DNA from: an uncultured Saccharospirillaceae bacterium
GTDB taxonomy: Bacteria; Bacteroidota; Bacteroidia; Flavobacteriales_D; CAJJDF01
Length of the DNA stretch: 64,000 nt
Assembly: GCA_950054195.1 (NCBI GenBank)
Contig: CATLPG010000005.1
Coordinates: 1-64,000, forward strand
Direction of reading: 5' to 3'
The notes below the pieces were generated by a model. The model made no database searches. It saw only the letters and a program-made list of their open reading frames with translations, and was not told the DNA's origin. Made by a program: the position numbers and the translations under genes. Of this stretch, positions 1-64,000 are shown in pieces; the stretch's first letter is position 1; each line of letters opens with the position of its first letter.

Positions 1-1
1 A

Positions 2-151
2 AAAGAATGTGTGGTGCGGTTTTACCTTAACGGGAATACCTACAAGGAAATTCAAGATTCTTGCGGGTACACTTATAAAGAAATAAAAAGTGCTATACAA
101 AACGGAAAAAGAAACTTGCGCAATATATTAAGTGCAAGGGCAACAAACTAG
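2..151 (+). CDS. RNA polymerase ECF sigma factor, C-terminal end (partial)
   Basis: The reading frame is open from the window edge to TAG at 149-151 and gives 49 residues. The stretch YKEIQDSCGYTYKEIKSAI followed by QNGKRNLR is typical of sigma-70 region 4, the helix-turn-helix that contacts the -35 element, in Bacteroidota ECF sigma factors. The rest of the gene lies outside the window. The stop codon is two bases before the next start, so the sigma factor and the following membrane protein are almost certainly co-transcribed. That fits a sigma/anti-sigma-like pair. The family call rests on a short piece only. Confidence 0.75.
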   Translation, partial: KECVVRFYLNGNTYKEIQDSCGYTYKEIKSAIQNGKRNLRNILSARATN

Positions 152-153
152 AA

Positions 154-1176
154 ATGAATAAAGACAACAAAAATATTTCTTCAAGTTTTGTCGATTACTT
201 AAAAGGTAAATTAAACCGACAACAACAAAGAACTCTTGAAAAGAAAGTAGCTTCCGATCCTTTTTATAGCGATGCAATGGATGGTTTTTTACAATTTCCA
301 TCAGCAGGTTTACCTGCAAACCCTTATAAAAGAAAAACCAATACTTTTTTTTGGTTGATAGGAGCCTCTCTAGTATTAGTTATTGGTTTTACACTTTTTA
401 GTATTAATAATAAAACAACACAGGCAAAACTTGCTAAACAATCTAATTACAAAACTATAGAGAATAGTAAGGTTAAACCATCTTATCAATCAAGCGATTT
501 AAAAGAAAATCAAACGATTAATAAAGTACAAAAGCAAACGAATAGAGAAGTTAATTCTTCAGAACAAGCAACTAACATTAAACGAGAAGAATACATAAAA
601 ATCCACACAGCAGAAAGTGAGCAAGTAAATGTCACCTTTTTTAAAGATCGGTTGAGGTCAGTGAAGCAAAAAACATTTTCATATTATGGTTTTATTGCAG
701 TTGAGTGTGTGTATTGTAACCTAAACTCGAATAAAAAATCATTTGAACTTACAGGGTTGAAATCTCCTTACGAAGCCTACGATGACATAAGCAAGTTTCC
801 GCACGAGAACAATAAAATATCCTATACCTATAAGAGTTTTTATGAGGAAGTATTTAAATTATTGTCTCAAAAAAGGTATAACGAATGTGTTGATATGCTT
901 AAGCTTTTTGAAGAGAAGTTCCCTAATGATGTGAACGCACAATTTTATTTAGGTTTGGTTTCGTTTAACTTATATAAGTACAGTAATGCGATCAATTATT
1001 TTGATTTAGCTATATCCAATCAGAACGTATACTTTAAAGAAGATGCATTATGGTTAAAAGCATTGTCTCTTGAACAGAATAATCAGGTTGATGAAGCGAA
1101 AAAGGCTTTTAGAGAAATAATGAAAGAAAATGGCTTTTACAGCAAACAGGCAAAAGCAAAGCTTAAAAAATACTAG
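154..1176 (+). CDS. Membrane-anchored TPR protein, probable anti-sigma-type partner
   Basis: This 340-residue protein starts two bases after the sigma factor stop. Residues 1-60 are a charged cytoplasmic part (SFVDYLKGKL, DPFYSDAMDGF) like the N-terminus of Bacteroidota proteins encoded next to ECF sigma factors. One transmembrane helix lies at about 64-84. A Lys/Gln/Ser-rich linker follows, and the C-terminal third (about 225-340) looks like two or three TPR units (FYLGLVSFNLYKYSNAINYF, then ALWLKALSLEQNNQVDEAKKAF). The periplasmic TPR part may sense an envelope partner. That role and the anti-sigma role are inferred from context, since no zinc-binding anti-sigma motif is visible. The 3' end overlaps the convergent gene by 14 bases. 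Confidence 0.6.
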   Translation: MNKDNKNISSSFVDYLKGKLNRQQQRTLEKKVASDPFYSDAMDGFLQFPSAGLPANPYKRKTNTFFWLIGASLVLVIGFTLFSINNKTTQAKLAKQSNYKTIENSKVKPSYQSSDLKENQTINKVQKQTNREVNSSEQATNIKREEYIKIHTAESEQVNVTFFKDRLRSVKQKTFSYYGFIAVECVYCNLNSNKKSFELTGLKSPYEAYDDISKFPHENNKISYTYKSFYEEVFKLLSQKRYNECVDMLKLFEEKFPNDVNAQFYLGLVSFNLYKYSNAINYFDLAISNQNVYFKEDALWLKALSLEQNNQVDEAKKAFREIMKENGFYSKQAKAKLKKY

Positions 1177-2791
1177 TAAATCCAAAGTGGATTTTACTGT
1201 TTCTAATTAGTATAGGGTTGTCGCTTACTTTTCCTAATGCATAGGCTAAGTTTATAATTCCTCCTTTAACACCTAAATTTATTCCTGCCCCAAAACCAAA
1301 GGGAATAAGGTCTTGATCAAATGTTTTAATAAAGCCAACATCAGTAAAAGCAAACACATTAGAGCGTTCATCTAAAATATAGCGATATTCAACTGTTTGA
1401 ATACTGTATTGAGAAACCAAAAATGTTTGCTCATTAAATCCTCGAAGTGTTTTTGTTCCCCCTATTAAGTAAAATTCATTTTCAACCAACTTTTCACTAA
1501 TAAGGAACTTGTTTTTAGTCATTATAGCAAGTGTTTGTCTTTTAAATAAAGGAATGTATGCTTTTCCAGTAAAGCCCAATTGGTACTGAATAAATCGTTC
1601 ATTAGTAGAAAATCGTTTATTTCCAATATCTGATAAAACCTCCACTTCAAAACCTTTTCGAGGGTTAAGCCAATTATCAACTGTTCGGTTATGATATTTA
1701 AAGCCATAATATAATACCGAAGAAGTTCTGTTTGTATCAGAATCATCTAGAAGTAAATTAACACTCATCAAGGAACTAACATTTAACTCTAATGTTTGGT
1801 TTATTTTTGGCTTAAATGTAATCCCTGCTTTCCATGCCGTATTTGAAAAAATAGTATCCTGCCGAGTGTTTGATATATTACCAGTAACACCAAAGTTACT
1901 ATTAGCAATATAGGGAACGCTAGTTTCTAGGTAATATGTTTGCGTATTTACTTGTGATTTATTCCAATTAAAAATAATGTTTTCGCCATACTTTAATGAG
2001 TTTGTAAGGTTAATGTTAGCGTTACCCGTAATAACTAAATCACCTGTTTGCTCATCGTTATTAATACCAACTAACCCATCCAATTCATTGTTGGATACAT
2101 CTTCAACATAAATAACTACCAATGCTTTTTTAGGCGAAAAATACACATCAGGCCCTCTTAGCTCTTTTAAAAAGTTACATTGTCGAAGATTATTACTTAC
2201 ATTTTCAATATCCTCCCTAGAGTAAACTTGACCTTTTCTCAATCCAGTTACACGTTTAACTATATTCAAATTAGTTTTAAAGTTTCCCTTAATGCTTATG
2301 GAGTCTATAATAAATAAATCTCTTTTTACAACTTGTATTTCGCCACTACAAACAGAGTCATTTATGAATTTTCGTGGCACAAAAAACACGCGAGCAAACG
2401 GATATCCATTATTAGCGTAGTTAATAAGTGTGTTGTCAATTAATTTTTCTGTTGACCTAAAATCACCACCATGTTTAAGCTTAAATTCTTTTAGGTTTGA
2501 TATTTCAATTTGGTATTGCTTCCCCTTATTAATACTTACAAAATTGATGGAATCTATCCATTTAGCTTGAGTAATATAAGCCAAAGGATACCCTGCTAAT
2601 TTTATCTCCTCTATTTTACTATTTAAAAACGTGTTGATTGATAAGGTGTCTTTAAATTCCGTTTTAACCTGTGTTGAGTCAAGAACAAGCTTATATTGTG
2701 AAAGTGAACTGTTGGTGTAGCTTATAATGCTACCTACAAAAAAAAGAAGTTGTATGAAAAATGATTTACAAATAATGTTTTCTTTTACCAA
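1163..2791 (-). CDS. Omp85-family outer-membrane protein (BamA/TamA-like, POTRA plus surface-antigen barrel)
   Basis: This 542-residue protein has a hydrophobic N-terminal export signal (about 10-32). POTRA-like modules occupy about 85-235 (VKRDLFIIDSISIKGNF, then GLRKGQVYSREDIE). A C-terminal beta-barrel carries the Omp85 signature YLIGGTKTLRGF near residue 445 and ends with an aromatic residue (FGFTSIF). The family inserts or exports proteins at the outer membrane; at this size the protein is closer to short TamA/TPS-like members than to BamA. The start is TTG at 2791. No in-frame ATG lies before the signal peptide, and the TTG overlaps the end of ung by 7 bases, so the two genes are probably translated together. 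The substrate is unknown. Confidence 0.75.
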   Translation of the reverse strand: MVKENIICKSFFIQLLFFVGSIISYTNSSLSQYKLVLDSTQVKTEFKDTLSINTFLNSKIEEIKLAGYPLAYITQAKWIDSINFVSINKGKQYQIEISNLKEFKLKHGGDFRSTEKLIDNTLINYANNGYPFARVFFVPRKFINDSVCSGEIQVVKRDLFIIDSISIKGNFKTNLNIVKRVTGLRKGQVYSREDIENVSNNLRQCNFLKELRGPDVYFSPKKALVVIYVEDVSNNELDGLVGINNDEQTGDLVITGNANINLTNSLKYGENIIFNWNKSQVNTQTYYLETSVPYIANSNFGVTGNISNTRQDTIFSNTAWKAGITFKPKINQTLELNVSSLMSVNLLLDDSDTNRTSSVLYYGFKYHNRTVDNWLNPRKGFEVEVLSDIGNKRFSTNERFIQYQLGFTGKAYIPLFKRQTLAIMTKNKFLISEKLVENEFYLIGGTKTLRGFNEQTFLVSQYSIQTVEYRYILDERSNVFAFTDVGFIKTFDQDLIPFGFGAGINLGVKGGIINLAYALGKVSDNPILIRNSKIHFGFTSIF

Positions 2792-3453
2792 CTGATAGGT
2801 TCTTGATTTTGTTGTACAAGAAGCTCATTAGTTTTTGAGAAATGTTTACAACCAAAAAAACCTCTATGAGCCGAAAAAGGCGAAGGATGTGCTGCTTTTA
2901 ATACATGATGTTTGCTTGTATCAACCATGCTTGCTTTATTTTGAGCATAACTGCCCCATAAAATAAAAACAAGCCCTTCTTTTTTTTCTGATAAGTGCTT
3001 AATACAGGCGTCAGTAAATTGCTCCCATCCTTTTCCTTGATGTGATCCAGGACTTTTTCTACGAACAGTTAAGGTAGCATTTAATAAAAGAATGCCTTGA
3101 TCTGCCCAGTGTGTTAAATCTCCATGGTTTGGAATTTCCTTCTCAACATCAGTTTCGAGCTCTTTGTATATGTTTTTTAATGACGGAGGAATCTTTACTC
3201 CTTTTTTAACCGAAAAACATAAACCATTTGCTTGGTTATCTCCATGATAAGGATCCTGTCCAATAATTACAACTTTTACTTGATTAAAAGGAGTGTGGCC
3301 AAAAGCATTGAAAATTTCATCTCCTTTAGGAAAAATGGTGTGTTTTTTTTTCTCTTCAATTAAAAATTGCTTTAAGTTTTTAAAATATGGTTTACTAAAT
3401 TCATCTTTTAAAACTTCTAACCAGCTGACTTCTATTTTGATATTTGACTCCAT
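2785..3453 (-). CDS. ung: Uracil-DNA glycosylase, family 1
   Basis: The enzyme removes uracil from DNA in base-excision repair. The 222-residue protein has the normal family length. The catalytic water-activating loop GQDPYHG is at 65-71 with Asp67. The uracil-binding LLLNATLTV is at 122-130, and the minor-groove loop HPSPFSAHRGFF starts at His189. ATG at 3453 is the natural start. The downstream Omp85-family gene begins inside its last codons. Confidence 0.97.
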   Translation of the reverse strand: MESNIKIEVSWLEVLKDEFSKPYFKNLKQFLIEEKKKHTIFPKGDEIFNAFGHTPFNQVKVVIIGQDPYHGDNQANGLCFSVKKGVKIPPSLKNIYKELETDVEKEIPNHGDLTHWADQGILLLNATLTVRRKSPGSHQGKGWEQFTDACIKHLSEKKEGLVFILWGSYAQNKASMVDTSKHHVLKAAHPSPFSAHRGFFGCKHFSKTNELLVQQNQEPISW

Positions 3454-3587
3454 TTTACAACAAATAAGATTAGCGAAAAGTTACAAATTGTTAATAACTT
3501 GTTGATAAGTGTAAGCGACACACTGGAACAAATATACCCTCTTATCCGTTATTTTGTACATATTATTTATCTTTTAAGAAATTTCCA

Positions 3588-3752
3588 ATGAAAAAAGTCG
3601 CTCTTTATAGTTTGTTCGCCCTGTTTTTAAGTTCATTCTCATCATGTTTTTTGTTTCAAACGCATGAGGATTGCCCAGCTTACGGGGAGTTGGAAAAGGT
3701 AAAGCAAGAAAACACTGGGGTTAATACAATCGAACCAATAGAGAAAGTATAA
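3588..3752 (+). CDS. Small putative lipoprotein, 54 aa
   Basis: ATG at 3588 opens a 54-codon frame ending in TAA at 3750-3752. Residues 1-20 form a signal peptide ending in FSSC, a usable lipobox, so the mature chain would be about 35 residues anchored at Cys20. The mature part contains DCPAYG, a motif I associate with small Bacteroidota lipoproteins of unknown function. A strong rho-independent terminator follows 25 bases later, which supports a real single-gene transcript. It diverges from ung. Function unknown. Confidence 0.6.
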   Translation: MKKVALYSLFALFLSSFSSCFLFQTHEDCPAYGELEKVKQENTGVNTIEPIEKV

Positions 3753-3777
3753 CTTTCATCGAATATATAATTTTAAT

Positions 3778-3802
3778 AGCCACCTATTTGGTGGCTTTTT
3801 TG
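3778..3802 (+). terminator. Rho-independent terminator after the small lipoprotein
   Basis: A perfect 7-bp stem (AGCCACC / GGTGGCT) has a 5-base loop and is followed by a run of six T. It ends the transcript of the 54-aa gene. Confidence 0.85.
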
Positions 3803-3946
3803 TTATTATAGATTATTAATAAGAGCAACTAGATATCAGTTTTTTTAATAACGAGCATAATTTAAATTTTTGCTAAATCCTTCTTTTTATCACAAAGAAT
3901 ATAAAACCTACAGAGGATTAAATTATTTCTTATCTTTAATTAGGAA

Positions 3947-4696
3947 ATGAAAATTCTGTTAAACATAGTAATCATCGTTGTGTTTTTTCAGTCAGCTCTA
4001 GCACAAGAGCCAGAAGAAACAGAAAACAAAATAGGCTTTCGGTCAGAATGGTATGGAGGTTTACATCTCAATACATCTGGATGGGGAGGTGAACTAACGA
4101 GAAGTAAATTCAGAACCTATAAAAAGTATGATTTATTTACGTTAAACATTAGTAGTTTAAGGCATGTAAAAGAATTTAGAGTTAGAAACCAAATAGTTCC
4201 CAATGCTCGAAGTTTTAAATATGGTAAAATAAATACTGTTTTAACCACTAGGTTGAGTTACGGAAGACGGTATATGTTGTATGAAAAATTTAGAGAAAAA
4301 GGTGTTGAGATTTACTTTGTTGGACAAGTAGGATTAAACATTGCGGTGCTTAAACCCATTTATCTAGAAATTGTAAAGTTTGATCAAGATGGTAGGCCGT
4401 TGCCTATTCGAGTAGACGAAAGGTACGATACCGATATTCACAACGATCAAAATATTTTTGGTAAATCGAGTAGTTTAAAAGGAATAGGTGAAAGCAAATT
4501 TAATTTTGGAGGTTATGCAAAAACAGGTTTTATGTTTGAGTTTGCTGATAATAGAGAAAAAATATTAGCATTAGAAGCTGGAGTAATGTTAGATGTTTTT
4601 CCAAAAAAACTAGTTATTCTAGATAGTGAATTGAATCAGCAATTATTTTTTAACATATACCTTAATTTGGTTTTTGGAAAAAAGTATTACGATTAA
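3947..4696 (+). CDS. Putative outer-membrane beta-barrel protein encoded before lipA
   Basis: This 249-residue protein has a clear signal peptide (1-19, cleavage after SALA). The mature chain has alternating aromatic and charged residues in short strands ([10 protein letters not shown]-like stretches, [23 protein letters not shown], then [13 protein letters not shown] at the end), as in eight- to ten-stranded barrels of Bacteroidota. Its TAA shares one base with the ATG of lipA (TAATG), so it is translationally coupled to a lipoate enzyme with no obvious functional link. I do not recognise a named family. The barrel call rests on strand pattern and the export signal. Confidence 0.5.
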
Positions 4697-5553
4697 TGAG
4701 TGAGGAAATAGTTAAAATTAAAAAGCCAAAATGGCTTAGAGTTAAACTACCAACGGGAGAGGAGTTTAAAAAAGTACGTAACATCGTTGATGATCACGGT
4801 TTACACACCATTTGCCAAAGCGGTAATTGCCCAAATATGGGGGAGTGCTGGGGAGCTGGAACAGCAACATTTATGATACTTGGAAATACCTGTACACGGT
4901 CTTGTGGGTTTTGTTCTGTAGCAACAGGTAAACCTTTGGATGTTGATCCATTTGAGCCAGCTAAAATTGCAAAATCAGTTAGCCTAATGGAGGTAAAGCA
5001 CTGTGTAATTACATCAGTAGATAGAGATGATTTACCAGATGCAGGAGCAGAAGTTTGGGCACAAACAGTTCGGGCTATAAGAAGAAAATCTCCACAAACA
5101 ACAATGGAAACGTTAATTCCAGACTTTATGGGTAAATGGGATAGTTTGCAAAAAATTATTGATGTTGCTCCCGAAATTGTGTCTCATAATTTGGAAACAG
5201 TTCGTAGATTAACAAAAGAAGTTCGTATTCAAGCGAAATACAATAGAAGTTTAGAGCTTTTAAGGAGATTAAAAGAAGGAGGAATGAAAACCAAATCTGG
5301 AGTAATGCTAGGTTTGGGCGAAACCGAAGAAGAAGTTATCGAAACCATGGATGACTTACGATCAGTAGGTGTAGATATTTTAACCCTTGGTCAATACCTT
5401 CAGCCAACACCAAAACATCTTCCAGTGGCAGAGTTTATAACTCCAGAAAAATTTGAGGAATACAAAGAAATTGGATTAGCAAAAGGATTTCGCTTTGTTG
5501 AAAGTGGTCCTCTTGTACGTTCGTCTTACCACGCAGAAAAGCACTTATTCTAA
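4696..5553 (+). CDS. lipA: Lipoyl synthase
   Basis: LipA is a radical-SAM enzyme that inserts two sulfur atoms into the octanoyl chain on lipoyl domains of 2-oxoacid dehydrogenases and the glycine cleavage system. The auxiliary cluster cysteines are Cys40, Cys45 and Cys51 ([12 protein letters not shown]). The SAM cluster motif CTRSCGFC has Cys66, Cys70 and Cys73. The RSSY motif that ligates the auxiliary cluster serine is at 275-278. The length of 285 aa is normal. The start overlaps the upstream stop by one base. No lipB is visible nearby. Confidence 0.97.
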
Positions 5554-5615
5554 CAATTAGTTATTTTTCGGCATGTTTTAAAAATAAATAGGTTAATTAT
5601 TAATTAATCTTTTTT

Positions 5616-5623
5616 TAACTTTG
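5616..5623 (+). promoter_or_regulatory. Bacteroidota-type -7 element before the BNR surface protein
   Basis: TAACTTTG matches the Bacteroidota housekeeping -7 consensus TAnnTTTG exactly and lies 58 bases before the start codon at 5682. No good -33 TTG is seen at the usual spacing, so this is a candidate only. Confidence 0.45.
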
Positions 5624-5681
5624 AATATGACTAAGTGTTTCATTTAGTCAACATTTTATTTAGAATTTATATTACACTACT

Positions 5682-8642
5682 ATGAATAAAAAGATTACTT
5701 TTTTAGGTGCATCTATTTTATTAGGTGTTGGATTAATCGCTACACTTAGTAATCGTGAGTTAACAGCTAACCAAAAATACGCTCCTAGAACTATGGATGG
5801 TGCTGCTCAATCTGCCAAAGGCATGATGGAGTTTTTTAACACAATGCGTAAAAATGTTGTTACAGGTAAAGTTGAGGCTTCTGATTTTGCAAAAGCAAGA
5901 GAAGAAGTAAAAGCAATGCTCAATCAAGGAACTAGAGCAGCTTCATTAACTTTTCAATTAGAAGGACCAGATAACTACGGAGGTAGAACAAGAGCAATTT
6001 TAGTTGATCAAAACGACAACAACATTTTATATGCTGGAAGTGTTTCAGGAGGTTTGTATAAGTCTACGAACAGAGGAAATACTTGGGAGGTTTTACCAGC
6101 TTTCGCTGATGTTTTATCAGTAACATCTTTGGCTCAAACAAATAATGGTACTATTTATATAGGAACAGGAACCGCTTTCGAAAGTCCTATCTCTTCTAAT
6201 AACACAGGAGGACATGTAGCTGATGGTTTATGGTATACTGAGGATGGAGGAGCAACATTTCAACAGCTTCCATCATCTTTTGGTGCATTTACAATCAATG
6301 AGTTAGCAGCAGACCCAAATGCTAATGATAAAGTATGGGTTGCGGGAGAGGGAGTAATAGGACTAACTTCTGTTGAAAATAAAACAACTATTACTCAAGC
6401 AGAGTCAGGTAACTTCGAAGACTTACAAATATCCAATGATGGAACATTATTAGTAGGAAGTAAAAATAATCAAACTTGGGTATCAACAGATGGAGGTGCA
6501 AACTTTACTAGAGTTTCAGGCCCAAGTCCTGGACAAATTAAAGAAATAGCTCTAACAAGCATAACAAGAATAGAGTATGCTATTTCGCATGAAAAGAATA
6601 GTAATGGCATGTATAATATTTTTGCTGCTCAAGTTAGGTCGGGTGGAGTTTTAGGAATGTTAGGAGGTATATCTTATTCTGGTGATAATGGTCAAACATG
6701 GACAGAAATTATTCCTCAAACACCAAATGGTGTGTCTGCTCAAGATGCTTTGCCATACGATCCCTATTCAGGAGGATCTCAGTGGCAGGGTAATTATGAT
6801 AACATAATTACATGTATTCCAGGTAGTCCAAATTCTTTTTTAATTGGAGGAGTTAGGTTGTTTAGATTCGATATGTCTACAACATCACCACCTTTTGGTA
6901 ACTTTTATTTAGCAGCATCAAATCAAGCTTCTGAAACAAGTGGTATATATGTACACTCTGATATTCATGAGTTTGTTTGGGATAATACAGGTAGACTATA
7001 CATAGGTAGTGATGGAGGAGTAGGTGTGTCGGATGATTTACAAACCTTTACAACAGCTAACAGAGGGTATAATACCCTTCAATATTATGGTATTAGTTAC
7101 TCACAGTTTGGAGATGTGGTAGGAGGATCACAAGATAATGGAACTACCTACAAAAACAATAATTTTGCAGGTACTTCCGGACAGGAATTTAGAAGCGTTT
7201 TTGGTGGAGACGGCTTTGATTGCGATATATCTTACTTTGATCCTAGCATCATGTTTGTAACATCACAAGAAGGGTCATTTTTTAGAATTGAACCAAACCT
7301 ACAAAGTGGAGGATTAACATCTTCAGCAAACATATTGGATAATAGTCTATCTCAAGAGAATTTCCCATTCTTTTCTGTGTTAAGACATTATGAAAACCCA
7401 AACGATCTTAACAGTACAGATTCAATAGAATTTATTACCGATTCTAACTACAACGTAGGTGATACTATTCGTGTGAATAGCAGAAATGCTCAAAAACTTA
7501 TTGAATATCCAGTTAATCAACCATTAACTGTAGTTTATGATTCAACTTTTATTTTAGATACAGGAAGCAACCCTGTTGATACTACTGTTGATACACTTTA
7601 CACTGTAATGATACAAGATCGTTATCAGTCATTAACAGCAATAACAAGTTCAGGTGGAGTTTGGGTAACTCGTATGGGACTTAGGTTTAGTCCTGCGTGG
7701 TATAAAGTCACAAATAACACAGCGACTTGTTTAGAATTCTCAAGCGATGGCGATATTTTATACATTGGAGACTATTCGGGGAGTGTTGTACGTGTTAAAG
7801 GATTTAATAATTTATATTACGATGCTACAGCAAGAGATACTATTAATGATGTTCCTAATCATGATTCTGCATCATACATGTATGCAGATATTAGAGGAGG
7901 TAATCAACAACTAGAAGTAACAACAATTAGAAGTGGAGGAAGTCAACCTGTAACAGGTTTAGCGATTGATCCAAATGATCCTGAGCACGTTGTTGTAACA
8001 TTAGGAGGTTTTGGAGCTGCTACGAATGTTTTAAGATCAACTACAGCAGCAAGTACTACAGGTACTTCATCATTTACATCTATAAAAGGTAATTTACCAA
8101 CGTTCCCAGTTTATGATGCAGTTATTGATTATCAAAACCCTAATCTAATTATCGTGGGAACAGAGATGGGCGTTTATGCAACAGATAACGCAGGTGCTTC
8201 TTGGGATCCTCAGCTAGGTGAAATGGGAATTGTACCTTCAATGTCAGTTCGTCAGCAATGGAGATCAATTACTGAAAGTACAAACTCAGGTTCGGTTTAT
8301 ATTGGTACGCATGGTAGAGGTTTGTGGAGCACTGCAGAGCTAGCAGGTGTTGATGAAGTTAAAATTGATGATGATAAAACTCAAGTACAACTTGTTAAAG
8401 TTTATCCAAACCCAGCCAACGTACAAACTACATTGAGTTTTGATTTAAAGCAAACCTCCGATGTTGTAATTAATGTGTATAACATTCAAGGAAAGCTTAT
8501 CGAAACTAAATCAATAGCTAACGCTCAAGAAGGTAATGTAACAACTACGCTAAATGTTTCTAATTATGTTAAGGGTACTTATTTAGTAAATATACAAGCA
8601 CAAGGAACGAACTATAAAGTAGCTAAGTTTATCAAAAAGTAA
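5682..8642 (+). CDS. Secreted BNR/Asp-box propeller protein with type IX C-terminal sorting domain
   Basis: This 986-residue protein begins with a signal peptide (about 1-25). The body carries repeated Asp-box/BNR motifs, for example STNRGNTWE, TEDGGATFQQL, STDGGANFTRV, SGDNGQTWTEI and TDNAGASWD, typical of sortilin/VPS10-like or GH74-like seven-bladed propellers. From about residue 907 (VYPNPANVQTT) to the end (GTYLVNIQAQGTNYKVAKFIKK split over two strands) lies a type A T9SS sorting domain. The protein should therefore be exported by the type IX system, processed by PorU (14105-17977) and attached to the surface or released. No catalytic residues can be assigned. It may bind or degrade a polymer. 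Confidence 0.85.
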   Translation: MNKKITFLGASILLGVGLIATLSNRELTANQKYAPRTMDGAAQSAKGMMEFFNTMRKNVVTGKVEASDFAKAREEVKAMLNQGTRAASLTFQLEGPDNYGGRTRAILVDQNDNNILYAGSVSGGLYKSTNRGNTWEVLPAFADVLSVTSLAQTNNGTIYIGTGTAFESPISSNNTGGHVADGLWYTEDGGATFQQLPSSFGAFTINELAADPNANDKVWVAGEGVIGLTSVENKTTITQAESGNFEDLQISNDGTLLVGSKNNQTWVSTDGGANFTRVSGPSPGQIKEIALTSITRIEYAISHEKNSNGMYNIFAAQVRSGGVLGMLGGISYSGDNGQTWTEIIPQTPNGVSAQDALPYDPYSGGSQWQGNYDNIITCIPGSPNSFLIGGVRLFRFDMSTTSPPFGNFYLAASNQASETSGIYVHSDIHEFVWDNTGRLYIGSDGGVGVSDDLQTFTTANRGYNTLQYYGISYSQFGDVVGGSQDNGTTYKNNNFAGTSGQEFRSVFGGDGFDCDISYFDPSIMFVTSQEGSFFRIEPNLQSGGLTSSANILDNSLSQENFPFFSVLRHYENPNDLNSTDSIEFITDSNYNVGDTIRVNSRNAQKLIEYPVNQPLTVVYDSTFILDTGSNPVDTTVDTLYTVMIQDRYQSLTAITSSGGVWVTRMGLRFSPAWYKVTNNTATCLEFSSDGDILYIGDYSGSVVRVKGFNNLYYDATARDTINDVPNHDSASYMYADIRGGNQQLEVTTIRSGGSQPVTGLAIDPNDPEHVVVTLGGFGAATNVLRSTTAASTTGTSSFTSIKGNLPTFPVYDAVIDYQNPNLIIVGTEMGVYATDNAGASWDPQLGEMGIVPSMSVRQQWRSITESTNSGSVYIGTHGRGLWSTAELAGVDEVKIDDDKTQVQLVKVYPNPANVQTTLSFDLKQTSDVVINVYNIQGKLIETKSIANAQEGNVTTTLNVSNYVKGTYLVNIQAQGTNYKVAKFIKK

Positions 8643-8665
8643 TTTTTTAAAATTATTAAGCATTT

Positions 8666-8693
8666 AGGTCACTCTTTTAGGGTGACCTTTTTT
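8666..8693 (+). terminator. Rho-independent terminator after the BNR surface protein
   Basis: A 7-bp stem (AGGTCAC at 8666-8672, GTGACCT at 8682-8688) is followed by six T. Rhs-like coding homology begins immediately behind it at about 8696. Confidence 0.8.
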
Positions 8694-8710
8694 GTTACTA
8701 CCCATTTGGT

Positions 8711-9649
8711 ATGAAAATGCCAGGACGATATGGAAGTGAGAATGGTAATTATAGATATGGATTTAACGGAATGGAGAGTGATGATGAGATGTTTAACCAA
8801 GAGGGGAATAGTTATGACTTTGGAGCTAGGATGTATGATAGTAGGATTGGGAGATGGAGTAGTACGGATGCTTTGGAGAGAAAGTACACCAGTTACACAC
8901 CTTACAGTTTTGTAAATAATATGCCTATTATAGCTATTGACCCTAATGGAATGGAAATAGTGATTCCTAAAGGTTCTGAAGCATCTTATAAAGAGTTCAG
9001 AAAGAATGCCGATAGAAAAACTAAAAGAAGACTTAGGAAATTAGATAAGAGTGATATTAAATATGAAATAGGATTTGTCCAACAATATCAAATGAGAATG
9101 GGAACTGTTCAAAGTTCAAGCATTAATTCAAATGGTATAACGAAGCTTAAATCAGATAATCAAGACGGAATAACAGTTCAATTATTGATAGATAAGGGTG
9201 AAAGTAAAAGTACTCAGTTCTCAGCATTAGCAGAAGAAATTTCACATGCAGAGGATTTTGAAAACGGAGAAATGTTTTTTCTTTCATTTGGAGATGTTGA
9301 AGGTTTTATCTTGGGACAAGATATCCATGATGAAATAAAGTCCAAGGATGCTTCGTTAAAATATATGAAGAAAGCATCTAGAAAGAGCGAGGAAATAGAG
9401 TTGACCGAGATTAATGAAGAATGGTCAAAAATAGAAACAACAGATGGTAAAATTAAGGCTCTCACAGGAGAAAAAGCTGATATTTTTGGAGATTACAGCG
9501 ATATTTCAACTGAGAAAGTAGACAAAAACACTATGAACGATTCAGGGTATAAGAATGCATTGAAAAACGTACAAAAATCTGGAATTAAAGAACCTAGTGT
9601 TATATACAGGGAAAAAGGAGAGACTAAAAGAATTTCAACTAAAGAGTAA
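8711..9649 (+). CDS. Rhs-repeat core fragment with variable C-terminal tail (5'-truncated)
   Basis: Residues 1-75 match the conserved end of the Rhs repeat-associated core: RYGFNGMESDDE, YDFGARMYDSRIGRWSSTDAL, and YTPYSFVNNMPIIAIDPNGME. After the core comes a 235-residue tail, the position of the toxin in polymorphic Rhs toxins. It contains LAEEISHAEDFENG at about residue 175, which resembles the zincin helix HExxHA but has Glu in place of the first His. The core normally begins far upstream; here YYPFG is encoded in frame just before the ATG (8696-8710), and a stop precedes it at 8678-8680. The gene is therefore a cut-off tail, not a complete Rhs protein. Whether it is expressed is uncertain; ATG 8711 has no evident ribosome-binding site. 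Confidence 0.7.
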   Translation: MKMPGRYGSENGNYRYGFNGMESDDEMFNQEGNSYDFGARMYDSRIGRWSSTDALERKYTSYTPYSFVNNMPIIAIDPNGMEIVIPKGSEASYKEFRKNADRKTKRRLRKLDKSDIKYEIGFVQQYQMRMGTVQSSSINSNGITKLKSDNQDGITVQLLIDKGESKSTQFSALAEEISHAEDFENGEMFFLSFGDVEGFILGQDIHDEIKSKDASLKYMKKASRKSEEIELTEINEEWSKIETTDGKIKALTGEKADIFGDYSDISTEKVDKNTMNDSGYKNALKNVQKSGIKEPSVIYREKGETKRISTKE

Positions 9650-9654
9650 TTTTG

Positions 9655-10095
9655 ATGAAGTCATTAGTAGTATTAAGTGTTTTGTGTTTTTCTTTTTTAG
9701 GCGATTGTAAAATAATAGTAGAAAAACAAACGAAGGATGAGTTAATATTTTCATTCAAAGGAAATAAAGTAGTATATCGCAATAGTGTTTTAATGAAGCA
9801 TGAGTATATCATTTTAGATGATTTCGTTTTTGTTCAAGGAAGGACAAATAGCTTTCCAACTTTTAGTCAGTTTCATAATTTATATTACGTATCTGAGAGA
9901 TGTGAAATGGAAAACATAAGGTATAGCAATGTAAAAATAAGTAATGGAAAAGCTGAACGTGTCTCGAAAGAGTTATATAAGACAAAAATTCAAAACGGAG
10001 AATTACATATAGACAGTGCCGGTGTAACACTAGAAAGATTAAGCTCAAAAAATATCAAAGAAAAACTCAAAAAATATTTTTATGTTAATGAGTAA
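9655..10095 (+). CDS. Small exported protein downstream of the Rhs tail (possible immunity partner)
   Basis: This 146-residue protein starts at ATG 9655, five bases after the Rhs stop; an in-frame TTG one codon earlier is less likely. Residues 1-18 form a signal peptide (LVVLSVLCFSFLGDC) with a Cys at about 18 that could be a poor lipobox. The rest is a charged, strand-rich chain without a recognised domain. The position directly behind a polymorphic tail is where immunity proteins are found, but that role is inferred from context only. Confidence 0.5.
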   Translation: MKSLVVLSVLCFSFLGDCKIIVEKQTKDELIFSFKGNKVVYRNSVLMKHEYIILDDFVFVQGRTNSFPTFSQFHNLYYVSERCEMENIRYSNVKISNGKAERVSKELYKTKIQNGELHIDSAGVTLERLSSKNIKEKLKKYFYVNE

Positions 10096-10271
10096 TGTTG
10101 CCTCCGTTCCCGCAAGTTTGCAGCTTGGGTAATGTATCAGAATGGTTGATAGTAATCAATAAACACTAATGTTCATTCATTCTAAAAGCAGGACCAACAG
10201 TATTGATAAAAGTGAAGTTGTAACTGATTGGTGTTGTTTTGGGGTGGTGGTAATTTAAAAAGTAAAAATAG

Positions 10272-10312
10272 ATTATGGTAATACTAAGAAGAATACTTAG
10301 TATTACCATAAT
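10272..10312. repeat. Perfect 17-bp inverted repeat over the start codon of the next gene
   Basis: The arm 10272-10288 is the exact reverse complement of 10296-10312, with a 7-base spacer. The pairing stops at both edges (G10271/A10313 mismatch). The ATG at 10275 lies in the left arm, and codons 1-12 run through the whole structure. As RNA it would hide the start codon; as DNA it is a large operator-like palindrome. Confidence 0.85.
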
Positions 10313-10670
10313 AATACTTGCTTTAATTGAGTTTTATCAAGCAATTGAATGGATTATTACTTTTAATCAAGAACAACTTTGTTTTGTTGCTTACACATTA
10401 CTGGATTTCTTAATTTTAGCTACAGTCCTAGTTTATACCTGCACACACATTATTCTAAATAAGTTTATCCCCAATAGTAATCAATTTCTTATATATGCTG
10501 GGTTAAGTTTCATTTATATAGGATATGAAATTGCTATTATCCAAGCAGAATTATTTTATTCATGGAATATAATGATTTGTTTAGTAGCCGCTTTTGGTTC
10601 CCTAATTACTGATGATGAAAAGTGGTTTCCTTTAAATAAGAGTGACAATAATACCAAAGAAGATAATTAA
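10275..10670 (+). CDS. Four-helix integral membrane protein of unknown function
   Basis: This 131-residue protein has four predicted membrane helices at about 5-27, 38-60, 72-92 and 97-114, and a charged C-terminal tail (NKSDNNTKEDN). No domain is recognised. The start is the only ATG or GTG near the first helix, and it sits inside the perfect inverted repeat at 10272-10312. The gene follows the Rhs tail and its small exported partner by 179 bases and may be part of the same accessory module, though no shared promoter is visible. Confidence 0.5.
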   Translation: MVILRRILSITIIILALIEFYQAIEWIITFNQEQLCFVAYTLLDFLILATVLVYTCTHIILNKFIPNSNQFLIYAGLSFIYIGYEIAIIQAELFYSWNIMICLVAAFGSLITDDEKWFPLNKSDNNTKEDN

Positions 10671-10946
10671 TGGTTCAATTGGTGTTGCTTCAAGGTGAAT
10701 ACTTTAACCTCAATCTCGAACAAAATTGAAATAATAAAAAAGCTTATTTTTCACATTGCTGTTAGAGCTTATTCAATATTTATAGCCGAGTTTACAGATT
10801 ATTTCTTTAATGTTTTAACCATAAATACGATAATAGAACAAAACACGGCAATAATGAATGGTTAAGACTATTAAAATAAGCTCACCTAATGATACTCCCT
10901 CAATTGATATCTTAACTACTTCCATATGGTAAGTTTAATGTAAAAT
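10671..10946. other. Gene-poor stretch between the membrane protein and the gldJ terminator
   Basis: No intact gene is seen on either strand. The only coding-like signal is the frameshifted minus-strand microprotein at 10799-10925. The rest is AT-rich sequence without repeats or clear promoters. Together with 10096-10274 it flanks the accessory segment. Confidence 0.5.
10799..10925 (-). pseudogene. Frameshifted single-helix microprotein (about 41 aa if repaired)
   Basis: ATG at 10925 starts MEVVKISIEGVSLGELILIVLT. In the same frame it ends after 36 codons in a non-hydrophobic tail (stop at 10815-10817). One base out of frame, the sequence continues as FIIAVFCSIIVFMVKTLKK before a stop at 10799-10801. 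The second reading completes a credible transmembrane helix with a basic end. This suggests a one-base insertion near 10848 in a small membrane-protein gene, or a chance pattern in AT-rich DNA. Confidence 0.35.
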
Positions 10947-10977
10947 AAAAAAGACCAATGCTTAGCATTGGTCTTTC
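10947..10977 (-). terminator. Rho-independent terminator of the porP-gldJ transcript
   Basis: A perfect 12-bp stem (10950-10961 with 10965-10976) has a 3-base loop. On the minus strand it is followed by a T-rich run. It lies 23 bases beyond the gldJ stop. Confidence 0.9.
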
Positions 10978-10998
10978 AAAATATATGATGGAGTCAAT

Positions 10999-12921
10999 TT
11001 ATCTTCTCCTAGCTCTAATACCAGTTGGGCTACCAACTCTAGTCATAGCACATCTAAACCCAATAAAATCTGTAGATCTATGTTCATCATAGTACCTTCT
11101 AGTACCAGGATTCATCCAGTAAGCTCTATCTCTCCAGCTACCACCCTTAAATACTCTAGAATGATCATGAATTAAAGATCTTGGTTTATTAGCCTCATTA
11201 CCACCAGATTTGTACATAACCCAATTAGGGTTTTGTCCAGATCTGTTTCTTTCAGCTAAATCTGTTTGTCCATCAAACTCATTAATCTTTTCTTTTACAT
11301 CTCCATTTTCATAATAAATACTAGAGGTTAAATCACCATCTAGGTAATCAATATAATCTGCTTGTTGGTAGTTTCTTCTATCTAAATTTTCTTCAGCAGT
11401 AATCTCTCTTGTTTTGATGTTACCAGGGGTATTCATTACAAAGTCAGAAATTCCCTTCTTAATTTTTGGTACCAACTCAAATTGGAAGTTTTCTAAACCT
11501 TCAGTTCCTTGTACGTTAGCAACAATATCTGGAATTAATGTTTCCATTACTTCTCTAACAGCAATCGAAGCATCTAGTTTTCTACCATCTAGGAAAAGCT
11601 CATTAGCAACACCAATTGCACTTTTTACAGTATCTAGTAAGTAACTATCTAATGAGTCGGATACTACACCAGCAACTCTAGTTTCTCTAGCAGCAGTAAA
11701 GTCAACCAAATACTCTACAATACCAGGTACATCATAAAGCGCCTCATCTAACTTATCATCGGTTGCACCCTCACTGTTTAGTACTGTTGTTTTAAATACG
11801 TTACCTCTAAATGGTCTAAAATCATCAAAGTCTTCAGAAGAAAGTGGTCTGTATACATCCATTACCCACTCAGAAACATTACCTCCCATGTGGTATAAGC
11901 CATAATCATTAGGCCAGTAAGAAATTACAGGAGCAGTAACATCGGCTTTATCATTTAAGTTACCAGCAATTCCCATGTAATCTCCTCTACCTCTTTGGAA
12001 ATTAGCTAACATTTCTCCTTTAAACTTATCATCTGGGTTTCTAGTCCAGTGACCATCCCATGGGTATAACCTTCTACTAGTAATACGACCATCCACAACA
12101 TTACCAATTAAACCGTAAGCAGCATATTCCCACTCAGCTTCAGTTGGTAATCTGTAACGAGGAAGTAGAATACCATCTTCCATTTTTACCTTTCGTGGAG
12201 CTAAATCCTTTGTTCTAATTCTTCCACCGTTTCCACCACCGCTTCCATTGTTAGGATCAAGATCTATTAATTGTCCTTTAGGGTTGTCAGAGTTTTCGTA
12301 TTGACCAGCCATGTATGCATCTGTAGTGTAAGGCTCATTTTGTTGGTTATTGTTCCATAATAAAATACCTTCTCTAATTAAGATGTATTCGTTAACTCTA
12401 TCGGTTCTCCAAGCACAATAGTTATTAGCTTGTAACCAACTAACACCTACTACAGGATAGTCTCTGTATGCAGGGTGTCTTAAATAATACTCTACATAAG
12501 GTTCGTTATACCCTAATTTACTTCTCCATACCAAAGTATCAGGTAAAGCTTTTTTGTAAACTACTGGAAAATCGGTATACGTTCTTTTAGGCCAGTGTAA
12601 GTAATCTAACCAATGTTGATTAGTAACTTCCGTTTCATCAATGTAAAAAGATGATACAGTAACTCTTCTTGGAACATTATTCCAATCAAACGCCACATCT
12701 TGCTCAGTTCTTCCCATTGTAAAAGTACCCCCCTCAATAAGAACCAAACCAGGTCCAGTTTCTTGATCAACAAACTTGGCTTTTAAGTAACCTCCATTTG
12801 TTGGATCATTGTAATTCCATCCAGTTGCAGAAGACCTATCCTTTCTTCCACAAGAAGCAATAAATCCAACTGCTACAAAAAGAGCAATGAACTTACTTAC
12901 TTTAACTTTCGACTTCCTCAT
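10999..12921 (-). CDS. gldJ: Gliding motility lipoprotein GldJ (SUMF1-fold, non-enzymatic)
   Basis: GldJ is an outer-membrane lipoprotein needed for gliding and stable type IX secretion. The start chosen is ATG 12921, preceded by AAGGAAAG; an in-frame upstream ATG at 12987 would add 22 Lys-rich residues and bury the signal peptide. Residues 1-24 form a lipoprotein signal ending in IASC. The formylglycine-generating-enzyme-like fold starts with GPGLVLIEGGTFTMGR, followed by DETEVTN, and closes with VFKGGSWRDRAYWMNPGTRRYY and FIGFRCA. A Ser-Ala-Thr-Gly-Trp-Asn-Tyr segment after the Cys is GldJ-like rather than GldK-like. At about 640 aa it is longer than the roughly 560-residue Flavobacterium protein because of an internal insert. 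Neighbouring porU and porV match the known gldJ-porU-porV grouping. Confidence 0.88.
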   Translation of the reverse strand: MRKSKVKVSKFIALFVAVGFIASCGRKDRSSATGWNYNDPTNGGYLKAKFVDQETGPGLVLIEGGTFTMGRTEQDVAFDWNNVPRRVTVSSFYIDETEVTNQHWLDYLHWPKRTYTDFPVVYKKALPDTLVWRSKLGYNEPYVEYYLRHPAYRDYPVVGVSWLQANNYCAWRTDRVNEYILIREGILLWNNNQQNEPYTTDAYMAGQYENSDNPKGQLIDLDPNNGSGGGNGGRIRTKDLAPRKVKMEDGILLPRYRLPTEAEWEYAAYGLIGNVVDGRITSRRLYPWDGHWTRNPDDKFKGEMLANFQRGRGDYMGIAGNLNDKADVTAPVISYWPNDYGLYHMGGNVSEWVMDVYRPLSSEDFDDFRPFRGNVFKTTVLNSEGATDDKLDEALYDVPGIVEYLVDFTAARETRVAGVVSDSLDSYLLDTVKSAIGVANELFLDGRKLDASIAVREVMETLIPDIVANVQGTEGLENFQFELVPKIKKGISDFVMNTPGNIKTREITAEENLDRRNYQQADYIDYLDGDLTSSIYYENGDVKEKINEFDGQTDLAERNRSGQNPNWVMYKSGGNEANKPRSLIHDHSRVFKGGSWRDRAYWMNPGTRRYYDEHRSTDFIGFRCAMTRVGSPTGIRARRR

Positions 12922-12971
12922 ATTCTTTCCTTTTTTCTTTTTCTTTAACAACAAGTGCTTCCTACTAATAA

Positions 12972-13937
12972 CTAAAAAGAAGGACAACTTATTGTTCTAT
13001 ATCTTTTTCTAGGAGGTTTACATGTAAAGTTCAATTGGAATGAAACTTCATGCGAACCTGCTGTTGCTAAAGTTAATTTACTTGTTGTTACATCATAGCT
13101 ATATCCAATTTTAGCTAAGTCTGATTGTAAACCAATTAATAGAATAAATGCATCTGCATTTCTATACCATGCTCCAAACCATAATGGTCCTTTGGTTACA
13201 TATAAACCTAAATTTAACTGCTGAAACGTACCTTGCTGTCTAAATAAAACGTTTGGAGAAATTTTAGCATCGTTTTGGGAATACTTGCTTTCTGATAATG
13301 AAATTAATGCACCTGCATGACCTGTTAACTTCATTGGTAGTGGACTATTTCCTTGCACTAAGGATTCGTCTGGCTCAGTTAAGTGATGAGCAGCAAATCC
13401 AAAATAAAAATTCTTGCTAAACCCTAATAAACCAGCAGAAAAATCTACACCAGTTTTTCTTCCTCCCCTTGGTATATCTGCAGTTTGATAAACAAACCCT
13501 CTTCTTGGGTCAATCATATCTCCAAATGTTAACTTGCTCCAATCTAAACTTTTTTGGAAAAAAGTTGCTTGAAAACCAGCTCTGATTGAAAACTGACGAG
13601 AAACTTTAAATTGGTAAGAATAAATCCCAGAAACGTTAAGTGTAGATAAAGTTTTAGCAGCAACATCATTTGTTACTAATAAACCTAGCCCACCTTTAAG
13701 TCCTCTAACATTTTGATCGTAGGAAACACTTTGTGTAACAAAAGTTCCAGAAATTCCTGGCCACTGATTTCTGTAGTTCATTGAAACCCTAGGACAATTG
13801 TGTGTTCCTGCAAAGGCAGGATTTAAGTACAATGGGTTAGCATAGAACTGTGTAAACTCAGGGTCTTGGGCCTTTAAATTAAAGGCCAAAACCAGCGAAA
13901 ACAGGGCAATATATGTTTTTAACAAGTTCGTGTTCAT
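12972..13937 (-). CDS. PorP/SprF-family type IX secretion outer-membrane protein
   Basis: This 321-residue barrel protein has a signal peptide (1-23, cleaved after LKAQ). The hallmark N-terminal motif is QDPEFTQFYANPLYLNPAFAGT, with NYRNQWP soon after. PorP/SprF proteins are outer-membrane partners of the T9SS; several paralogues usually exist, each linked to particular exported proteins or to the PorK/N ring. Here it precedes gldJ by 50 bases on the same strand and diverges from porU. That position suggests a partner of GldJ rather than a dedicated SprB-type adhesin, but this is inference. The usual gldKLMN genes are not in this window. Confidence 0.88.
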   Translation of the reverse strand: MNTNLLKTYIALFSLVLAFNLKAQDPEFTQFYANPLYLNPAFAGTHNCPRVSMNYRNQWPGISGTFVTQSVSYDQNVRGLKGGLGLLVTNDVAAKTLSTLNVSGIYSYQFKVSRQFSIRAGFQATFFQKSLDWSKLTFGDMIDPRRGFVYQTADIPRGGRKTGVDFSAGLLGFSKNFYFGFAAHHLTEPDESLVQGNSPLPMKLTGHAGALISLSESKYSQNDAKISPNVLFRQQGTFQQLNLGLYVTKGPLWFGAWYRNADAFILLIGLQSDLAKIGYSYDVTTSKLTLATAGSHEVSFQLNFTCKPPRKRYRTISCPSF

Positions 13938-14104
13938 AAAATTTCAGTTACAATCAATACGGTAAAAATATAAATAAGTTTCAAAAAACTGCAATAAATA
14001 CAATAAGTTTTTGATAAAGCCGTTTCTCACGAAAAGGAAAGATTTGAATTAAAATTATTTTTGAACTAGATTTATTAACAATTAAATTAAACAAGAAACT
14101 CCCT

Positions 14105-17100
14105 ATGAGATTCAAGTCTTATATTCTACTAACACTTTTTTTTGCGAATTATTTTGCTTTTTCACAAACAAACACCAAAACGTTAAATTTTAACTGGAAA
14201 TTAACTAACAATAGCCCGTCATACTTGTACTATAACAATAAGGAGAATGCCCAAAAACGTGGTGTACGGTCTTTTTACATGAGCGAGCAGCTAAACGTTA
14301 ATCAAGGAATAAGTGTATCCTACACTATTCAAAAAGAAATGAAACTTTCAAGCTTAGGCAATACTGCTGTAAATACAACATATTTAGAAGCAGGAACTGA
14401 GGTGGAAGTTAGCGTGAATTACAAGAACAGTGCACGGGATAAATATGGTATAGTTGAAGTGAAGCCTTATTACAAGAAAAACAATGAACTTTATTTGGTG
14501 GAAGAATTGGTTGTAACTTTTACTAAAACCGATGTATTAAGTTCATTTGGAGCAGAAAGAGCAGGAGGACCTTATGTAAACACCTCAGTTTTAGCAACGG
14601 GTGATTTTTACAAGCTTCACACTACAAGAGATGGTGTTTATCAACTTACTTATGATGATTTAGTTAATCAAGGTTATCTCGCAGGATCAGTAAGCTCTGA
14701 TGCTATAAATATTTATGGAAATCATAATGGAATGCTCCCAGAGCATAACAGCGTATTTAGACACGATGATCTTCAAAAAAATGCAATAGAAATTATTGAT
14801 GGCGGAGATAATTCGTTTGATCAAGGAGACTATATCTTGTTTTATGGCGAGTCACCTCACAAATGGACGTATAACTCAGCTTCTTTATTATTTGAGTATA
14901 CCCATCATTTGTATGTAGATAAATCAACTTATTTCATCACCTTTAATGATAATTCAGGGGCGAAAAGAGTTCCTGAGCTACCAGCATCAGCATCTACTCC
15001 AAATTATACCATGACAACTTTTAATGATTTTAAAGTTAGAGAGCTTGAAACAGTAAATTTAATGGCAGCAAATAATAGAGGGGGGTCTGGAAAAAGATGG
15101 TTCGGAGAAGTTTTTGATGTTCAGCTTAACTACCCTTTCAACTTTTCTTTTCCTAATGTAGATGCAAGTTCACCAACAACAATTAAAACAGTGGTCGCAG
15201 CATATACGCCAGGAGCTGAATCCAGTAGCTTTACTATAACCTCTGAAGGGAATACAGATAATATAAATATACCAGGGGTTCCAGTTGGTTCTCATGCCGA
15301 TGTGGCTAGAGAAGGAACGAGTTTATTAACTTACACGGGGTCTTCAGGAAATGTTTCGATTAATGTTCAATTTACTAAATCATTAAGTGGTAACTCTCAA
15401 GGGTGGCTGGATTACATAGAGGTTAATACAAAGCGAAATTTAATAATGAGTGGTAATCAAATGATTTTCCAAGATGTTGATGGTGTAGGAACAGGTAATG
15501 TTTCCACTTTTAACTTATCAAATGCTTCATTAGTAAATCAAATATGGGATGTAACTAACCCGCTTAATATCGGGAGGTTATTTACTACAAATACAGGTTC
15601 GGATAAATCTTTTGTTTTTGAGTCAGATACGTTGAGGAAGTTTATTGCATTTAACTCAACCGGATATTTATCAGTAGAGTATGGCGAAAAAGTTGAAAAT
15701 CAAAACTTACATGGACAGTTGTCACCAGATATGATGATTGTATATCATCCGATATTTGAAGCTCAAGTAGATAAATTAAAAGCATTTCACGAATCAAAAG
15801 GATTAACAGTTCAAAAAGCGAGTGTTTTTGAAATTTACAATGAATTTTCATCAGGAATGCAAGATGTGTCAGCAATAAAAACATACGCTAAAATGCATTA
15901 CGATAGAGCAAATCCTGTTATACCAAAATACATGCTGCTTTTTGGTGATGGATCATATGACTATAAAGGTAGGGTTAGTCCAAATCATAATTTTGTTCCT
16001 GTTTGGGAGTCGGCTAATTGGATTGATGATTTAGAAAGTCACACCACTGATGATTTTTATGGTATACTGGATGATAACGAAGGAATAGCAGTATTTGATT
16101 TATTAGATGTGGCAGTGGGCAGATTAACTGTTCGCTCAACAAGTGAAGCAGAGGTTGTTGTAAATAAAATTATCAACTATCAAAGCTCTTCTGCCTCTCA
16201 ATCGCAATTAGAGAATTGTAATAGTGCTGGATCACAAAGTTCGTTTGGTGATTGGAGAAACGTGTTAACATTTGTAACAGATGATGTTGATGAAGGCTGG
16301 GAAGCAAGTTTTTTTAGACATGTAGAGGAAGTATCGGATTCTATTGAAAAAAAATACCCAGTTTTCAATATTGAAAAATTGCACATGGACGCTTTTAAAC
16401 AAGAGTCTACTCCTGGAGGCGAGAGATATTATGATGGACAAGAAGCAATTAGAAGAAGAATTGAAAATGGGTCTTTAATCGTAGCATATGAAGGGCATGG
16501 AGGTGAAGTAGGTTGGGCACATGAGCGTATACTTGATTTAGCAACCATTAATGGATGGTCAAATTATTATAGAATGCCCGTTTTTTTAACAGCTACCTGT
16601 GAGTTTACAAAGTATGATGACCCAAGTAGAACATCAGCTGGAGAACAACTTTTTCTAAACCCATCGGGAGGGGCAATAGCTTTGTTTACAACTACTAGAG
16701 CTGTTTTTCAATCATCAAATGAACGATTAATAGAATCATTTTTTGAGCAATCTTTTGTAAAAGAAGCAAATGGAGAACCAAGAACCTTGGGAGATATTTA
16801 TAAATTAACAAAAAACAAGCCTGGTGTTTATGGAAGTTTCGAATTTAGAAAGTTTAGTTTAATAGGTGACCCAGCATTGGATTTAGCTTTTCCTAAACAG
16901 CAAGTAATAACAGATAGTGTTAACGGTGTAAGCATTAACGCAACAATTGACACTTTAAAAGCTTTAAGTAAAGTAACAGTATCAGGTTATATTGCAGATG
17001 AAAACGGTAATATTCTACCTAATTATAATGGCTTTGTATTCCCAACAGTATTTGATAAAAAGCAAGTTTTAAATACACTTGGAAACAAATCTCCAGCATA

Positions 17101-17977
17101 TATTTATGGTTTTGATGTTCAAAAAAGCACCTTATATAAAGGTAAAGCAACTGTTGAAAACGGACGTTTTGAATTTAGCTTTGTGGTTCCAAAGGATATT
17201 AACTATACGTTCGGAGCGGGAAAAATAAGTTACTATGCATTTAATGGTACAGAGGATGCTACAGGATATAGTAGTGACGTAACTATAGGAGGAACAGATC
17301 CCAACGCAAGTCAAGATAATGTTGGTCCAGAAGTAAGTTTATATTTAAATAATGAAAGTTTTGTTTCTGGAGGAATTACCGATGAGGAACCAACGCTATA
17401 CGCCTCTCTGTTTGATTCGAATGGAATTAATACAACAGGAAATGGAATTGGACACGATTTAACAGCTGTAATTGATGAAAATACAAGCAAGGCGATTGTC
17501 CTTAATACTTATTACGAATCAGACCCAGATAGCTACCAAAGTGGAAAAGTGATTTTCCCAATGGAGCGTTTGTCAGAAGGAAACCATACACTAAGTTTAA
17601 AAGCATGGGATGTCTACAACAACTCATCCGAAACAATGATTGATTTTGTAGTGGTTAAAAACGAAGAGTTAGCTATTGATCATGTGTTGAATTACCCAAA
17701 CCCATTTACCACAAGAACGCAGTTTTTCTTTGAACATAACCAAAGCTGCGAATCTCTAGAGGTACAAATTCAAGTTTTCACGGTCTCTGGAAAGTTAGTT
17801 AAAACAATTAACCAAACAGTTTTAACTAACGGTTATAGGGTAGAACCTATTGAGTGGGATGGTAAAGATGATTATGGTGATCATATAGGTAGAGGTACTT
17901 ACGTTTACCGCGTAAAAGTGACCGATAAGGAAAACAACAAGGTAGAGAAGTTCGAAAAACTCGTACTTTTGAAATAA
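14105..17977 (+). CDS. porU: Type IX secretion system sortase PorU (C25 gingipain-like peptidase)
   Basis: PorU is the outer-membrane-surface sortase that removes the sorting domain of T9SS cargo and links cargo to the anionic lipopolysaccharide anchor. The 1290-residue protein has a signal peptide (1-21). Its C25 catalytic domain contains His798 in YEGHGGEVGW and the nucleophile Cys832 in TATCEFTKYDD. The chain ends in a CTD-like fold (from about 1195, NYPNPFTTRTQF, to GTYVYRVKVTD and FEKLVLLK) that PorU itself keeps. The length agrees with the family. It diverges from porP-gldJ and is followed by porV, the usual order. Confidence 0.93.
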   Translation: MRFKSYILLTLFFANYFAFSQTNTKTLNFNWKLTNNSPSYLYYNNKENAQKRGVRSFYMSEQLNVNQGISVSYTIQKEMKLSSLGNTAVNTTYLEAGTEVEVSVNYKNSARDKYGIVEVKPYYKKNNELYLVEELVVTFTKTDVLSSFGAERAGGPYVNTSVLATGDFYKLHTTRDGVYQLTYDDLVNQGYLAGSVSSDAINIYGNHNGMLPEHNSVFRHDDLQKNAIEIIDGGDNSFDQGDYILFYGESPHKWTYNSASLLFEYTHHLYVDKSTYFITFNDNSGAKRVPELPASASTPNYTMTTFNDFKVRELETVNLMAANNRGGSGKRWFGEVFDVQLNYPFNFSFPNVDASSPTTIKTVVAAYTPGAESSSFTITSEGNTDNINIPGVPVGSHADVAREGTSLLTYTGSSGNVSINVQFTKSLSGNSQGWLDYIEVNTKRNLIMSGNQMIFQDVDGVGTGNVSTFNLSNASLVNQIWDVTNPLNIGRLFTTNTGSDKSFVFESDTLRKFIAFNSTGYLSVEYGEKVENQNLHGQLSPDMMIVYHPIFEAQVDKLKAFHESKGLTVQKASVFEIYNEFSSGMQDVSAIKTYAKMHYDRANPVIPKYMLLFGDGSYDYKGRVSPNHNFVPVWESANWIDDLESHTTDDFYGILDDNEGIAVFDLLDVAVGRLTVRSTSEAEVVVNKIINYQSSSASQSQLENCNSAGSQSSFGDWRNVLTFVTDDVDEGWEASFFRHVEEVSDSIEKKYPVFNIEKLHMDAFKQESTPGGERYYDGQEAIRRRIENGSLIVAYEGHGGEVGWAHERILDLATINGWSNYYRMPVFLTATCEFTKYDDPSRTSAGEQLFLNPSGGAIALFTTTRAVFQSSNERLIESFFEQSFVKEANGEPRTLGDIYKLTKNKPGVYGSFEFRKFSLIGDPALDLAFPKQQVITDSVNGVSINATIDTLKALSKVTVSGYIADENGNILPNYNGFVFPTVFDKKQVLNTLGNKSPAYIYGFDVQKSTLYKGKATVENGRFEFSFVVPKDINYTFGAGKISYYAFNGTEDATGYSSDVTIGGTDPNASQDNVGPEVSLYLNNESFVSGGITDEEPTLYASLFDSNGINTTGNGIGHDLTAVIDENTSKAIVLNTYYESDPDSYQSGKVIFPMERLSEGNHTLSLKAWDVYNNSSETMIDFVVVKNEELAIDHVLNYPNPFTTRTQFFFEHNQSCESLEVQIQVFTVSGKLVKTINQTVLTNGYRVEPIEWDGKDDYGDHIGRGTYVYRVKVTDKENNKVEKFEKLVLLK

Positions 17978-18002
17978 GTAAGCGAATAATCTGTTATATT
18001 TG
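17969..18002 (+). promoter_or_regulatory. Candidate promoter of porV
   Basis: TTG at 17969-17971 and TATATTTG at 17995-18002 are 23 bases apart, matching the Bacteroidota -33/-7 pattern. It overlaps the end of porU and would leave an untranslated leader of roughly 78 bases before porV. Confidence 0.5.
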
Positions 18003-18087
18003 CTGTTCAACAAAAACTAAAAGTAAAGCCTATCGATTGATTTTACGCTTTAATTAGTGGCTGTAGTAGTCACGTAAAAGACCGAAA

Positions 18088-19350
18088 ATGAGATATAAAA
18101 TAATAAGTAAAGCAATGTTTCTTGCTTTATTGGTTTTATCGAACGTAAAATACTATTCACAAAATACGAGTAAAGACGGTACCGATTTTGATATTCAGCT
18201 AAATACAATTACTACGGCTGTTCCATTTCTATTAATTGCTCCAGATTCTCGAGCTACAGGAATGGGAGATGTAGGTGTAGCCACATCAGCAGATGGAAAC
18301 TCTTTACACTGGAACGTATCTAAGCTAGCAACTATTGATGATGATTATGGAGTTTCTTTTTCATATTCTCCTTGGCTTCGAAGACTAGGAATTAACGATA
18401 TAAACTTAGTTTACCTTTCAGGATATAAAAAAATTGATAGAAGACAGGCGGCTACAGCTGCTCTTAGGTATTTCTCTTTAGGTAGTATAACCTTTACCGA
18501 TAATACAGGAGCAACAATTAGAGAGTTTAGTCCTAATGAACTTTCGTTGGATGTTGGTTATGCAGTTAAATTAGCGGATAATTTTTCTGGAGGAATTGCA
18601 GCAAGGTATATTTATTCAAATTTAACAGGAGGCTTAACAGTAGGCCAAGTAAACACAAAACCAGGGCAATCATTTGCAATTGATGTTTCGGGTTTTTATG
18701 AAACAAATGAGTTTGAACTTGGTGAAACTGATGCAACAGTAGCTATAGGGATTAATGCCTCAAACATTGGTGCTAAAATGTCGTACACAAATACCGAGGA
18801 TCAAGATTTTCTTCCAGCAAATTTACGTTTAGGTTCTAACTTAAATATAGATATGGATCAATTTAATCAGTTTTCAATTGGAGTTGATTTTAATAAATTA
18901 TTAGTTCCTACACCACCTGCATATGATATTTCAAACCCAAATCAAATTGTATCTGGTAGAGATAATGATGTAAGTGTTGCCTCTGGTATTTTTGGTTCTT
19001 TTACTGATGCTCCAGGTAACGTAATTTATAATGATAATGACGAATTTGTAGAAGTTGAATCTGGATCAGTTGCTATTGAAGAGTTAAGAGAGATTAATAT
19101 TGGAGTTGGTGCAGAGTATTGGTATGCTAAGAAGTTTGCTGTTCGAACAGGATATTTTCATGAGCATAGAACCAAAGGTGCTCGACAATATATTACCATG
19201 GGTGCTGGAATGAAATTTAGTCAGTTTGCACTAGATTTTTCTTACTTAATTGCAACCCGTCAAAACAATCCATTAGCAAATACCATAAGATTTTCATTAG
19301 CCTTTAACTTTAATAAAAAGCAAGCAGCAAAAGAAGCTGGAGCAAAATAA
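18088..19350 (+). CDS. porV: Type IX secretion outer-membrane protein PorV (LptO)
   Basis: PorV is a FadL-like barrel that shuttles cargo from the Sov translocon to PorU by binding the sorting domain. The 420-residue protein has a signal peptide (about 1-25). It shows the family motif near the mature N-terminus, PFLLIAPDSRATGMGDVGVA followed by SLHWN, and ends with a strand-rich barrel region (IRFSLAFNFNKK). Its stop overlaps the ispF start by one base. Confidence 0.93.
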   Translation: MRYKIISKAMFLALLVLSNVKYYSQNTSKDGTDFDIQLNTITTAVPFLLIAPDSRATGMGDVGVATSADGNSLHWNVSKLATIDDDYGVSFSYSPWLRRLGINDINLVYLSGYKKIDRRQAATAALRYFSLGSITFTDNTGATIREFSPNELSLDVGYAVKLADNFSGGIAARYIYSNLTGGLTVGQVNTKPGQSFAIDVSGFYETNEFELGETDATVAIGINASNIGAKMSYTNTEDQDFLPANLRLGSNLNIDMDQFNQFSIGVDFNKLLVPTPPAYDISNPNQIVSGRDNDVSVASGIFGSFTDAPGNVIYNDNDEFVEVESGSVAIEELREINIGVGAEYWYAKKFAVRTGYFHEHRTKGARQYITMGAGMKFSQFALDFSYLIATRQNNPLANTIRFSLAFNFNKKQAAKEAGAK

Positions 19351-19829
19351 TGGATATTAGAGTAGGTATAGGATATGATGTTCATCAGCTTAAAGAAGGT
19401 GAGGATTTTTGGCTTGGTGGAATTAAAATTCCTCATACTAAAGGAGCGGTTGGTCACTCAGATGCTGACGTATTACTGCATACTATTTCTGATGCTCTGT
19501 TAGGAGCAGCAAACCTAGGAGATATAGGGAAACACTTTCCAGATACCTCCAGTGAGTTTAAAGGAATTGATAGTAAAATCCTCTTGAAAAGAGTGAGTGA
19601 GCTATTAATTGAAGAAGGTTATTCTATAGGTAATATTGATAGTGTAGTGTGTCTGCAAAAACCTAAAATAGCACCATTTTTACCAGAAATTAGAGCAACT
19701 ATTGCGAAAGTTTTAGCCATTGATGAATCTAAAGTTTCAGTTAAAGCAACTACAACAGAAAAGTTAGGTTTTGTAGGTCGAGAAGAGGGAGTGAGTGCTT
19801 ACGCAACTTGCCTTATTTATATGAGCTGA
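19350..19829 (+). CDS. ispF: 2-C-methyl-D-erythritol 2,4-cyclodiphosphate synthase
   Basis: IspF makes the cyclic diphosphate in the non-mevalonate isoprenoid pathway. Metal-binding residues appear in GYDVHQ (Asp10, His12) and in GHSDADVLLH around residues 34-43. The product-binding C-terminal TTTEKLGFVGREEGVSAYA is intact. The length of 159 aa is standard. It is translationally coupled to porV (TAATG). Confidence 0.97.
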   Translation: MDIRVGIGYDVHQLKEGEDFWLGGIKIPHTKGAVGHSDADVLLHTISDALLGAANLGDIGKHFPDTSSEFKGIDSKILLKRVSELLIEEGYSIGNIDSVVCLQKPKIAPFLPEIRATIAKVLAIDESKVSVKATTTEKLGFVGREEGVSAYATCLIYMS

Positions 19830-19869
19830 TTTCCTTATTCTTTAGCAATCTCATGTTGCATTTTTTTGT

Positions 19870-19877
19870 TAGCTTTG
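19870..19877 (+). promoter_or_regulatory. Bacteroidota -7 element before the aldolase gene
   Basis: TAGCTTTG matches TAnnTTTG exactly, 22 bases before the start at 19900. The nearest upstream TTG is too close for a standard -33 box. Confidence 0.4.
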
Positions 19878-19899
19878 TCAACGAATTAAAAGCTAAATT

Positions 19900-20961
19900 A
19901 TGTCTATTAATATAGAAGAAGTTTTAGGTAGTGAAGCAGATTCATTATTGAACCACCAAAGTAAAACGATTTCAAAAGATATGTTAATGCTTCCAGGAGC
20001 AAATTTCACAAGTGAAGCGTTTATTAACTCAAACAGAAGCCCTCAGGTATTAAGAAATATTGAGGCTATTTATAATAATGGTAGATTAGCAGGTACAGGT
20101 TATGTGTCTATTCTTCCAGTTGATCAGGGGATAGAGCACGCGGCAGGTGCATCATTTGCTCCAAATCCAATTTATTTCAACCCAGACAATATTGTTGAAT
20201 TAGCAATAGAAGGAGGCTGTAATGCTGTAGCTTCTACATTTGGAGTGTTAGCCTCAAGTGCTAGAAAATATGCGCATAAAATTCCGTTTGTAGTAAAAAT
20301 TAACCACAATGAAATGCTTACTTATCCAGAGAAATATGACCAAATTATGTTTGGTTCGGTTGAGGAGGCTTGGAACATGGGAGCAGCTGCAGTTGGTGCA
20401 ACGATCTATTTTGGATCAGAAAATTCATCAAGACAAATTATAGAAGTAGCTCAAGCATTTGAAAGAGCTCATGAATTAGGAATGGCAACTATTTTATGGT
20501 GTTACTTAAGAAACAGTGATTTCAAAAAAGGTGGTGTAGATTATCATACAGCAACAGATATTACTGCTCAAGCCAATCATTTAGGTGTAACAATTCAAGC
20601 AGACATTATTAAACAAAAGCTACCAACACTTAATGGAGGATATACAAACATTGGTTTTGGAAAAACACATGATAAAGTATACTCTGAGTTAACGACTGAT
20701 CACCCAATTGATTTATGCCGTTACCAAGTAGCAAACTGTTACATGGGTAAAATAGGTTTAATTAACTCTGGTGGAGCTTCAACTGGTAAAAAAGCAGACG
20801 ACTTTACAGAAGCTATTAAAACAGCTGTGATTAACAAAAGAGCAGGAGGACACGGGTTAATATCTGGAAGAAAAGCATTCCAAAAAGACATGAGTGAAGG
20901 TGTTAGGTTGCTTAACGGTATTCAAGATGTTTACTTGAACGATGATATAACTATAGCTTAA
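19900..20961 (+). CDS. fbaB: Class I fructose-bisphosphate aldolase (FbaB/DhnA type)
   Basis: This Schiff-base aldolase interconverts fructose 1,6-bisphosphate with dihydroxyacetone phosphate and glyceraldehyde 3-phosphate. The 353-residue chain has the archaeal-type signature [15 protein letters not shown], the segment [10 protein letters not shown], and ADIIKQKLP, which holds the likely catalytic lysine. The phosphate-binding GLINSGGAS and [11 protein letters not shown] are also present. It is unrelated to the zinc-dependent class II enzyme. accD starts 15 bases downstream, so the pair may be co-transcribed. Confidence 0.93.
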
Positions 20962-20976
20962 TTAATTCGAACAAAA

Positions 20977-21831
20977 ATGAGCGAAACGATGGGATGGTTT
21001 ACTAGGAAAGACAAAAATATTGTTACTCCAACCGAAGAAAAGAAAAATACACCTGGTGGTTTATGGCATAAAACGCCAAGTGGTGTAATTGTAGATAAGG
21101 ATGATTTAGAATCAAACGCTTGGGTTTGTCATGAGGATGGCTATCATTTTAGAGTAGGTTCTAAAGAATATTTCTCCATTATTTTTGATGACGAAAAGTT
21201 TACTGAGCTAGATACTGATATGGAATCTAAAGACCCGTTACAGTTTGTAGATACAAAAGCATATACAGATCGTGTTAAAGCTTCTCAAGAAAAAACAACC
21301 TTAAAAGATGCTGTTAGAACAGCGTATGGAAAAACATCGGGTAAGCCAATTGTTGTAGCTGCTATGGACTTTTCTTTTATAGGAGGATCTATGGGATCAG
21401 TAGTTGGTGAAAAGATTGCTAGAGCAATTGATCATGCTATTAAAAAGAAATGTGGGTTTATGATGATTTCTAAATCTGGTGGAGCAAGGATGATGGAAGC
21501 AGGATTTTCTCTTATGCAGATGGCAAAAACATCAGCAAAGCTTACGTTACTCGCTAAAAATAAACTTCCTTATATCTCTTATTTAACTGATCCAACTACA
21601 GGAGGTGTTACAGCTTCTTTTGCCATGTTAGGAGACGTTAATATAGCTGAGCCAGGAGCTTTAATTGGTTTTGCCGGGCCGCGTGTAATTAAAGAAACAA
21701 TTGGTAAAGATTTACCAGAAGGTTTCCAAACATCAGAATTTTTATTGGAGCATGGTTTCTTGGACTTTATTGTTGATCGTAGAGAACTTAAAGACAAATT
21801 AAGTTTATTATTAGACTTATTTAGTAAATAA
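20977..21831 (+). CDS. accD: Acetyl-CoA carboxylase carboxyltransferase subunit beta
   Basis: AccD with AccA transfers the carboxyl group from biotin to acetyl-CoA in the first step of fatty acid synthesis. The crotonase-like core is clear: [33 protein letters not shown], and [16 protein letters not shown]. The N-terminal zinc-ribbon cysteines of the E. coli protein are absent (the equivalent region reads [11 protein letters not shown]), as I know from other Bacteroidota. Homologues begin MAWF/MGWF, so ATG 20989 (residue 5) is a serious alternative start. Biotin, its cofactor, is made by the bio genes at 37.8-40.8 kb. Confidence 0.95.
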
Positions 21832-21866
21832 AAAAATAGCTGGTCATAGACCAGCTATTTTTTTTA
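21832..21866 (+). terminator. Rho-independent terminator after accD
   Basis: A perfect stem (TAGCTGGTC at 21837-21845 with GACCAGCTA at 21849-21857) has a 3-base loop. It is flanked by an A-run on the left and eight T on the right, so it may also act for the convergent queD-type gene. Confidence 0.9.
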
Positions 21867-21905
21867 TTCAAGGTTAAATGAAGGATTTTCTAGGCTACTA
21901 GATTC

Positions 21906-22334
21906 TTATTTCATCCATTCTGCATAACTAGTAGCAGTTTCATTAAGCTTCATATATACTAATTCTATCGAATTAGGTAATTGACTTGCTATTTTATCCT
22001 TAAAATCAAGCAGCATGTTTTCACATGTAGGGTGATAAGGTGTGTAAATAGTTTTATCGTTTTGTTTTTCAATCCCTTTAAATCGTGAATTGTCTTTTAA
22101 AACTAAAGCATGGTCATAAGGCTTTATAATTTGTGTGTTTACAATATTTTTTAAAACAGTAAAATCAATCACCATTCCCGAATCCGATGCTTCAATATCG
22201 TTTTTTGGAGTTCCTTCAACGGTTACTGTTAGCTTGTAAGAGTGTCCATGGATGTTTTTGCATTTTCCATCGTGGTTATCTAATGCGTGAGCAGCTTCAA
22301 AAACGAAGTCTTTCGAAATTCTTATTTTTTCCAT
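21906..22334 (-). CDS. queD: 6-carboxytetrahydropterin synthase (QueD type)
   Basis: QueD converts 7,8-dihydroneopterin triphosphate to 6-carboxytetrahydropterin in queuosine synthesis. The start is taken at ATG 22334 (MEKIRISKDFVFEAAH); the longer frame from 22358 runs into the upstream terminator. The zinc site is His15 (FEAAHAL) with the HGH motif, and the catalytic Cys has the QueD spacing CKNIHGH. DHALVL and the C-terminal KLNETATSYAEW with the substrate-binding Glu are present. A paralogue with a different Cys spacing is at 28896-29315, so the two likely have separate roles. No other que genes are adjacent. Confidence 0.85.
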   Translation of the reverse strand: MEKIRISKDFVFEAAHALDNHDGKCKNIHGHSYKLTVTVEGTPKNDIEASDSGMVIDFTVLKNIVNTQIIKPYDHALVLKDNSRFKGIEKQNDKTIYTPYHPTCENMLLDFKDKIASQLPNSIELVYMKLNETATSYAEWMK

Positions 22335-22345
22335 AGTATTTAAAA

Positions 22346-22375
22346 AACAAAAAGTCACCCCTTACGAGGTGACTT
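22346..22375 (-). terminator. Rho-independent terminator of the OmpA-family gene
   Basis: A perfect 8-bp stem pairs 22352-22359 (AAGTCACC) with 22368-22375. On the minus strand it is followed by a TTTGTTTTTT tract. It sits only a few bases before the queD start, so it separates the two transcripts. Confidence 0.85.
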
Positions 22376-22397
22376 ACAAAAGTAATATAAAAGTAAT

Positions 22398-23597
22398 TTA
22401 TTTTACTAGTTCAAATTCTACTCTTCTGTTTTTAGCCTCAGCTAAAGGAGTGTTTTTAGATGATGCAGGTGATTTATTATCCTGGATTACTTCCATAAAT
22501 CTACCTTTATCTAAACCGTGACCTTCGAAATATTCAATAATTTTTGAAGAACGTCTTTGAGCTAGGTCTCCGTGATAATCAACTTCTTCAGCTTTCTTAA
22601 TTTCATCATTCGTTGAGTGGCTAATAATACGAATTTTATATGAAGGATTGTCAATTAAAAGTTTAGCTAATACATCTAAATCTGTTTTAGCATCTTGCTC
22701 CAATTGAGATGTTAAATGATCAAAATATATAGTCGATGCAGCTACTTTGTCTTCGTCAGGAGCATCTTCCATGTTTGTTGATTGTTTTCTGTAGATTACA
22801 CGTTCAACCTCTACTACCTTTTCTGCTTCTGGAGAGCAAGAACATTGATCTCTGTTTTCATCAGTAAGTATTTCAACACTAACGTTATCTATATAGTAGT
22901 ATGCTTTAGGAATTTGAGTACCTCTAATATCCTTAGCTTTCTTTACTTTTTTTGCAGTAGTATTTTTTGTTTCATCGAAGTTACCTATGGTAAGGTATCT
23001 TTCTCCTCCTTTAGCAGTATAAATACCACAAACTGGCATGAAACCGAATGTATTATCATATACTTTATTTCCTACAGATTTAACTGGAAATTCTTTGTCA
23101 TCTAAAATGATATCATTTTTGCCCTCTACCTCAATAGCATTTTTAGAAAAATATGCTCCAAGGTTGTTAACTGAGTATTTAGATAAATCGGCAAGACTAA
23201 CATGGTATTTAACACAGTATTCTTGTCCTTTACTTAGTTTATCTAATAAAACTGTTGTTAAATATGTTCTAGGTTCACGGTTGTTGTAACTATATGCGTT
23301 AATACCAGCATATGTATTTCCTAAATTACCCCCTGCAGGTTCACTACCATATATGTTTTTACCAACTTTAACCATGTCTTCTCTTGCGTATTCAGAAAAC
23401 AAGTCGGCTTTTACTCCAGTTGGCGAAAACCACTGATCTTTAAGGGCAGATAAAGCTTTAAGTTTTTTAATTTTTTTTCCTTGTTTTTCGTCAAGTTCAA
23501 AACCCGGATTTTCTATTAAATTATCTGCGTCCTGCCCATAAGACAATGAGGTTAAGAAAAATAAAGCTCCTCCTAAAATGTATTTTTTGTTCATCAT
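22398..23597 (-). CDS. OmpA-family cell-envelope protein
   Basis: This 399-residue protein starts with a signal peptide (about 1-22, cleaved after SYGQ). The N-terminal 260 residues begin NLIENPGFELDE, a carbohydrate-binding-like jelly-roll opening seen in Bacteroidota surface proteins. A short linker leads to a C-terminal OmpA peptidoglycan-binding domain (about 285-399: IYFDHLTSQLEQDAKTDLDV, IRIISHSTND, DLAQRRSSKIIEYF, NRRVEFELVK). It likely anchors the outer membrane to peptidoglycan. Two adjacent ATG codons begin the gene; either may be used. Confidence 0.85.
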   Translation of the reverse strand: MMNKKYILGGALFFLTSLSYGQDADNLIENPGFELDEKQGKKIKKLKALSALKDQWFSPTGVKADLFSEYAREDMVKVGKNIYGSEPAGGNLGNTYAGINAYSYNNREPRTYLTTVLLDKLSKGQEYCVKYHVSLADLSKYSVNNLGAYFSKNAIEVEGKNDIILDDKEFPVKSVGNKVYDNTFGFMPVCGIYTAKGGERYLTIGNFDETKNTTAKKVKKAKDIRGTQIPKAYYYIDNVSVEILTDENRDQCSCSPEAEKVVEVERVIYRKQSTNMEDAPDEDKVAASTIYFDHLTSQLEQDAKTDLDVLAKLLIDNPSYKIRIISHSTNDEIKKAEEVDYHGDLAQRRSSKIIEYFEGHGLDKGRFMEVIQDNKSPASSKNTPLAEAKNRRVEFELVK

Positions 23598-23617
23598 ATC
23601 TGCTGTATTTACATTTA

Positions 23618-23625
23618 CAAAACTA
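23618..23625 (-). promoter_or_regulatory. Bacteroidota -7 element before the OmpA-family gene
   Basis: On the minus strand TAGTTTTG matches TAnnTTTG, 20 bases before the start codon. No clear -33 TTG is found. Confidence 0.4.
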
Positions 23626-23723
23626 ACAATCTTTTATGATTTAACAGTTTTGCTTATTATCATTCTAATGTAACTTATAAATAATTATTATATCTCCTAA
23701 AGCGATTAACCAAAGTTTAACAC

Positions 23724-24518
23724 TTATTCTGCTATAAAAAACGGAGAGAGTAAGTCTTTTTTATTGTAAACAACTTCACTTCCATCAATTTTACGCATAT
23801 CTTTCCCTGCACCTAAAAGTATAGCGTGACCAGCTGCAGTATCCCATTCCATGCAATATTGAAACCTTGGGTAGATATCTACTTTTCCCTCTGCTAAACG
23901 ACAAAATTTAACTGAACTTCCAATTTTTTTGAAATTGCTATTAGTGTGTTTTTTCTTAAGTTTTTCGAAAAAGTTTTGAGTTTCTTCACTGCTATGAGAC
24001 CTACTCCCAGTTACAACGTATTCATTTGTGTTTTTGTGATACGGTAGTTGTTTATAATCACTTTTTATGCCTTTTGCCAGGTATTCATTTTTTGAACATT
24101 TGAATGATCCTGTTTCTTTGCTTCCGTAAAATATTTCCCCAGATACAGGTATGTATATAACACCTAAAAAAGGCTTTTTATTTTTTACCAGACCAATGTT
24201 TATGGCAAATTCACCGTTTTTTTTGATGAATTCTTTTGTGCCGTCAAGTGGATCTACAATCCAAAGTTCACTCCAATGTTTTCTTGTTTCAAAATCGATT
24301 TCCTTTTCCTCTTCAGATAATACTGGAATATTAGTTTTTGCTAATTCTGCTACAATTACTTTAGAGGAGAGTTTATCAGCCTTCGTTACAGGAGAATTGT
24401 CATCTTTAATTTCAATAGAAAAGTCTCCCGATTGGTAGATATGTAAAATTTCTTCTCCTGCACGAATGGCGGCACTAATAGCAATATCTAATAAGTTGGT
24501 TGAGTTGTTTTGTTTCAT
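23724..24518 (-). CDS. cysQ: 3'(2'),5'-bisphosphate nucleotidase CysQ
   Basis: CysQ hydrolyses 3'-phosphoadenosine 5'-phosphate (PAP) to AMP and recycles the by-product of sulfate assimilation. The inositol-monophosphatase-fold metal motifs are visible: EEEKEI near residue 70, WIVDPLDGTKEFI at about 90-102, and the C-terminal EWDTAAGHAILLGAG. The length of 264 aa is normal. Its ATG overlaps the stop of the LytTR regulator (ATGA), so it is the last gene of the run from ctaA. Confidence 0.92.
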   Translation of the reverse strand: MKQNNSTNLLDIAISAAIRAGEEILHIYQSGDFSIEIKDDNSPVTKADKLSSKVIVAELAKTNIPVLSEEEKEIDFETRKHWSELWIVDPLDGTKEFIKKNGEFAINIGLVKNKKPFLGVIYIPVSGEIFYGSKETGSFKCSKNEYLAKGIKSDYKQLPYHKNTNEYVVTGSRSHSSEETQNFFEKLKKKHTNSNFKKIGSSVKFCRLAEGKVDIYPRFQYCMEWDTAAGHAILLGAGKDMRKIDGSEVVYNKKDLLSPFFIAE

Positions 24519-25234
24519 AAGCCCATCATTTCTTTAAATTTTTGGGTTTGCCTTCTAGAAACCTCAATTTCTTCTCCTGTTTTAAGGGTTAACTTTAGTG
24601 TGTTGCTAAACCAAGGGTCAACCTTTTCTATCCAGTTAAGATTAGCAATATGTTTTCTACTTGTTCTAAAAAACTCTTTACTATTTAACCGTTGTTCAAT
24701 ATTATTTAATGATTTTAAAATTAAAGGTTTGTTATCATTAAAAAAGACTTTAACATAATTTCCTTCAGATTCAAAAAATCGAATATCTGATAATTTAACA
24801 AACCAACATTTATCACCATCTTTTAAAAAGATTTGATCTTCTCCACTTAAAATAGTTTGTTTAGTATTGGTAGTTTCGGGAATGTTTAGTTTTATTATTG
24901 CTTGCTCTAGTCTTTGTGGATCTACTGGCTTCAAAATATAATCAAAAGCATTTACCTCAAAGGCTTTTATTGCATATTCGTCATAGGCGGTAACAAATAT
25001 AACTTCGGGTATATAAGTTAAGTCTTCAAGTAAATCAAAGCCTGTTTTTTCGGGCATTTGTATATCCAAAAAGATTAAATCTGGTTTTTGAGATTCAATT
25101 TTTTCTAGCGCTTCTTGTGCATTTGCTGCATCATCTATAACCTCTATAGAAGAGTGATTTTGTAAAAGTTTTTTTAACTCCTTCCTTGCTAATCGCTCAT
25201 CATCAACAATTATAGTCTTTATTTTTTTGCTCAT
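24515..25234 (-). CDS. LytTR-family response regulator
   Basis: This 239-residue regulator has a receiver domain with acidic pocket DDE (11-13), phospho-acceptor Asp57 in FLDIQMPEKTG, and Lys in ILKPVDP. A LytTR DNA-binding domain occupies about 135-239 (RFFESEGNYVKVFF, RTSRKHIANLNWI, and LKTGEEIEVSRRQ). The gene overlaps the kinase gene upstream by 4 bases and cysQ downstream by 4 bases. It should be phosphorylated by the adjacent kinase. The target genes are not evident. Confidence 0.93.
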   Translation of the reverse strand: MSKKIKTIIVDDERLARKELKKLLQNHSSIEVIDDAANAQEALEKIESQKPDLIFLDIQMPEKTGFDLLEDLTYIPEVIFVTAYDEYAIKAFEVNAFDYILKPVDPQRLEQAIIKLNIPETTNTKQTILSGEDQIFLKDGDKCWFVKLSDIRFFESEGNYVKVFFNDNKPLILKSLNNIEQRLNSKEFFRTSRKHIANLNWIEKVDPWFSNTLKLTLKTGEEIEVSRRQTQKFKEMMGL

Positions 25235-26259
25235 AGTTTTGGTATAGTTAAAGTAGAAATAACGTGGTTTTCATCCAGATTTCCAAGTTGGAACGAAGCT
25301 TTGTTACCATATTCCATTAATAATCTCCTTCGTGTATTTTGAATTCCTAAGCTTGGTCTGTCGCTAGTCTTAGGTTTTGATGAAAGTTGCCCAGGATTAG
25401 TGATTTTAAGTGTAAGAATATTGTTAGATACATTTGATGTAATCGTTATTTTTCCTCCTTTAATCTTTTTTGATATACCGTGCTTAATTGCATTTTCAAC
25501 AATGGTTTGCACGATCATTGGAGGTATTTTAATTGCTAACGATGAAGGTGAAAGATCAAAAGTGAAATTTAAACGCTCTTCGTATCTAATTTTTTCTAAT
25601 GATAGGTAATCTTTAACAGTATCTATTTCTTGTTTGAGAGGAATTAATCTATCACGGGTGTTTATTAACGCACTTCTTAATATTGATGATAAGTTTGTTA
25701 CAGCAACCTTAGCTTTTTCTGGATTTTCATCAATAAGTGCTCGAATACTATTCATAGAGTTAAACATAAAATGAGGGTTTAATTGTGACCTCAAGTTTTG
25801 TAGCTCCATTTCGTTTTTTTCTGCAGTTAATTTTAGTTGCTGTATTTCTTGATTTTTAGATCGGTCAAAATATGAATATCCAAAATAAATAATGTTCCAG
25901 ATAAAATATAAAAATATACCTATGAGAAAACTATTTAAGTCAATTATAGAAAGTGGTTTTTCAAAGAGAAAAAAGCTTAAAATATTTGTGCAAATGGAGA
26001 ATAAAGCCCCTAATAGAATGCTTGCTCCTATGATTTGGATACTTAAAATACCAAAAGAGTTACCCATCCACTTGTTCTTTTTAATAATTAACCGATAACT
26101 ATGACTAAGCAGAATATTAAATGATAAAACACCAATTAAAAATATTAAAAGACTATTAGTATAACCGTAGGATGAATAGAGGGAAAAACCAACAATTAGT
26201 AAGTAAATATTCCATCCAAAAAGCTGTAACAGCCAATACAATCTACTTTTAATGGTCAT
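25231..26259 (-). CDS. LytS/YehU-type membrane sensor histidine kinase
   Basis: This 342-residue kinase has four membrane helices in residues 1-130 and no separate periplasmic sensor domain. It continues with a short coiled coil and the His_kinase motif LRSQLNPHFMFNSMNSI, with phospho-acceptor His163. An HATPase domain follows (IPPMIVQTIVENAIKHGI, SLGIQNTRRRL). It pairs with the overlapping LytTR regulator. The start overlaps the end of ctaA by 11 bases, so the sensor is made with heme A synthase. The signal may relate to membrane or redox state, but this is speculation. Confidence 0.92.
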   Translation of the reverse strand: MTIKSRLYWLLQLFGWNIYLLIVGFSLYSSYGYTNSLLIFLIGVLSFNILLSHSYRLIIKKNKWMGNSFGILSIQIIGASILLGALFSICTNILSFFLFEKPLSIIDLNSFLIGIFLYFIWNIIYFGYSYFDRSKNQEIQQLKLTAEKNEMELQNLRSQLNPHFMFNSMNSIRALIDENPEKAKVAVTNLSSILRSALINTRDRLIPLKQEIDTVKDYLSLEKIRYEERLNFTFDLSPSSLAIKIPPMIVQTIVENAIKHGISKKIKGGKITITSNVSNNILTLKITNPGQLSSKPKTSDRPSLGIQNTRRRLLMEYGNKASFQLGNLDENHVISTLTIPKL

Positions 26260-27292
26260 TACTAGGTGATTTTTTTAGCGATGATTGAATTAATAAACCA
26301 AATAACAAAAGAGATAAAAACAAGTGAAAAGGTTGACCTATTGCTTGCATACCTAAGTAAGCTAAAAAGATACCAATCAGAATTTCCAGAGTTAGAGTTA
26401 ACCCGATCAAATAAAATAAGTTTTTTCTGCCTAGTTTGAAAAGTGTGAATAAGTGAGTGCCAATGATTAGTAGTAAAACAAGTGAAAATGATCGATGTAT
26501 ATAAAATATAGTACTGAATTGCGAAGCAATATCTTCCCTATTTACCCCAATTTCTAAAAAGTGATCAACTTGTTGTCGTACTTGAGTTCCCATTACAATT
26601 TGGATAATCAACAAAACAATTGAAAAAGCTAATAGCTTATTGTTTTGGACGTAGTTAATAAAGTTAAATTTAAAGCTAGGAGACTGTATCTTTTTTAACA
26701 GTAGTAATTGAATCATAATCAGTACCAATGCCCCCAACATGTGGTAGGTTATCGTCACAGGAGCTAGATTGTTATCTACAGTTACTTTACCAAGCCAAGC
26801 CATAAATCCAATAAAAAAGACTTGTAAGAGTGACAGGGTAGTTAAGGTTTTACTTACCGACCATTTTCTTAATGAAAGTATTAACATGATAAAAGCAAAT
26901 ACACCGAGTAAAGCACCAAGCAGGCGGTTAATGTACTCTGTCCATGTGTGGAAAACATTAAAAGTGGCATAGTCGTGCTTTTCATACTTTTTCCAGTTGG
27001 AAAGATTAAAGTTCTCCTTGGAGGTAAAGGATTTTTGCGCTACTAAAAGCTGCATTTCAGATGAATCACCAGTTGTTTTAACCTGATGGATAACCATTTG
27101 CTTTTTGTTAAAAGTGGTGTTTGGTTTCCACTTTATCTGGTCTTCCTCAGTTGGTGGAATAAGGTAGCCAAAACACTTAGGCCAATCGGGACATCCCATT
27201 CCTGATCCTGTCATACGAACAACGCTTCCGGCTATAATTACAAGATAAATGTTAATTAAAACTATGATACTTATACGATATAATGCTTTCAT
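26249..27292 (-). CDS. ctaA: Heme A synthase (COX15/CtaA family)
   Basis: This enzyme oxidises heme O to heme A for aa3-type cytochrome oxidase. The 347-residue protein has about eight membrane helices. The family start is clear: GSVVRMTGSGMGCPDWPKCFG, with TWTEYINRLLGALLG next, then APVTITYHMLGAL and FYIHRSFSLVLLL with conserved heme-ligand histidines. An extra soluble loop follows the first helix (residues 45-105), as in the Bacteroidota form. It is first in the run ctaA - kinase - regulator - cysQ. Confidence 0.93.
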   Translation of the reverse strand: MKALYRISIIVLINIYLVIIAGSVVRMTGSGMGCPDWPKCFGYLIPPTEEDQIKWKPNTTFNKKQMVIHQVKTTGDSSEMQLLVAQKSFTSKENFNLSNWKKYEKHDYATFNVFHTWTEYINRLLGALLGVFAFIMLILSLRKWSVSKTLTTLSLLQVFFIGFMAWLGKVTVDNNLAPVTITYHMLGALVLIMIQLLLLKKIQSPSFKFNFINYVQNNKLLAFSIVLLIIQIVMGTQVRQQVDHFLEIGVNREDIASQFSTIFYIHRSFSLVLLLIIGTHLFTLFKLGRKNLFYLIGLTLTLEILIGIFLAYLGMQAIGQPFHLFLSLLLFGLLIQSSLKKSPSNDH

Positions 27293-27530
27293 GTTTTATG
27301 ATGAATCTTCTCTATACCTTCAGTTTAGAGTATAAAATTTAAAATCAATAAAAATTAAAAGATGGGAAGATATTCCTATCTCTATTTAAAATTAACGAAA
27401 ACTAACGTTAAAGCAGAAAAATAAAACCGAGAGTTGGTTTTCCTGTTTGTTATAAGCTGCAAGACACTGTTTTTAGTGTTAAAATATCATAAACCAAGTT
27501 TGGTAGAGATGTATCTCTATATTATTCTAC

Positions 27531-27538
27531 TATCTTTG
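27531..27538 (+). promoter_or_regulatory. Bacteroidota -7 element before the M23 peptidase gene
   Basis: TATCTTTG matches TAnnTTTG exactly. Transcription from it would start near 27545, which supports GTG 27567 over TTG 27549 as the start codon. Confidence 0.5.
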
Positions 27539-27566
27539 TTGTCTGCATTTGGATAAACTTCTATTA

Positions 27567-28520
27567 GTGAGTAAAAGAGCAAAATACAAGTATAATCCTG
27601 AAACGTTACAGTACGAAAAGATTGAACTAAATTTAAACGGACTAATTTTTAGGGCGGTTAAGTATTTGGTTATTGGTTTAATCTTTGCAGGCTTTTTTAT
27701 GCTTTTACTTTACCCATTTGTTAAAGACTATGCTGTTCGTAAATCACAAAAAAAGATTTCGAGTTTAGAGTACAGCTTGGAAAAACTAAATGGTGAAATG
27801 GATACAGTTATAGCTGTACTGGATAACTTACAAGAAGTTGATAATGATTTATATCGTGTGATTTTTAGTGCTGAACCTACTGAGAAAACAAAAATAAATC
27901 GCTCCGTCATTGTCCCTAAAAAAGATCATATAGCTTATGTCTACGCACTTGAAGACAAGTTGAATGCATTAAGCTATCAATTAGTTAAGCAATCAAAATC
28001 TTTTGATGAGCTAATAACTTTAGCTAAGAATAAAGATAAAATGATAAAGTCCATTCCTTCAATTATACCTATAGCAGATAAACAATTAACACGGTTGTCA
28101 TCAGGTTTTGGAATTAGAATTGATCCTGTTTATGGGATACCAAAAATGCATGCTGGGTTGGATTTTACAGCTCCAACGGGTACTCCAATACATTGTGCTG
28201 GTGATGGAGTAGTAGAAAAAGTAGGGTATAATAAAGGTGGATATGGAAATGAAGTTATTGTAGATCATGGGTTTGGTTATAAGTCTCATTATGCTCACCT
28301 TAACTCTTTTAATACAAGTGTAGGAAAAAAGGTTAAACGAGGAGAAGTTATTGGTTTTGTAGGTAGTACAGGTAAATCTACGGCACCTCATTTACATTAT
28401 GAAATTATTAAGAGCGGAAACAAAATTGACCCCATTAACTTCTTTTTTAACGATATAACACCAGAGGAATACGAGCAAATGATCGAAAAATCGTTAAATT
28501 CAGGAGCTTCTTTAGATTAA
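27567..28520 (+). CDS. Membrane-anchored M23 (LytM) family metallopeptidase
   Basis: This is a cell-wall endopeptidase or an activator of one. GTG 27567 gives the family-typical beginning SKRAKYKYNPETLQYE; a TTG at 27549 would add six residues and is too close to the promoter. One membrane helix lies at about 28-50, then a coiled coil (about 65-95). The C-terminal M23 domain carries HAGLD (His195, Asp199) and HLHYE, with HYAHL between them, so all zinc and catalytic residues are present. The protein faces the periplasm. Confidence 0.9.
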   Translation: MSKRAKYKYNPETLQYEKIELNLNGLIFRAVKYLVIGLIFAGFFMLLLYPFVKDYAVRKSQKKISSLEYSLEKLNGEMDTVIAVLDNLQEVDNDLYRVIFSAEPTEKTKINRSVIVPKKDHIAYVYALEDKLNALSYQLVKQSKSFDELITLAKNKDKMIKSIPSIIPIADKQLTRLSSGFGIRIDPVYGIPKMHAGLDFTAPTGTPIHCAGDGVVEKVGYNKGGYGNEVIVDHGFGYKSHYAHLNSFNTSVGKKVKRGEVIGFVGSTGKSTAPHLHYEIIKSGNKIDPINFFFNDITPEEYEQMIEKSLNSGASLD

Positions 28521-28531
28521 AATTTGTTATT

Positions 28532-28858
28532 GTGGTAGAAATCGATGACCAAAAAATGTTTTACACCATTGGTGAAATAGCCAAAATGTTTAATGTAAAT
28601 ACCTCTCTTATCCGTTTTTGGGAGAAAGAATTTGAAATAATTTCCCCAAAAAAAAATCCAAATGGAAATAGAAAGTTTACCAAAAAGGACATTTATAACT
28701 TTAAAATAATTTACCACTTAGTTAAAGAGAAAAAATTTACGCTTGAAGGGGCAAAAGAAAAACTCAAAAGTGATAAAAAGGAGTTTGTAAAAAAAATTGA
28801 ACTCAGGAACAAACTTTTAAAGGTAAAAGGTAGAATTGAAGCTTTGATTGAAAATTAA
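28532..28858 (+). CDS. MerR-family transcriptional regulator
   Basis: This 108-residue protein has the MerR winged helix at residues 10-78: YTIGEIAKMFNVNTSLIRFWEKEF and NRKFTKKDIYNFKIIYHLV. A helical tail ends the chain. No metal- or drug-binding C-terminal domain is present. The start used is GTG 28532; ATG 28556 (residue 9) would also keep the domain. It begins 11 bases after the peptidase stop. I know such short MerR genes next to M23 peptidase genes in other Bacteroidota, and the target is unknown. Confidence 0.88.
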   Translation: MVEIDDQKMFYTIGEIAKMFNVNTSLIRFWEKEFEIISPKKNPNGNRKFTKKDIYNFKIIYHLVKEKKFTLEGAKEKLKSDKKEFVKKIELRNKLLKVKGRIEALIEN

Positions 28859-28863
28859 TTTTG
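28836..28863 (+). promoter_or_regulatory. Candidate promoter of the PTPS-folE pair
   Basis: TTG at 28836-28838 and TAATTTTG at 28856-28863 are separated by 17 bases, a good Bacteroidota -33/-7 pair. It overlaps the stop of the MerR gene and leaves a leader of about 26 bases. Confidence 0.5.
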
Positions 28864-28895
28864 TTTAAATTTAATCAACTAACAATTAAACAAAA

Positions 28896-29315
28896 ATGCC
28901 TAAAGTATCCATTACGCGTAGAGAACGTTTTAGTGCCGCTCATAAGTTGTGGGTAAATGACTGGACCGAAGAAAAAAATCTGTCCACTTTTGGAGGCTGT
29001 GCAAACCCTAATTGGCACGGACATAATTATGAATTATTTGTTACTGTTGAAGGAGAGGTTAATCCAGTAACAGGTTTTGTTGTTAATCTTAAAGATGTAA
29101 GCAAAATTTTAAAAACCAAAGTAGTCAATAAGCTAGATCATAAAAACTTAAACCTAGATGTAGATTTTCTACAGAATAAAATGACTACCACAGAGGTTTT
29201 AGCAGTTGCTATTTGGGAAGAAATAGTTAGTGATATAAATAAACTTGATTGTAAATTAACTTCGGTTAAAATTAAAGAAACAGAAAACAATTTTGTTGAA
29301 TACAAAGGAGCGTAA
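28896..29315 (+). CDS. 6-pyruvoyl-tetrahydropterin synthase, metazoan-like (PTPS)
   Basis: This 139-residue enzyme resembles the animal PTPS of tetrahydrobiopterin synthesis more than bacterial QueD. It has [29 protein letters not shown] with the catalytic Cys five residues before [23 protein letters not shown], and [14 protein letters not shown] at the end. Family members of this form convert dihydroneopterin triphosphate to 6-pyruvoyl-tetrahydropterin. folE, which makes the substrate, begins in its stop codon (TAATG). This supports a dedicated tetrahydrobiopterin-like route. QueD side activity cannot be excluded. Confidence 0.88.
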
Positions 29316-29911
29316 TGACGTATAAAAGAGAAGAACATTATAACGAAGACCTAACGAATAAAATGTCGGGTTTTTATAAAGAAATAATAACCGATTTAGG
29401 AGAAGATGTTGAAAGAGATGGGTTAATTAAAACCCCCGAAAGAGTAGCAAAAGCCATGCAGTTTTTAACTCATGGGTATAAAATTGATCCTTCAGAAATC
29501 TTAAAATCGGCCATGTTTGCCGAAGATTATAGCCAAATGGTTATTGTTAAAGATATTGAAGTGTACTCTATGTGCGAACACCACATGCTACCCTTCTTTG
29601 GAAAAGCACACGTAGCCTATATTCCTAATGGCAAAATTGTAGGATTAAGCAAAATCCCAAGAATTGTAGATGCATTTGCTAGAAGATTACAAGTACAAGA
29701 AAGACTTACAAACGAAATTAGAGATTGTATACAAGAAACACTACAGCCTTTAGGAGTAGCAGTTGTTATGGAAGCAAAACACATGTGTATGCAAATGCGT
29801 GGAGTAGAAAAACAAAACTCTGTTACCACAACCTCAGGTTTCACAGGAGAGTTTCTTAAAAAGGCGACAAGAGATGAGTTTATAGACCTCATTTCCTCTA
29901 AGTTGCATTAA
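29315..29911 (+). CDS. folE: GTP cyclohydrolase I
   Basis: FolE converts GTP to 7,8-dihydroneopterin triphosphate, the entry to folate and biopterin. The 198-residue chain has the zinc site [10 protein letters not shown] and [12 protein letters not shown] with Cys, the substrate-binding [14 protein letters not shown], and the N-terminal helix [15 protein letters not shown]. The length is normal. It overlaps the PTPS gene by one base, so substrate supply and use are coupled. Confidence 0.97.
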
Positions 29912-29987
29912 ATTTTGTTAAAAAGGAGTAATTTATGAAGTACTCCAGCGTCTAATTGATTATATTCAATATACAATTTAATGCACA

Positions 29988-30722
29988 ATGAAAGAAATAG
30001 AATATTTTACAGAAGATAATAGAAACAGCTATGTAAGCCACCAAACAGGAACTATGGCAAAAACATTTATGTCAAGTGTTTTTAGCTATATGTTTTTAGG
30101 GGTGCTTTTAACAGGTTTTACAGCTTGGTATTTAGCATACTCAGGTCTTTTGGAGCGGTACTTAATTACTGAACAAGGTGTATCTCCACTTTTGTATGTG
30201 GCTATGTTTGCACCGCTTGGTTTAGTTTTTTGGATGTCCTTAGGATTTAACAGAATGCGTGCCTCAACCATGCTCATTCTCTTTATTGTTTATGCCTTTT
30301 TAAATGGTGTTGCTTTTAGTAGTATATTTCTAACGTATAACCTTGGAGCCATATACAAAGCCTTTGGTTCTGCAGGTGTTTTATTTGGGTTAATGGCAGT
30401 TGTAGGATACACTACTAAAACTGATTTAACTAAACTAGGTAATATATTATACATTGCTTTAATAGCTTTGATAGTGACAATGCTAATAAATTTCTTTGTA
30501 GGAAGTAGCGGATTAGACTACTTAATAAGTATCATCGGTGTGGTAATTTTCACAGGTTTAACAGCGTATGATGTTCAAAAATTAAAGGAAATAGGAGAGG
30601 GTTCAGTTGATATTAATAATCCTAGCACAAGGAAGTTTGCCCTATATGGAGCGTTAAGCTTGTATTTAGACTTTATTAACCTGTTTTTATTTTTACTTCG
30701 TTTGTTTGGAGGTAGAGATTAA
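29988..30722 (+). CDS. Bax inhibitor-1/YccA family membrane protein
   Basis: This 244-residue protein has seven predicted membrane helices after a 20-residue N-terminal cytoplasmic part. Typical BI-1 features are the alternating Gly-rich helices (FGLMAVVGYTTKTDLTKLGN), GVVIFTGLTAYDVQKLKEI and the ending ALSLYLDFINLFLFLLRLFGGRD. Members act as pH-sensitive calcium leak channels or as quality-control factors linked to FtsH in E. coli. The function here is not proved. Confidence 0.93.
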   Translation: MKEIEYFTEDNRNSYVSHQTGTMAKTFMSSVFSYMFLGVLLTGFTAWYLAYSGLLERYLITEQGVSPLLYVAMFAPLGLVFWMSLGFNRMRASTMLILFIVYAFLNGVAFSSIFLTYNLGAIYKAFGSAGVLFGLMAVVGYTTKTDLTKLGNILYIALIALIVTMLINFFVGSSGLDYLISIIGVVIFTGLTAYDVQKLKEIGEGSVDINNPSTRKFALYGALSLYLDFINLFLFLLRLFGGRD

Positions 30723-30779
30723 AAAAGAACATTTGGTATTCGCTTGATTAATGATTAATTTTGAACAATAAATTAGTAT

Positions 30780-30875
30780 ATGGGAGATAATTACTTTCAC
30801 GAAAATTCAGGTACAATAGGATATATCTACACAGTTATTGCAGTAGGTATTCTTACTTACTTGATTTTCTTTTAG
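30780..30875 (+). CDS. 31-residue single-helix membrane microprotein
   Basis: ATG 30780 opens 31 codons ending in TAG at 30873-30875. The short N-terminus (MGDNYFHENSGTIGY) is followed by one helix (IYTVIAVGILTYLIFF) that reaches the C-terminus. It lies on the coding strand between two same-strand genes and starts 57 bases after the BI-1 stop. No named family is recognised. The clear polar-then-hydrophobic design favours a real gene. Confidence 0.45.
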   Translation: MGDNYFHENSGTIGYIYTVIAVGILTYLIFF

Positions 30876-30903
30876 CACATAGTAAACATAAAATAGTAGA
30901 GTT

Positions 30904-32409
30904 ATGCCTTTTAATGCCGCCTTTTCTTGGTGGATAAAAAAACGCATGAAGAATATTTCTCATGCCGTAGAATCACCTCTACTCACTCAAAAAAATATTT
31001 TTGATACCTTAATAGGTAAAGCAAAAAACACGGTGTTTGGTAAAAAGTATGCTTTTTACCAGATTACTAATTTTGATGATTTTAAATCAAAAGTTCCACT
31101 ACATACATACGAGGATTTATATCCTTATATCGAAAAAATAATTGAAGGAAAAAGTGACATACTGTGGCCTGGAAAAATCAAGTGGTTTTCTAAATCATCA
31201 GGAACTACAAATGCTAAGAGCAAAATAATTCCCGTTTCTAAGGATGCTATTTTCGATTGTCACTACAAAGGAGGTAAAGATTTACTAAGCGTCTACCATC
31301 ATCGAAATGAAAAAGCAAAATTATTTGGAGGTAAACACCTAATTCTAGGAGGAAGCTCAGAGTTAAATAAACTAGGGAAAGATAGCTACATAGGAGATTT
31401 ATCAGCAATAATCATTAGAAATTTACCTTTTTGGACAGAAATAAGAAGAACTCCAAAACGTAAAATTGCATTAATGTCTAACTGGGATAAGAAGATTGAT
31501 TTAATGTCTAACTCTGTCCTTAAAGAAGACGTTAGAATTGTTGCAGGTGTTCCTTCTTGGATGTTGGTTTTACTTCAAGAAGTATTAGAAAAAAGTGATG
31601 GTAAAACCATAAAAGACATTTGGCCTAAGCTTCAAATGTACATGCATGGAGGAGTTAATTTTGAACCTTACCAAAATCAATTTAAAGAATTATTTAAAGG
31701 GTTAGATATTAACTATTACCAAACCTATAACGCTTCAGAAGGTTTTTTCGGTTTGCAATACAACAATGAAGATGATGATATGATTCTTCTGTTGGATCAT
31801 GGTATCTATTATGAATTTATCCCTATGGATCAATTTGATGGTGTAAATAGTAAAACGATCAACCTTAATGAGGTTGAGGTTGATAAAAATTATGGACTAG
31901 TTATATCAACAAATGCAGGACTTTGGAGATATATCATAGGGGACACTATAAAATTCACTTCAACCAAGCCATATAAAATTAAGGTTACAGGAAGAACAAA
32001 ACACTTTATCAATGCTTTTGGTGAGGAGCTAATTATTGAAAATACCGATCAAGCAATAACAAAAGCAAGTAGTGAAATGGGTGCAAAAATAGTAGATTAT
32101 ACGGTTGCACCTATCTATATAGATGGCTCAAATAGAGGAGGCCATGAATGGCTCATTGAGTTCGAAAAAGAACCAACAAACTTAAATGAGTTTACAAAAT
32201 CACTAGATGATGCTTTAAAAAAGCTTAATTCAGATTATGAAGCTAAACGCTTTAACAATATGATTCTTCAACCTCCCACTATTCAAAAACTCTCAAAAGG
32301 TACCTTTCATAATTGGTTGTCATCAAAGGATAAAATGGGCGGACAAAATAAAATACCTCGCTTATCAAATAATCGTACTTTTGTAGAAGAGCTTTTAAAG
32401 CTTAATTAA
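30904..32409 (+). CDS. GH3-family acyl-acid amido synthetase-like protein
   Basis: This 501-residue adenylate-forming protein is of the GH3 family, named for plant auxin-amido synthetases. The ATP-binding signature appears as WFSKSSGTTNAKSKIIPVS at about residue 100. TYNASEGFFG gives the second motif, and LWRYIIGDTIKFTS with KVTGRTKHFINAFGEE gives the third. Bacterial members are common in Bacteroidota, but the substrate is unknown. It is followed after 3 bases by dnaG, probably in one transcript. Confidence 0.88.
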   Translation: MPFNAAFSWWIKKRMKNISHAVESPLLTQKNIFDTLIGKAKNTVFGKKYAFYQITNFDDFKSKVPLHTYEDLYPYIEKIIEGKSDILWPGKIKWFSKSSGTTNAKSKIIPVSKDAIFDCHYKGGKDLLSVYHHRNEKAKLFGGKHLILGGSSELNKLGKDSYIGDLSAIIIRNLPFWTEIRRTPKRKIALMSNWDKKIDLMSNSVLKEDVRIVAGVPSWMLVLLQEVLEKSDGKTIKDIWPKLQMYMHGGVNFEPYQNQFKELFKGLDINYYQTYNASEGFFGLQYNNEDDDMILLLDHGIYYEFIPMDQFDGVNSKTINLNEVEVDKNYGLVISTNAGLWRYIIGDTIKFTSTKPYKIKVTGRTKHFINAFGEELIIENTDQAITKASSEMGAKIVDYTVAPIYIDGSNRGGHEWLIEFEKEPTNLNEFTKSLDDALKKLNSDYEAKRFNNMILQPPTIQKLSKGTFHNWLSSKDKMGGQNKIPRLSNNRTFVEELLKLN

Positions 32410-32412
32410 TAA

Positions 32413-34365
32413 ATGATTCCTCAAGAAACCATACAGCAAATCTTTGAGACAGCCATTATTGAAGAGGTTGTTGGAGATTTTGTATCCTTAAAAAAACGAG
32501 GGGTTAACTACTTGGGGAATTGTCCGTTTCATAACGAAAAAACACCATCATTTACTGTTTCTCCTGCTAAAGGGATATACAAATGCTTTGGATGTGGTAA
32601 AGGAGGAAACTCGGTAAACTTTATCATGGATCATGAGCAGTTAACCTATCCTGAGGCTTTAAAATACTTAGCAGATAAGTATAACATTGAAGTAGAAGAG
32701 GAGGAACTTTCTCCTGAGCAAATCCAAAAACAATCGAGCAGAGAAAGCTTATACATAGTACATAATTTTGCTAAAGAGTATTTCGTAGAGCAGTTATTAC
32801 ATACCGATGAAGGAAAATCTGTAGGACTATCTTACTTTAAAAAGAGAGGATTTACGCAAGAAACCATTGAAAAATTTCAGTTAGGGTACAACCCCGAAAA
32901 ATGGGACTTGTTTACACAAGAAGCATTAAAACAAGGTTACCAATTAGATTACCTAGAAAAAGCAGGACTAACAAAAACAAAAGGAGATAAACACTTCGAT
33001 TTCTTTAGAGGAAGAGTAATGTTCCCTATTCATAACCTAACAGGTAAAGTTATTGGTTTTGGAGGGAGAACGCTGGTAACGGACAAAAAAGTTGCTAAAT
33101 ACTTTAACTCGCCAGAAAACGAAATTTACAACAAAAGTAAAGTCCTTTATGGTCTGTATTATGCCAAAAAAAGTATAGTACAAGAGGATGTTTGTTTTTT
33201 GGTAGAAGGTTATACCGATGTAATATCATTAGCACAAACAGGAATAGAAAATGTAGTTGCTTCTTCGGGAACCTCATTAACAACCGATCAAATACGTTTA
33301 ATAAAACGGTATACGCCTAACATTACCATTCTTTACGATGGAGACTTTGCGGGAATAAAAGCTTCTTTTCGAGGAATAGATATGATTCTCAAAGAAGAGA
33401 TGAATGTGCGTGTTGTTCTATTCCCCGAAGGAGAAGATCCCGATAGCTATGCAAAAAAACTCAACAAAGAAGAACTTGATGCTTTTATTGCAGAAAACAC
33501 AAAAGATTTCATCAAGTTTAAGGCAGATTTGTTATTAGCAGATGCTCAAAACGATCCAATAAAAAAAGCTGATATTGTAAATGATATTATTACAACAATA
33601 TCTCTTATAAATAATGAAGTTAAACGCTCACTATATATAGCAGAGTGTGCTCAAATTTTCGAAATATCAGAAAAGGCTCTTTATAATGAGTTGAATAAAA
33701 TTCTTCGTAAAAATTTCCAAAAGGAAAACAAATCAACTTCCGAGGATTTTCAAGGTGCTCCACCATCTCAATATGAAATAGAGCAGGAAAAACCAAAGGA
33801 AGATAAAACATGTGAGCACCAAGAAAAGGATATTATCCGCTTACTTTTAAATTATGGTAGCGAACCAATAGAACTTACAATTATTAATGATGATGGAAAA
33901 GAAGAAGTAGTATCAGTTACGGCAGCAGAATATATTATTCATGAGTTAAGTGCGGATGATATTAGCTTCGAAAACGAAACATTCCAGTATATATACAGTG
34001 AGTACCTAAGTGCTTTTGAAAAAGAAGAAATGCTAAGCTCAAAAGTGTTTTTTCAAAGTGATAACCAAAAAATACTAGACCTTTGTATCTCGCTTACAGA
34101 GTCTCCCTACATGTTAAGTGAAAATTGGAGAGAGTATCATCAAATTTACGTTACAACCGAAGATAAAAGATTAAAATTTGCCATAGAGCATGCCGTTTTA
34201 GCATTAAAAGCAAAAAAAGTAGATTTATACATTATGGAGCTTCAAGAAAAACTGAAAGAAGCAATAGATGAAGATGAGTTAAACGATGTTTTGGCAGAGC
34301 AAATTCAATATATTACTATAAAAAAAACAATCGCAGATAAACTAAATCGTGTAGTTTTAAAATAG
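32413..34365 (+). CDS. dnaG: DNA primase
   Basis: DnaG makes RNA primers at the replication fork. The 650-residue protein has the CHC2 zinc finger (Cys37, His40, Cys58, Cys61), the RNA-polymerase core with VIGFGGRTL, and the TOPRIM domain with Glu265 in EGYTDV plus YDGDFAGIKA. A helical C-terminal DnaB-interacting region follows. Length is typical for the phylum. No sigma factor or rpsU gene lies nearby, unlike the E. coli arrangement. Confidence 0.96.
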   Translation: MIPQETIQQIFETAIIEEVVGDFVSLKKRGVNYLGNCPFHNEKTPSFTVSPAKGIYKCFGCGKGGNSVNFIMDHEQLTYPEALKYLADKYNIEVEEEELSPEQIQKQSSRESLYIVHNFAKEYFVEQLLHTDEGKSVGLSYFKKRGFTQETIEKFQLGYNPEKWDLFTQEALKQGYQLDYLEKAGLTKTKGDKHFDFFRGRVMFPIHNLTGKVIGFGGRTLVTDKKVAKYFNSPENEIYNKSKVLYGLYYAKKSIVQEDVCFLVEGYTDVISLAQTGIENVVASSGTSLTTDQIRLIKRYTPNITILYDGDFAGIKASFRGIDMILKEEMNVRVVLFPEGEDPDSYAKKLNKEELDAFIAENTKDFIKFKADLLLADAQNDPIKKADIVNDIITTISLINNEVKRSLYIAECAQIFEISEKALYNELNKILRKNFQKENKSTSEDFQGAPPSQYEIEQEKPKEDKTCEHQEKDIIRLLLNYGSEPIELTIINDDGKEEVVSVTAAEYIIHELSADDISFENETFQYIYSEYLSAFEKEEMLSSKVFFQSDNQKILDLCISLTESPYMLSENWREYHQIYVTTEDKRLKFAIEHAVLALKAKKVDLYIMELQEKLKEAIDEDELNDVLAEQIQYITIKKTIADKLNRVVLK

Positions 34366-34383
34366 ATTATTCAACTTACTTTT

Positions 34384-36021
34384 TTGAAAATATTAATACA
34401 AATATTGTTAATACTTGGTGTTTTACTTGTTAATACTTACTACTGTCAAGGTGTTGAGGAACAAAAAGATAGTGAGCTTTACAATGTAGATAATTGTTAT
34501 GATGAAGCTTCATCTATTGATACATCAGAGGTTTTAGACTGTATAATAAGCGTAATCGATAGGTGCTTAGAGAACTACCAACATGATGCTTTTTTACAAG
34601 CAACAAAAAATGGAATAGCATTAGCAAGTCAAGAAAAATATTTAAAGAAAAGACTCACTATTTATTTTCAACAAGGCATGTATTATGAAAGAGTGGGGCT
34701 TTATAATAAGTCGCTAGAAAATTTTCAAAAAGTGCTAACTCATAAAGATGTTATACCTATCAAGTCGAAATATCATCTTTACAATAGTTTGGGAGGAGTT
34801 TATGGTGCCACTAGAGATGTTAGTGAAGCCAATTCTTTTCATAGAAAAGCACTAAATATTGCACGTCAACTCAACGACTCAAGTTTGATAGGAACGAGTT
34901 ATGGAAACTTGGGAGTAGTGTATATGAACTATGAAAATTTTGATTCAGCAAAATATTACATAAAAAAATCAATTAGTTTCGAAAAGCTAAACCAAGGAAA
35001 ACTATCAATTTTTTATTATAACCTTAGCACTATTTATTTTAGAGTTGATTCTGCTAAACAAGCAATAACAACAATAAATAAAGCAATTTCCTTTTATGCT
35101 AACGACTCAATAAATATTAATCAAGGCTACAATTTTTGGCAAAAAGGGTGTGTGTTAGAATATCAATATAATGATTTAAAACAAGCAGAAAAGTATTATT
35201 TAAGTGCTTATAAAATAGCAGAATCCTTAATGGATTTACAACTCATGAGAAAAGCAAGTGCACACCTAGCTTACTTGTATGAAAAACAATTAAAGTTTAA
35301 AAAAGCTTATAATCAGATTAAAAGAACGAAAGTTCTTGCTGATTCTGTTGGAGTAGTAATAATGAATGATAAGGTTCAACAGTTAAAAATTAAGTATGAT
35401 GCTGAGCTAAAAGAAAAAGAAAATATTCAAATTAAACAGCAAATTGAATTAAAGGAACAGGAAATAAAATCCAAAAATCGTTGGTTGTTTTATATCACCT
35501 CAGTAGGTTGTCTATTATTACTATTATTAATTACAGTAGTGTATAGTTTAAGACAGAAAAATAAAGCAAAAAAAATAAAGCTCCTTTTGTCTAACGAAAA
35601 AGAAAAGACATTCAAAAAAAGCGAAGAGCTAGCTTTAAGTAAAATAGATGATTTAAAAGAAATCATTATTGTTAAAAATAAATTAATAAAAGAACTTCAA
35701 AATAATCAAGGAGAGAACGATTTAAAAAAGCAAAAAGGATTAGTTCGAGCATTATCAAATGAAAAAAACTGGTCTAAGTTTATGGTTGAGTTTAGTGCAA
35801 TTAATCAAAACTTTTTTGATAAGCTAAAAGGAATTAATGCAAAACTTACTAATAAGGATTTACGATTGGCAGCACTTATTAAACTCCATTTATTGGATAA
35901 AGAATTGGCAGATTTACTAAGTATAGAACCCCAAAGCGTGAGAGTATCAAAAAACAGGCTTAAAGAAAAACTATATCTTGACCCTGAAGTAAGTTTGGTT
36001 AACTTTTTGTCTTGTTTATAG
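34384..36021 (+). CDS. TPR sensor with transmembrane helix and C-terminal helix-turn-helix
   Basis: This 545-residue protein starts at TTG 34384, directly before a signal peptide (1-23); no ATG is available. Residues 50-330 are TPR repeats (SYGNLGVVYMNYENFDSAKYY, KKAYNQIKRTK), which would face the periplasm. A transmembrane helix lies at about 368-388, then a cytoplasmic coiled coil. The end (NKDLRLAALIKLHLLDKELADLL, then SVRVSKNRLKEKL) is a LuxR/GerE-like HTH. This one-piece membrane regulator design is frequent in Bacteroidota. It stands 137 bases before the repeat surface protein, a candidate target. Confidence 0.72.
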   Translation: MKILIQILLILGVLLVNTYYCQGVEEQKDSELYNVDNCYDEASSIDTSEVLDCIISVIDRCLENYQHDAFLQATKNGIALASQEKYLKKRLTIYFQQGMYYERVGLYNKSLENFQKVLTHKDVIPIKSKYHLYNSLGGVYGATRDVSEANSFHRKALNIARQLNDSSLIGTSYGNLGVVYMNYENFDSAKYYIKKSISFEKLNQGKLSIFYYNLSTIYFRVDSAKQAITTINKAISFYANDSININQGYNFWQKGCVLEYQYNDLKQAEKYYLSAYKIAESLMDLQLMRKASAHLAYLYEKQLKFKKAYNQIKRTKVLADSVGVVIMNDKVQQLKIKYDAELKEKENIQIKQQIELKEQEIKSKNRWLFYITSVGCLLLLLLITVVYSLRQKNKAKKIKLLLSNEKEKTFKKSEELALSKIDDLKEIIIVKNKLIKELQNNQGENDLKKQKGLVRALSNEKNWSKFMVEFSAINQNFFDKLKGINAKLTNKDLRLAALIKLHLLDKELADLLSIEPQSVRVSKNRLKEKLYLDPEVSLVNFLSCL

Positions 36022-36158
36022 ATTTGTTTTACAGTATTTTAGTTCTTTTGTTGTTAACCTTTATTATCGTTTTTGTAAACATTTGATCTCTGTTTAAATC
36101 GTAGGTTAAGTAAGTTTATAATTATACTTGTAAGCTATTAGAATTAGTTTTACAAACT

Positions 36159-37766
36159 ATGATGAAAAATTACAGCTTTTTAGTTTATCTACTATTACTG
36201 AGTGGTACCGTTTTTACTCAGGTCAATACTTGGAACGGCTCATCCGATAACGACTGGCATAAATCATGTAATTGGAGCTTAAATACTATACCCACAACTG
36301 CTCACGATGTAACAATACCCACAGTAGGTACTTACCCTACAATTACAGGAAATGCTCACTGTAGAACGTTAAACATCACTTCTGCTGCAGCAAATGCAAT
36401 AACAGTTAATTCAAGTGGAGGAGCTAACTTGTGTATTAGTTCAACTAACGGGGGGGCATGTACTACTCCTTTAACAAATAATACTGGTGCGTCAGCAAAT
36501 AATACAACTAGTACTGCAGCAATTTGTGAAAACCAAACAAAGACATTAGTAGGTAGCCCTGCTGGAGGTACTTGGACTATAGTTAGTGGAGGAGGAAGTA
36601 TTTCTGGTAATACTTACACCCCACCTAATGTGGCATCTAATACAAATGTTACTGTAAGATATAGTCTCGCTTGTCCAGTATCAACCAGTGATCGTACATT
36701 TACAGTTAATGTACGTAATGTCGCAAACAATACAACAAGTACAGCTTCTATCTGCGAAAATCAAACTAAAGCTTTAATAGGAAGCCCTGGAGGTGGATCA
36801 TGGAGTGTGGTTAGTGGAGGAGGAAGTATATCAGGTACAACCTACACTCCACCTAATGTTGCTAGTAATACAAGTGTAACGGTTCGCTATACTATACCAG
36901 CAAATGGAGGATGCCCAGCTACAACCAGTGATCGTACATTTACAGTTAATGTACGTAATGTGGCAAGTAATACAACGAGTACAGCCGCGATATGTGAAAA
37001 TCAAACTAAAGCATTAGCAGGCTCTCCGGGAGGAGGAAGCTGGAGCATAGTTAGTGGAGGAGGAAGCATCTCAGGTACAACCTACACCCCCCCAAACGTT
37101 GCTAGTAATACAAGTGTAACTGTTCGTTATACGATACCAGCAAATGGTGCATGTGCAGCAACAATAAGTAACAGAACATTTACAGTTAATGTGCGTAATG
37201 TTGCAAACAACACAACAAGTACAGCAGCAATAGATGATGATGAAACAAAAGCATTAACAGGATCACCAGGAGGAGGAAGCTGGAGTATAGTTAGTGGAGG
37301 AGGAAGCATATCAGGTACAACGTATACCCCACCAGATGTAAGTTCAGCAACTTCTGTAACCGTTCGCTATACAATACCAGCAAATGGAGCATGCCCTGCT
37401 ACAACAAGCGATAGAACTTTTACAGTTAATAATGCATCAGTACCAGGAAGTGCATTTTCACCAGGAGGATCTACTTTGTATGGACCTTACTTTTGTACAC
37501 CTTTTCAAAATAATCATACACGATGCCGTACTTTTAATAATAATACAAGTTTTGATATAACGCTTACCATTGCAACTAATATTCCATGTACAAATAGAAA
37601 TGGAGGTGAAACTTTTCTTATACCAGCAATGGGATCTGGTACTATGTGTATCACGCAGGTAGGATGTTGTGCTGGACCAAATAATTCACCTGGAGAATTA
37701 ATAAACTGGAGTTCTACCGATGGAGCTAGTGGTTCATTTTACATAACACTAGAGAGTACCTTATAA
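36159..37766 (+). CDS. Secreted protein with four 80-residue Ig/PKD-like repeats and Cys-rich C-terminus
   Basis: This 535-residue protein has a signal peptide (1-20). Residues 25-75 hold a common Bacteroidota surface motif (W-x-G-S-S-D-N-D-W ... NW ... VTIPTVGTYPTITG). Four tandem repeats span residues 113-424; each contains ICENQTKAL, GSPGGGSWSIVSGGGSISG and TYTPP, then VRYTIPANG. The last 110 residues have about eight cysteines (YFCTP, TRCRT, MCITQVGCCAG) and no type IX sorting domain, so the route to the surface is unclear. A few features are Ser/Thr/Asn-rich, as in adhesins. Binding target unknown. Confidence 0.7.
   Translation: MMKNYSFLVYLLLLSGTVFTQVNTWNGSSDNDWHKSCNWSLNTIPTTAHDVTIPTVGTYPTITGNAHCRTLNITSAAANAITVNSSGGANLCISSTNGGACTTPLTNNTGASANNTTSTAAICENQTKTLVGSPAGGTWTIVSGGGSISGNTYTPPNVASNTNVTVRYSLACPVSTSDRTFTVNVRNVANNTTSTASICENQTKALIGSPGGGSWSVVSGGGSISGTTYTPPNVASNTSVTVRYTIPANGGCPATTSDRTFTVNVRNVASNTTSTAAICENQTKALAGSPGGGSWSIVSGGGSISGTTYTPPNVASNTSVTVRYTIPANGACAATISNRTFTVNVRNVANNTTSTAAIDDDETKALTGSPGGGSWSIVSGGGSISGTTYTPPDVSSATSVTVRYTIPANGACPATTSDRTFTVNNASVPGSAFSPGGSTLYGPYFCTPFQNNHTRCRTFNNNTSFDITLTIATNIPCTNRNGGETFLIPAMGSGTMCITQVGCCAGPNNSPGELINWSSTDGASGSFYITLESTL
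36495..37430 (+). repeat. Four tandem coding repeats, about 240 bp each
   Basis: Units begin at 36495, 36723, 36963 and 37203. The second and third are exactly 240 bp; the first and last are 228 bp. They encode 76- or 80-residue Ig-like modules. The copies differ mostly at third codon positions, with short identical blocks, as expected for repeated recombination or selection on the protein. In the last copy the first motif reads DDDE instead of CENQ. Confidence 0.9.
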
Positions 37767-38906
37767 TCTCTCTATAACCAAACTAACGGCATTACCCCCA
37801 AATCCAATGGAGTTAACCATTATTCTGTTGATGTTTTGAGGGGTGTTTTTATAATTAATAAAAGGAACAGGAATAAACTGTTGATTTTCCATCATTAGTA
37901 AAGCCATTTCCACACTTAATGCTGAAGAAGCTCCTAATGTATGCCCAATTTTCCATTTATTGGTTGTTAGGGCAGGAATAGAAGAATTACCAAAAACCGT
38001 TTGAATAGCATTAACTTCGGATTTATCTCCTAACATAGTACCCGGAGTATGAGTTACAATAACATCAATACTATTTTTATCCAAATTTTTTAAAGCCATT
38101 TTCATAGATGTTACAAAAGCATCTCCGTTTTCAGTAACAGCCGTAGCATGAGGAATTTCTTCTGTGCCGTAACCAAAACCAGCTATTTTTACTATTGAAT
38201 TTTCTGAAGCTTCCGTCTCTAGACAAAAAACACTAGCTCCTTCCCCTAAACACATCGTGTTATATTGTTTATTAACCATTAAACTTTTACAAGGGTATTC
38301 ATCCTTATTATCCTGAGTGTATATTTTTAATGCTTGCATTTGGGCAATAGTGAAAGGTGTAAGAGGAGCTTCACTACCACCAACAATAAATCGATTGGTA
38401 AAACCAGCTTTTAGCCATGCTATTGCATTTAATATCGCATGGGAAGCAGATGAACACGTAATAGAATGACTAAATTGTATTCCTTTAGCACCAATATCTT
38501 GTCCTACCCATGAAGAAATGTTACCCAAGGTAGTTGAAGGAGATGCAAGTGGATTAATTTTATTAGCCTTAAAGGCTTCATAATGTTGCTCGAACAAGGA
38601 GGTAGCTCCTCTAGAAGAACCAATATTAATCCCAATTGAATTGTCAATTTCCCACTTACTTTTTTCAAGAGCTTTTCGGGTACTCCAAATAGCCATTATT
38701 ACAGATGGATCAAGTCTTTTATAGTTTTTACTTTCCTTACGGATAGCTTCAAGTTCATTTTTAGCATCATCAGCAAGCTCTCCTTTAATAGGGTTCCTAG
38801 ATAAGTAGTGGTTGTTATTAAGGTAAGCTTCCCAAATGTCTTGAGGTGTGTAACCCAAAGCGGACATACTTCCCCATCCAGCTATGTAAACCTCTTTATT
38901 CATCAA
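37761..38906 (-). CDS. Beta-ketoacyl-ACP synthase of the biotin operon
   Basis: This 381-residue condensing enzyme of the FabB/FabF fold has the catalytic triad Cys151 (SITCSSASHA), His286 (VIVTHTPGT) and His322 (KIGHTLGA). It is about 30 residues shorter than housekeeping FabF. It overlaps bioA by 11 bases in the operon bioD-bioA-KAS, which points to a role in building the pimeloyl chain or priming it; that is inference. The 3' end overlaps the convergent repeat-protein gene by 6 bases. It is not KASIII-like, so it differs from BioZ. Confidence 0.85.
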   Translation of the reverse strand: MMNKEVYIAGWGSMSALGYTPQDIWEAYLNNNHYLSRNPIKGELADDAKNELEAIRKESKNYKRLDPSVIMAIWSTRKALEKSKWEIDNSIGINIGSSRGATSLFEQHYEAFKANKINPLASPSTTLGNISSWVGQDIGAKGIQFSHSITCSSASHAILNAIAWLKAGFTNRFIVGGSEAPLTPFTIAQMQALKIYTQDNKDEYPCKSLMVNKQYNTMCLGEGASVFCLETEASENSIVKIAGFGYGTEEIPHATAVTENGDAFVTSMKMALKNLDKNSIDVIVTHTPGTMLGDKSEVNAIQTVFGNSSIPALTTNKWKIGHTLGASSALSVEMALLMMENQQFIPVPFINYKNTPQNINRIMVNSIGFGGNAVSLVIERL

Positions 38907-40176
38907 TACTTAATGATTTAATACCTTCTAATAAGGTTTGATGGACATGTTTTAATTCAACTTTAGTAATTACATAAGGAGGAACAATATACAAGGTGTT
39001 TCCCAATGGTCTTAAATAAAGTCCTTTGTTCATAAAGTAATTAAAAAGAGTATCACGCAATGTTCCATATACGTGATTGTTTTTTGTTTTTATATCAAAG
39101 GCTAAAATTACTCCTTTTTGTCTGAGGTTAGTTACTTTATCCACGTTCTTTAATGCTTCTAAAAAAGCACGATTACACTCCTCAATCATTTTTATTTGAT
39201 CCTGAATGTAGGAGGATGTTAAAAGCTTTACTCCCTCGATAGCAGCTACGCAAGCTAAAGGATTAGCAGAGTATGTGTGTGCGTGAAAAAAGCTTTTTTC
39301 ATTTTTATCACTCAAAAAAGCATCATAAATATCTTGTGTAGAACTTGTAGCAGCCAATGGTAACAACCCTGCAGATAAAGCTTTAGACATACAAATAATA
39401 TCTGGCTTTGTTTGCATCCAATCAGAAGCAAAATAAGTTCCTGTTTTTCCAAAACCAGTCATTACTTCATCAGCAACTAATAAAACATCTTTTTTTCTAC
39501 AAAATGAAAGTACTTGTTCTAATGCCTCTTCATCATGCATTTTCATCCCAGCAGCTCCTTGAACTAAAGGTTCGTAAACAAGAGCTGCTATATCATTAGC
39601 TTTTGTAAGTTTTTCTAAGTGTTCAAGAACATATTCAATGTTATTTTTTCTTGGAGGAAGAATTTTAGTTGCTGAAACCATAAGTGGTTTAAACGGCTTA
39701 TTATATACTGATTCACCAGATGCCGCCATAGCACCAAAAGTATCGCCATGAAACCCCTCGTTAAATCCAATAATTTTTGTTTTGTTAATGCCTATATTGC
39801 TCCAATACTGGAGAGCTATTTTAATGCCAACTTCAACCGCAGTAGACCCATTATCCGAAAAGAAAACCTTTTTTTGATTTTTGGGTAATATTTCAACTAG
39901 ACGTTCGCTTAACTCAACAGCAGGTTCGTGTGTAAACCCAGCAAAAACAATTTGATCAAGTTGATCCATTTGTTTTTTTACAGCATCAGTGATGGTTGGG
40001 TTACAATGCCCATAAACAGCAGTATACCAAGAAGAAATACCATCAATGTATTTGTTGCCTTTCTCATCATAGAGATAAATACCTTTAGCCTTTACAATAG
40101 GCAAACTGTTAGGGTGTGTTTGGTGCTGATTAAGCGGATGCCAAATGTGTTTTTTATCTCTCGAAACTAAACTCAT
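38896..40176 (-). CDS. bioA: Adenosylmethionine-8-amino-7-oxononanoate aminotransferase
   Basis: BioA makes 7,8-diaminopelargonate (DAPA) with S-adenosylmethionine as amino donor. The 426-residue class III aminotransferase has WHPLNQH at the start, the substrate-site SSWYTAVYGH, PLP-binding Asp236 (ADEVMTGFGKTG) and the Schiff-base Lys265 (MSKALSAG). It overlaps bioD by 4 bases upstream and the ketoacyl synthase downstream. Confidence 0.96.
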   Translation of the reverse strand: MSLVSRDKKHIWHPLNQHQTHPNSLPIVKAKGIYLYDEKGNKYIDGISSWYTAVYGHCNPTITDAVKKQMDQLDQIVFAGFTHEPAVELSERLVEILPKNQKKVFFSDNGSTAVEVGIKIALQYWSNIGINKTKIIGFNEGFHGDTFGAMAASGESVYNKPFKPLMVSATKILPPRKNNIEYVLEHLEKLTKANDIAALVYEPLVQGAAGMKMHDEEALEQVLSFCRKKDVLLVADEVMTGFGKTGTYFASDWMQTKPDIICMSKALSAGLLPLAATSSTQDIYDAFLSDKNEKSFFHAHTYSANPLACVAAIEGVKLLTSSYIQDQIKMIEECNRAFLEALKNVDKVTNLRQKGVILAFDIKTKNNHVYGTLRDTLFNYFMNKGLYLRPLGNTLYIVPPYVITKVELKHVHQTLLEGIKSLSIDE

Positions 40177-40796
40177 AGGGCTAATAAGTTTTCTCTAAAA
40201 CGATCAGCATATTCGCGTACAACAGTTTGGTCAAAGTACGGTTCAGGATCAATCCTGCCAATAACATTTAATCCACTCATTTTTGTAATAATGCTTTCTG
40301 TTGATGGGTGTTCTTCTCCATTAAAAATAATTCCAGCGATGGTAAGTCCCCTGCTTTTTAAAGCCTCAATTGTGAGTAGCGTATGATTAATGCTTCCTAA
40401 ATAATGCCTTGAAACAATAATTACTTTATCGCTAGGTTCAATTAAATCAATAATGGTGTTTTTGTTATTTAAAGGAACTAATAACCCACCAGCACCTTCA
40501 ATGATTAGATGATTATCTGTTTTTGGATGAGAAATTTTTTTAAGATTAATCGTTACCCCATCTTTTTTAGCTGCACTATGAGGAGATTCTGGGTGGTTGA
40601 GAGCATAAGTGTTTTTATGAAATACTGAGTTATCATTACTAACAAGCTTTTTTACTTTATCCGTATCCGAGTAATGTAAGTCGCCAGCTTGGATGGGCTT
40701 CCAATAATCAGCATGTAAGCTTTCTACAACAATTGCAGAAGCTATGGTTTTACCAACATCTGTATCTATACCTGTAATAAAATATCGTTTTTGCAT
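40173..40796 (-). CDS. bioD: Dethiobiotin synthetase
   Basis: BioD closes the ureido ring of dethiobiotin from DAPA, CO2 and ATP. The 207-residue protein starts with the P-loop GIDTDVGKT and has KPIQAG and the EGAGGLLVPL motif of the family. It is the first gene of the bioD-bioA-KAS operon. bioB and bioF are not in this window. Confidence 0.96.
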   Translation of the reverse strand: MQKRYFITGIDTDVGKTIASAIVVESLHADYWKPIQAGDLHYSDTDKVKKLVSNDNSVFHKNTYALNHPESPHSAAKKDGVTINLKKISHPKTDNHLIIEGAGGLLVPLNNKNTIIDLIEPSDKVIIVSRHYLGSINHTLLTIEALKSRGLTIAGIIFNGEEHPSTESIITKMSGLNVIGRIDPEPYFDQTVVREYADRFRENLLAL

Positions 40797-40923
40797 GTAT
40801 CTCTTTCCTTGCTTACTTAAAAATAAAGGAAATAAACGAAAAGACTAGTATATTTAGATTCCTACTCAATAAAACAATAAAAGGAGAAATTATACATTTT
40901 ATCCTTACATAAGTTATTTTTCT

Positions 40924-43140
40924 ATGATTAAAAGAATTACACTTTTTTTTCTCTTTCTGTCTTTTTCATTAGTTACTAAAGCTCAAAACGAGTCTTTTTT
41001 AACCAGTCAAGAAAAAGCTTACCTCTATCACATTGTGATGAAAAGCTCAACGCTAAGTAGAAACTTAGCCCATGCATTTGAATATACAGGTGCTGTTGAT
41101 GAAAAAGAGCCAGATAATTATCTATATATCGAAGAGCAAATTTTAAAAGAACCTACAACACTTAGGATATATTTAGATGAATTTAAAAATCAATCATCGG
41201 GAGTTATTGCTGAACTTGCTAATAAAATGGCTTTATGGACCTTGTATAATGAATTAAAAGAAGGAATAACAATTAAAAATGAAGAAGATTACCCTGCGAA
41301 TTTTCAGCAGTTTTTAGATACACTAGTGAGTAAATCTCCCAAGCAATTTTTAATGGTTGATAGGGATTTAAATGAAATTTTTCCACGTAAGCATTTTAAT
41401 TTACTTAATCCCAACCTCACTTACAACGAAAGAAAAGAAATGATTAGTAAAGTTGGAGGGTTGGAGTCTAACCAAGAGAAACAGTTAATAGACGCTATTC
41501 ATGAAACTATAAAGGATTATACCACTAGAAAATCCAAAGATGTTTACCGAATGCTTGGAATGGATGGTGTAATAACCGAAAATTTTTTGTTAGCTGCTGG
41601 TGATGGAAGTGGTACATCAGGTTTACTGGGTGAAATTGAAAAGGATAATAAAGATGAAAAGGGAGTAGCTAAAGGAGTCGGCTTATTTACTTACGAAACT
41701 TACATTGAAACAGTAAAGGATAAGCAAGTATTGTTCCCAGAGAAAGAGCCAAAAGTAACCGTAAATACAATAGGAGATAGAAAAAAAACAAATGTCCATT
41801 TAAGCATGTGGGGTTTTAATTATTTAAGTCAAACTACAGTTGTGGTTACCAAAAATGAAAAGTCTTATTTGTTTTATGGTAGTAAGTATACTGGTGAGTT
41901 GTCACCAGACCCTAGATACAATAACGATGAAAAAACGTATAAAACACACCTAAAAAAGCTTGAAGAAGAGGAGGTACCTGAACAAGAAGAAGAGGTGTAC
42001 GGAGAAGATGGTTTTGAGGCAAAATGGAAGCAGCTGAAAGTTAATAGAGAAGAATTGATTAATGAAATTGAGAAAAACGAGTATAAGGAATCCATGCTCC
42101 GTATGAATCAGCGAAAAAATAAGTCTAAAATCAAAAAAATAGGAAATAAATTAGATGCTCAGCACAAAAAGCTTTGGGCACTTGAAAAACGTATAGCCGA
42201 AGCCAAAGAAGAGTTTGACGAAGAAAAACTCAAACTAGATAAAATGAAGTTTCGTTTAACAAAAATGAAACGAAACCTAGGCAATTTTGAACAAAAATTT
42301 AAAGCGATAAATCATTTGATATACCAGTTCGAAGATGGAACAATTTTTAACGTTAAAACTCAAGATTTAATTTTTGAAGCTAACGATGAACCTCAAGAAT
42401 TAGATATTCAATTATTAGCAGTTGGTGCTAACCCTATGAGTGAATATGCCGATGAAGTGCAATTAAATATTGCTGTTACTGAGGTAAATGAAAAAGAGGA
42501 AATTATTCAAGAAGTTGAATTAATATTAGTTGATGCTTTTTCATCGGATGGTTACACCCTAAAAAAGTTAAGTTTTGGGCCAGAGGCAAACTATCTATTC
42601 TCAAAAATGGTAGAACATAGTATTGATGAAAACATCTCGTTAGAGTTAGAGCTTAGTGGAAATGGAATAGGAGAGTACAAAGGAGCTAAAATAAGTGCGA
42701 GAAAAGATCAAAAAAATCAGCTTAAAACATATCCCGGAGAAACGAAGGAAGAAAGAGAAGAGGCTAAACAATCAGATGAATTTAAAGAGCTAAGAGTAAC
42801 CACAGGTTGGATTAAATTCACCAACAAAAAACTAGAAATCACCCTTGATTCGTATACAGATCCTGTAAAATCTAATGTTGCACGAAAAAGTGGTTACCTT
42901 GATAATTTCATGAAACAACATCCAGATTTAACCGAAAATCAATTATTAAGTGGTTTACGAACGTTTGGTGTATTGGATCAGTTGATTAAAAAAATGAAAA
43001 ACGTATCTGATGAACATTTAAAACAGGATTTGGATAAACAAAAAAAGTATCAAAAATATTTCGACCATCAACGTGATATAGCTCCTGTTATGATTAATGA
43101 TTTTCGCTTAACGTACGATGTTTTTAAAAAAAGTATGTGA
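40924..43140 (+). CDS. Large secreted protein with central coiled coil, function unknown
   Basis: This 738-residue protein has a signal peptide (about 1-21, cleaved after TKAQ). No known domain is seen in the N-terminal 340 residues. A charged coiled coil runs over about 367-460 (for example EKRIAEAKEEFDEEKLKLDKM split by basic patches). The C-terminal part is mixed alpha/beta. No lipobox, barrel or type IX sorting domain is present. It is followed after 15 bases by a second secreted unknown, so the two probably work together in the periplasm or at the envelope. Confidence 0.55.
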   Translation: MIKRITLFFLFLSFSLVTKAQNESFLTSQEKAYLYHIVMKSSTLSRNLAHAFEYTGAVDEKEPDNYLYIEEQILKEPTTLRIYLDEFKNQSSGVIAELANKMALWTLYNELKEGITIKNEEDYPANFQQFLDTLVSKSPKQFLMVDRDLNEIFPRKHFNLLNPNLTYNERKEMISKVGGLESNQEKQLIDAIHETIKDYTTRKSKDVYRMLGMDGVITENFLLAAGDGSGTSGLLGEIEKDNKDEKGVAKGVGLFTYETYIETVKDKQVLFPEKEPKVTVNTIGDRKKTNVHLSMWGFNYLSQTTVVVTKNEKSYLFYGSKYTGELSPDPRYNNDEKTYKTHLKKLEEEEVPEQEEEVYGEDGFEAKWKQLKVNREELINEIEKNEYKESMLRMNQRKNKSKIKKIGNKLDAQHKKLWALEKRIAEAKEEFDEEKLKLDKMKFRLTKMKRNLGNFEQKFKAINHLIYQFEDGTIFNVKTQDLIFEANDEPQELDIQLLAVGANPMSEYADEVQLNIAVTEVNEKEEIIQEVELILVDAFSSDGYTLKKLSFGPEANYLFSKMVEHSIDENISLELELSGNGIGEYKGAKISARKDQKNQLKTYPGETKEEREEAKQSDEFKELRVTTGWIKFTNKKLEITLDSYTDPVKSNVARKSGYLDNFMKQHPDLTENQLLSGLRTFGVLDQLIKKMKNVSDEHLKQDLDKQKKYQKYFDHQRDIAPVMINDFRLTYDVFKKSM

Positions 43141-43155
43141 TATTAGAGTAGAAGC

Positions 43156-44286
43156 ATGAAACAATTCATCTTTATATTCTCATTTTTCTTAGGAACAAGT
43201 TTAATAGCCCAAACCTTTAAACTTGATGTTCAATTTGAAGTTCCCTTTGGAAAAATTGATGGATATTGGGAACGTCCAATTTTTAACGACTTATCTTTAA
43301 CCCAAACAGATAAAGATCGTTACTACAAAGAATTAATTTCTAAAATAAAAGATACTACGGATTATAACTCAACCTTAATCTCTGTTGAAGCATATGATAA
43401 AAATAGCGCTAATTTGTTAGTGGCATTTGGTGGTAAATATTATTATGCTAATCAAAACGGTATTTCCCCTACTAATACTTATAACAAGTCTATTATTACT
43501 ACTAATCAAGTACCTGTTTATGATTATGAAACAGGACAAGAAGCTATTGATAATGATGGTTATACGGTATACCGAACAGACACAATACTAGGTTCCATTA
43601 GGAATGCTATTGAAGGAGTCAACTCAAAAGAACAATGGATAATTAACAAAAAAGGATTTTGTAAACAACCAAAGGCAACAGAAACGATTTTAGTTGGAAA
43701 TAGTGATTACAAGTATTATGACTTAAGGTTCTTAGGATTTACGCAAATAAACTCACAAAAGCCGAGCTGGAAGAAAAAATACATATTTAAAAAAGATGTA
43801 GCCTATAATTATTTTTTCTTCCCTTCAATTTTAAAACAGAATAGTTTATTTCCTGAGGAGTATGATCAAGTGAAATTAAGAGATGCTCAATTATCAGCTA
43901 TAAACCAAAACGAAGCTGAAAACTTGATTAAATTTATCGTCAATCAGCTTTTCAAAGGGGAGTTTAAAATTAGAAATAATCAAGGAGAGAAAATACCTTT
44001 TAATGAGCAACTAATAAAAGATGTTTCGTTACTAGCAGTAGTAGATCAAGAGACAGGAGAATTTTCAGTAGATGAAAATGGTGATCCAATCTATGAAAAA
44101 GAATATGTGACCTATTTACCTAAAGATTTTGCTGGTATCCATTTCATAGAAGATTGGTATTTCGATGCTAAAAAAGTAGGTTTTTTTAAAAAGGTGAAAG
44201 AAATTCAATTATTAGCATATTCATATAATCCAGAGATGGAAATAACGGGCTATGAGTCATTACCTTTCACTATTATATTCGAATAA
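43156..44286 (+). CDS. Secreted protein of unknown function, paired with the coiled-coil protein
   Basis: This 376-residue protein has a signal peptide (1-18, cleaved after LIAQ). It includes two Asp/Gly-rich strand pairs (YDYETGQEAIDNDGYTVYR; VDQETGEFSVDENGDPIY) and ends with a module (IHFIEDWYFDAKKVGFFKKV, then LLAYSYNP). That end recalls the pattern W-Y-F-D-x(6)-F/Y-K/R found in GldN/PorN proteins, but the match is weak and gldKLM are absent. I leave the family open. Its 3' end is overlapped by the terminator of the convergent FKBP gene. Confidence 0.5.
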   Translation: MKQFIFIFSFFLGTSLIAQTFKLDVQFEVPFGKIDGYWERPIFNDLSLTQTDKDRYYKELISKIKDTTDYNSTLISVEAYDKNSANLLVAFGGKYYYANQNGISPTNTYNKSIITTNQVPVYDYETGQEAIDNDGYTVYRTDTILGSIRNAIEGVNSKEQWIINKKGFCKQPKATETILVGNSDYKYYDLRFLGFTQINSQKPSWKKKYIFKKDVAYNYFFFPSILKQNSLFPEEYDQVKLRDAQLSAINQNEAENLIKFIVNQLFKGEFKIRNNQGEKIPFNEQLIKDVSLLAVVDQETGEFSVDENGDPIYEKEYVTYLPKDFAGIHFIEDWYFDAKKVGFFKKVKEIQLLAYSYNPEMEITGYESLPFTIIFE

Positions 44287-44316
44287 AAAAGACGCTTCTA
44301 CAAGTAAAAGCGCCTA
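44285..44316 (-). terminator. Rho-independent terminator of the SlyD-like FKBP gene
   Basis: An imperfect 10-bp stem (44291-44300 with 44305-44314, two mismatches) has a 4-base loop. On the minus strand it runs into six T at 44285-44290. It lies across the stop region of the convergent plus-strand gene. Confidence 0.65.
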
Positions 44317-44340
44317 TTAAAACTATTATGTTCAATTATA

Positions 44341-44769
44341 TTAGTTAATCTCCAATACTTCAATTTCAAATACCAAATCTTTACCAGCTAATGGATGGTT
44401 ACCGTTAACAACTACATGCTCATCCTTAACTTCTGTGATGATTAATTGTTGTTGAGACCCATCTGGATGAGAAGCTACTAGTCCCATTCCAACTTCTGGA
44501 TTCATTTCTCCTGGAAGTTGTTTTTTGTTTAGTTCGTGATAAAGCTCATCCTTTTCTTCTCCATATGCTTCAGTGTAAGGAATAGTTAACGTTTTCTTTT
44601 CGTTCAACTCCATATCTGTAATACGGCTTTCTAAACCAGCGATTAATTGGTTTTGACCTAATTGAGCTTCTAATGGCTCACGCTCTAAAGAGCTATCAAA
44701 TACCTCACCGGTTGTTAATTTTCCTGTGTAATGAAATTTTACTTTACTGTTTGCAGTTACTTTAGTCAT
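44341..44769 (-). CDS. SlyD-like FKBP-type peptidyl-prolyl isomerase
   Basis: This 142-residue cytoplasmic isomerase and chaperone has the FKBP half-sites VKFHYTGKLTTGEVFDSS and LIAGLESRI. It carries the insert-in-flap chaperone domain (about 75-120) and the SlyD ending NHPLAGKDLVFEIEVLEI. The His-rich nickel-binding tail of E. coli SlyD is absent. No signal peptide is present, so it differs from the two exported FKBPs at 60-63 kb. Confidence 0.9.
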   Translation of the reverse strand: MTKVTANSKVKFHYTGKLTTGEVFDSSLEREPLEAQLGQNQLIAGLESRITDMELNEKKTLTIPYTEAYGEEKDELYHELNKKQLPGEMNPEVGMGLVASHPDGSQQQLIITEVKDEHVVVNGNHPLAGKDLVFEIEVLEIN

Positions 44770-44956
44770 TAAATTTTATATTAATTGTTTCCCTATATGG
44801 TACAAAAAATAAAGGAGAAATAAAAGGAAAGTCCGGTTTATTATCTTTTTAACTGAAAGATTATTAAATCATTATTGATAAAAAGTATAAAAACAGAGGT
44901 TAGTTTTCCAGTATAAAAGATCCCTCTAATTAAATGCGAGAGTTGTATCTTTAAAC

Positions 44957-47068
44957 ATGAATAAAATGCCCTTAGATATTCTTAAAACGGTTTTTGGTTA
45001 CAATTCTTTTCGTGGAGATCAAGAAGAAATTATTCATCATGTTTTAGAGAAAAAAGACGCCCTAGTTTTAATGCCCACTGGAGGTGGTAAATCACTGTGT
45101 TATCAAATTCCAGCATTAATTTTCGAAGGTGTTACGGTAGTTGTTTCTCCTCTTATTTCCTTGATGAAGGATCAAGTACAGGCGTTGCAAGCTCATGGAA
45201 TATCGGCAGAATACATTAATAGTTCGAATAGTCCTCAAGAAGAGGAAATCATTATTGAACGAGCACTTCATGGTGATATTAAATTGCTTTATTTATCCCC
45301 AGAAAAATTACTTACGGTTTCGTCTACTTGGTTAACTGGTTTAAACCTTTCAATGATTGCTATAGATGAGGCACATTGTATAAGTATGTGGGGACATGAT
45401 TTTCGTCCGGAGTATGCTCAAATGCAAAACTTAAGGAAACAATTTTCTTCCATACCATTTATTGCATTAACAGCTACTGCTGATAAGTTAACGAGAGAAG
45501 ATATTGTTGGTCAATTAAACTTATCTCACCCAAAAACCTTCATCTCTTCATTTAACAGAGAAAATTTAAGTTTAAATGTTCGTTCGCAAATCCCTAAAAA
45601 GGATAAACTCAAGGAAATCAAACGCTTTATATCCGAAAGAAGCAATGAATCTGGCATTATATATTGTTTAAGTAGAAAAAACACCGAAGATTTAGCTGAT
45701 GAATTGGAAGCCTATGGTTTTTCAGTTGCATGCTATCATGCAGGGTTACCACCTCAAAAAAGAGAGCACATTCAAGAAGCATTTATAAATGATGATTTAA
45801 AAATTATTGTAGCCACCATTGCTTTTGGGATGGGGATAGATAAATCAAACGTGCGATGGGTAATCCATAATAACTTACCTAAAAATATAGAAGGTTACTA
45901 CCAAGAAATAGGAAGAGCAGGTAGAGATGGTTTACCTTCTGATACATTACTGTACTTCAATTATAAGGATGTTGTTTTATTGAAGCAATTTGCTGATCAA
46001 AGTGGGCAACAAACTATTCAGCAAGAAAAACTAAAACGTATGCTTCAATTTGCAGAAGCAACTTCTTGTAGAAGAAGAATCTTATTGGCTTATTTTGGAG
46101 AACATTTAGCAGAAAACTGTGGGAATTGTGATGTTTGTAACGACCCGCCTAACTTTATTGATGGAACAATAATTGCCCAAAAAGCAATGTCGGGGATCGT
46201 TCGATTAAAAGAAAAAGTAAGTGTAAATATGCTTATTAATGTTTTGAGAGGATCAGCAAATGCCGAAGTGATAGGCATGGGTTACAACAAAATAAAAACC
46301 TATGGAGTAGGTAAAGAATATTCTTTTTTTGACTGGCAAAGCTATATTGTTCAACTGATTAATCTTGGAGGAATAGAAATTGCGTATGATGATAAAAACA
46401 GACTAAAATTAACCCCTTATGGGTGGGAAATTTTAAAAGGAGATCAACAAATTCAATTAACAATACCTAAGAAAAAAGAGCAAATTAAAAAGAAATCTTC
46501 TGCATTAGTTAAAAAAGAGACAGATAGCCAGCTTTTTGAAAAGTTAAGAGCATTAAGAATGCAAATAGCAAAAGAAGAAAATGTTCCTCCTTATATTATT
46601 TTTAACGATAAGTCTTTAAAAGAAATGGCTGCTGATATGCCTGTTACAGATAATCAGTTTTTGGGTGTAAGTGGGGTTGGAGAACAAAAATTATTGAGAT
46701 TTGGGGAGGAGTTTATGAGTATTATTAAGCAGTACAAAAATGCTAACAAGCCTGTAGCTAAAAAATCTACATTAAGTGAAACGTTGGACTTATATAAACA
46801 AGGATTTTCCCCAGCAGAGATTGCTGAAAAAAGAAATTTACAAATAACAACTATTTATTCTCACTTGGCATCAGGTTATGAAGAAGATAGTAGTATAAAC
46901 ATTATGCCTCTTTTTAGTTCTGATAATTTGTTGACCATCAAAAAAATAAAATCAGACTTAGGAGCAGAAGATCAAAACAAGTTAAAGCCCTATTTCGAGC
47001 AAGCAAATGAAAAAATTCCGTATCATGAAATTCGCTTGATATTATCTTTTTTATCGAAAGATGTTTGA
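44957..47068 (+). CDS. recQ: ATP-dependent DNA helicase RecQ
   Basis: RecQ unwinds recombination and replication intermediates. The 703-residue protein has Walker A TGGGKS at 41-46, DEAH at 137-140 and CISMWGHDFRPEY, with Met in place of the usual Gln. It also has motif VI (QEIGRAGRDG), the zinc cysteines (CRRRILLAYFGE, CGNCDVC), an RQC winged helix, and an HRDC domain at about 520-595. A further HTH-like extension (TLDLYKQGFSPAEIAEKRNL) ends the chain, as in other Bacteroidota RecQ. Confidence 0.95.
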   Translation: MNKMPLDILKTVFGYNSFRGDQEEIIHHVLEKKDALVLMPTGGGKSLCYQIPALIFEGVTVVVSPLISLMKDQVQALQAHGISAEYINSSNSPQEEEIIIERALHGDIKLLYLSPEKLLTVSSTWLTGLNLSMIAIDEAHCISMWGHDFRPEYAQMQNLRKQFSSIPFIALTATADKLTREDIVGQLNLSHPKTFISSFNRENLSLNVRSQIPKKDKLKEIKRFISERSNESGIIYCLSRKNTEDLADELEAYGFSVACYHAGLPPQKREHIQEAFINDDLKIIVATIAFGMGIDKSNVRWVIHNNLPKNIEGYYQEIGRAGRDGLPSDTLLYFNYKDVVLLKQFADQSGQQTIQQEKLKRMLQFAEATSCRRRILLAYFGEHLAENCGNCDVCNDPPNFIDGTIIAQKAMSGIVRLKEKVSVNMLINVLRGSANAEVIGMGYNKIKTYGVGKEYSFFDWQSYIVQLINLGGIEIAYDDKNRLKLTPYGWEILKGDQQIQLTIPKKKEQIKKKSSALVKKETDSQLFEKLRALRMQIAKEENVPPYIIFNDKSLKEMAADMPVTDNQFLGVSGVGEQKLLRFGEEFMSIIKQYKNANKPVAKKSTLSETLDLYKQGFSPAEIAEKRNLQITTIYSHLASGYEEDSSINIMPLFSSDNLLTIKKIKSDLGAEDQNKLKPYFEQANEKIPYHEIRLILSFLSKDV

Positions 47069-47069
47069 C

Positions 47070-47645
47070 CTATGGAGTTATTAATGTTATTTGCTTAACA
47101 TCACCATTTTCCATGTCTTCAATAGTATGTGATCCCACTCTGTAACGAACTAAACGTAAAGTTGGAAAACCAACTTTAGCAGTCATTTTCCTTACCTGTC
47201 TAAATTTTCCCTCTCTTAAAGTAATACTCACCCAACTGGTTGGTCCGTGTCGCTCATCCCTTATTTTTTTGCCACGTTGAGGTAAATTGGGCTTTTCTAT
47301 GATCTTTGCTTTACAAGGTTTAGTTATGTATGGAGTTCCATGAACAGAAATTCCAACTCCATTTCTAAGTTCATCTATGGCTTTTGTAGTAATTAAACCA
47401 TCTACCTGTACATAATATTCTTTTTCAAAATTACCACTGCTGGTTACTTCATTACTTACTTTTCCATCGGTTGTTAGTAGTAGTAGTCCTTCAGAGTCTG
47501 CATCTAATCGACCTATAGACATTGTGCCTTCAGGAAAATTAAATAATTCACCTAATCTTTTTTTTGATTTTTTGTTTGGGTCAACCTTAAACTGACTGAT
47601 GTAGCCAAAAGGTTTATATAGCATAAAATGCTTATGGAGTTCCAT
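47070..47645 (-). CDS. rRNA pseudouridine synthase, RsuA/RluE family
   Basis: This 191-residue enzyme isomerises uridine in ribosomal RNA. The catalytic motif GRLDADSEGLLLLTTDG contains the Asp nucleophile. KPFGYISQF begins the family fold, and REGKFRQVRKM and TLRLVRYRVG form the rest. There is no S4 domain at the N-terminus, which agrees with RluE (23S rRNA U2457) rather than RsuA. Only one base separates its stop from the convergent recQ stop. Confidence 0.9.
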   Translation of the reverse strand: MELHKHFMLYKPFGYISQFKVDPNKKSKKRLGELFNFPEGTMSIGRLDADSEGLLLLTTDGKVSNEVTSSGNFEKEYYVQVDGLITTKAIDELRNGVGISVHGTPYITKPCKAKIIEKPNLPQRGKKIRDERHGPTSWVSITLREGKFRQVRKMTAKVGFPTLRLVRYRVGSHTIEDMENGDVKQITLITP

Positions 47646-47683
47646 AATTATCTCTCGCTTAAATTATTTTTGAAATGCTGTAA

Positions 47684-47710
47684 AACAAAAAAGACTACCA
47701 ATAGGTAGCC
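47684..47710 (-). terminator. Rho-independent terminator of the 38-aa gene
   Basis: A 7-bp stem with one G-T pair (47693-47699 with 47704-47710) is followed on the minus strand by a run of T. It lies 28 bases beyond the stop of the small gene. Confidence 0.7.
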
Positions 47711-47738
47711 TTTAAAATGCGTTGTATAATAAAAACGA

Positions 47739-47855
47739 TTACTTAGAATCTTTTCTCCACTTATTTACTGTGTTTTCAGCTTTTTTAACTTGAGCTTTAT
47801 GGTAGTTCAACTCTTCTTGCTTCTTAACAATTTTCTTTGCTACTCTCAATTTCAT
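47739..47855 (-). CDS. Small basic protein, 38 aa
   Basis: ATG 47855 to TAA at 47739 encodes a highly charged helix (MKLRVAKKIVKKQEELNYHK continuing AQVKKAENTVNKWRK). The protein has about 12 Lys or Arg and no membrane segment, suggesting an RNA- or ribosome-binding helix. A terminator of its own follows at 47684-47710, which supports a real transcript. No family name is known to me. Confidence 0.55.
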   Translation of the reverse strand: MKLRVAKKIVKKQEELNYHKAQVKKAENTVNKWRKDSK

Positions 47856-47936
47856 GACCTTAATGTTTAAATTTTGAACTTAGGAAAGGCAAAGATAGAA
47901 TAAATCTTTAGATAAACAATACTTATAAATACTAAA

Positions 47937-48635
47937 TCAAATTAGGTCGTCCATTTCTTTTCCTTCCCAGGTGCCTCTACTTTCAACTAAATAAAAGCGA
48001 TTAAACATATACTCCTTAAACCAGTTTTTATCTAAACTAATTTTAGCTGCTTCTCCATGGTGTTTATCCTTATGAGCAAATTGAATCATTTCTTCTTCAC
48101 TTTTCCATATACTAAACGTAACTTGATAAATCCAAGGTATTTCACCAACTCCTACAGAGAATATATTAGCATCTTTAGTAAGAATAAACTTGCTAATAGC
48201 AGGAACTCTCCTCCAAAATGGAATCGTTCTCCATAGTTTTATTGAGGCTCTCGTAATAACTACAATTGGAGCGTTCATATCTCTCTCTTCATCTATAATG
48301 AAAGGCATTTGTTTGTCCCAAGCACCTATTTTTTTATAACATTTAAAAAATGTTGTCCACTGCTCGCTCGATTCGTTTTTTAATGTTTGATATAAATCGC
48401 TTTTAAAAAATAATTCAGCTTTTTCTTTAGATTCCCAAACATGAAGTAAACCATATACTCCAAAGTTAGGGGCTACTCCAAATCCTGTTCCTCCTCCACT
48501 ACCAAGTAGCTTAGTAAAAATACTACCTTCTACCTTTCGAAGTTCTTTAGGTAAAAGTCCCATGTTTTTTAATGCTTTCCACTTTTGCTTAAATCCCTTG
48601 TATTTAAAAAAGGTTATGCTGGTAACTTGCGACAT
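47937..48635 (-). CDS. CrtA-like (spheroidene monooxygenase-related) protein
   Basis: This 232-residue protein resembles CrtA, the heme-binding carotenoid 2-ketolase of purple bacteria, along its length: KLLGSGGGTGFGVAPNFGVYGLL, PIVVITRASIKLWRTIPFWRRVP, and VGEIPWIYQVTFSIWKSEEEM. It ends near the CrtA-type ESRGTWEG. Heme-containing homologues occur in non-phototrophic Bacteroidota with unknown substrates. There are no carotenoid genes next to it, so a ketolase role is not assumed. Confidence 0.8.
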   Translation of the reverse strand: MSQVTSITFFKYKGFKQKWKALKNMGLLPKELRKVEGSIFTKLLGSGGGTGFGVAPNFGVYGLLHVWESKEKAELFFKSDLYQTLKNESSEQWTTFFKCYKKIGAWDKQMPFIIDEERDMNAPIVVITRASIKLWRTIPFWRRVPAISKFILTKDANIFSVGVGEIPWIYQVTFSIWKSEEEMIQFAHKDKHHGEAAKISLDKNWFKEYMFNRFYLVESRGTWEGKEMDDLI

Positions 48636-48693
48636 ACTAGAGTATTTTTTATTATAAAAGTTTGATCATGAAATAGATGCAAAATAAATAGTA

Positions 48694-49227
48694 TTACATT
48701 TCTGCCATTTTGAGCATGGTTCGTAAGTTGCGAGCAGTTGCTTGTATGTTAAGTTTTTTCTCAATGAGGTTGTTGTCTATTTTGTTGTTGCTATAACCTT
48801 TATTTGTGTATAAGTAAATGGTGTTTTTAAACCATTTAATGTGTTTAGGTGTAGCATGTTTGTTTTCATGAATAACCATAATCTGTTCATCGCTTAGTTT
48901 TTGGTTACACATCACAAAATAAATGCTTTTAGGATCAAACGTGTCGCTTTTTAAGAAAGGGTTGTTATCAATGATAGCTTTAATTTCATTCTTCTTATAC
49001 ACTTGAACAGGTACTACATATCCATAAGCTTTTTCTATGATGTGTTTGATGTCTTTTTCAATTTGTTTTTGGGTTAACTCAGATGATAAAATAATGTTAC
49101 CACTTTGTATATAGGTGCTTACATTGCTAAAACCTTGTTCCTCTAAAAGCTCTTTAAATTCTTTCATTCGGATAATGTTTTTGCCGCTAACATTTATTCC
49201 TCTTAAAAAACAAACAAAAGTATTCAT
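48694..49227 (-). CDS. DUF1697 domain protein
   Basis: This 177-residue protein begins FVCFLRGINVSGKNIIRMKE and continues with STYIQSGNIILSS, the hallmarks of DUF1697. It ends with the usual ATARNLRTMLKMAEM. The family is widespread and has no firmly established function. It lies two bases after the amidohydrolase gene but has no clear link to the pathway. Confidence 0.92.
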   Translation of the reverse strand: MNTFVCFLRGINVSGKNIIRMKEFKELLEEQGFSNVSTYIQSGNIILSSELTQKQIEKDIKHIIEKAYGYVVPVQVYKKNEIKAIIDNNPFLKSDTFDPKSIYFVMCNQKLSDEQIMVIHENKHATPKHIKWFKNTIYLYTNKGYSNNKIDNNLIEKKLNIQATARNLRTMLKMAEM

Positions 49228-49228
49228 A

Positions 49229-50245
49229 CTATAAAAACTGACTTTTATCTAGGTTTAACCAGCTTAATGCCGATTTATGGAGTAAGTCATTTTTAACATC
49301 TACAGATAAATCAGTTTCCTTAATTAATTTTCCAGGTTGTAACTCTCCTAGAGGAAAAGGATAATCGGTGCCTAATGCAACTTTTTCGCTTCCTACCAGT
49401 TTTATTAAATAGTTTAGCATGTTTTCATCATGAACAAGGGAGTCTAACCAAAATTTTCCTAGATATTCTTTAGGGGCAACATCGTTATCAATAGCACATA
49501 AATCTGGGCGAACATCAAACCCATGTTGTATCCTAGAAATAGTAGCAGGAAATGAACCTCCACCGTGTGCAAAAGCTACTCTAAGGTTAGGTAATCGCTC
49601 AAAAACTCCCCCAAAAATCATAGAGCAGATAGCCAAAGAAGTTTCTGCTGGCATACCAACTAACCAAGGCAACCAGTACTTTTCCATTTTACTTTTACCC
49701 ATCATATCCCAAGGGTGAATAAAAACAGCCATGTCTAAATCTTGACATGCTTTAAAAATGGGGAATAAATTAGGATCATTAAGGTTCCATTCGTTTACGT
49801 GTGTTCCAATTTCAACTCCTTTTAATCCTATACTTTTACAGCGTTCAAGTTCTTGAATGGCAAGCTTAGGAGATTGCATAGGTATGGTTCCTAGTCCAAC
49901 AAATCGTTTAGGAAATTCATCTACTACAGAGGCAATATGATCATTTAAAAACTTAGAAACCTCTAAACAATCTTTTGGTTTTGCCCAATAAGAAAACATA
50001 ACAGGAACAGTAGATAAAACTTGTACATGAACTCCATGTTGATCACATTCTTTTGTTCGTGTATCACCACTCCAGCAGTTACTCTCGATTTCTCTAAAAA
50101 ATTTATCATCCATCATCATTCTTGCACAGCATGGCTTATGATGATCAAGATGAATAAATCCTCCATACCCAAACTTTTCCTTAAAATTTGGAATGTTTTC
50201 AGGTAAAATATGTGTGTGTATATCTATCGTTAAAATATCCTCCAT
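49229..50245 (-). CDS. 2-amino-3-carboxymuconate-6-semialdehyde decarboxylase (ACMSD)
   Basis: ACMSD removes CO2 from the ring-cleavage product of 3-hydroxyanthranilate, sending the kynurenine pathway to breakdown instead of quinolinate. The 338-residue amidohydrolase has metal ligands His10 and His12 in DIHTHIL, a central FIHPWDMMG, AFAHGGGSFP, and the catalytic Asp in GTDYPFPLG. Animal ACMSD shares this pattern. The enzyme making its substrate is encoded immediately upstream (3 bases). Confidence 0.92.
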   Translation of the reverse strand: MEDILTIDIHTHILPENIPNFKEKFGYGGFIHLDHHKPCCARMMMDDKFFREIESNCWSGDTRTKECDQHGVHVQVLSTVPVMFSYWAKPKDCLEVSKFLNDHIASVVDEFPKRFVGLGTIPMQSPKLAIQELERCKSIGLKGVEIGTHVNEWNLNDPNLFPIFKACQDLDMAVFIHPWDMMGKSKMEKYWLPWLVGMPAETSLAICSMIFGGVFERLPNLRVAFAHGGGSFPATISRIQHGFDVRPDLCAIDNDVAPKEYLGKFWLDSLVHDENMLNYLIKLVGSEKVALGTDYPFPLGELQPGKLIKETDLSVDVKNDLLHKSALSWLNLDKSQFL

Positions 50246-50248
50246 AGC

Positions 50249-50779
50249 TTAAATAAAACGATCGTCAGTTTCCATTATGGTGCCACATTCATTACACGTT
50301 CTTAATTCTTTTGATGTGTAAAACTCCTTGAACCTAGGCAGAAAGTCTTTTTCTATGTTATCAAGTTTAAAATAGGTTTCATACAGTTTGTTATTACAAT
50401 TTTCGCAAAACCATAGTAGCCCATCTTTTGCGTTAGGGTTGCTCCTCTTTAATTCAACAACTAAGCCTACTGATTTTTCGCTTCTTATAGGAGAATGAGG
50501 GATTTTTGCAGGAAGTAAAAACATTTCTCCTGCTTTAATAGGAACGTCAACAGCTTTGCCATCTACTTGTACCTTAACTAATATTTCTCCTTCTAATTGA
50601 TAAAAAAGTTCTTCAGTTTCGTTGTAATGATAATCTTTCCTAGCGTTTGGACCACCAACAACCATTACAATGTAATCACCAGCATCAGCATATAAATTCT
50701 TATTACCTACTGGAGGCTTTAACAGGTCTCGATTGTTATCAATCCACTGTTGTAAGTTAAATGGAGGAGTAAGTTTCAT
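50249..50779 (-). CDS. 3-hydroxyanthranilate 3,4-dioxygenase
   Basis: This non-heme iron enzyme opens the 3-hydroxyanthranilate ring. The cupin iron site shows in DYHYNETEELFYQLEG, with a later His in AKIPHSPIRSEKS. The rubredoxin-like pair CENC and CNEC near the end marks the bacterial type. The start used is ATG 50779 (MKLTPPFNLQQW); an in-frame GTG at 50791 would add four residues. With ACMSD it forms the lower kynurenine pathway. The genes for upper steps are not in this window. Confidence 0.94.
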   Translation of the reverse strand: MKLTPPFNLQQWIDNNRDLLKPPVGNKNLYADAGDYIVMVVGGPNARKDYHYNETEELFYQLEGEILVKVQVDGKAVDVPIKAGEMFLLPAKIPHSPIRSEKSVGLVVELKRSNPNAKDGLLWFCENCNNKLYETYFKLDNIEKDFLPRFKEFYTSKELRTCNECGTIMETDDRFI

Positions 50780-50828
50780 GTTTAAAATCACTTTAATCTA
50801 ATATACTAATTGTATGGCGCATTACATA

Positions 50829-50862
50829 TAAAAAAACCCCAATCATTTGATTGAGGTTTTAA
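50829..50862 (-). terminator. Rho-independent terminator of nrdA
   Basis: An 11-bp stem with one mismatch pairs 50835-50845 with 50848-50858. On the minus strand it ends in six T. It lies just after the nrdA stop. Confidence 0.85.
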
Positions 50863-50890
50863 TATCAGTTAACAATTAATCTCTTATTTT

Positions 50891-53476
50891 TTATCCGCTA
50901 CACATTTCACATCCATCAGGATCGTCTAGTGAACAAGCGATTTGAGCAGCTTTATACTCATCACTGTTTTTATCAACAAACATATCATCAGAAGAAGATG
51001 TTGTGTTTGGAGTAGGCTGAACAGTTGCTTGAGATTCGCTTACAGAAGCTGTTTTAGTTAAAACCTTAGCTCTTGCTTCATAAATAGGTGTCCCTACTGA
51101 TGATGAAGCTGTAGTCGTTGGTTCTGGTTTTTCCGTTTTAGGAGTTGTTGAGGCAGGAGCAACCGTAGCTTGTACTTTAGAAGCTGGTTTTTCTTCTGTT
51201 TTAGGAGCCGATTGAGCTTCTTTTTGAACTGTAAATTTAATTGCATCTACAGCAGCTTTAGTACGTAAATAGTACATTCCTGTTTTTAATCCTTTTTTCC
51301 ATCCGTAAAAATGCATTGAAGTAAGCTTACCGAAGTTTGCATTTTCCATAAAGATGTTTAATGATTGAGATTGACAAATAAATGCACCTCTATCAGCAGC
51401 CATATTAATAATAGCCTTTTGGCTAATTTCCCAAGCTGTTTTATAAATATCTTTTAAGTCTTGTGGAATGCCCTCAATGTTTTGAATAGAACCATTATGA
51501 AGCATAATTTGATTCTTCATGTCGTTGTTCCATAAACCTAAACTTACAAGATCTTTTAATAAGTGTTTGTTTACAATAATAAACTCACCAGAAAGTACTC
51601 TTCTTGTATATAAGTTAGATGTATAAGGCTCAAAACACTCATTGTTTCCTAAAATTGAAGCTGTAGAAGCTGTAGGCATTGGAGCTAATAATAAAGAGTT
51701 TCTTACTCCATGTTCAACCACGCTTGATTTTAAAGAATTCCAATCCCATCTGCTAGATGGAGTTACTCCCCACATATCAAATTGGAATATTCCTTGAGAA
51801 GTTGGAGAACCTTGGAATGTTTGGTAAGGCCCTTCTACCTTTGCTAAATCGTTTGAAGCAGACATTGCAGCAAAATACATCGTTTCAAAAATCTCAGCAT
51901 TTAATTTCCTTGCTTCTTCAGATTCGAAAGGATAACGCATTAAAATAAACGCATCAGCTAATCCTTGAACACCTAAACCAATTGGTCTGTGACGCATGTT
52001 TGAATTACGAGCCTCTTCAACTGGGTAATAGTTGTTATCTATAATTTTGTTAAGGTTTACAGCAGCTTGATAAGTTACATCATAAAGCTTTTGATGATCA
52101 AACGTACCGTCTTCAACAAACTTAGGCAATGCTACAGATGCTAAATTACAAACTGCAACTTCGTCTGGAGCAGTGTACTCCATAATTTCTGTACATAAGT
52201 TTGATGACTTAATAGTACCTAAATTCTTTTGGTTTGATTTACGGTTAGCGGCATCTTTGTAGAGCATGTAAGGAGTTCCTGTTTCAATTTGAGACTCCAT
52301 AACTTTAAACCATAAATCCTGTGCTTTAATTGTTTTTCTTCCTTTTCCTTCTTGCTCATATTTGGTGTAAAGCTTTTCAAACTCTTCCCCATAAGCATCA
52401 GAAAGTCCCGGACACTCATTTGGACACATCAACGTCCACTCCTCATCAGCCTCCACTCTTTTCATGAACAAGTCAGAAATCCATAATGCATAGAATAAAT
52501 CTCTAGCTCTTTGCTCTTCCTTACCATGGTTTTTCTTTAAATCTAAGAAATCCATAATATCAGCATGCCATGGCTCAATGTAAATAGCGAAAGAACCTTT
52601 TCTTTTTCCCCCACCTTGATCAACATATCTTGCTGTATCGTTAAATACTCTTAACATAGGAACTATACCGTTAGATGTTCCGTTTGTTCCTTTAATGTAC
52701 GATCCCTTAGCTCTAATATCATGAATAGATAAACCAATACCCCCTGCAGATTGTGAAATTTGAGCACATTGCTGAAGTGTATCATAAATACCACTAATAC
52801 TATCTTCTTTCATGGTTAATAAGAAACAAGATGACATTTGAGGCTTAGGTGTACCAGAGTTAAATAAGGTTGGTGTTGCGTGTGTAAACCATCCTTCTGA
52901 CATTAAGTTGTACGTCTTAATAGCCGATGTAATATCGTTTTTGTGGATACCAATAGCAACACGCATTAACATGTGTTGTGGTCTTTCAGCTACTTCTCCG
53001 TTTAACTTTAATAAGTAAGATCTTTCTAAAGTTTTAAATCCAAAGTAATCATATCTAAAGTCTCTATCATATATTATACTAGAGTTTAAGATATCTGCAT
53101 TTGCTTGAATTACTTCATAAACATCATCAGCTAAAAGTGGAGCAGGTTCATTTGTTTTAGGATCTATGTAATTGTATAAATCTTCCATTGTTGAAGAGAA
53201 AGATTTAAGCGTGCTTTTGTGTAAGTTTGATACCGCAATTCTAGATGCTAATAATGCATAATCTGGATGTGCAATTGTGTTTGTTGCAGCAATTTCAGCA
53301 GCTAAGTCATCTAACTGTCTTGTAGTTACCCCGTCATAAAGTCCTTCAATAACCTTCATGGCTACTTTGGTGTAATCCACTAACGGACTTAATCCGTAAC
53401 AAAGTTTAGCCACACGAGCCGTAATCTTGTCGAATTTTACTGGCTCTTGTCTTCCATCTCGTTTTACTACATACAT
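50891..53476 (-). CDS. nrdA: Ribonucleoside-diphosphate reductase, class Ia large subunit
   Basis: NrdA reduces NDPs to dNDPs with the NrdB radical. The 861-residue protein has an N-terminal ATP-cone (residues 1-90; [16 protein letters not shown]), the substrate-site SSCFLL, NLCTEI, and [15 protein letters not shown]. The family C-terminus carries the redox pair Cys856/Cys859 in GCEMCSG. Between the core and this end lies an unusual Pro/Thr/Ser/Ala/Lys-rich linker at about 754-835. nrdB lies 143 bases upstream on the same strand. Confidence 0.95.
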
Positions 53477-53619
53477 AAAAGCAATAATTTTTTAATAATT
53501 TATTAATATATAACTACATAGGCATCACTATAAAGTTAACGCCAAAACTCATTTAATTTGTTGTGTGTTGAATAGCCTTATTAACAGGTAAACGTTAAAA
53601 AGGCTTTTAATTTTAAAGA

Positions 53620-54615
53620 TTAAAAATCTTCATCCAAGGAGAACGACTGACCTGTAGTATCGTTTGATGCTACACCAGCTTTTTGATATTCTCCAACTCT
53701 TTTTTCGAAAAAGTTAGTTTTTCCTTGTAGGTTAATCATATCCATAAAGTCAAATGGGTTAGAAACATTATAAACTTTAGGGTTTCCTAATTCAGAAAGT
53801 AATCTATCAGCTACGAATTCAATATATTGAGACATTAAATCCGAATTCATACCAATTAATTTCACTGGTAAAGCTTCTGTAATAAACTCTTTTTCAATTG
53901 CTACAGCATCCATAATGATCTGCTGTATTTTTTCTTGAGGTAACTTATTGATTAAGTGCTGTGTGTAAAGTAAAACAGCAAAATCACAATGCATTCCCTC
54001 GTCTCTAGAAATTAACTCATTAGAGAAAGTTAATCCTGGCATTAATCCTCTTTTCTTTAACCAAAAGATAGAGCAAAAACTACCAGAAAAGAAAATGCCT
54101 TCAACCGCAGCAAAAGCAATTAAACGCTCTGCGAAGCTTCCGTTTTCAATCCAACGTAATGCCCAGTCGGCTTTTTTCTTAACAGGCTCAAACGTTTCAA
54201 TAGCATTGAATAAATAATCTTTTTCTTTTTTATCCCCTATGTAAGTATCAATAAGAAGAGAGTATGTTTCTGAATGGATGTTTTCCATGGCAATTTGAAA
54301 GCCATAATAGAATTTAGCCTCTGTGTATTGAACTTCAGAAACAAAATTTTCAGCTAGGTTTTCATTTACAATACCATCACTAGCAGCAAAAAATGCTAAA
54401 ATATGTTTAATAAAATACCTTTCATCATCGTTTAACTTATTTTCCCAATCATCAATATCAGCAGCTAAATCTAATTCTTCAGCAGTCCAAAAACTTGCTT
54501 CTGAATTTTTGTAAAATTGCCAAATATCATCATGTTGAATAGGGAACAAAACAAATCGATCTTTATTCTCTTTCAACAATGGTTCTTCCTGCTGGAACTG
54601 ATTGGTGTTTTGCAT
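53620..54615 (-). CDS. nrdB: Ribonucleoside-diphosphate reductase, class Ia small subunit
   Basis: NrdB carries the di-iron tyrosyl radical cofactor. The 331-residue protein shows iron-ligand motifs [34 protein letters not shown] and [16 protein letters not shown]. It has an acidic tail (FSLDEDF) that docks to NrdA. Length and motifs are normal for class Ia. It is the first gene of the nrdB-nrdA pair. Confidence 0.96.
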
Positions 54616-55070
54616 AAGTTAAAAATATTTATTGGTTTCTATAAAACTAGCTGTTAGCTAATTACTGTTTTGTGTAAGTGAAAATGCTTATTCGAAAATC
54701 AGTACACAAAAGTGGAAAAAAAAGCTCCTCGTTCCAATTTTAAAAATCCACAAAGATTTACACTTATTAACAAAAGAATCGTTAACTGCTTGTAGAATCT
54801 AGGGTTCAAGTTTTTTAAAGAAAATTTAATGGATTTTTTTTTATAAAAACTTGTGTTTTTGGATTCTTATTTTTAGTGAGCGTTGTAGCGAGATATAAGT
54901 TTCAGTTGCTTGATTGTATTACACTTATATGTAGCTTGTTTAATTATTTTAATATAGCTAATATTAGGATTAAAAGTCAAGTGATTTTTGATTAAAATCA
55001 TCTTTATTGTCATTTTGTTTGCATCACAAGAAAAATCTGTTTTTTATGTGATGCTAAATTTAATGTCACA
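54616..55070. other. Intergenic region before nrdB
   Basis: This 455-bp AT-rich stretch holds no credible gene. It includes the nrdB upstream region and a hairpin at 55021-55054 (GCATCACA with TGTGATGC plus an A/T inner stem) next to the stop of the following minus-strand gene. No NrdR-box pair or -33/-7 element stands out. Confidence 0.5.
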
Positions 55071-55709
55071 CTACTTTAAAAAGTCATTTAAACATTCAAA
55101 AAGTTGAATAAAGTCCTCTCTATCTTTGGTAGGGTATCTTTCTTGATAAAAATTAGGCATGTATGACTTTTTGTAAACAGTGTTATTTTTAGTCAACTGA
55201 AAATAAAAAATTGAGACAGTTTTTCCCCCGCTGTTAGTTAGCCCAATCTTAGTTGAGGTATCCATGAATAAATTAAGCGAATCATTGTTAAAAGAAGAAA
55301 GTTTTTCAATGTCACAATTGAAGGGAGTTTTCCTTGTTTTAGTTTTTTTAATGCTTTTAATTTTTAGCTTATTAAATCCAGTCTTTTTGTAGCAAAGTTT
55401 GAGTTCAAATATATTATCTCCTTTTGTTCCAATCCCTTTCAAATATCCTCTTTTTTTGAAGGAGTTGTTGTTTAAAATAATAAACGAGTCATACTTCTTT
55501 TGTAGCTTGTAAAAACGTTGGCTGAACGAATAATTTTCATTGTCACTTGTTGAATCTTTTGATTGAGATTCGCATGGTTGTATAGTTGAAATGATAAATA
55601 GTGATAACAGATACTTTTTTAATCTAATACTTGGCTTCGATTTGGCTATATTTCGATGCGTTTTTGACAAAAAACATATTTTAAAAAGAATATTTAAAAA
55701 AAAACGCAT
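55071..55709 (-). CDS. Putative exported protein of unknown function
   Basis: The frame codes for 212 residues. Residues 31-47 (LKKYLLSLFIISTIQPC) look like an internal export signal with Cys46, followed by a charged, Lys- and Asn-rich chain ending in FIQLFECLNDFLK. The first ATG (55709) lies inside the tRNA-Cys terminator stem, so it is doubtful. A TTG at codon 14 (55670) is a more probable start. No family is recognised. High A+T content and Lys/Asn use are close to the neighbours. Confidence 0.45.
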   Translation of the reverse strand: MRFFLNILFKICFLSKTHRNIAKSKPSIRLKKYLLSLFIISTIQPCESQSKDSTSDNENYSFSQRFYKLQKKYDSFIILNNNSFKKRGYLKGIGTKGDNIFELKLCYKKTGFNKLKIKSIKKTKTRKTPFNCDIEKLSSFNNDSLNLFMDTSTKIGLTNSGGKTVSIFYFQLTKNNTVYKKSYMPNFYQERYPTKDREDFIQLFECLNDFLK

Positions 55710-55734
55710 CTTTTAGAAGTCTAAAAGATGCGTT
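55696..55734 (-). terminator. Rho-independent terminator of the tRNA-Cys gene
   Basis: A perfect 15-bp stem (55703-55717 with 55720-55734) has a minimal loop, and on the minus strand it is followed by a run of about nine T. It begins two bases after the tRNA CCA end. Confidence 0.95.
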
Positions 55735-55735
55735 G

Positions 55736-55809
55736 TGGAGGTCGCGAGCGGATTCGAACCGCTGTAAAAGGTTTTGCAGACCTCTGCCTAGCCGCTCGGC
55801 CACGCGACC
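55736..55809 (-). tRNA. tRNA-Cys (anticodon GCA), CCA encoded
   Basis: The minus strand folds as a complete tRNA. Acceptor GGTCGCG pairs with CGCGACC, followed by discriminator T and an encoded CCA. The D-arm is GCC/GGC. The anticodon stem GAGGT/ACCTT encloses loop CTGCAAA, giving anticodon GCA. The T-arm is AGCGG-TTCGAAT-CCGCT. The U73 discriminator fits cysteine identity. Confidence 0.97.
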
Positions 55810-55931
55810 TTAAATTTAAGGAAGCCAAATTTACTAAAAGGATACGATCTAACAAATCTTAATATTGTTTTATTTTTTTAAGCATGTTTTTTTATCGTTT
55901 ATTACTTGTTAAAAAGTAAATCTTTTAGAGG

Positions 55932-55963
55932 TTGTTTTTTTCTTATTCAAAAAGGTATCTTTG
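55932..55963 (+). promoter_or_regulatory. Candidate promoter of dnaN
   Basis: TTG at 55932-55934 and TATCTTTG at 55956-55963 are 21 bases apart. The start codon at 55987 lies about 17 bases after the expected transcript start. Confidence 0.6.
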
Positions 55964-55986
55964 GCTTCAATTAAATAGATGCTCAG

Positions 55987-57108
55987 ATGAAATTTATTGT
56001 ATCAAGCACAGCGTTGTTAAAAGAATTACAAGCAATAAGTGGTGTGTTAAGCACAAACAATACGTTGCCAATTTTAGATAATTTTTTATTCGATATCACA
56101 AGTAAAAGACTTGTTATAACAGCTTCAGACTTAGAAACAACTATGTCTGCGGGGTTAGATGTTGAATCAAAAGAAGATGGTTCGGTAGCTGTTCCAGCTA
56201 AGTTGTTGCTGGATACCTTAAAAACATTTCCTGAGCAGCCGCTAACGTTTACTGTTGATACTGAAAATTTCGGGATCGAAATTAAGTCTGATCAAGGGAA
56301 ATATAAATTGAGTGGACAAAATAGTGCGGAATTTCCGAAAACTCCAGAGGTTGAATCACCAGCTTCTATCACGATTCCTGCTGATGTTTTATCAAGAGCA
56401 ATTAATAAAACATTGTTTGCAACAGGTAATGATGATTTAAGGCCTGTGATGAGTGGGGTTTATTTCCAGTTAGAAAGGGAAGGGGTAACACTTGCTTCAA
56501 CTGATGCTCACAAGCTTGTGAGGTATAAAAACACAAATGCGAAAGCAGATAAAGAATCAGCATTTATTGTGCCTAAAAAACCATTGAACTTGCTGAAAAA
56601 TTTAGTGGCAAACACAGCGGATAATGTGCATGTGGAGTATAACGAATCTAATGTTCACTTTAAGTTTGATGAATTTGATTTAGTTTGTCGATTAATTGAC
56701 GGGAAATACCCTAACTATGAAGCGGTTATTCCTAAGAAAAACCCGAACAAATTAACAATCGCTAGAAAGGATTTGTTGAACTCAATTAAAAGGGTGTCTA
56801 TTTTTGCTAATAAATCAACAAACCAGGTGCGTTTTAAAATTGCTGGAAGCGAATTGTCAATCAGTGCAGAAGATCTAGATTTCTCTAACGAAGCAAATGA
56901 GCGTTTAACATGTAGCTATGATGGAGCCGATATTGAAATTGGTTTCAATTCTAGGTTTATTATGGAAATGCTTTCCAATTTAGAGACTGAGAATATAAAT
57001 ATAGAATTAAGCGACCCAAGTAGGGCGGGTATTATTCTTCCTGTTGAAAGCGATATAGAAGGAGAGGATATCTTGATGTTAGTAATGCCTGTTATGCTAA
57101 ATAAATAG
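55987..57108 (+). CDS. dnaN: DNA polymerase III beta subunit (sliding clamp)
   Basis: This 373-residue protein forms the dimeric ring that holds the polymerase on DNA. The three-fold clamp repeats are evident: MKFIVSSTALLKELQAISG with NTLPILDNFLF, then RPVMSGVYFQLE with ASTDAHKLVRY, and ending VESDIEGEDILMLVMPVML. Length is normal. It stands alone; dnaA is not next to it here. Confidence 0.97.
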   Translation: MKFIVSSTALLKELQAISGVLSTNNTLPILDNFLFDITSKRLVITASDLETTMSAGLDVESKEDGSVAVPAKLLLDTLKTFPEQPLTFTVDTENFGIEIKSDQGKYKLSGQNSAEFPKTPEVESPASITIPADVLSRAINKTLFATGNDDLRPVMSGVYFQLEREGVTLASTDAHKLVRYKNTNAKADKESAFIVPKKPLNLLKNLVANTADNVHVEYNESNVHFKFDEFDLVCRLIDGKYPNYEAVIPKKNPNKLTIARKDLLNSIKRVSIFANKSTNQVRFKIAGSELSISAEDLDFSNEANERLTCSYDGADIEIGFNSRFIMEMLSNLETENINIELSDPSRAGIILPVESDIEGEDILMLVMPVMLNK

Positions 57109-57213
57109 TTTTTTTGATCATTATTGTTTAACATATTTTAATTCCCTTTAACGTTCTTTAACGCGGTTGGATGTTTTCTTTTTTCATTTTTGTCAAAATA
57201 AAATCAAACAAAA

Positions 57214-57846
57214 ATGAAAAAGAAATTAAAAAATGTAAGTGTGTTGCTTTTAATTGCATCACTTGGATCTTGTACAATTACAAAAAGACAACATAGATCA
57301 GGTTATCACATCGAAAAAAGGAATTTATTTGCTTATTCTTTGAAAAATAGTGTCTCGAAAAAGGCAACAAAAAAAATAGATGGAGAGACTCCATTAATAG
57401 GTCAAAGCATTATAGCAGAAGATGATGTAAATAAAACTGATTTTAAGGTTAAATCAAAGCCTAAACTAAAGGGACAAATTGAAAAACTTACTCATATTAA
57501 AGTTCCAGTCCTTCAAAAAGAAGAAGCTAAAAGTGTTGTTTCTAATAAAAAAAATGTTGCTAGTAGCGAAGTTAAATATTTACAAAAGGAAAAATCTGGT
57601 AAAGTTGAGATTGGAGAAAAAGAAATTTGGTCTTATATGGGGTTAATCTTTACCATTTTAATGGCTTTGTTTCCTTTGTTTATAGGAGTTCCGGCATTGA
57701 TTTACAGTGTTAAAGGCTTAAAAAGTAATAAGAGAAAAATGTCTCGATGGACATTGGTTATTACTATTTTGCTTTTTCTACTAATGATTATTTCTTGGGT
57801 AAATGTTGGAATGATTTATTTTCAAGGACTATACTTTGTTTTTTAA
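57214..57846 (+). CDS. Putative lipoprotein with two C-terminal membrane helices
   Basis: This 210-residue protein has a signal ending in ASLGSC (lipobox, Cys20). The mature start KRQHRSGYHIEKRNLF is a pattern I know from small Bacteroidota lipoproteins of unknown role. A Lys-rich linker follows. Two membrane helices lie near the C-terminus (about 148-172 and 182-207), separated by a basic loop. A lipidated N-terminus plus two helices is an odd combination, so the lipid site or the topology may be otherwise. Confidence 0.55.
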   Translation: MKKKLKNVSVLLLIASLGSCTITKRQHRSGYHIEKRNLFAYSLKNSVSKKATKKIDGETPLIGQSIIAEDDVNKTDFKVKSKPKLKGQIEKLTHIKVPVLQKEEAKSVVSNKKNVASSEVKYLQKEKSGKVEIGEKEIWSYMGLIFTILMALFPLFIGVPALIYSVKGLKSNKRKMSRWTLVITILLFLLMIISWVNVGMIYFQGLYFVF

Positions 57847-57945
57847 TTACAAGATTCATGATTTAAATCTGTTATTATGTTAATAACCTTTTTGATTGGT
57901 TAAAGTTTCCTTTTAGTAGATTTAGATAGGGATAAATAAAAAAGC

Positions 57946-57953
57946 TATTTTTG
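57946..57953 (+). promoter_or_regulatory. Bacteroidota -7 element before purL
   Basis: TATTTTTG matches TAnnTTTG, 28 bases before the purL start. No good -33 TTG is found. Confidence 0.4.
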
Positions 57954-57981
57954 CTTATCAATTACTAAGTGTATTTATCTC

Positions 57982-60219
57982 ATGCAAAAAACAGATACCC
58001 AGCCAGCAACACTAGAGCAAGCAAAAGAGTTAGGTTTATTAGAGTCAGAGTTTGAGCAAATCAAAGAAATTTTAGGACGTACACCTAATTTTACAGAAAC
58101 ATGTATATACTCTGCTATGTGGAGTGAACATTGTTCTTACAAAAACTCAATAAAGTATTTAAAAACATTACCTAGAGATGGTGCTCATATGCTAGTAAAA
58201 GCAGGAGAGGAAAATGCTGGACTAGTTGATATAGGGAACGGATTGGCTTGTGCTTTTAAAATAGAATCTCACAACCATCCTTCAGCATTAGAACCTTATC
58301 AAGGAGCTGCTACAGGAGTTGGAGGAATTAACAGAGATATCTTTACAATGGGAGCTCGACCAGTTGCTCAATTAAATTCACTTCGTTTTGGGAATATCGA
58401 TTCTGATCGTACAAAGTGGTTGTTAAAAGGGGTGACCAAAGGAATAGGAGATTATGGTAATGCATTTGGCATACCAACTGTTGGAGGAGAAGTGTTTTTT
58501 GATGAATCATTTAATACGAACCCACTAGTAAATGCCTTTTCTGCTGGAATTATGAAAGTAGGAGGGACAATTTCTGCAACGTCATATGGTGAAGGTAATC
58601 CTGTTTTTATTGTGGGTTCAGCGACAGGTAAAGATGGTATTTTAGGAGCTTCTTTTGCTTCAAAAGATATTACGGAAGACTCAGTAAATGATTTACCAGC
58701 AGTTCAAGTTGGAGACCCATTTCAAGAAAAGTTACTTTTAGAAGCGACACTCGAATTAGCTAAAACTGATGCCATTGTTGGAATGCAAGATATGGGAGCG
58801 GCAGGAATTACGTGTTCAACTTCTGAAATGAGTGGAAAAGAAGGCTTTGGAATGGATGTTTGGTTAGATAAAGTACCAACCAGACAAGATAATATGAAGC
58901 CTTTTGAAATTCTTTGCTCCGAATCGCAAGAACGTATGCTTGTTGTTGTTCATAAAGGAAAAGAGCAAGTTGTTCAAGATATTTTTGATAAATGGGATTT
59001 AAATTGTGTTCAAATAGGTGTTGTAACTAAAGGAGGTATTCTTAATTATTACATGTATGATGAGCTGGTTGCATCTACCCCTGCAGAACCATTAGTTTTA
59101 GGAGGTGGAGCCCCAGTTTATGATAGAGAATTTAAAGAACCAGCGTATTACCAAGAATATAAAAAGTTTGATTTAAATACGGTTCAAGAGCCAACAGATT
59201 ATAAAGAGGTTGCTATGCAATTGATTCAACTACCAAATGTTGCTTCAAAAAGATTTGTTTACGAACAATATGACTCTATGGTGGGTACGGTAAACATGAG
59301 TACAAATAATCCGTCTGATGCAGCTTTAGTAAATGTTAAAGGAACTGATACTGCTTTGGCGATGACAGTAGATTGTAACTCTCGTTACGTACATGCTGAT
59401 CCAGTAAAAGGGACAGAGATAGCAGTTTCTGAAGCTGCTAGGAATATCGTGTGTTCAGGAGGAATCCCATCAGCAATTACAAATTGCTTGAATTTTGGAA
59501 ACCCTTACAATCCCGAAAGTTACTGGCAGTTTGTTGGAGCTATTAAAGGAATGGGAAATGCTTGTAGAAAGTTTGATACTCCAGTTACAGGCGGAAACGT
59601 TAGTTTTTATAACCAAACATCAATAGATGGAGTTGAAACTCCCGTATTTCCAACACCAACAATTGGTATGATTGGAATTGTCCCCTCTAAGGATAATGTG
59701 ATGAGTATTCCATTTAAAAATAATGAAGATCATATCTTTTTAATTGGTGAGTCAAAAAATGATATTTCCAGTTCAGAGTATTTAGCAAATATTGTTGGAG
59801 TTAAAGGATCGCCAGCTCCCGCTTTTGATTTAGATGAAGAGTATCAGTTACAAGAAACAATTAAAGAGTTAATTAATAATAAGCTAATCAATGCAGCCCA
59901 TGATTGTGCAGATGGAGGATTGTTTACTGCTGTTTTTGAAATGGCTTATCCTAATGCCTTTGGTTTTGAAATAACAAGTGATTCCGAACTAAGAAAAGAT
60001 GCTTTTTTATTCGGAGAAGCTCAAAGTAGGGTAGTCGTTGGAGTTTCTGATGATAAGCTAGATGCTTTTGTGGAGTTTATGGCACAATCAGAAACAGCAT
60101 TTAGTCAATTAGGAAATGTAACCAAACAAGATGTAGTAGTTGATGAGGAGAACTGGGGCAATATCAATGAAATAAAAGCCTTATATTTAACGTCAATTGA
60201 AAATAAAATGAATAAATAA
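57982..60219 (+). CDS. purL: Phosphoribosylformylglycinamidine synthase, large subunit
   Basis: PurL makes formylglycinamidine ribonucleotide in purine synthesis. The 745-residue small-form enzyme (to be used with PurS and PurQ) has [10 protein letters not shown] with the catalytic His, [38 protein letters not shown], and the second half [11 protein letters not shown] and [10 protein letters not shown]. The length fits this type; the long fused form would be about 1300 aa. purS and purQ are not nearby. The next gene starts 5 bases later, probably read in the same transcript. Confidence 0.95.
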
Positions 60220-60224
60220 GCCTA

Positions 60225-61385
60225 ATGAAAAAAAACATTTTAATAGCTTCTAGTATCATCCTTTTATCATCGTGTGTAACAAAAAAGCACCATAATGAGC
60301 TTGTTGAGCAAGCATTAGATTCACAAGAAAAAATAGAAAAGTTAGAGAAGGAAAAATTGGAGCTAAAAGAAAACTTACAAAAACAATTAACAGCTGTTAA
60401 AGAAGAAAAAGTTGAGCTAGCAGGAAAGTATTTCTCAGAAAAAGCTAAAGCAAATTTTTTAGAGCAAGAAGTAATTGAAAAAGAAGAAAAAAATAAAGCT
60501 TTACAGGCCAAAGTTTCAAAAAATACAGAAAGCAACACATACGATTTGTCGGTAGAAATAGATAAAGTTAGTTATAGTTTAGGTGCTAATACCGCAAAAG
60601 GAATGAGCGATCAAGGGTTAAAAGCAATAAAGTTTAACGCGTTTGCACAAGGATTTAATGATGTATATAGCAATAACCCTGTAAAATTAACTCCAGATCA
60701 AGCACAAGCAGCCTTGCAAGGCTTTTTTAATAAAACCGAAGAAAACAAAATAAATAAACAAGAAATAAAACAAACACAGCCAATGAATTTAGAAAACGAA
60801 ATTGACAAAGTTAGTTATAGTGTAGCAGTTAATATTGCTCAAAATATCAAAAGCCAAGGATTAACGGAGATTAATCAATCGGCATTTGCTCAAGGGATTA
60901 AAGATGTTTACGAAAGTAATACAGCAAAAATTGATGAAGCAGAAGCTCAACAAATTTTACAATCATTTTTCCAAAAACAACAAGAAAAACAATTTATTGT
61001 AGCTAAAGAAGCAGGAGAAAACTTTCTTGAGTTTAACGCAAAAAGAGAAGAAGTAACTGTATTACCAAGCGGTTTACAGTACGAAGTAATCAAAATGGGA
61101 GATGGAGAAAAACCAACAGCAGAGAGTACTGTTAAAACACATTACCACGGTACGTTAATTGATGGTGATGTATTTGATAGTTCTGTTGAAAGAGGAGAAC
61201 CAATTTCATTCCCTGTTGGTGGAGTAATTGCAGGTTGGACAGAAGCGTTACAATTAATGCCTGTTGGTTCTAAATGGAAATTATATATTCCTTATAACTT
61301 GGCTTACGGAGAAAGAGGAGCAGGACAAAAAATTGGACCTTATTCTGCACTAGTTTTTGAAGTTGAGCTATTAGGAATTGAATAA
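60225..61385 (+). CDS. Lipoprotein FKBP-type peptidyl-prolyl isomerase with two dimerisation domains
   Basis: This 386-residue protein has a lipoprotein signal ending in LSSC (Cys17). A coiled coil occupies about 25-105. Two FKBP N-terminal domains follow: EIDKVSYSLGANTAKGM at about 109 and EIDKVSYSVAVNIAQNI at about 190. The FKBP catalytic domain ends the chain (about 275-386; YHGTLIDGDVFDSS, YGERGAG). The internal repeat and the coiled coil make it longer than FkpA/Mip (about 230-270 aa). It likely assists outer-membrane protein folding in the periplasm. Confidence 0.9.
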   Translation: MKKNILIASSIILLSSCVTKKHHNELVEQALDSQEKIEKLEKEKLELKENLQKQLTAVKEEKVELAGKYFSEKAKANFLEQEVIEKEEKNKALQAKVSKNTESNTYDLSVEIDKVSYSLGANTAKGMSDQGLKAIKFNAFAQGFNDVYSNNPVKLTPDQAQAALQGFFNKTEENKINKQEIKQTQPMNLENEIDKVSYSVAVNIAQNIKSQGLTEINQSAFAQGIKDVYESNTAKIDEAEAQQILQSFFQKQQEKQFIVAKEAGENFLEFNAKREEVTVLPSGLQYEVIKMGDGEKPTAESTVKTHYHGTLIDGDVFDSSVERGEPISFPVGGVIAGWTEALQLMPVGSKWKLYIPYNLAYGERGAGQKIGPYSALVFEVELLGIE

Positions 61386-61389
61386 ATCC

Positions 61390-61857
61390 ATGTTAAGGTT
61401 TTCAATTTTAATAGTATTCATTTGCTCTTTTTCTTTTGGAAAAGCACAGGATTATCAAACAGGTATTGGTGTTAGAGGAGGTTTGTCAAATGGAATTACA
61501 GTAAAGCATTTTATTAACTCTAATCAAGCTGTAGAAGGGATTTTAACTTCTAGATGGAGAGGATTTAATATTACTGGACTTTTCGAAATTGATCATTCAT
61601 TAAGCCCAGAACGACTGCATTGGTATTATGGAGTTGGAGGACATGTTGGATTTTGGAATGGATATAAAAACCACCCTTGGTTTAAAGATGATCGCTCTTA
61701 CACAGTAATAGGTGTTGATGCTATCTTAGGGCTAGAGTATAATATTGAGGAGATACCTGTTAATATAAGTTTAGACTGGAAGCCTGCCTTTAACCTTATA
61801 GGTTATCAGGGGTTTTGGGGAGATACTTTTGCATTATCTGTAAGATATATCTTCTGA
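61390..61857 (+). CDS. Small outer-membrane beta-barrel-like protein
   Basis: This 155-residue protein starts at ATG 61390; an in-frame TTG at 61378 lies inside the previous gene. A signal peptide (about 1-19, FGKAQ) leads to a chain with a clear strand pattern: GIGVRGGLSNGITVKHFI, GLFEIDH, GVGGHVGFWNGY and the final aromatic end SVRYIF, as in eight-stranded barrels. It lies between two FKBP genes, perhaps as a client or partner. Family not named. Confidence 0.65.
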   Translation: MLRFSILIVFICSFSFGKAQDYQTGIGVRGGLSNGITVKHFINSNQAVEGILTSRWRGFNITGLFEIDHSLSPERLHWYYGVGGHVGFWNGYKNHPWFKDDRSYTVIGVDAILGLEYNIEEIPVNISLDWKPAFNLIGYQGFWGDTFALSVRYIF

Positions 61858-61881
61858 ATTTTTTAAAAACAAATTTATAAT

Positions 61882-62808
61882 ATGAAAAAAATTATTTTAG
61901 GAGCAACAGCTCCATTTCTTATACTTGCTTCGTGCAACAATGAGAAAAAATCAGAAAAATTTACTTCTGAAAACATTAGTACTTTATCAGATTCTATTAG
62001 TTATTACATAGGGTCGGATATTGGTAATGCACTTAAAAGAAGTAAATTCCAAAAGTTTTTTGATGCAAGTGCCTTTAAAGCAGGTTATGAGGCAAAAACA
62101 AATGGCGAAGAGTTACTATTAGGTTTGCAAGAAAGTCAACCTTTTATGCAGCAGTTTTTCGCTAAGCAACAAGGAACAGTACCACCAGAAGGACCATTTA
62201 CATATAAAGTAGGAACGTTTGATGGATTAAAAACTGCTGGAGATAGTATTAGTTATTTGAATGGTGTTTCTTTAGCTCAAGGATTAAAAACGAGTAATCT
62301 AGAGTCGTACTACAATGAGCCAGCTTTTTTAGGAGGTTTAAACCACAGTGTAAATGAGGATAGCATTTTAGTTGATGCATCTGTAATGAGACAAAAACTC
62401 CAATCTATTATTTTTAAAGAAAAAATAGGAAAGCAAACAACTTTCTTAAATGAAATTTCTCGTAAAGAAGGTGTTACAACATTACCTAGTGGATTAAGGT
62501 ACGAGGTGATAAAAATGGGAACTGGTCCTAAACCAACAGCAAACGATATTGTTGAAACGCATTACCATGGAACACTAACTGATGGAACTGTATTTGATAG
62601 CTCTGTAGAAAGAGGTGAGCCTGCAAAGTTTGGTGTGAGTCAAGTAATTCCAGCTTGGACAGAAGCATTACAATTAATGCCTGTTGGTTCTAAATGGAAA
62701 TTATATTGCCCATCTGATTTGGCTTATGGTGAAAGAGGATCTCCTCCAAGAATTGGTCCACATGAACCACTTATTTTTGAAGTAGAGTTATTGGGTATAG
62801 CTCAGTAG
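61882..62808 (+). CDS. Lipoprotein FKBP-type peptidyl-prolyl isomerase (paralogue)
   Basis: This 308-residue protein has a lipoprotein signal ending in LASC. Two FKBP N-type domains (DSISYYIGSDIGNAL; DSISYLNGVSLAQGL) are followed by a catalytic domain (about 200-308) closely similar to the one at 60225-61385. It lacks the coiled coil. The two genes share a 52-base segment with one mismatch (61235-61286 and 62655-62706), consistent with duplication or gene conversion. A terminator follows 24 bases after its stop. Confidence 0.9.
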   Translation: MKKIILGATAPFLILASCNNEKKSEKFTSENISTLSDSISYYIGSDIGNALKRSKFQKFFDASAFKAGYEAKTNGEELLLGLQESQPFMQQFFAKQQGTVPPEGPFTYKVGTFDGLKTAGDSISYLNGVSLAQGLKTSNLESYYNEPAFLGGLNHSVNEDSILVDASVMRQKLQSIIFKEKIGKQTTFLNEISRKEGVTTLPSGLRYEVIKMGTGPKPTANDIVETHYHGTLTDGTVFDSSVERGEPAKFGVSQVIPAWTEALQLMPVGSKWKLYCPSDLAYGERGSPPRIGPHEPLIFEVELLGIAQ

Positions 62809-62831
62809 TTAAAGATTTAGTTCATAAATAA

Positions 62832-62864
62832 ACAAAGGCTTCCAAACGTGGGAGCCTTTTGTTT
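62832..62864 (+). terminator. Rho-independent terminator after the second FKBP gene
   Basis: A 10-bp stem with one mismatch (AAAGGCTTCC with GGGAGCCTTT) has a 6-base loop and a T-rich 3' side. It ends the run that begins at purL. Confidence 0.8.
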
Positions 62865-63054
62865 TATGGCACCTTTTCAGTTAAAAAGAAAAAACAACCA
62901 ACCAAAGCTAAAAATACAAACACAACCATAATACATATATTTACTTGTTCAACATCATCTTCAAATAAAAGACGAATTAAAAATTAAATAGGTTGGTTGT
63001 AATAATGAGTAAATGATTTAACGGATTGTTTTACACCGCTAAAGGTTAAATAAA

Positions 63055-63955
63055 CTAATATCTATTGTATACTGGAGAGCGTAAATCAGCAATACTAGGA
63101 TGATTTATTGCCAAATCTATCTGATTTAAAAATGCTTGTTTATCTTTTCCTAAAACTCCTTTTAGCACCAGTATATTGGAAGCATGATCAGACCTGAAAA
63201 TAGTATTGTTTAGAGAAAGATTTTCCATGAAAAGTTTCATTTCTGTAAATAACTCTAGCTGATTCAATTGCTCAAATTCAACAGAAATTTTATTACTCAA
63301 GCGATTTTTAAAATGGTCAAACCCTCTGTGAGTGGTCAATACCAGTGTAGATGCAAATTTTGGTTGAGTTTCATTCAACACTTTGGCTGATTGTATCGCG
63401 TGTTGCTTGCTAAAATACTTTCCCCCAACTCCGTTAATAATCATTACCGAACAGTCCATGCCAGCCTTTATTCCTTTGTTTATTCCTTCAATAGTAGATT
63501 GATGCGTTTCTCCTTTTTTTATGTATTCAAGCACCTGATCATCGCCAGATTCAATACCCACATAAAGTAAGGTTAAACCAGCTTGATATAAGTCTTTAAG
63601 TTCTTCTGCAGACTTTCGGTTTAAATTATTTGGAGAAGCATAAGTTGAAACTCTTTTAAGGTTAGGAAATGTGTCTTTAATTTTTTCTAAGATTCGAAGT
63701 AAGCGTTTAGTAGAAAGTACCAAAGGATCTCCATCAGCTATAAATACTTTTGTGATTGCATGCTTATATGGTTCAAATGCTTCAATGTCAGCAAAAAACA
63801 TCTTCTTCCCTTCTTGCTTTAAATCGTTTGGTAGTATACATTTCACAAAACGAACACTCATTCCAGCTACATCCTAAAGTTGCTTGTATAATTAATGACC
63901 TGCCTTCACTAGGTGGTCTAAATAAGGGTTCATCGTATTGAATAGGAAAGTGCAT
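63055..63955 (-). pseudogene. Radical-SAM protein, split by a one-base frameshift
   Basis: ATG 63955 opens a frame that carries the first 50 or so residues, including HFPIQYDEPLFRPPSEG and the cluster motif CSWNECSFC. It ends early near 63785. The rest (MFFADIEAFEPYKHAITKVF, DGDPLVLSTKRLL, YVGIESGDDQVLEY, to the end at 63055) is in another frame. The break falls in a run of six T on the coding strand (63793-63798 on the plus strand); five T would restore GAAGAAGATGTTTTTGCTGAC and an intact protein of about 299 aa. Either the gene is inactive or the run is a sequence error. The family is of the B12-independent radical-SAM type; the substrate is unknown. Confidence 0.85.
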
Positions 63956-63979
63956 AGAAAAAATTATTGTAGGTGCTTA

Positions 63980-64000
63980 TTATTTCTTTTTTACAGGAGC
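63980..64000 (-). CDS. Possible C-terminal end of a gene entering from the right (partial)
   Basis: On the minus strand the last 21 bases read APVKKK and then TAA at 63980-63982. A Pro-Val-Lys-Lys-Lys end is common for envelope and RNA-binding proteins. With so little sequence the frame cannot be checked. Confidence 0.25.
   Translation of the reverse strand, partial: APVKKK

Follow-up and report, generated by a model that had tools for sequence, protein, structure and literature searches.

A perfect inverted repeat with 17-bp arms covers the start codon of an orphan membrane-protein gene adjoining an Rhs tail. The explanation we prefer, with a probability of roughly 45%, is that this palindrome is a recent template-switch inverted duplication, which incidentally silenced or damped the gene. 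The repeat and the frames that run through it are placed as follows in the window, i.e., the whole stretch of 64,000 nucleotides that was analysed.

10272 to 10288, plus strand: left arm, ATTATGGTAATACTAAG, with an A at position -3 and the ATG start
10289 to 10295, plus strand: loop of 7 bases, AAGAATA
10296 to 10312, plus strand: right arm, CTTAGTATTACCATAAT, which codes for the beginning of transmembrane helix 1
10275 to 10670, plus strand: ORF for an orphan four-helix membrane protein, 131 aa
10163 to 10309, minus strand: short frame of 47 codons and a stop, with the N-terminus MVILSILLSITII mirroring MVILRRILSITII

The original prediction of a perfect 17-bp inverted repeat with a 7-base spacer was exact. 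All 17 positions of the arms were reverse-complementary over 41 bases in all, and the stem contained only four G-C pairs. Complementarity ended abruptly on both sides; 0/5 of the first positions outward of the arms paired, and 7/20 paired overall. Perfect arms with such a sharp loss of pairing beyond them fit one inverted-copying event. In 20 sequences simulated from the window by a third-order Markov model, perfect repeats with spacers of 3–20 never had arms exceeding 12 bp. In about 419 kb of unmasked sequence, sampled as stretches of this genome, the palindrome was the longest perfect inverted repeat, and the next three (16 bp each) were terminator-like or abutted gene ends. The palindrome is far outside chance expectation. 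No second arm site with fewer than two mismatches was present in the 3.27 Mb genome, where the number of sites equalled that of a reversed-pattern control, and a mobile or repeated element was ruled out because the arm sequence is unique in the genome. Scanning of viral contigs did not find the palindrome. Elsewhere in the window, a 14-bp perfect inverted repeat with a spacer of 14 (57180–57221) overlaps the called start of the ORF at 57214–57846.

The ORF at 10275–10670 is probably a real gene. Its codon score was 0.072, as compared with a mean of 0.077 for hydrophobic pieces of long genes, and was higher than those of 99% of off-frame pieces. The frame is open across the palindrome and its N-terminus looks natural, with a positive pair (RR) followed by helix 1. 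A four-helix membrane protein had been proposed from the letters, and four long helices were obtained in an AlphaFold2 single-sequence model of low confidence (pLDDT 66). Searches of the ORF against Pfam, NCBIfam and PADLOC gave no credible match. The claim that the only usable start codon lies within the left arm also held, since no ATG, GTG or TTG after the ATG at 10275 is serviceable before helix 1. Codons 1–12 traverse both arms and the loop as described, and codon 13 holds the end of the right arm. Codons 2–13 scored -0.14 against 0.09 for the rest of the ORF, a value within the normal range, as 18% of genes score lower.

In the palindrome, third codon positions face third codon positions. 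From this register, the minus strand too has an ATG at its start, and MVILSILLSITII is read from it where the plus strand reads MVILRRILSITII. The minus-strand frame opens at the ATG of the opposite arm and extends into the repeated flank, and it is probably not a gene. When the peptide was recoded synonymously, all 17 pairs were kept in 7 of the 200,000 recodings (mean 10.9 pairs). Complete pairing at the given peptide could come from direct copying of an arm or from strong selection on pairing, between which the recoding test does not separate.

The following features are arranged around the gene.

8696 to 8808, plus strand: 5' shared stretch of the Rhs tail cassette, rhs core DNA, 90%
8711 to 9649, plus strand: 312 aa comprising an Rhs core and a unique C-terminal tail, with TIGR03696 scoring over the cut-off
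9655 to 10095, plus strand: lipoprotein-like ORF past the Rhs tail, a candidate immunity gene by its position
10151 to 10251, plus strand: 3' flank shared with the Rhs locus of contig C16 (92%) and in part with contig C98 (88%)
10949 to 10977, minus strand: ordinary terminator of the gldK-like gene at 10999–12987 (minus strand)

The ORF does adjoin an Rhs tail, and the shared cassette flank lies just upstream of it as well. A shared rhs core, a unique tail and a small gene downstream, as in an Rhs tail cassette, were all found. The second Rhs locus of the same genome, on contig C16, has 113 bp of the core (90%) and the 101-bp 3' flank (92%) in common with the window, and the two loci differ between these shared stretches. 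The palindrome begins 21 bp after the end of the shared 3' flank, in DNA that is absent from the other copies. The flank itself, a sequence of about 100 bp, has three copies in the genome (window 10151–10251, L023 and L024), two of which are 3' flanks of Rhs tail cassettes, and on its reverse strand all three contain KTTPISYNFTFINTVGPAFRMN or close variants. The intergenic stretches at 1620–2040 of L023 and 1060–1420 of L024 contain repeated motifs, e.g., ACTCGTTACAAACGAGCGCCAG and CAAGTTGCAAACTTGCGG. Within the Rhs tail at 8711–9649, the peptide LAEEISHAED resembles by eye a degenerate zincin-type metallopeptidase motif.

No credible homologue of the ORF was found in about 1,200 related genomes, viral contigs or plasmids, and exact peptide patterns of the ORF gave no trustworthy homologue in 84,980 species genomes. 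None of the genomes searched had a relative carrying the palindrome. G001, a genome of the same genus, retains the gldK-like and porP-like genes, and nothing in the 18 kb stretch compared there matched the ORF, the palindrome or the Rhs cassette. A single weak look-alike (L059; 33% alike, E 1e-5) is doubtful as a homologue and shares no Pfam family with the ORF; it adjoins an XRE-type regulator, and its start is without the palindrome arms. Three further matches were rejected: L017 has no open gene at the matched site, L060 falls within or next to another, larger membrane protein and has a stop inside the matched part, and L069 contains stops.

To account for these features, the following course of events is proposed. 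A nascent strand would have folded back and switched template, in an event of the type that perfects quasipalindromes, leaving a short inverted duplication in the 5'-terminal part of a membrane-protein gene that is specific to the lineage and adjoins the Rhs tail cassette. If one arm served as the template for the other in a single step, the 17/17 pairing, the mirror-register codons and the abrupt edges would arise together. In any plus-strand transcript, the AUG and the A at -3 would then be folded into a hairpin of -20 kcal/mol, and little or no translation would be expected; no opening signal is implied. The single-copy sequence, the lack of a relative carrying it and its absence beside the gld/porP genes of the same-genus genome argue for this event, as do the few G-C pairs of the stem and the lower codon score of codons 2–13. 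The rarity of complete pairing among the recodings also favors it, though selection on the RNA would give the same result. The exact placement over the start codon argues against template switching, under which it is a coincidence, and perfect arms could also have been selected for, as a hairpin or as an operator. We infer the event from its form alone, because no ancestral imperfect version was found.

Template switching that perfects repeats is established in E. coli (PMC7202029). Its quasipalindrome products, in lacZ reporters and at the thyA hotspot, are likewise short and perfect, with a small spacer and sharp edges, and are made in one step (PMC7202029), whereas for the present palindrome no parental imperfect sequence is available. 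Perfect inverted repeats of which both arms code for protein are also known from the mitochondrial palindromes of nematomorphs (PMC6649704); those are long, numerous and located in conserved genes, while the present case is single, short and over the start of an orphan bacterial gene.

The RNA structure over the start codon bears on the alternative that the original prediction had raised first, a translational lock opening on some signal. The RNA from 10240 to 10340 folded at -31.4 kcal/mol (z = -7.4), which none of 200 shuffled sequences matched, and the palindrome hairpin alone at -19.8 kcal/mol. The predicted pairing probability of the AUG was higher than 0.99. The region from -30 to +40 was the second most structured of 322 ORF starts (-20.9; mean -6.9, sd 3.7), in a ranking whose first and third places are perhaps mis-called starts. 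Translation in Flavobacterium relies on low structure in the start region and on an A at -3, and structure is avoided at its starts (PMC6847099). Since the start and the A at -3 both lie within the stem, the predicted hairpin should occlude the start codon and a plus-strand message should be poorly translated. Rfam gave nothing above gathering scores, and a known RNA family was ruled out, as all matches were far below the gathering score.

In a selected lock, the AUG would stay closed, and the membrane protein off by default, until heat or the action of a helicase, a protein or an sRNA melts the hairpin; we regard this as unlikely. Stable structure does lie across the initiation site, as a regulated RNA lock needs, and the near-complete pairing of the AUG, the fold z-score, the rank of this start and the agreement of the synonymous codon choices with pairing all point in its direction. 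However, no conservation, Rfam family or alternative open fold was identified, and a perfect 17-bp stem would be hard to open, unlike the graded stems of RNA thermometers. Known start-sequestering hairpins, i.e., translational locks and RNA thermometers, likewise hold the AUG within a stable stem, but the window hairpin has no demonstrated opening signal, alternative fold or conservation. The strong hairpin over the AUG stands from that proposal, while a signal, a regulator, conservation and covariation found no support. It is very improbable that the dual-coding mirror hairpin is a true on/off translational lock for a membrane protein, possibly an immunity protein, of the Rhs cassette.

The other function proposed originally, an operator for a dimeric regulator, is less probable still. 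In this reading, the regulator would bind the 17-7-17 repeat in the DNA, and transcription of either the ORF or a divergent transcript would be under its control. The site is symmetric, lies at a gene start and is the longest perfect repeat of the sampled sequence, and intergenic palindromic pairs exist elsewhere in the genome, e.g., before an ATPase gene in L023. However, the genome-wide search for related arm sites described above did not exceed its control, no regulator gene is listed among the neighbouring ORFs, the site is within a coding region, and no clear or canonical promoter of the Bacteroidetes type was visible immediately upstream. The pair in L023 (1237–1287) consists of two GTATTTTATAAAATAC palindromes, which together make a 14-bp inverted repeat, just before the start of the ATPase gene at 1199 (minus strand), and is operator-pair-like.

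As in an intrinsic terminator, a T-rich (U-rich in the RNA) tail, CTATTTTTACTTTTT, comes after the hairpin on the minus strand, and the palindrome was one of three terminator-like sites, against 0.4 from shuffled sequences. A terminator or insulator that halts leftward, antisense reading into the Rhs cassette is nevertheless quite improbable, because the gldK-like gene, which is read leftward, is already served by a terminator of its own (10977–10949), other long terminators here have A and T runs joined directly to the stem, and A-rich stretches of this kind are also common as leaders preceding start codons in Bacteroidetes. An assembly or amplification artefact is the least probable explanation and hardly credible: the genome is a draft of 118 contigs and foldback chimeras are a known source of short perfect inverted repeats, but an open frame and a natural N-terminus (RR, helix 1) would be rare in a chimera.

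To our knowledge, the Bacteroidetes phylum does not use Shine-Dalgarno initiation. If the lock were true, the locus would offer a natural experiment on how ribosomes of the Bacteroidetes, which do without Shine-Dalgarno pairing, handle a fully buried AUG. If, as we prefer, the palindrome is a copying accident, it would be a clean natural inverted duplication over a start codon, and would represent the silencing of an orphan gene in one step.
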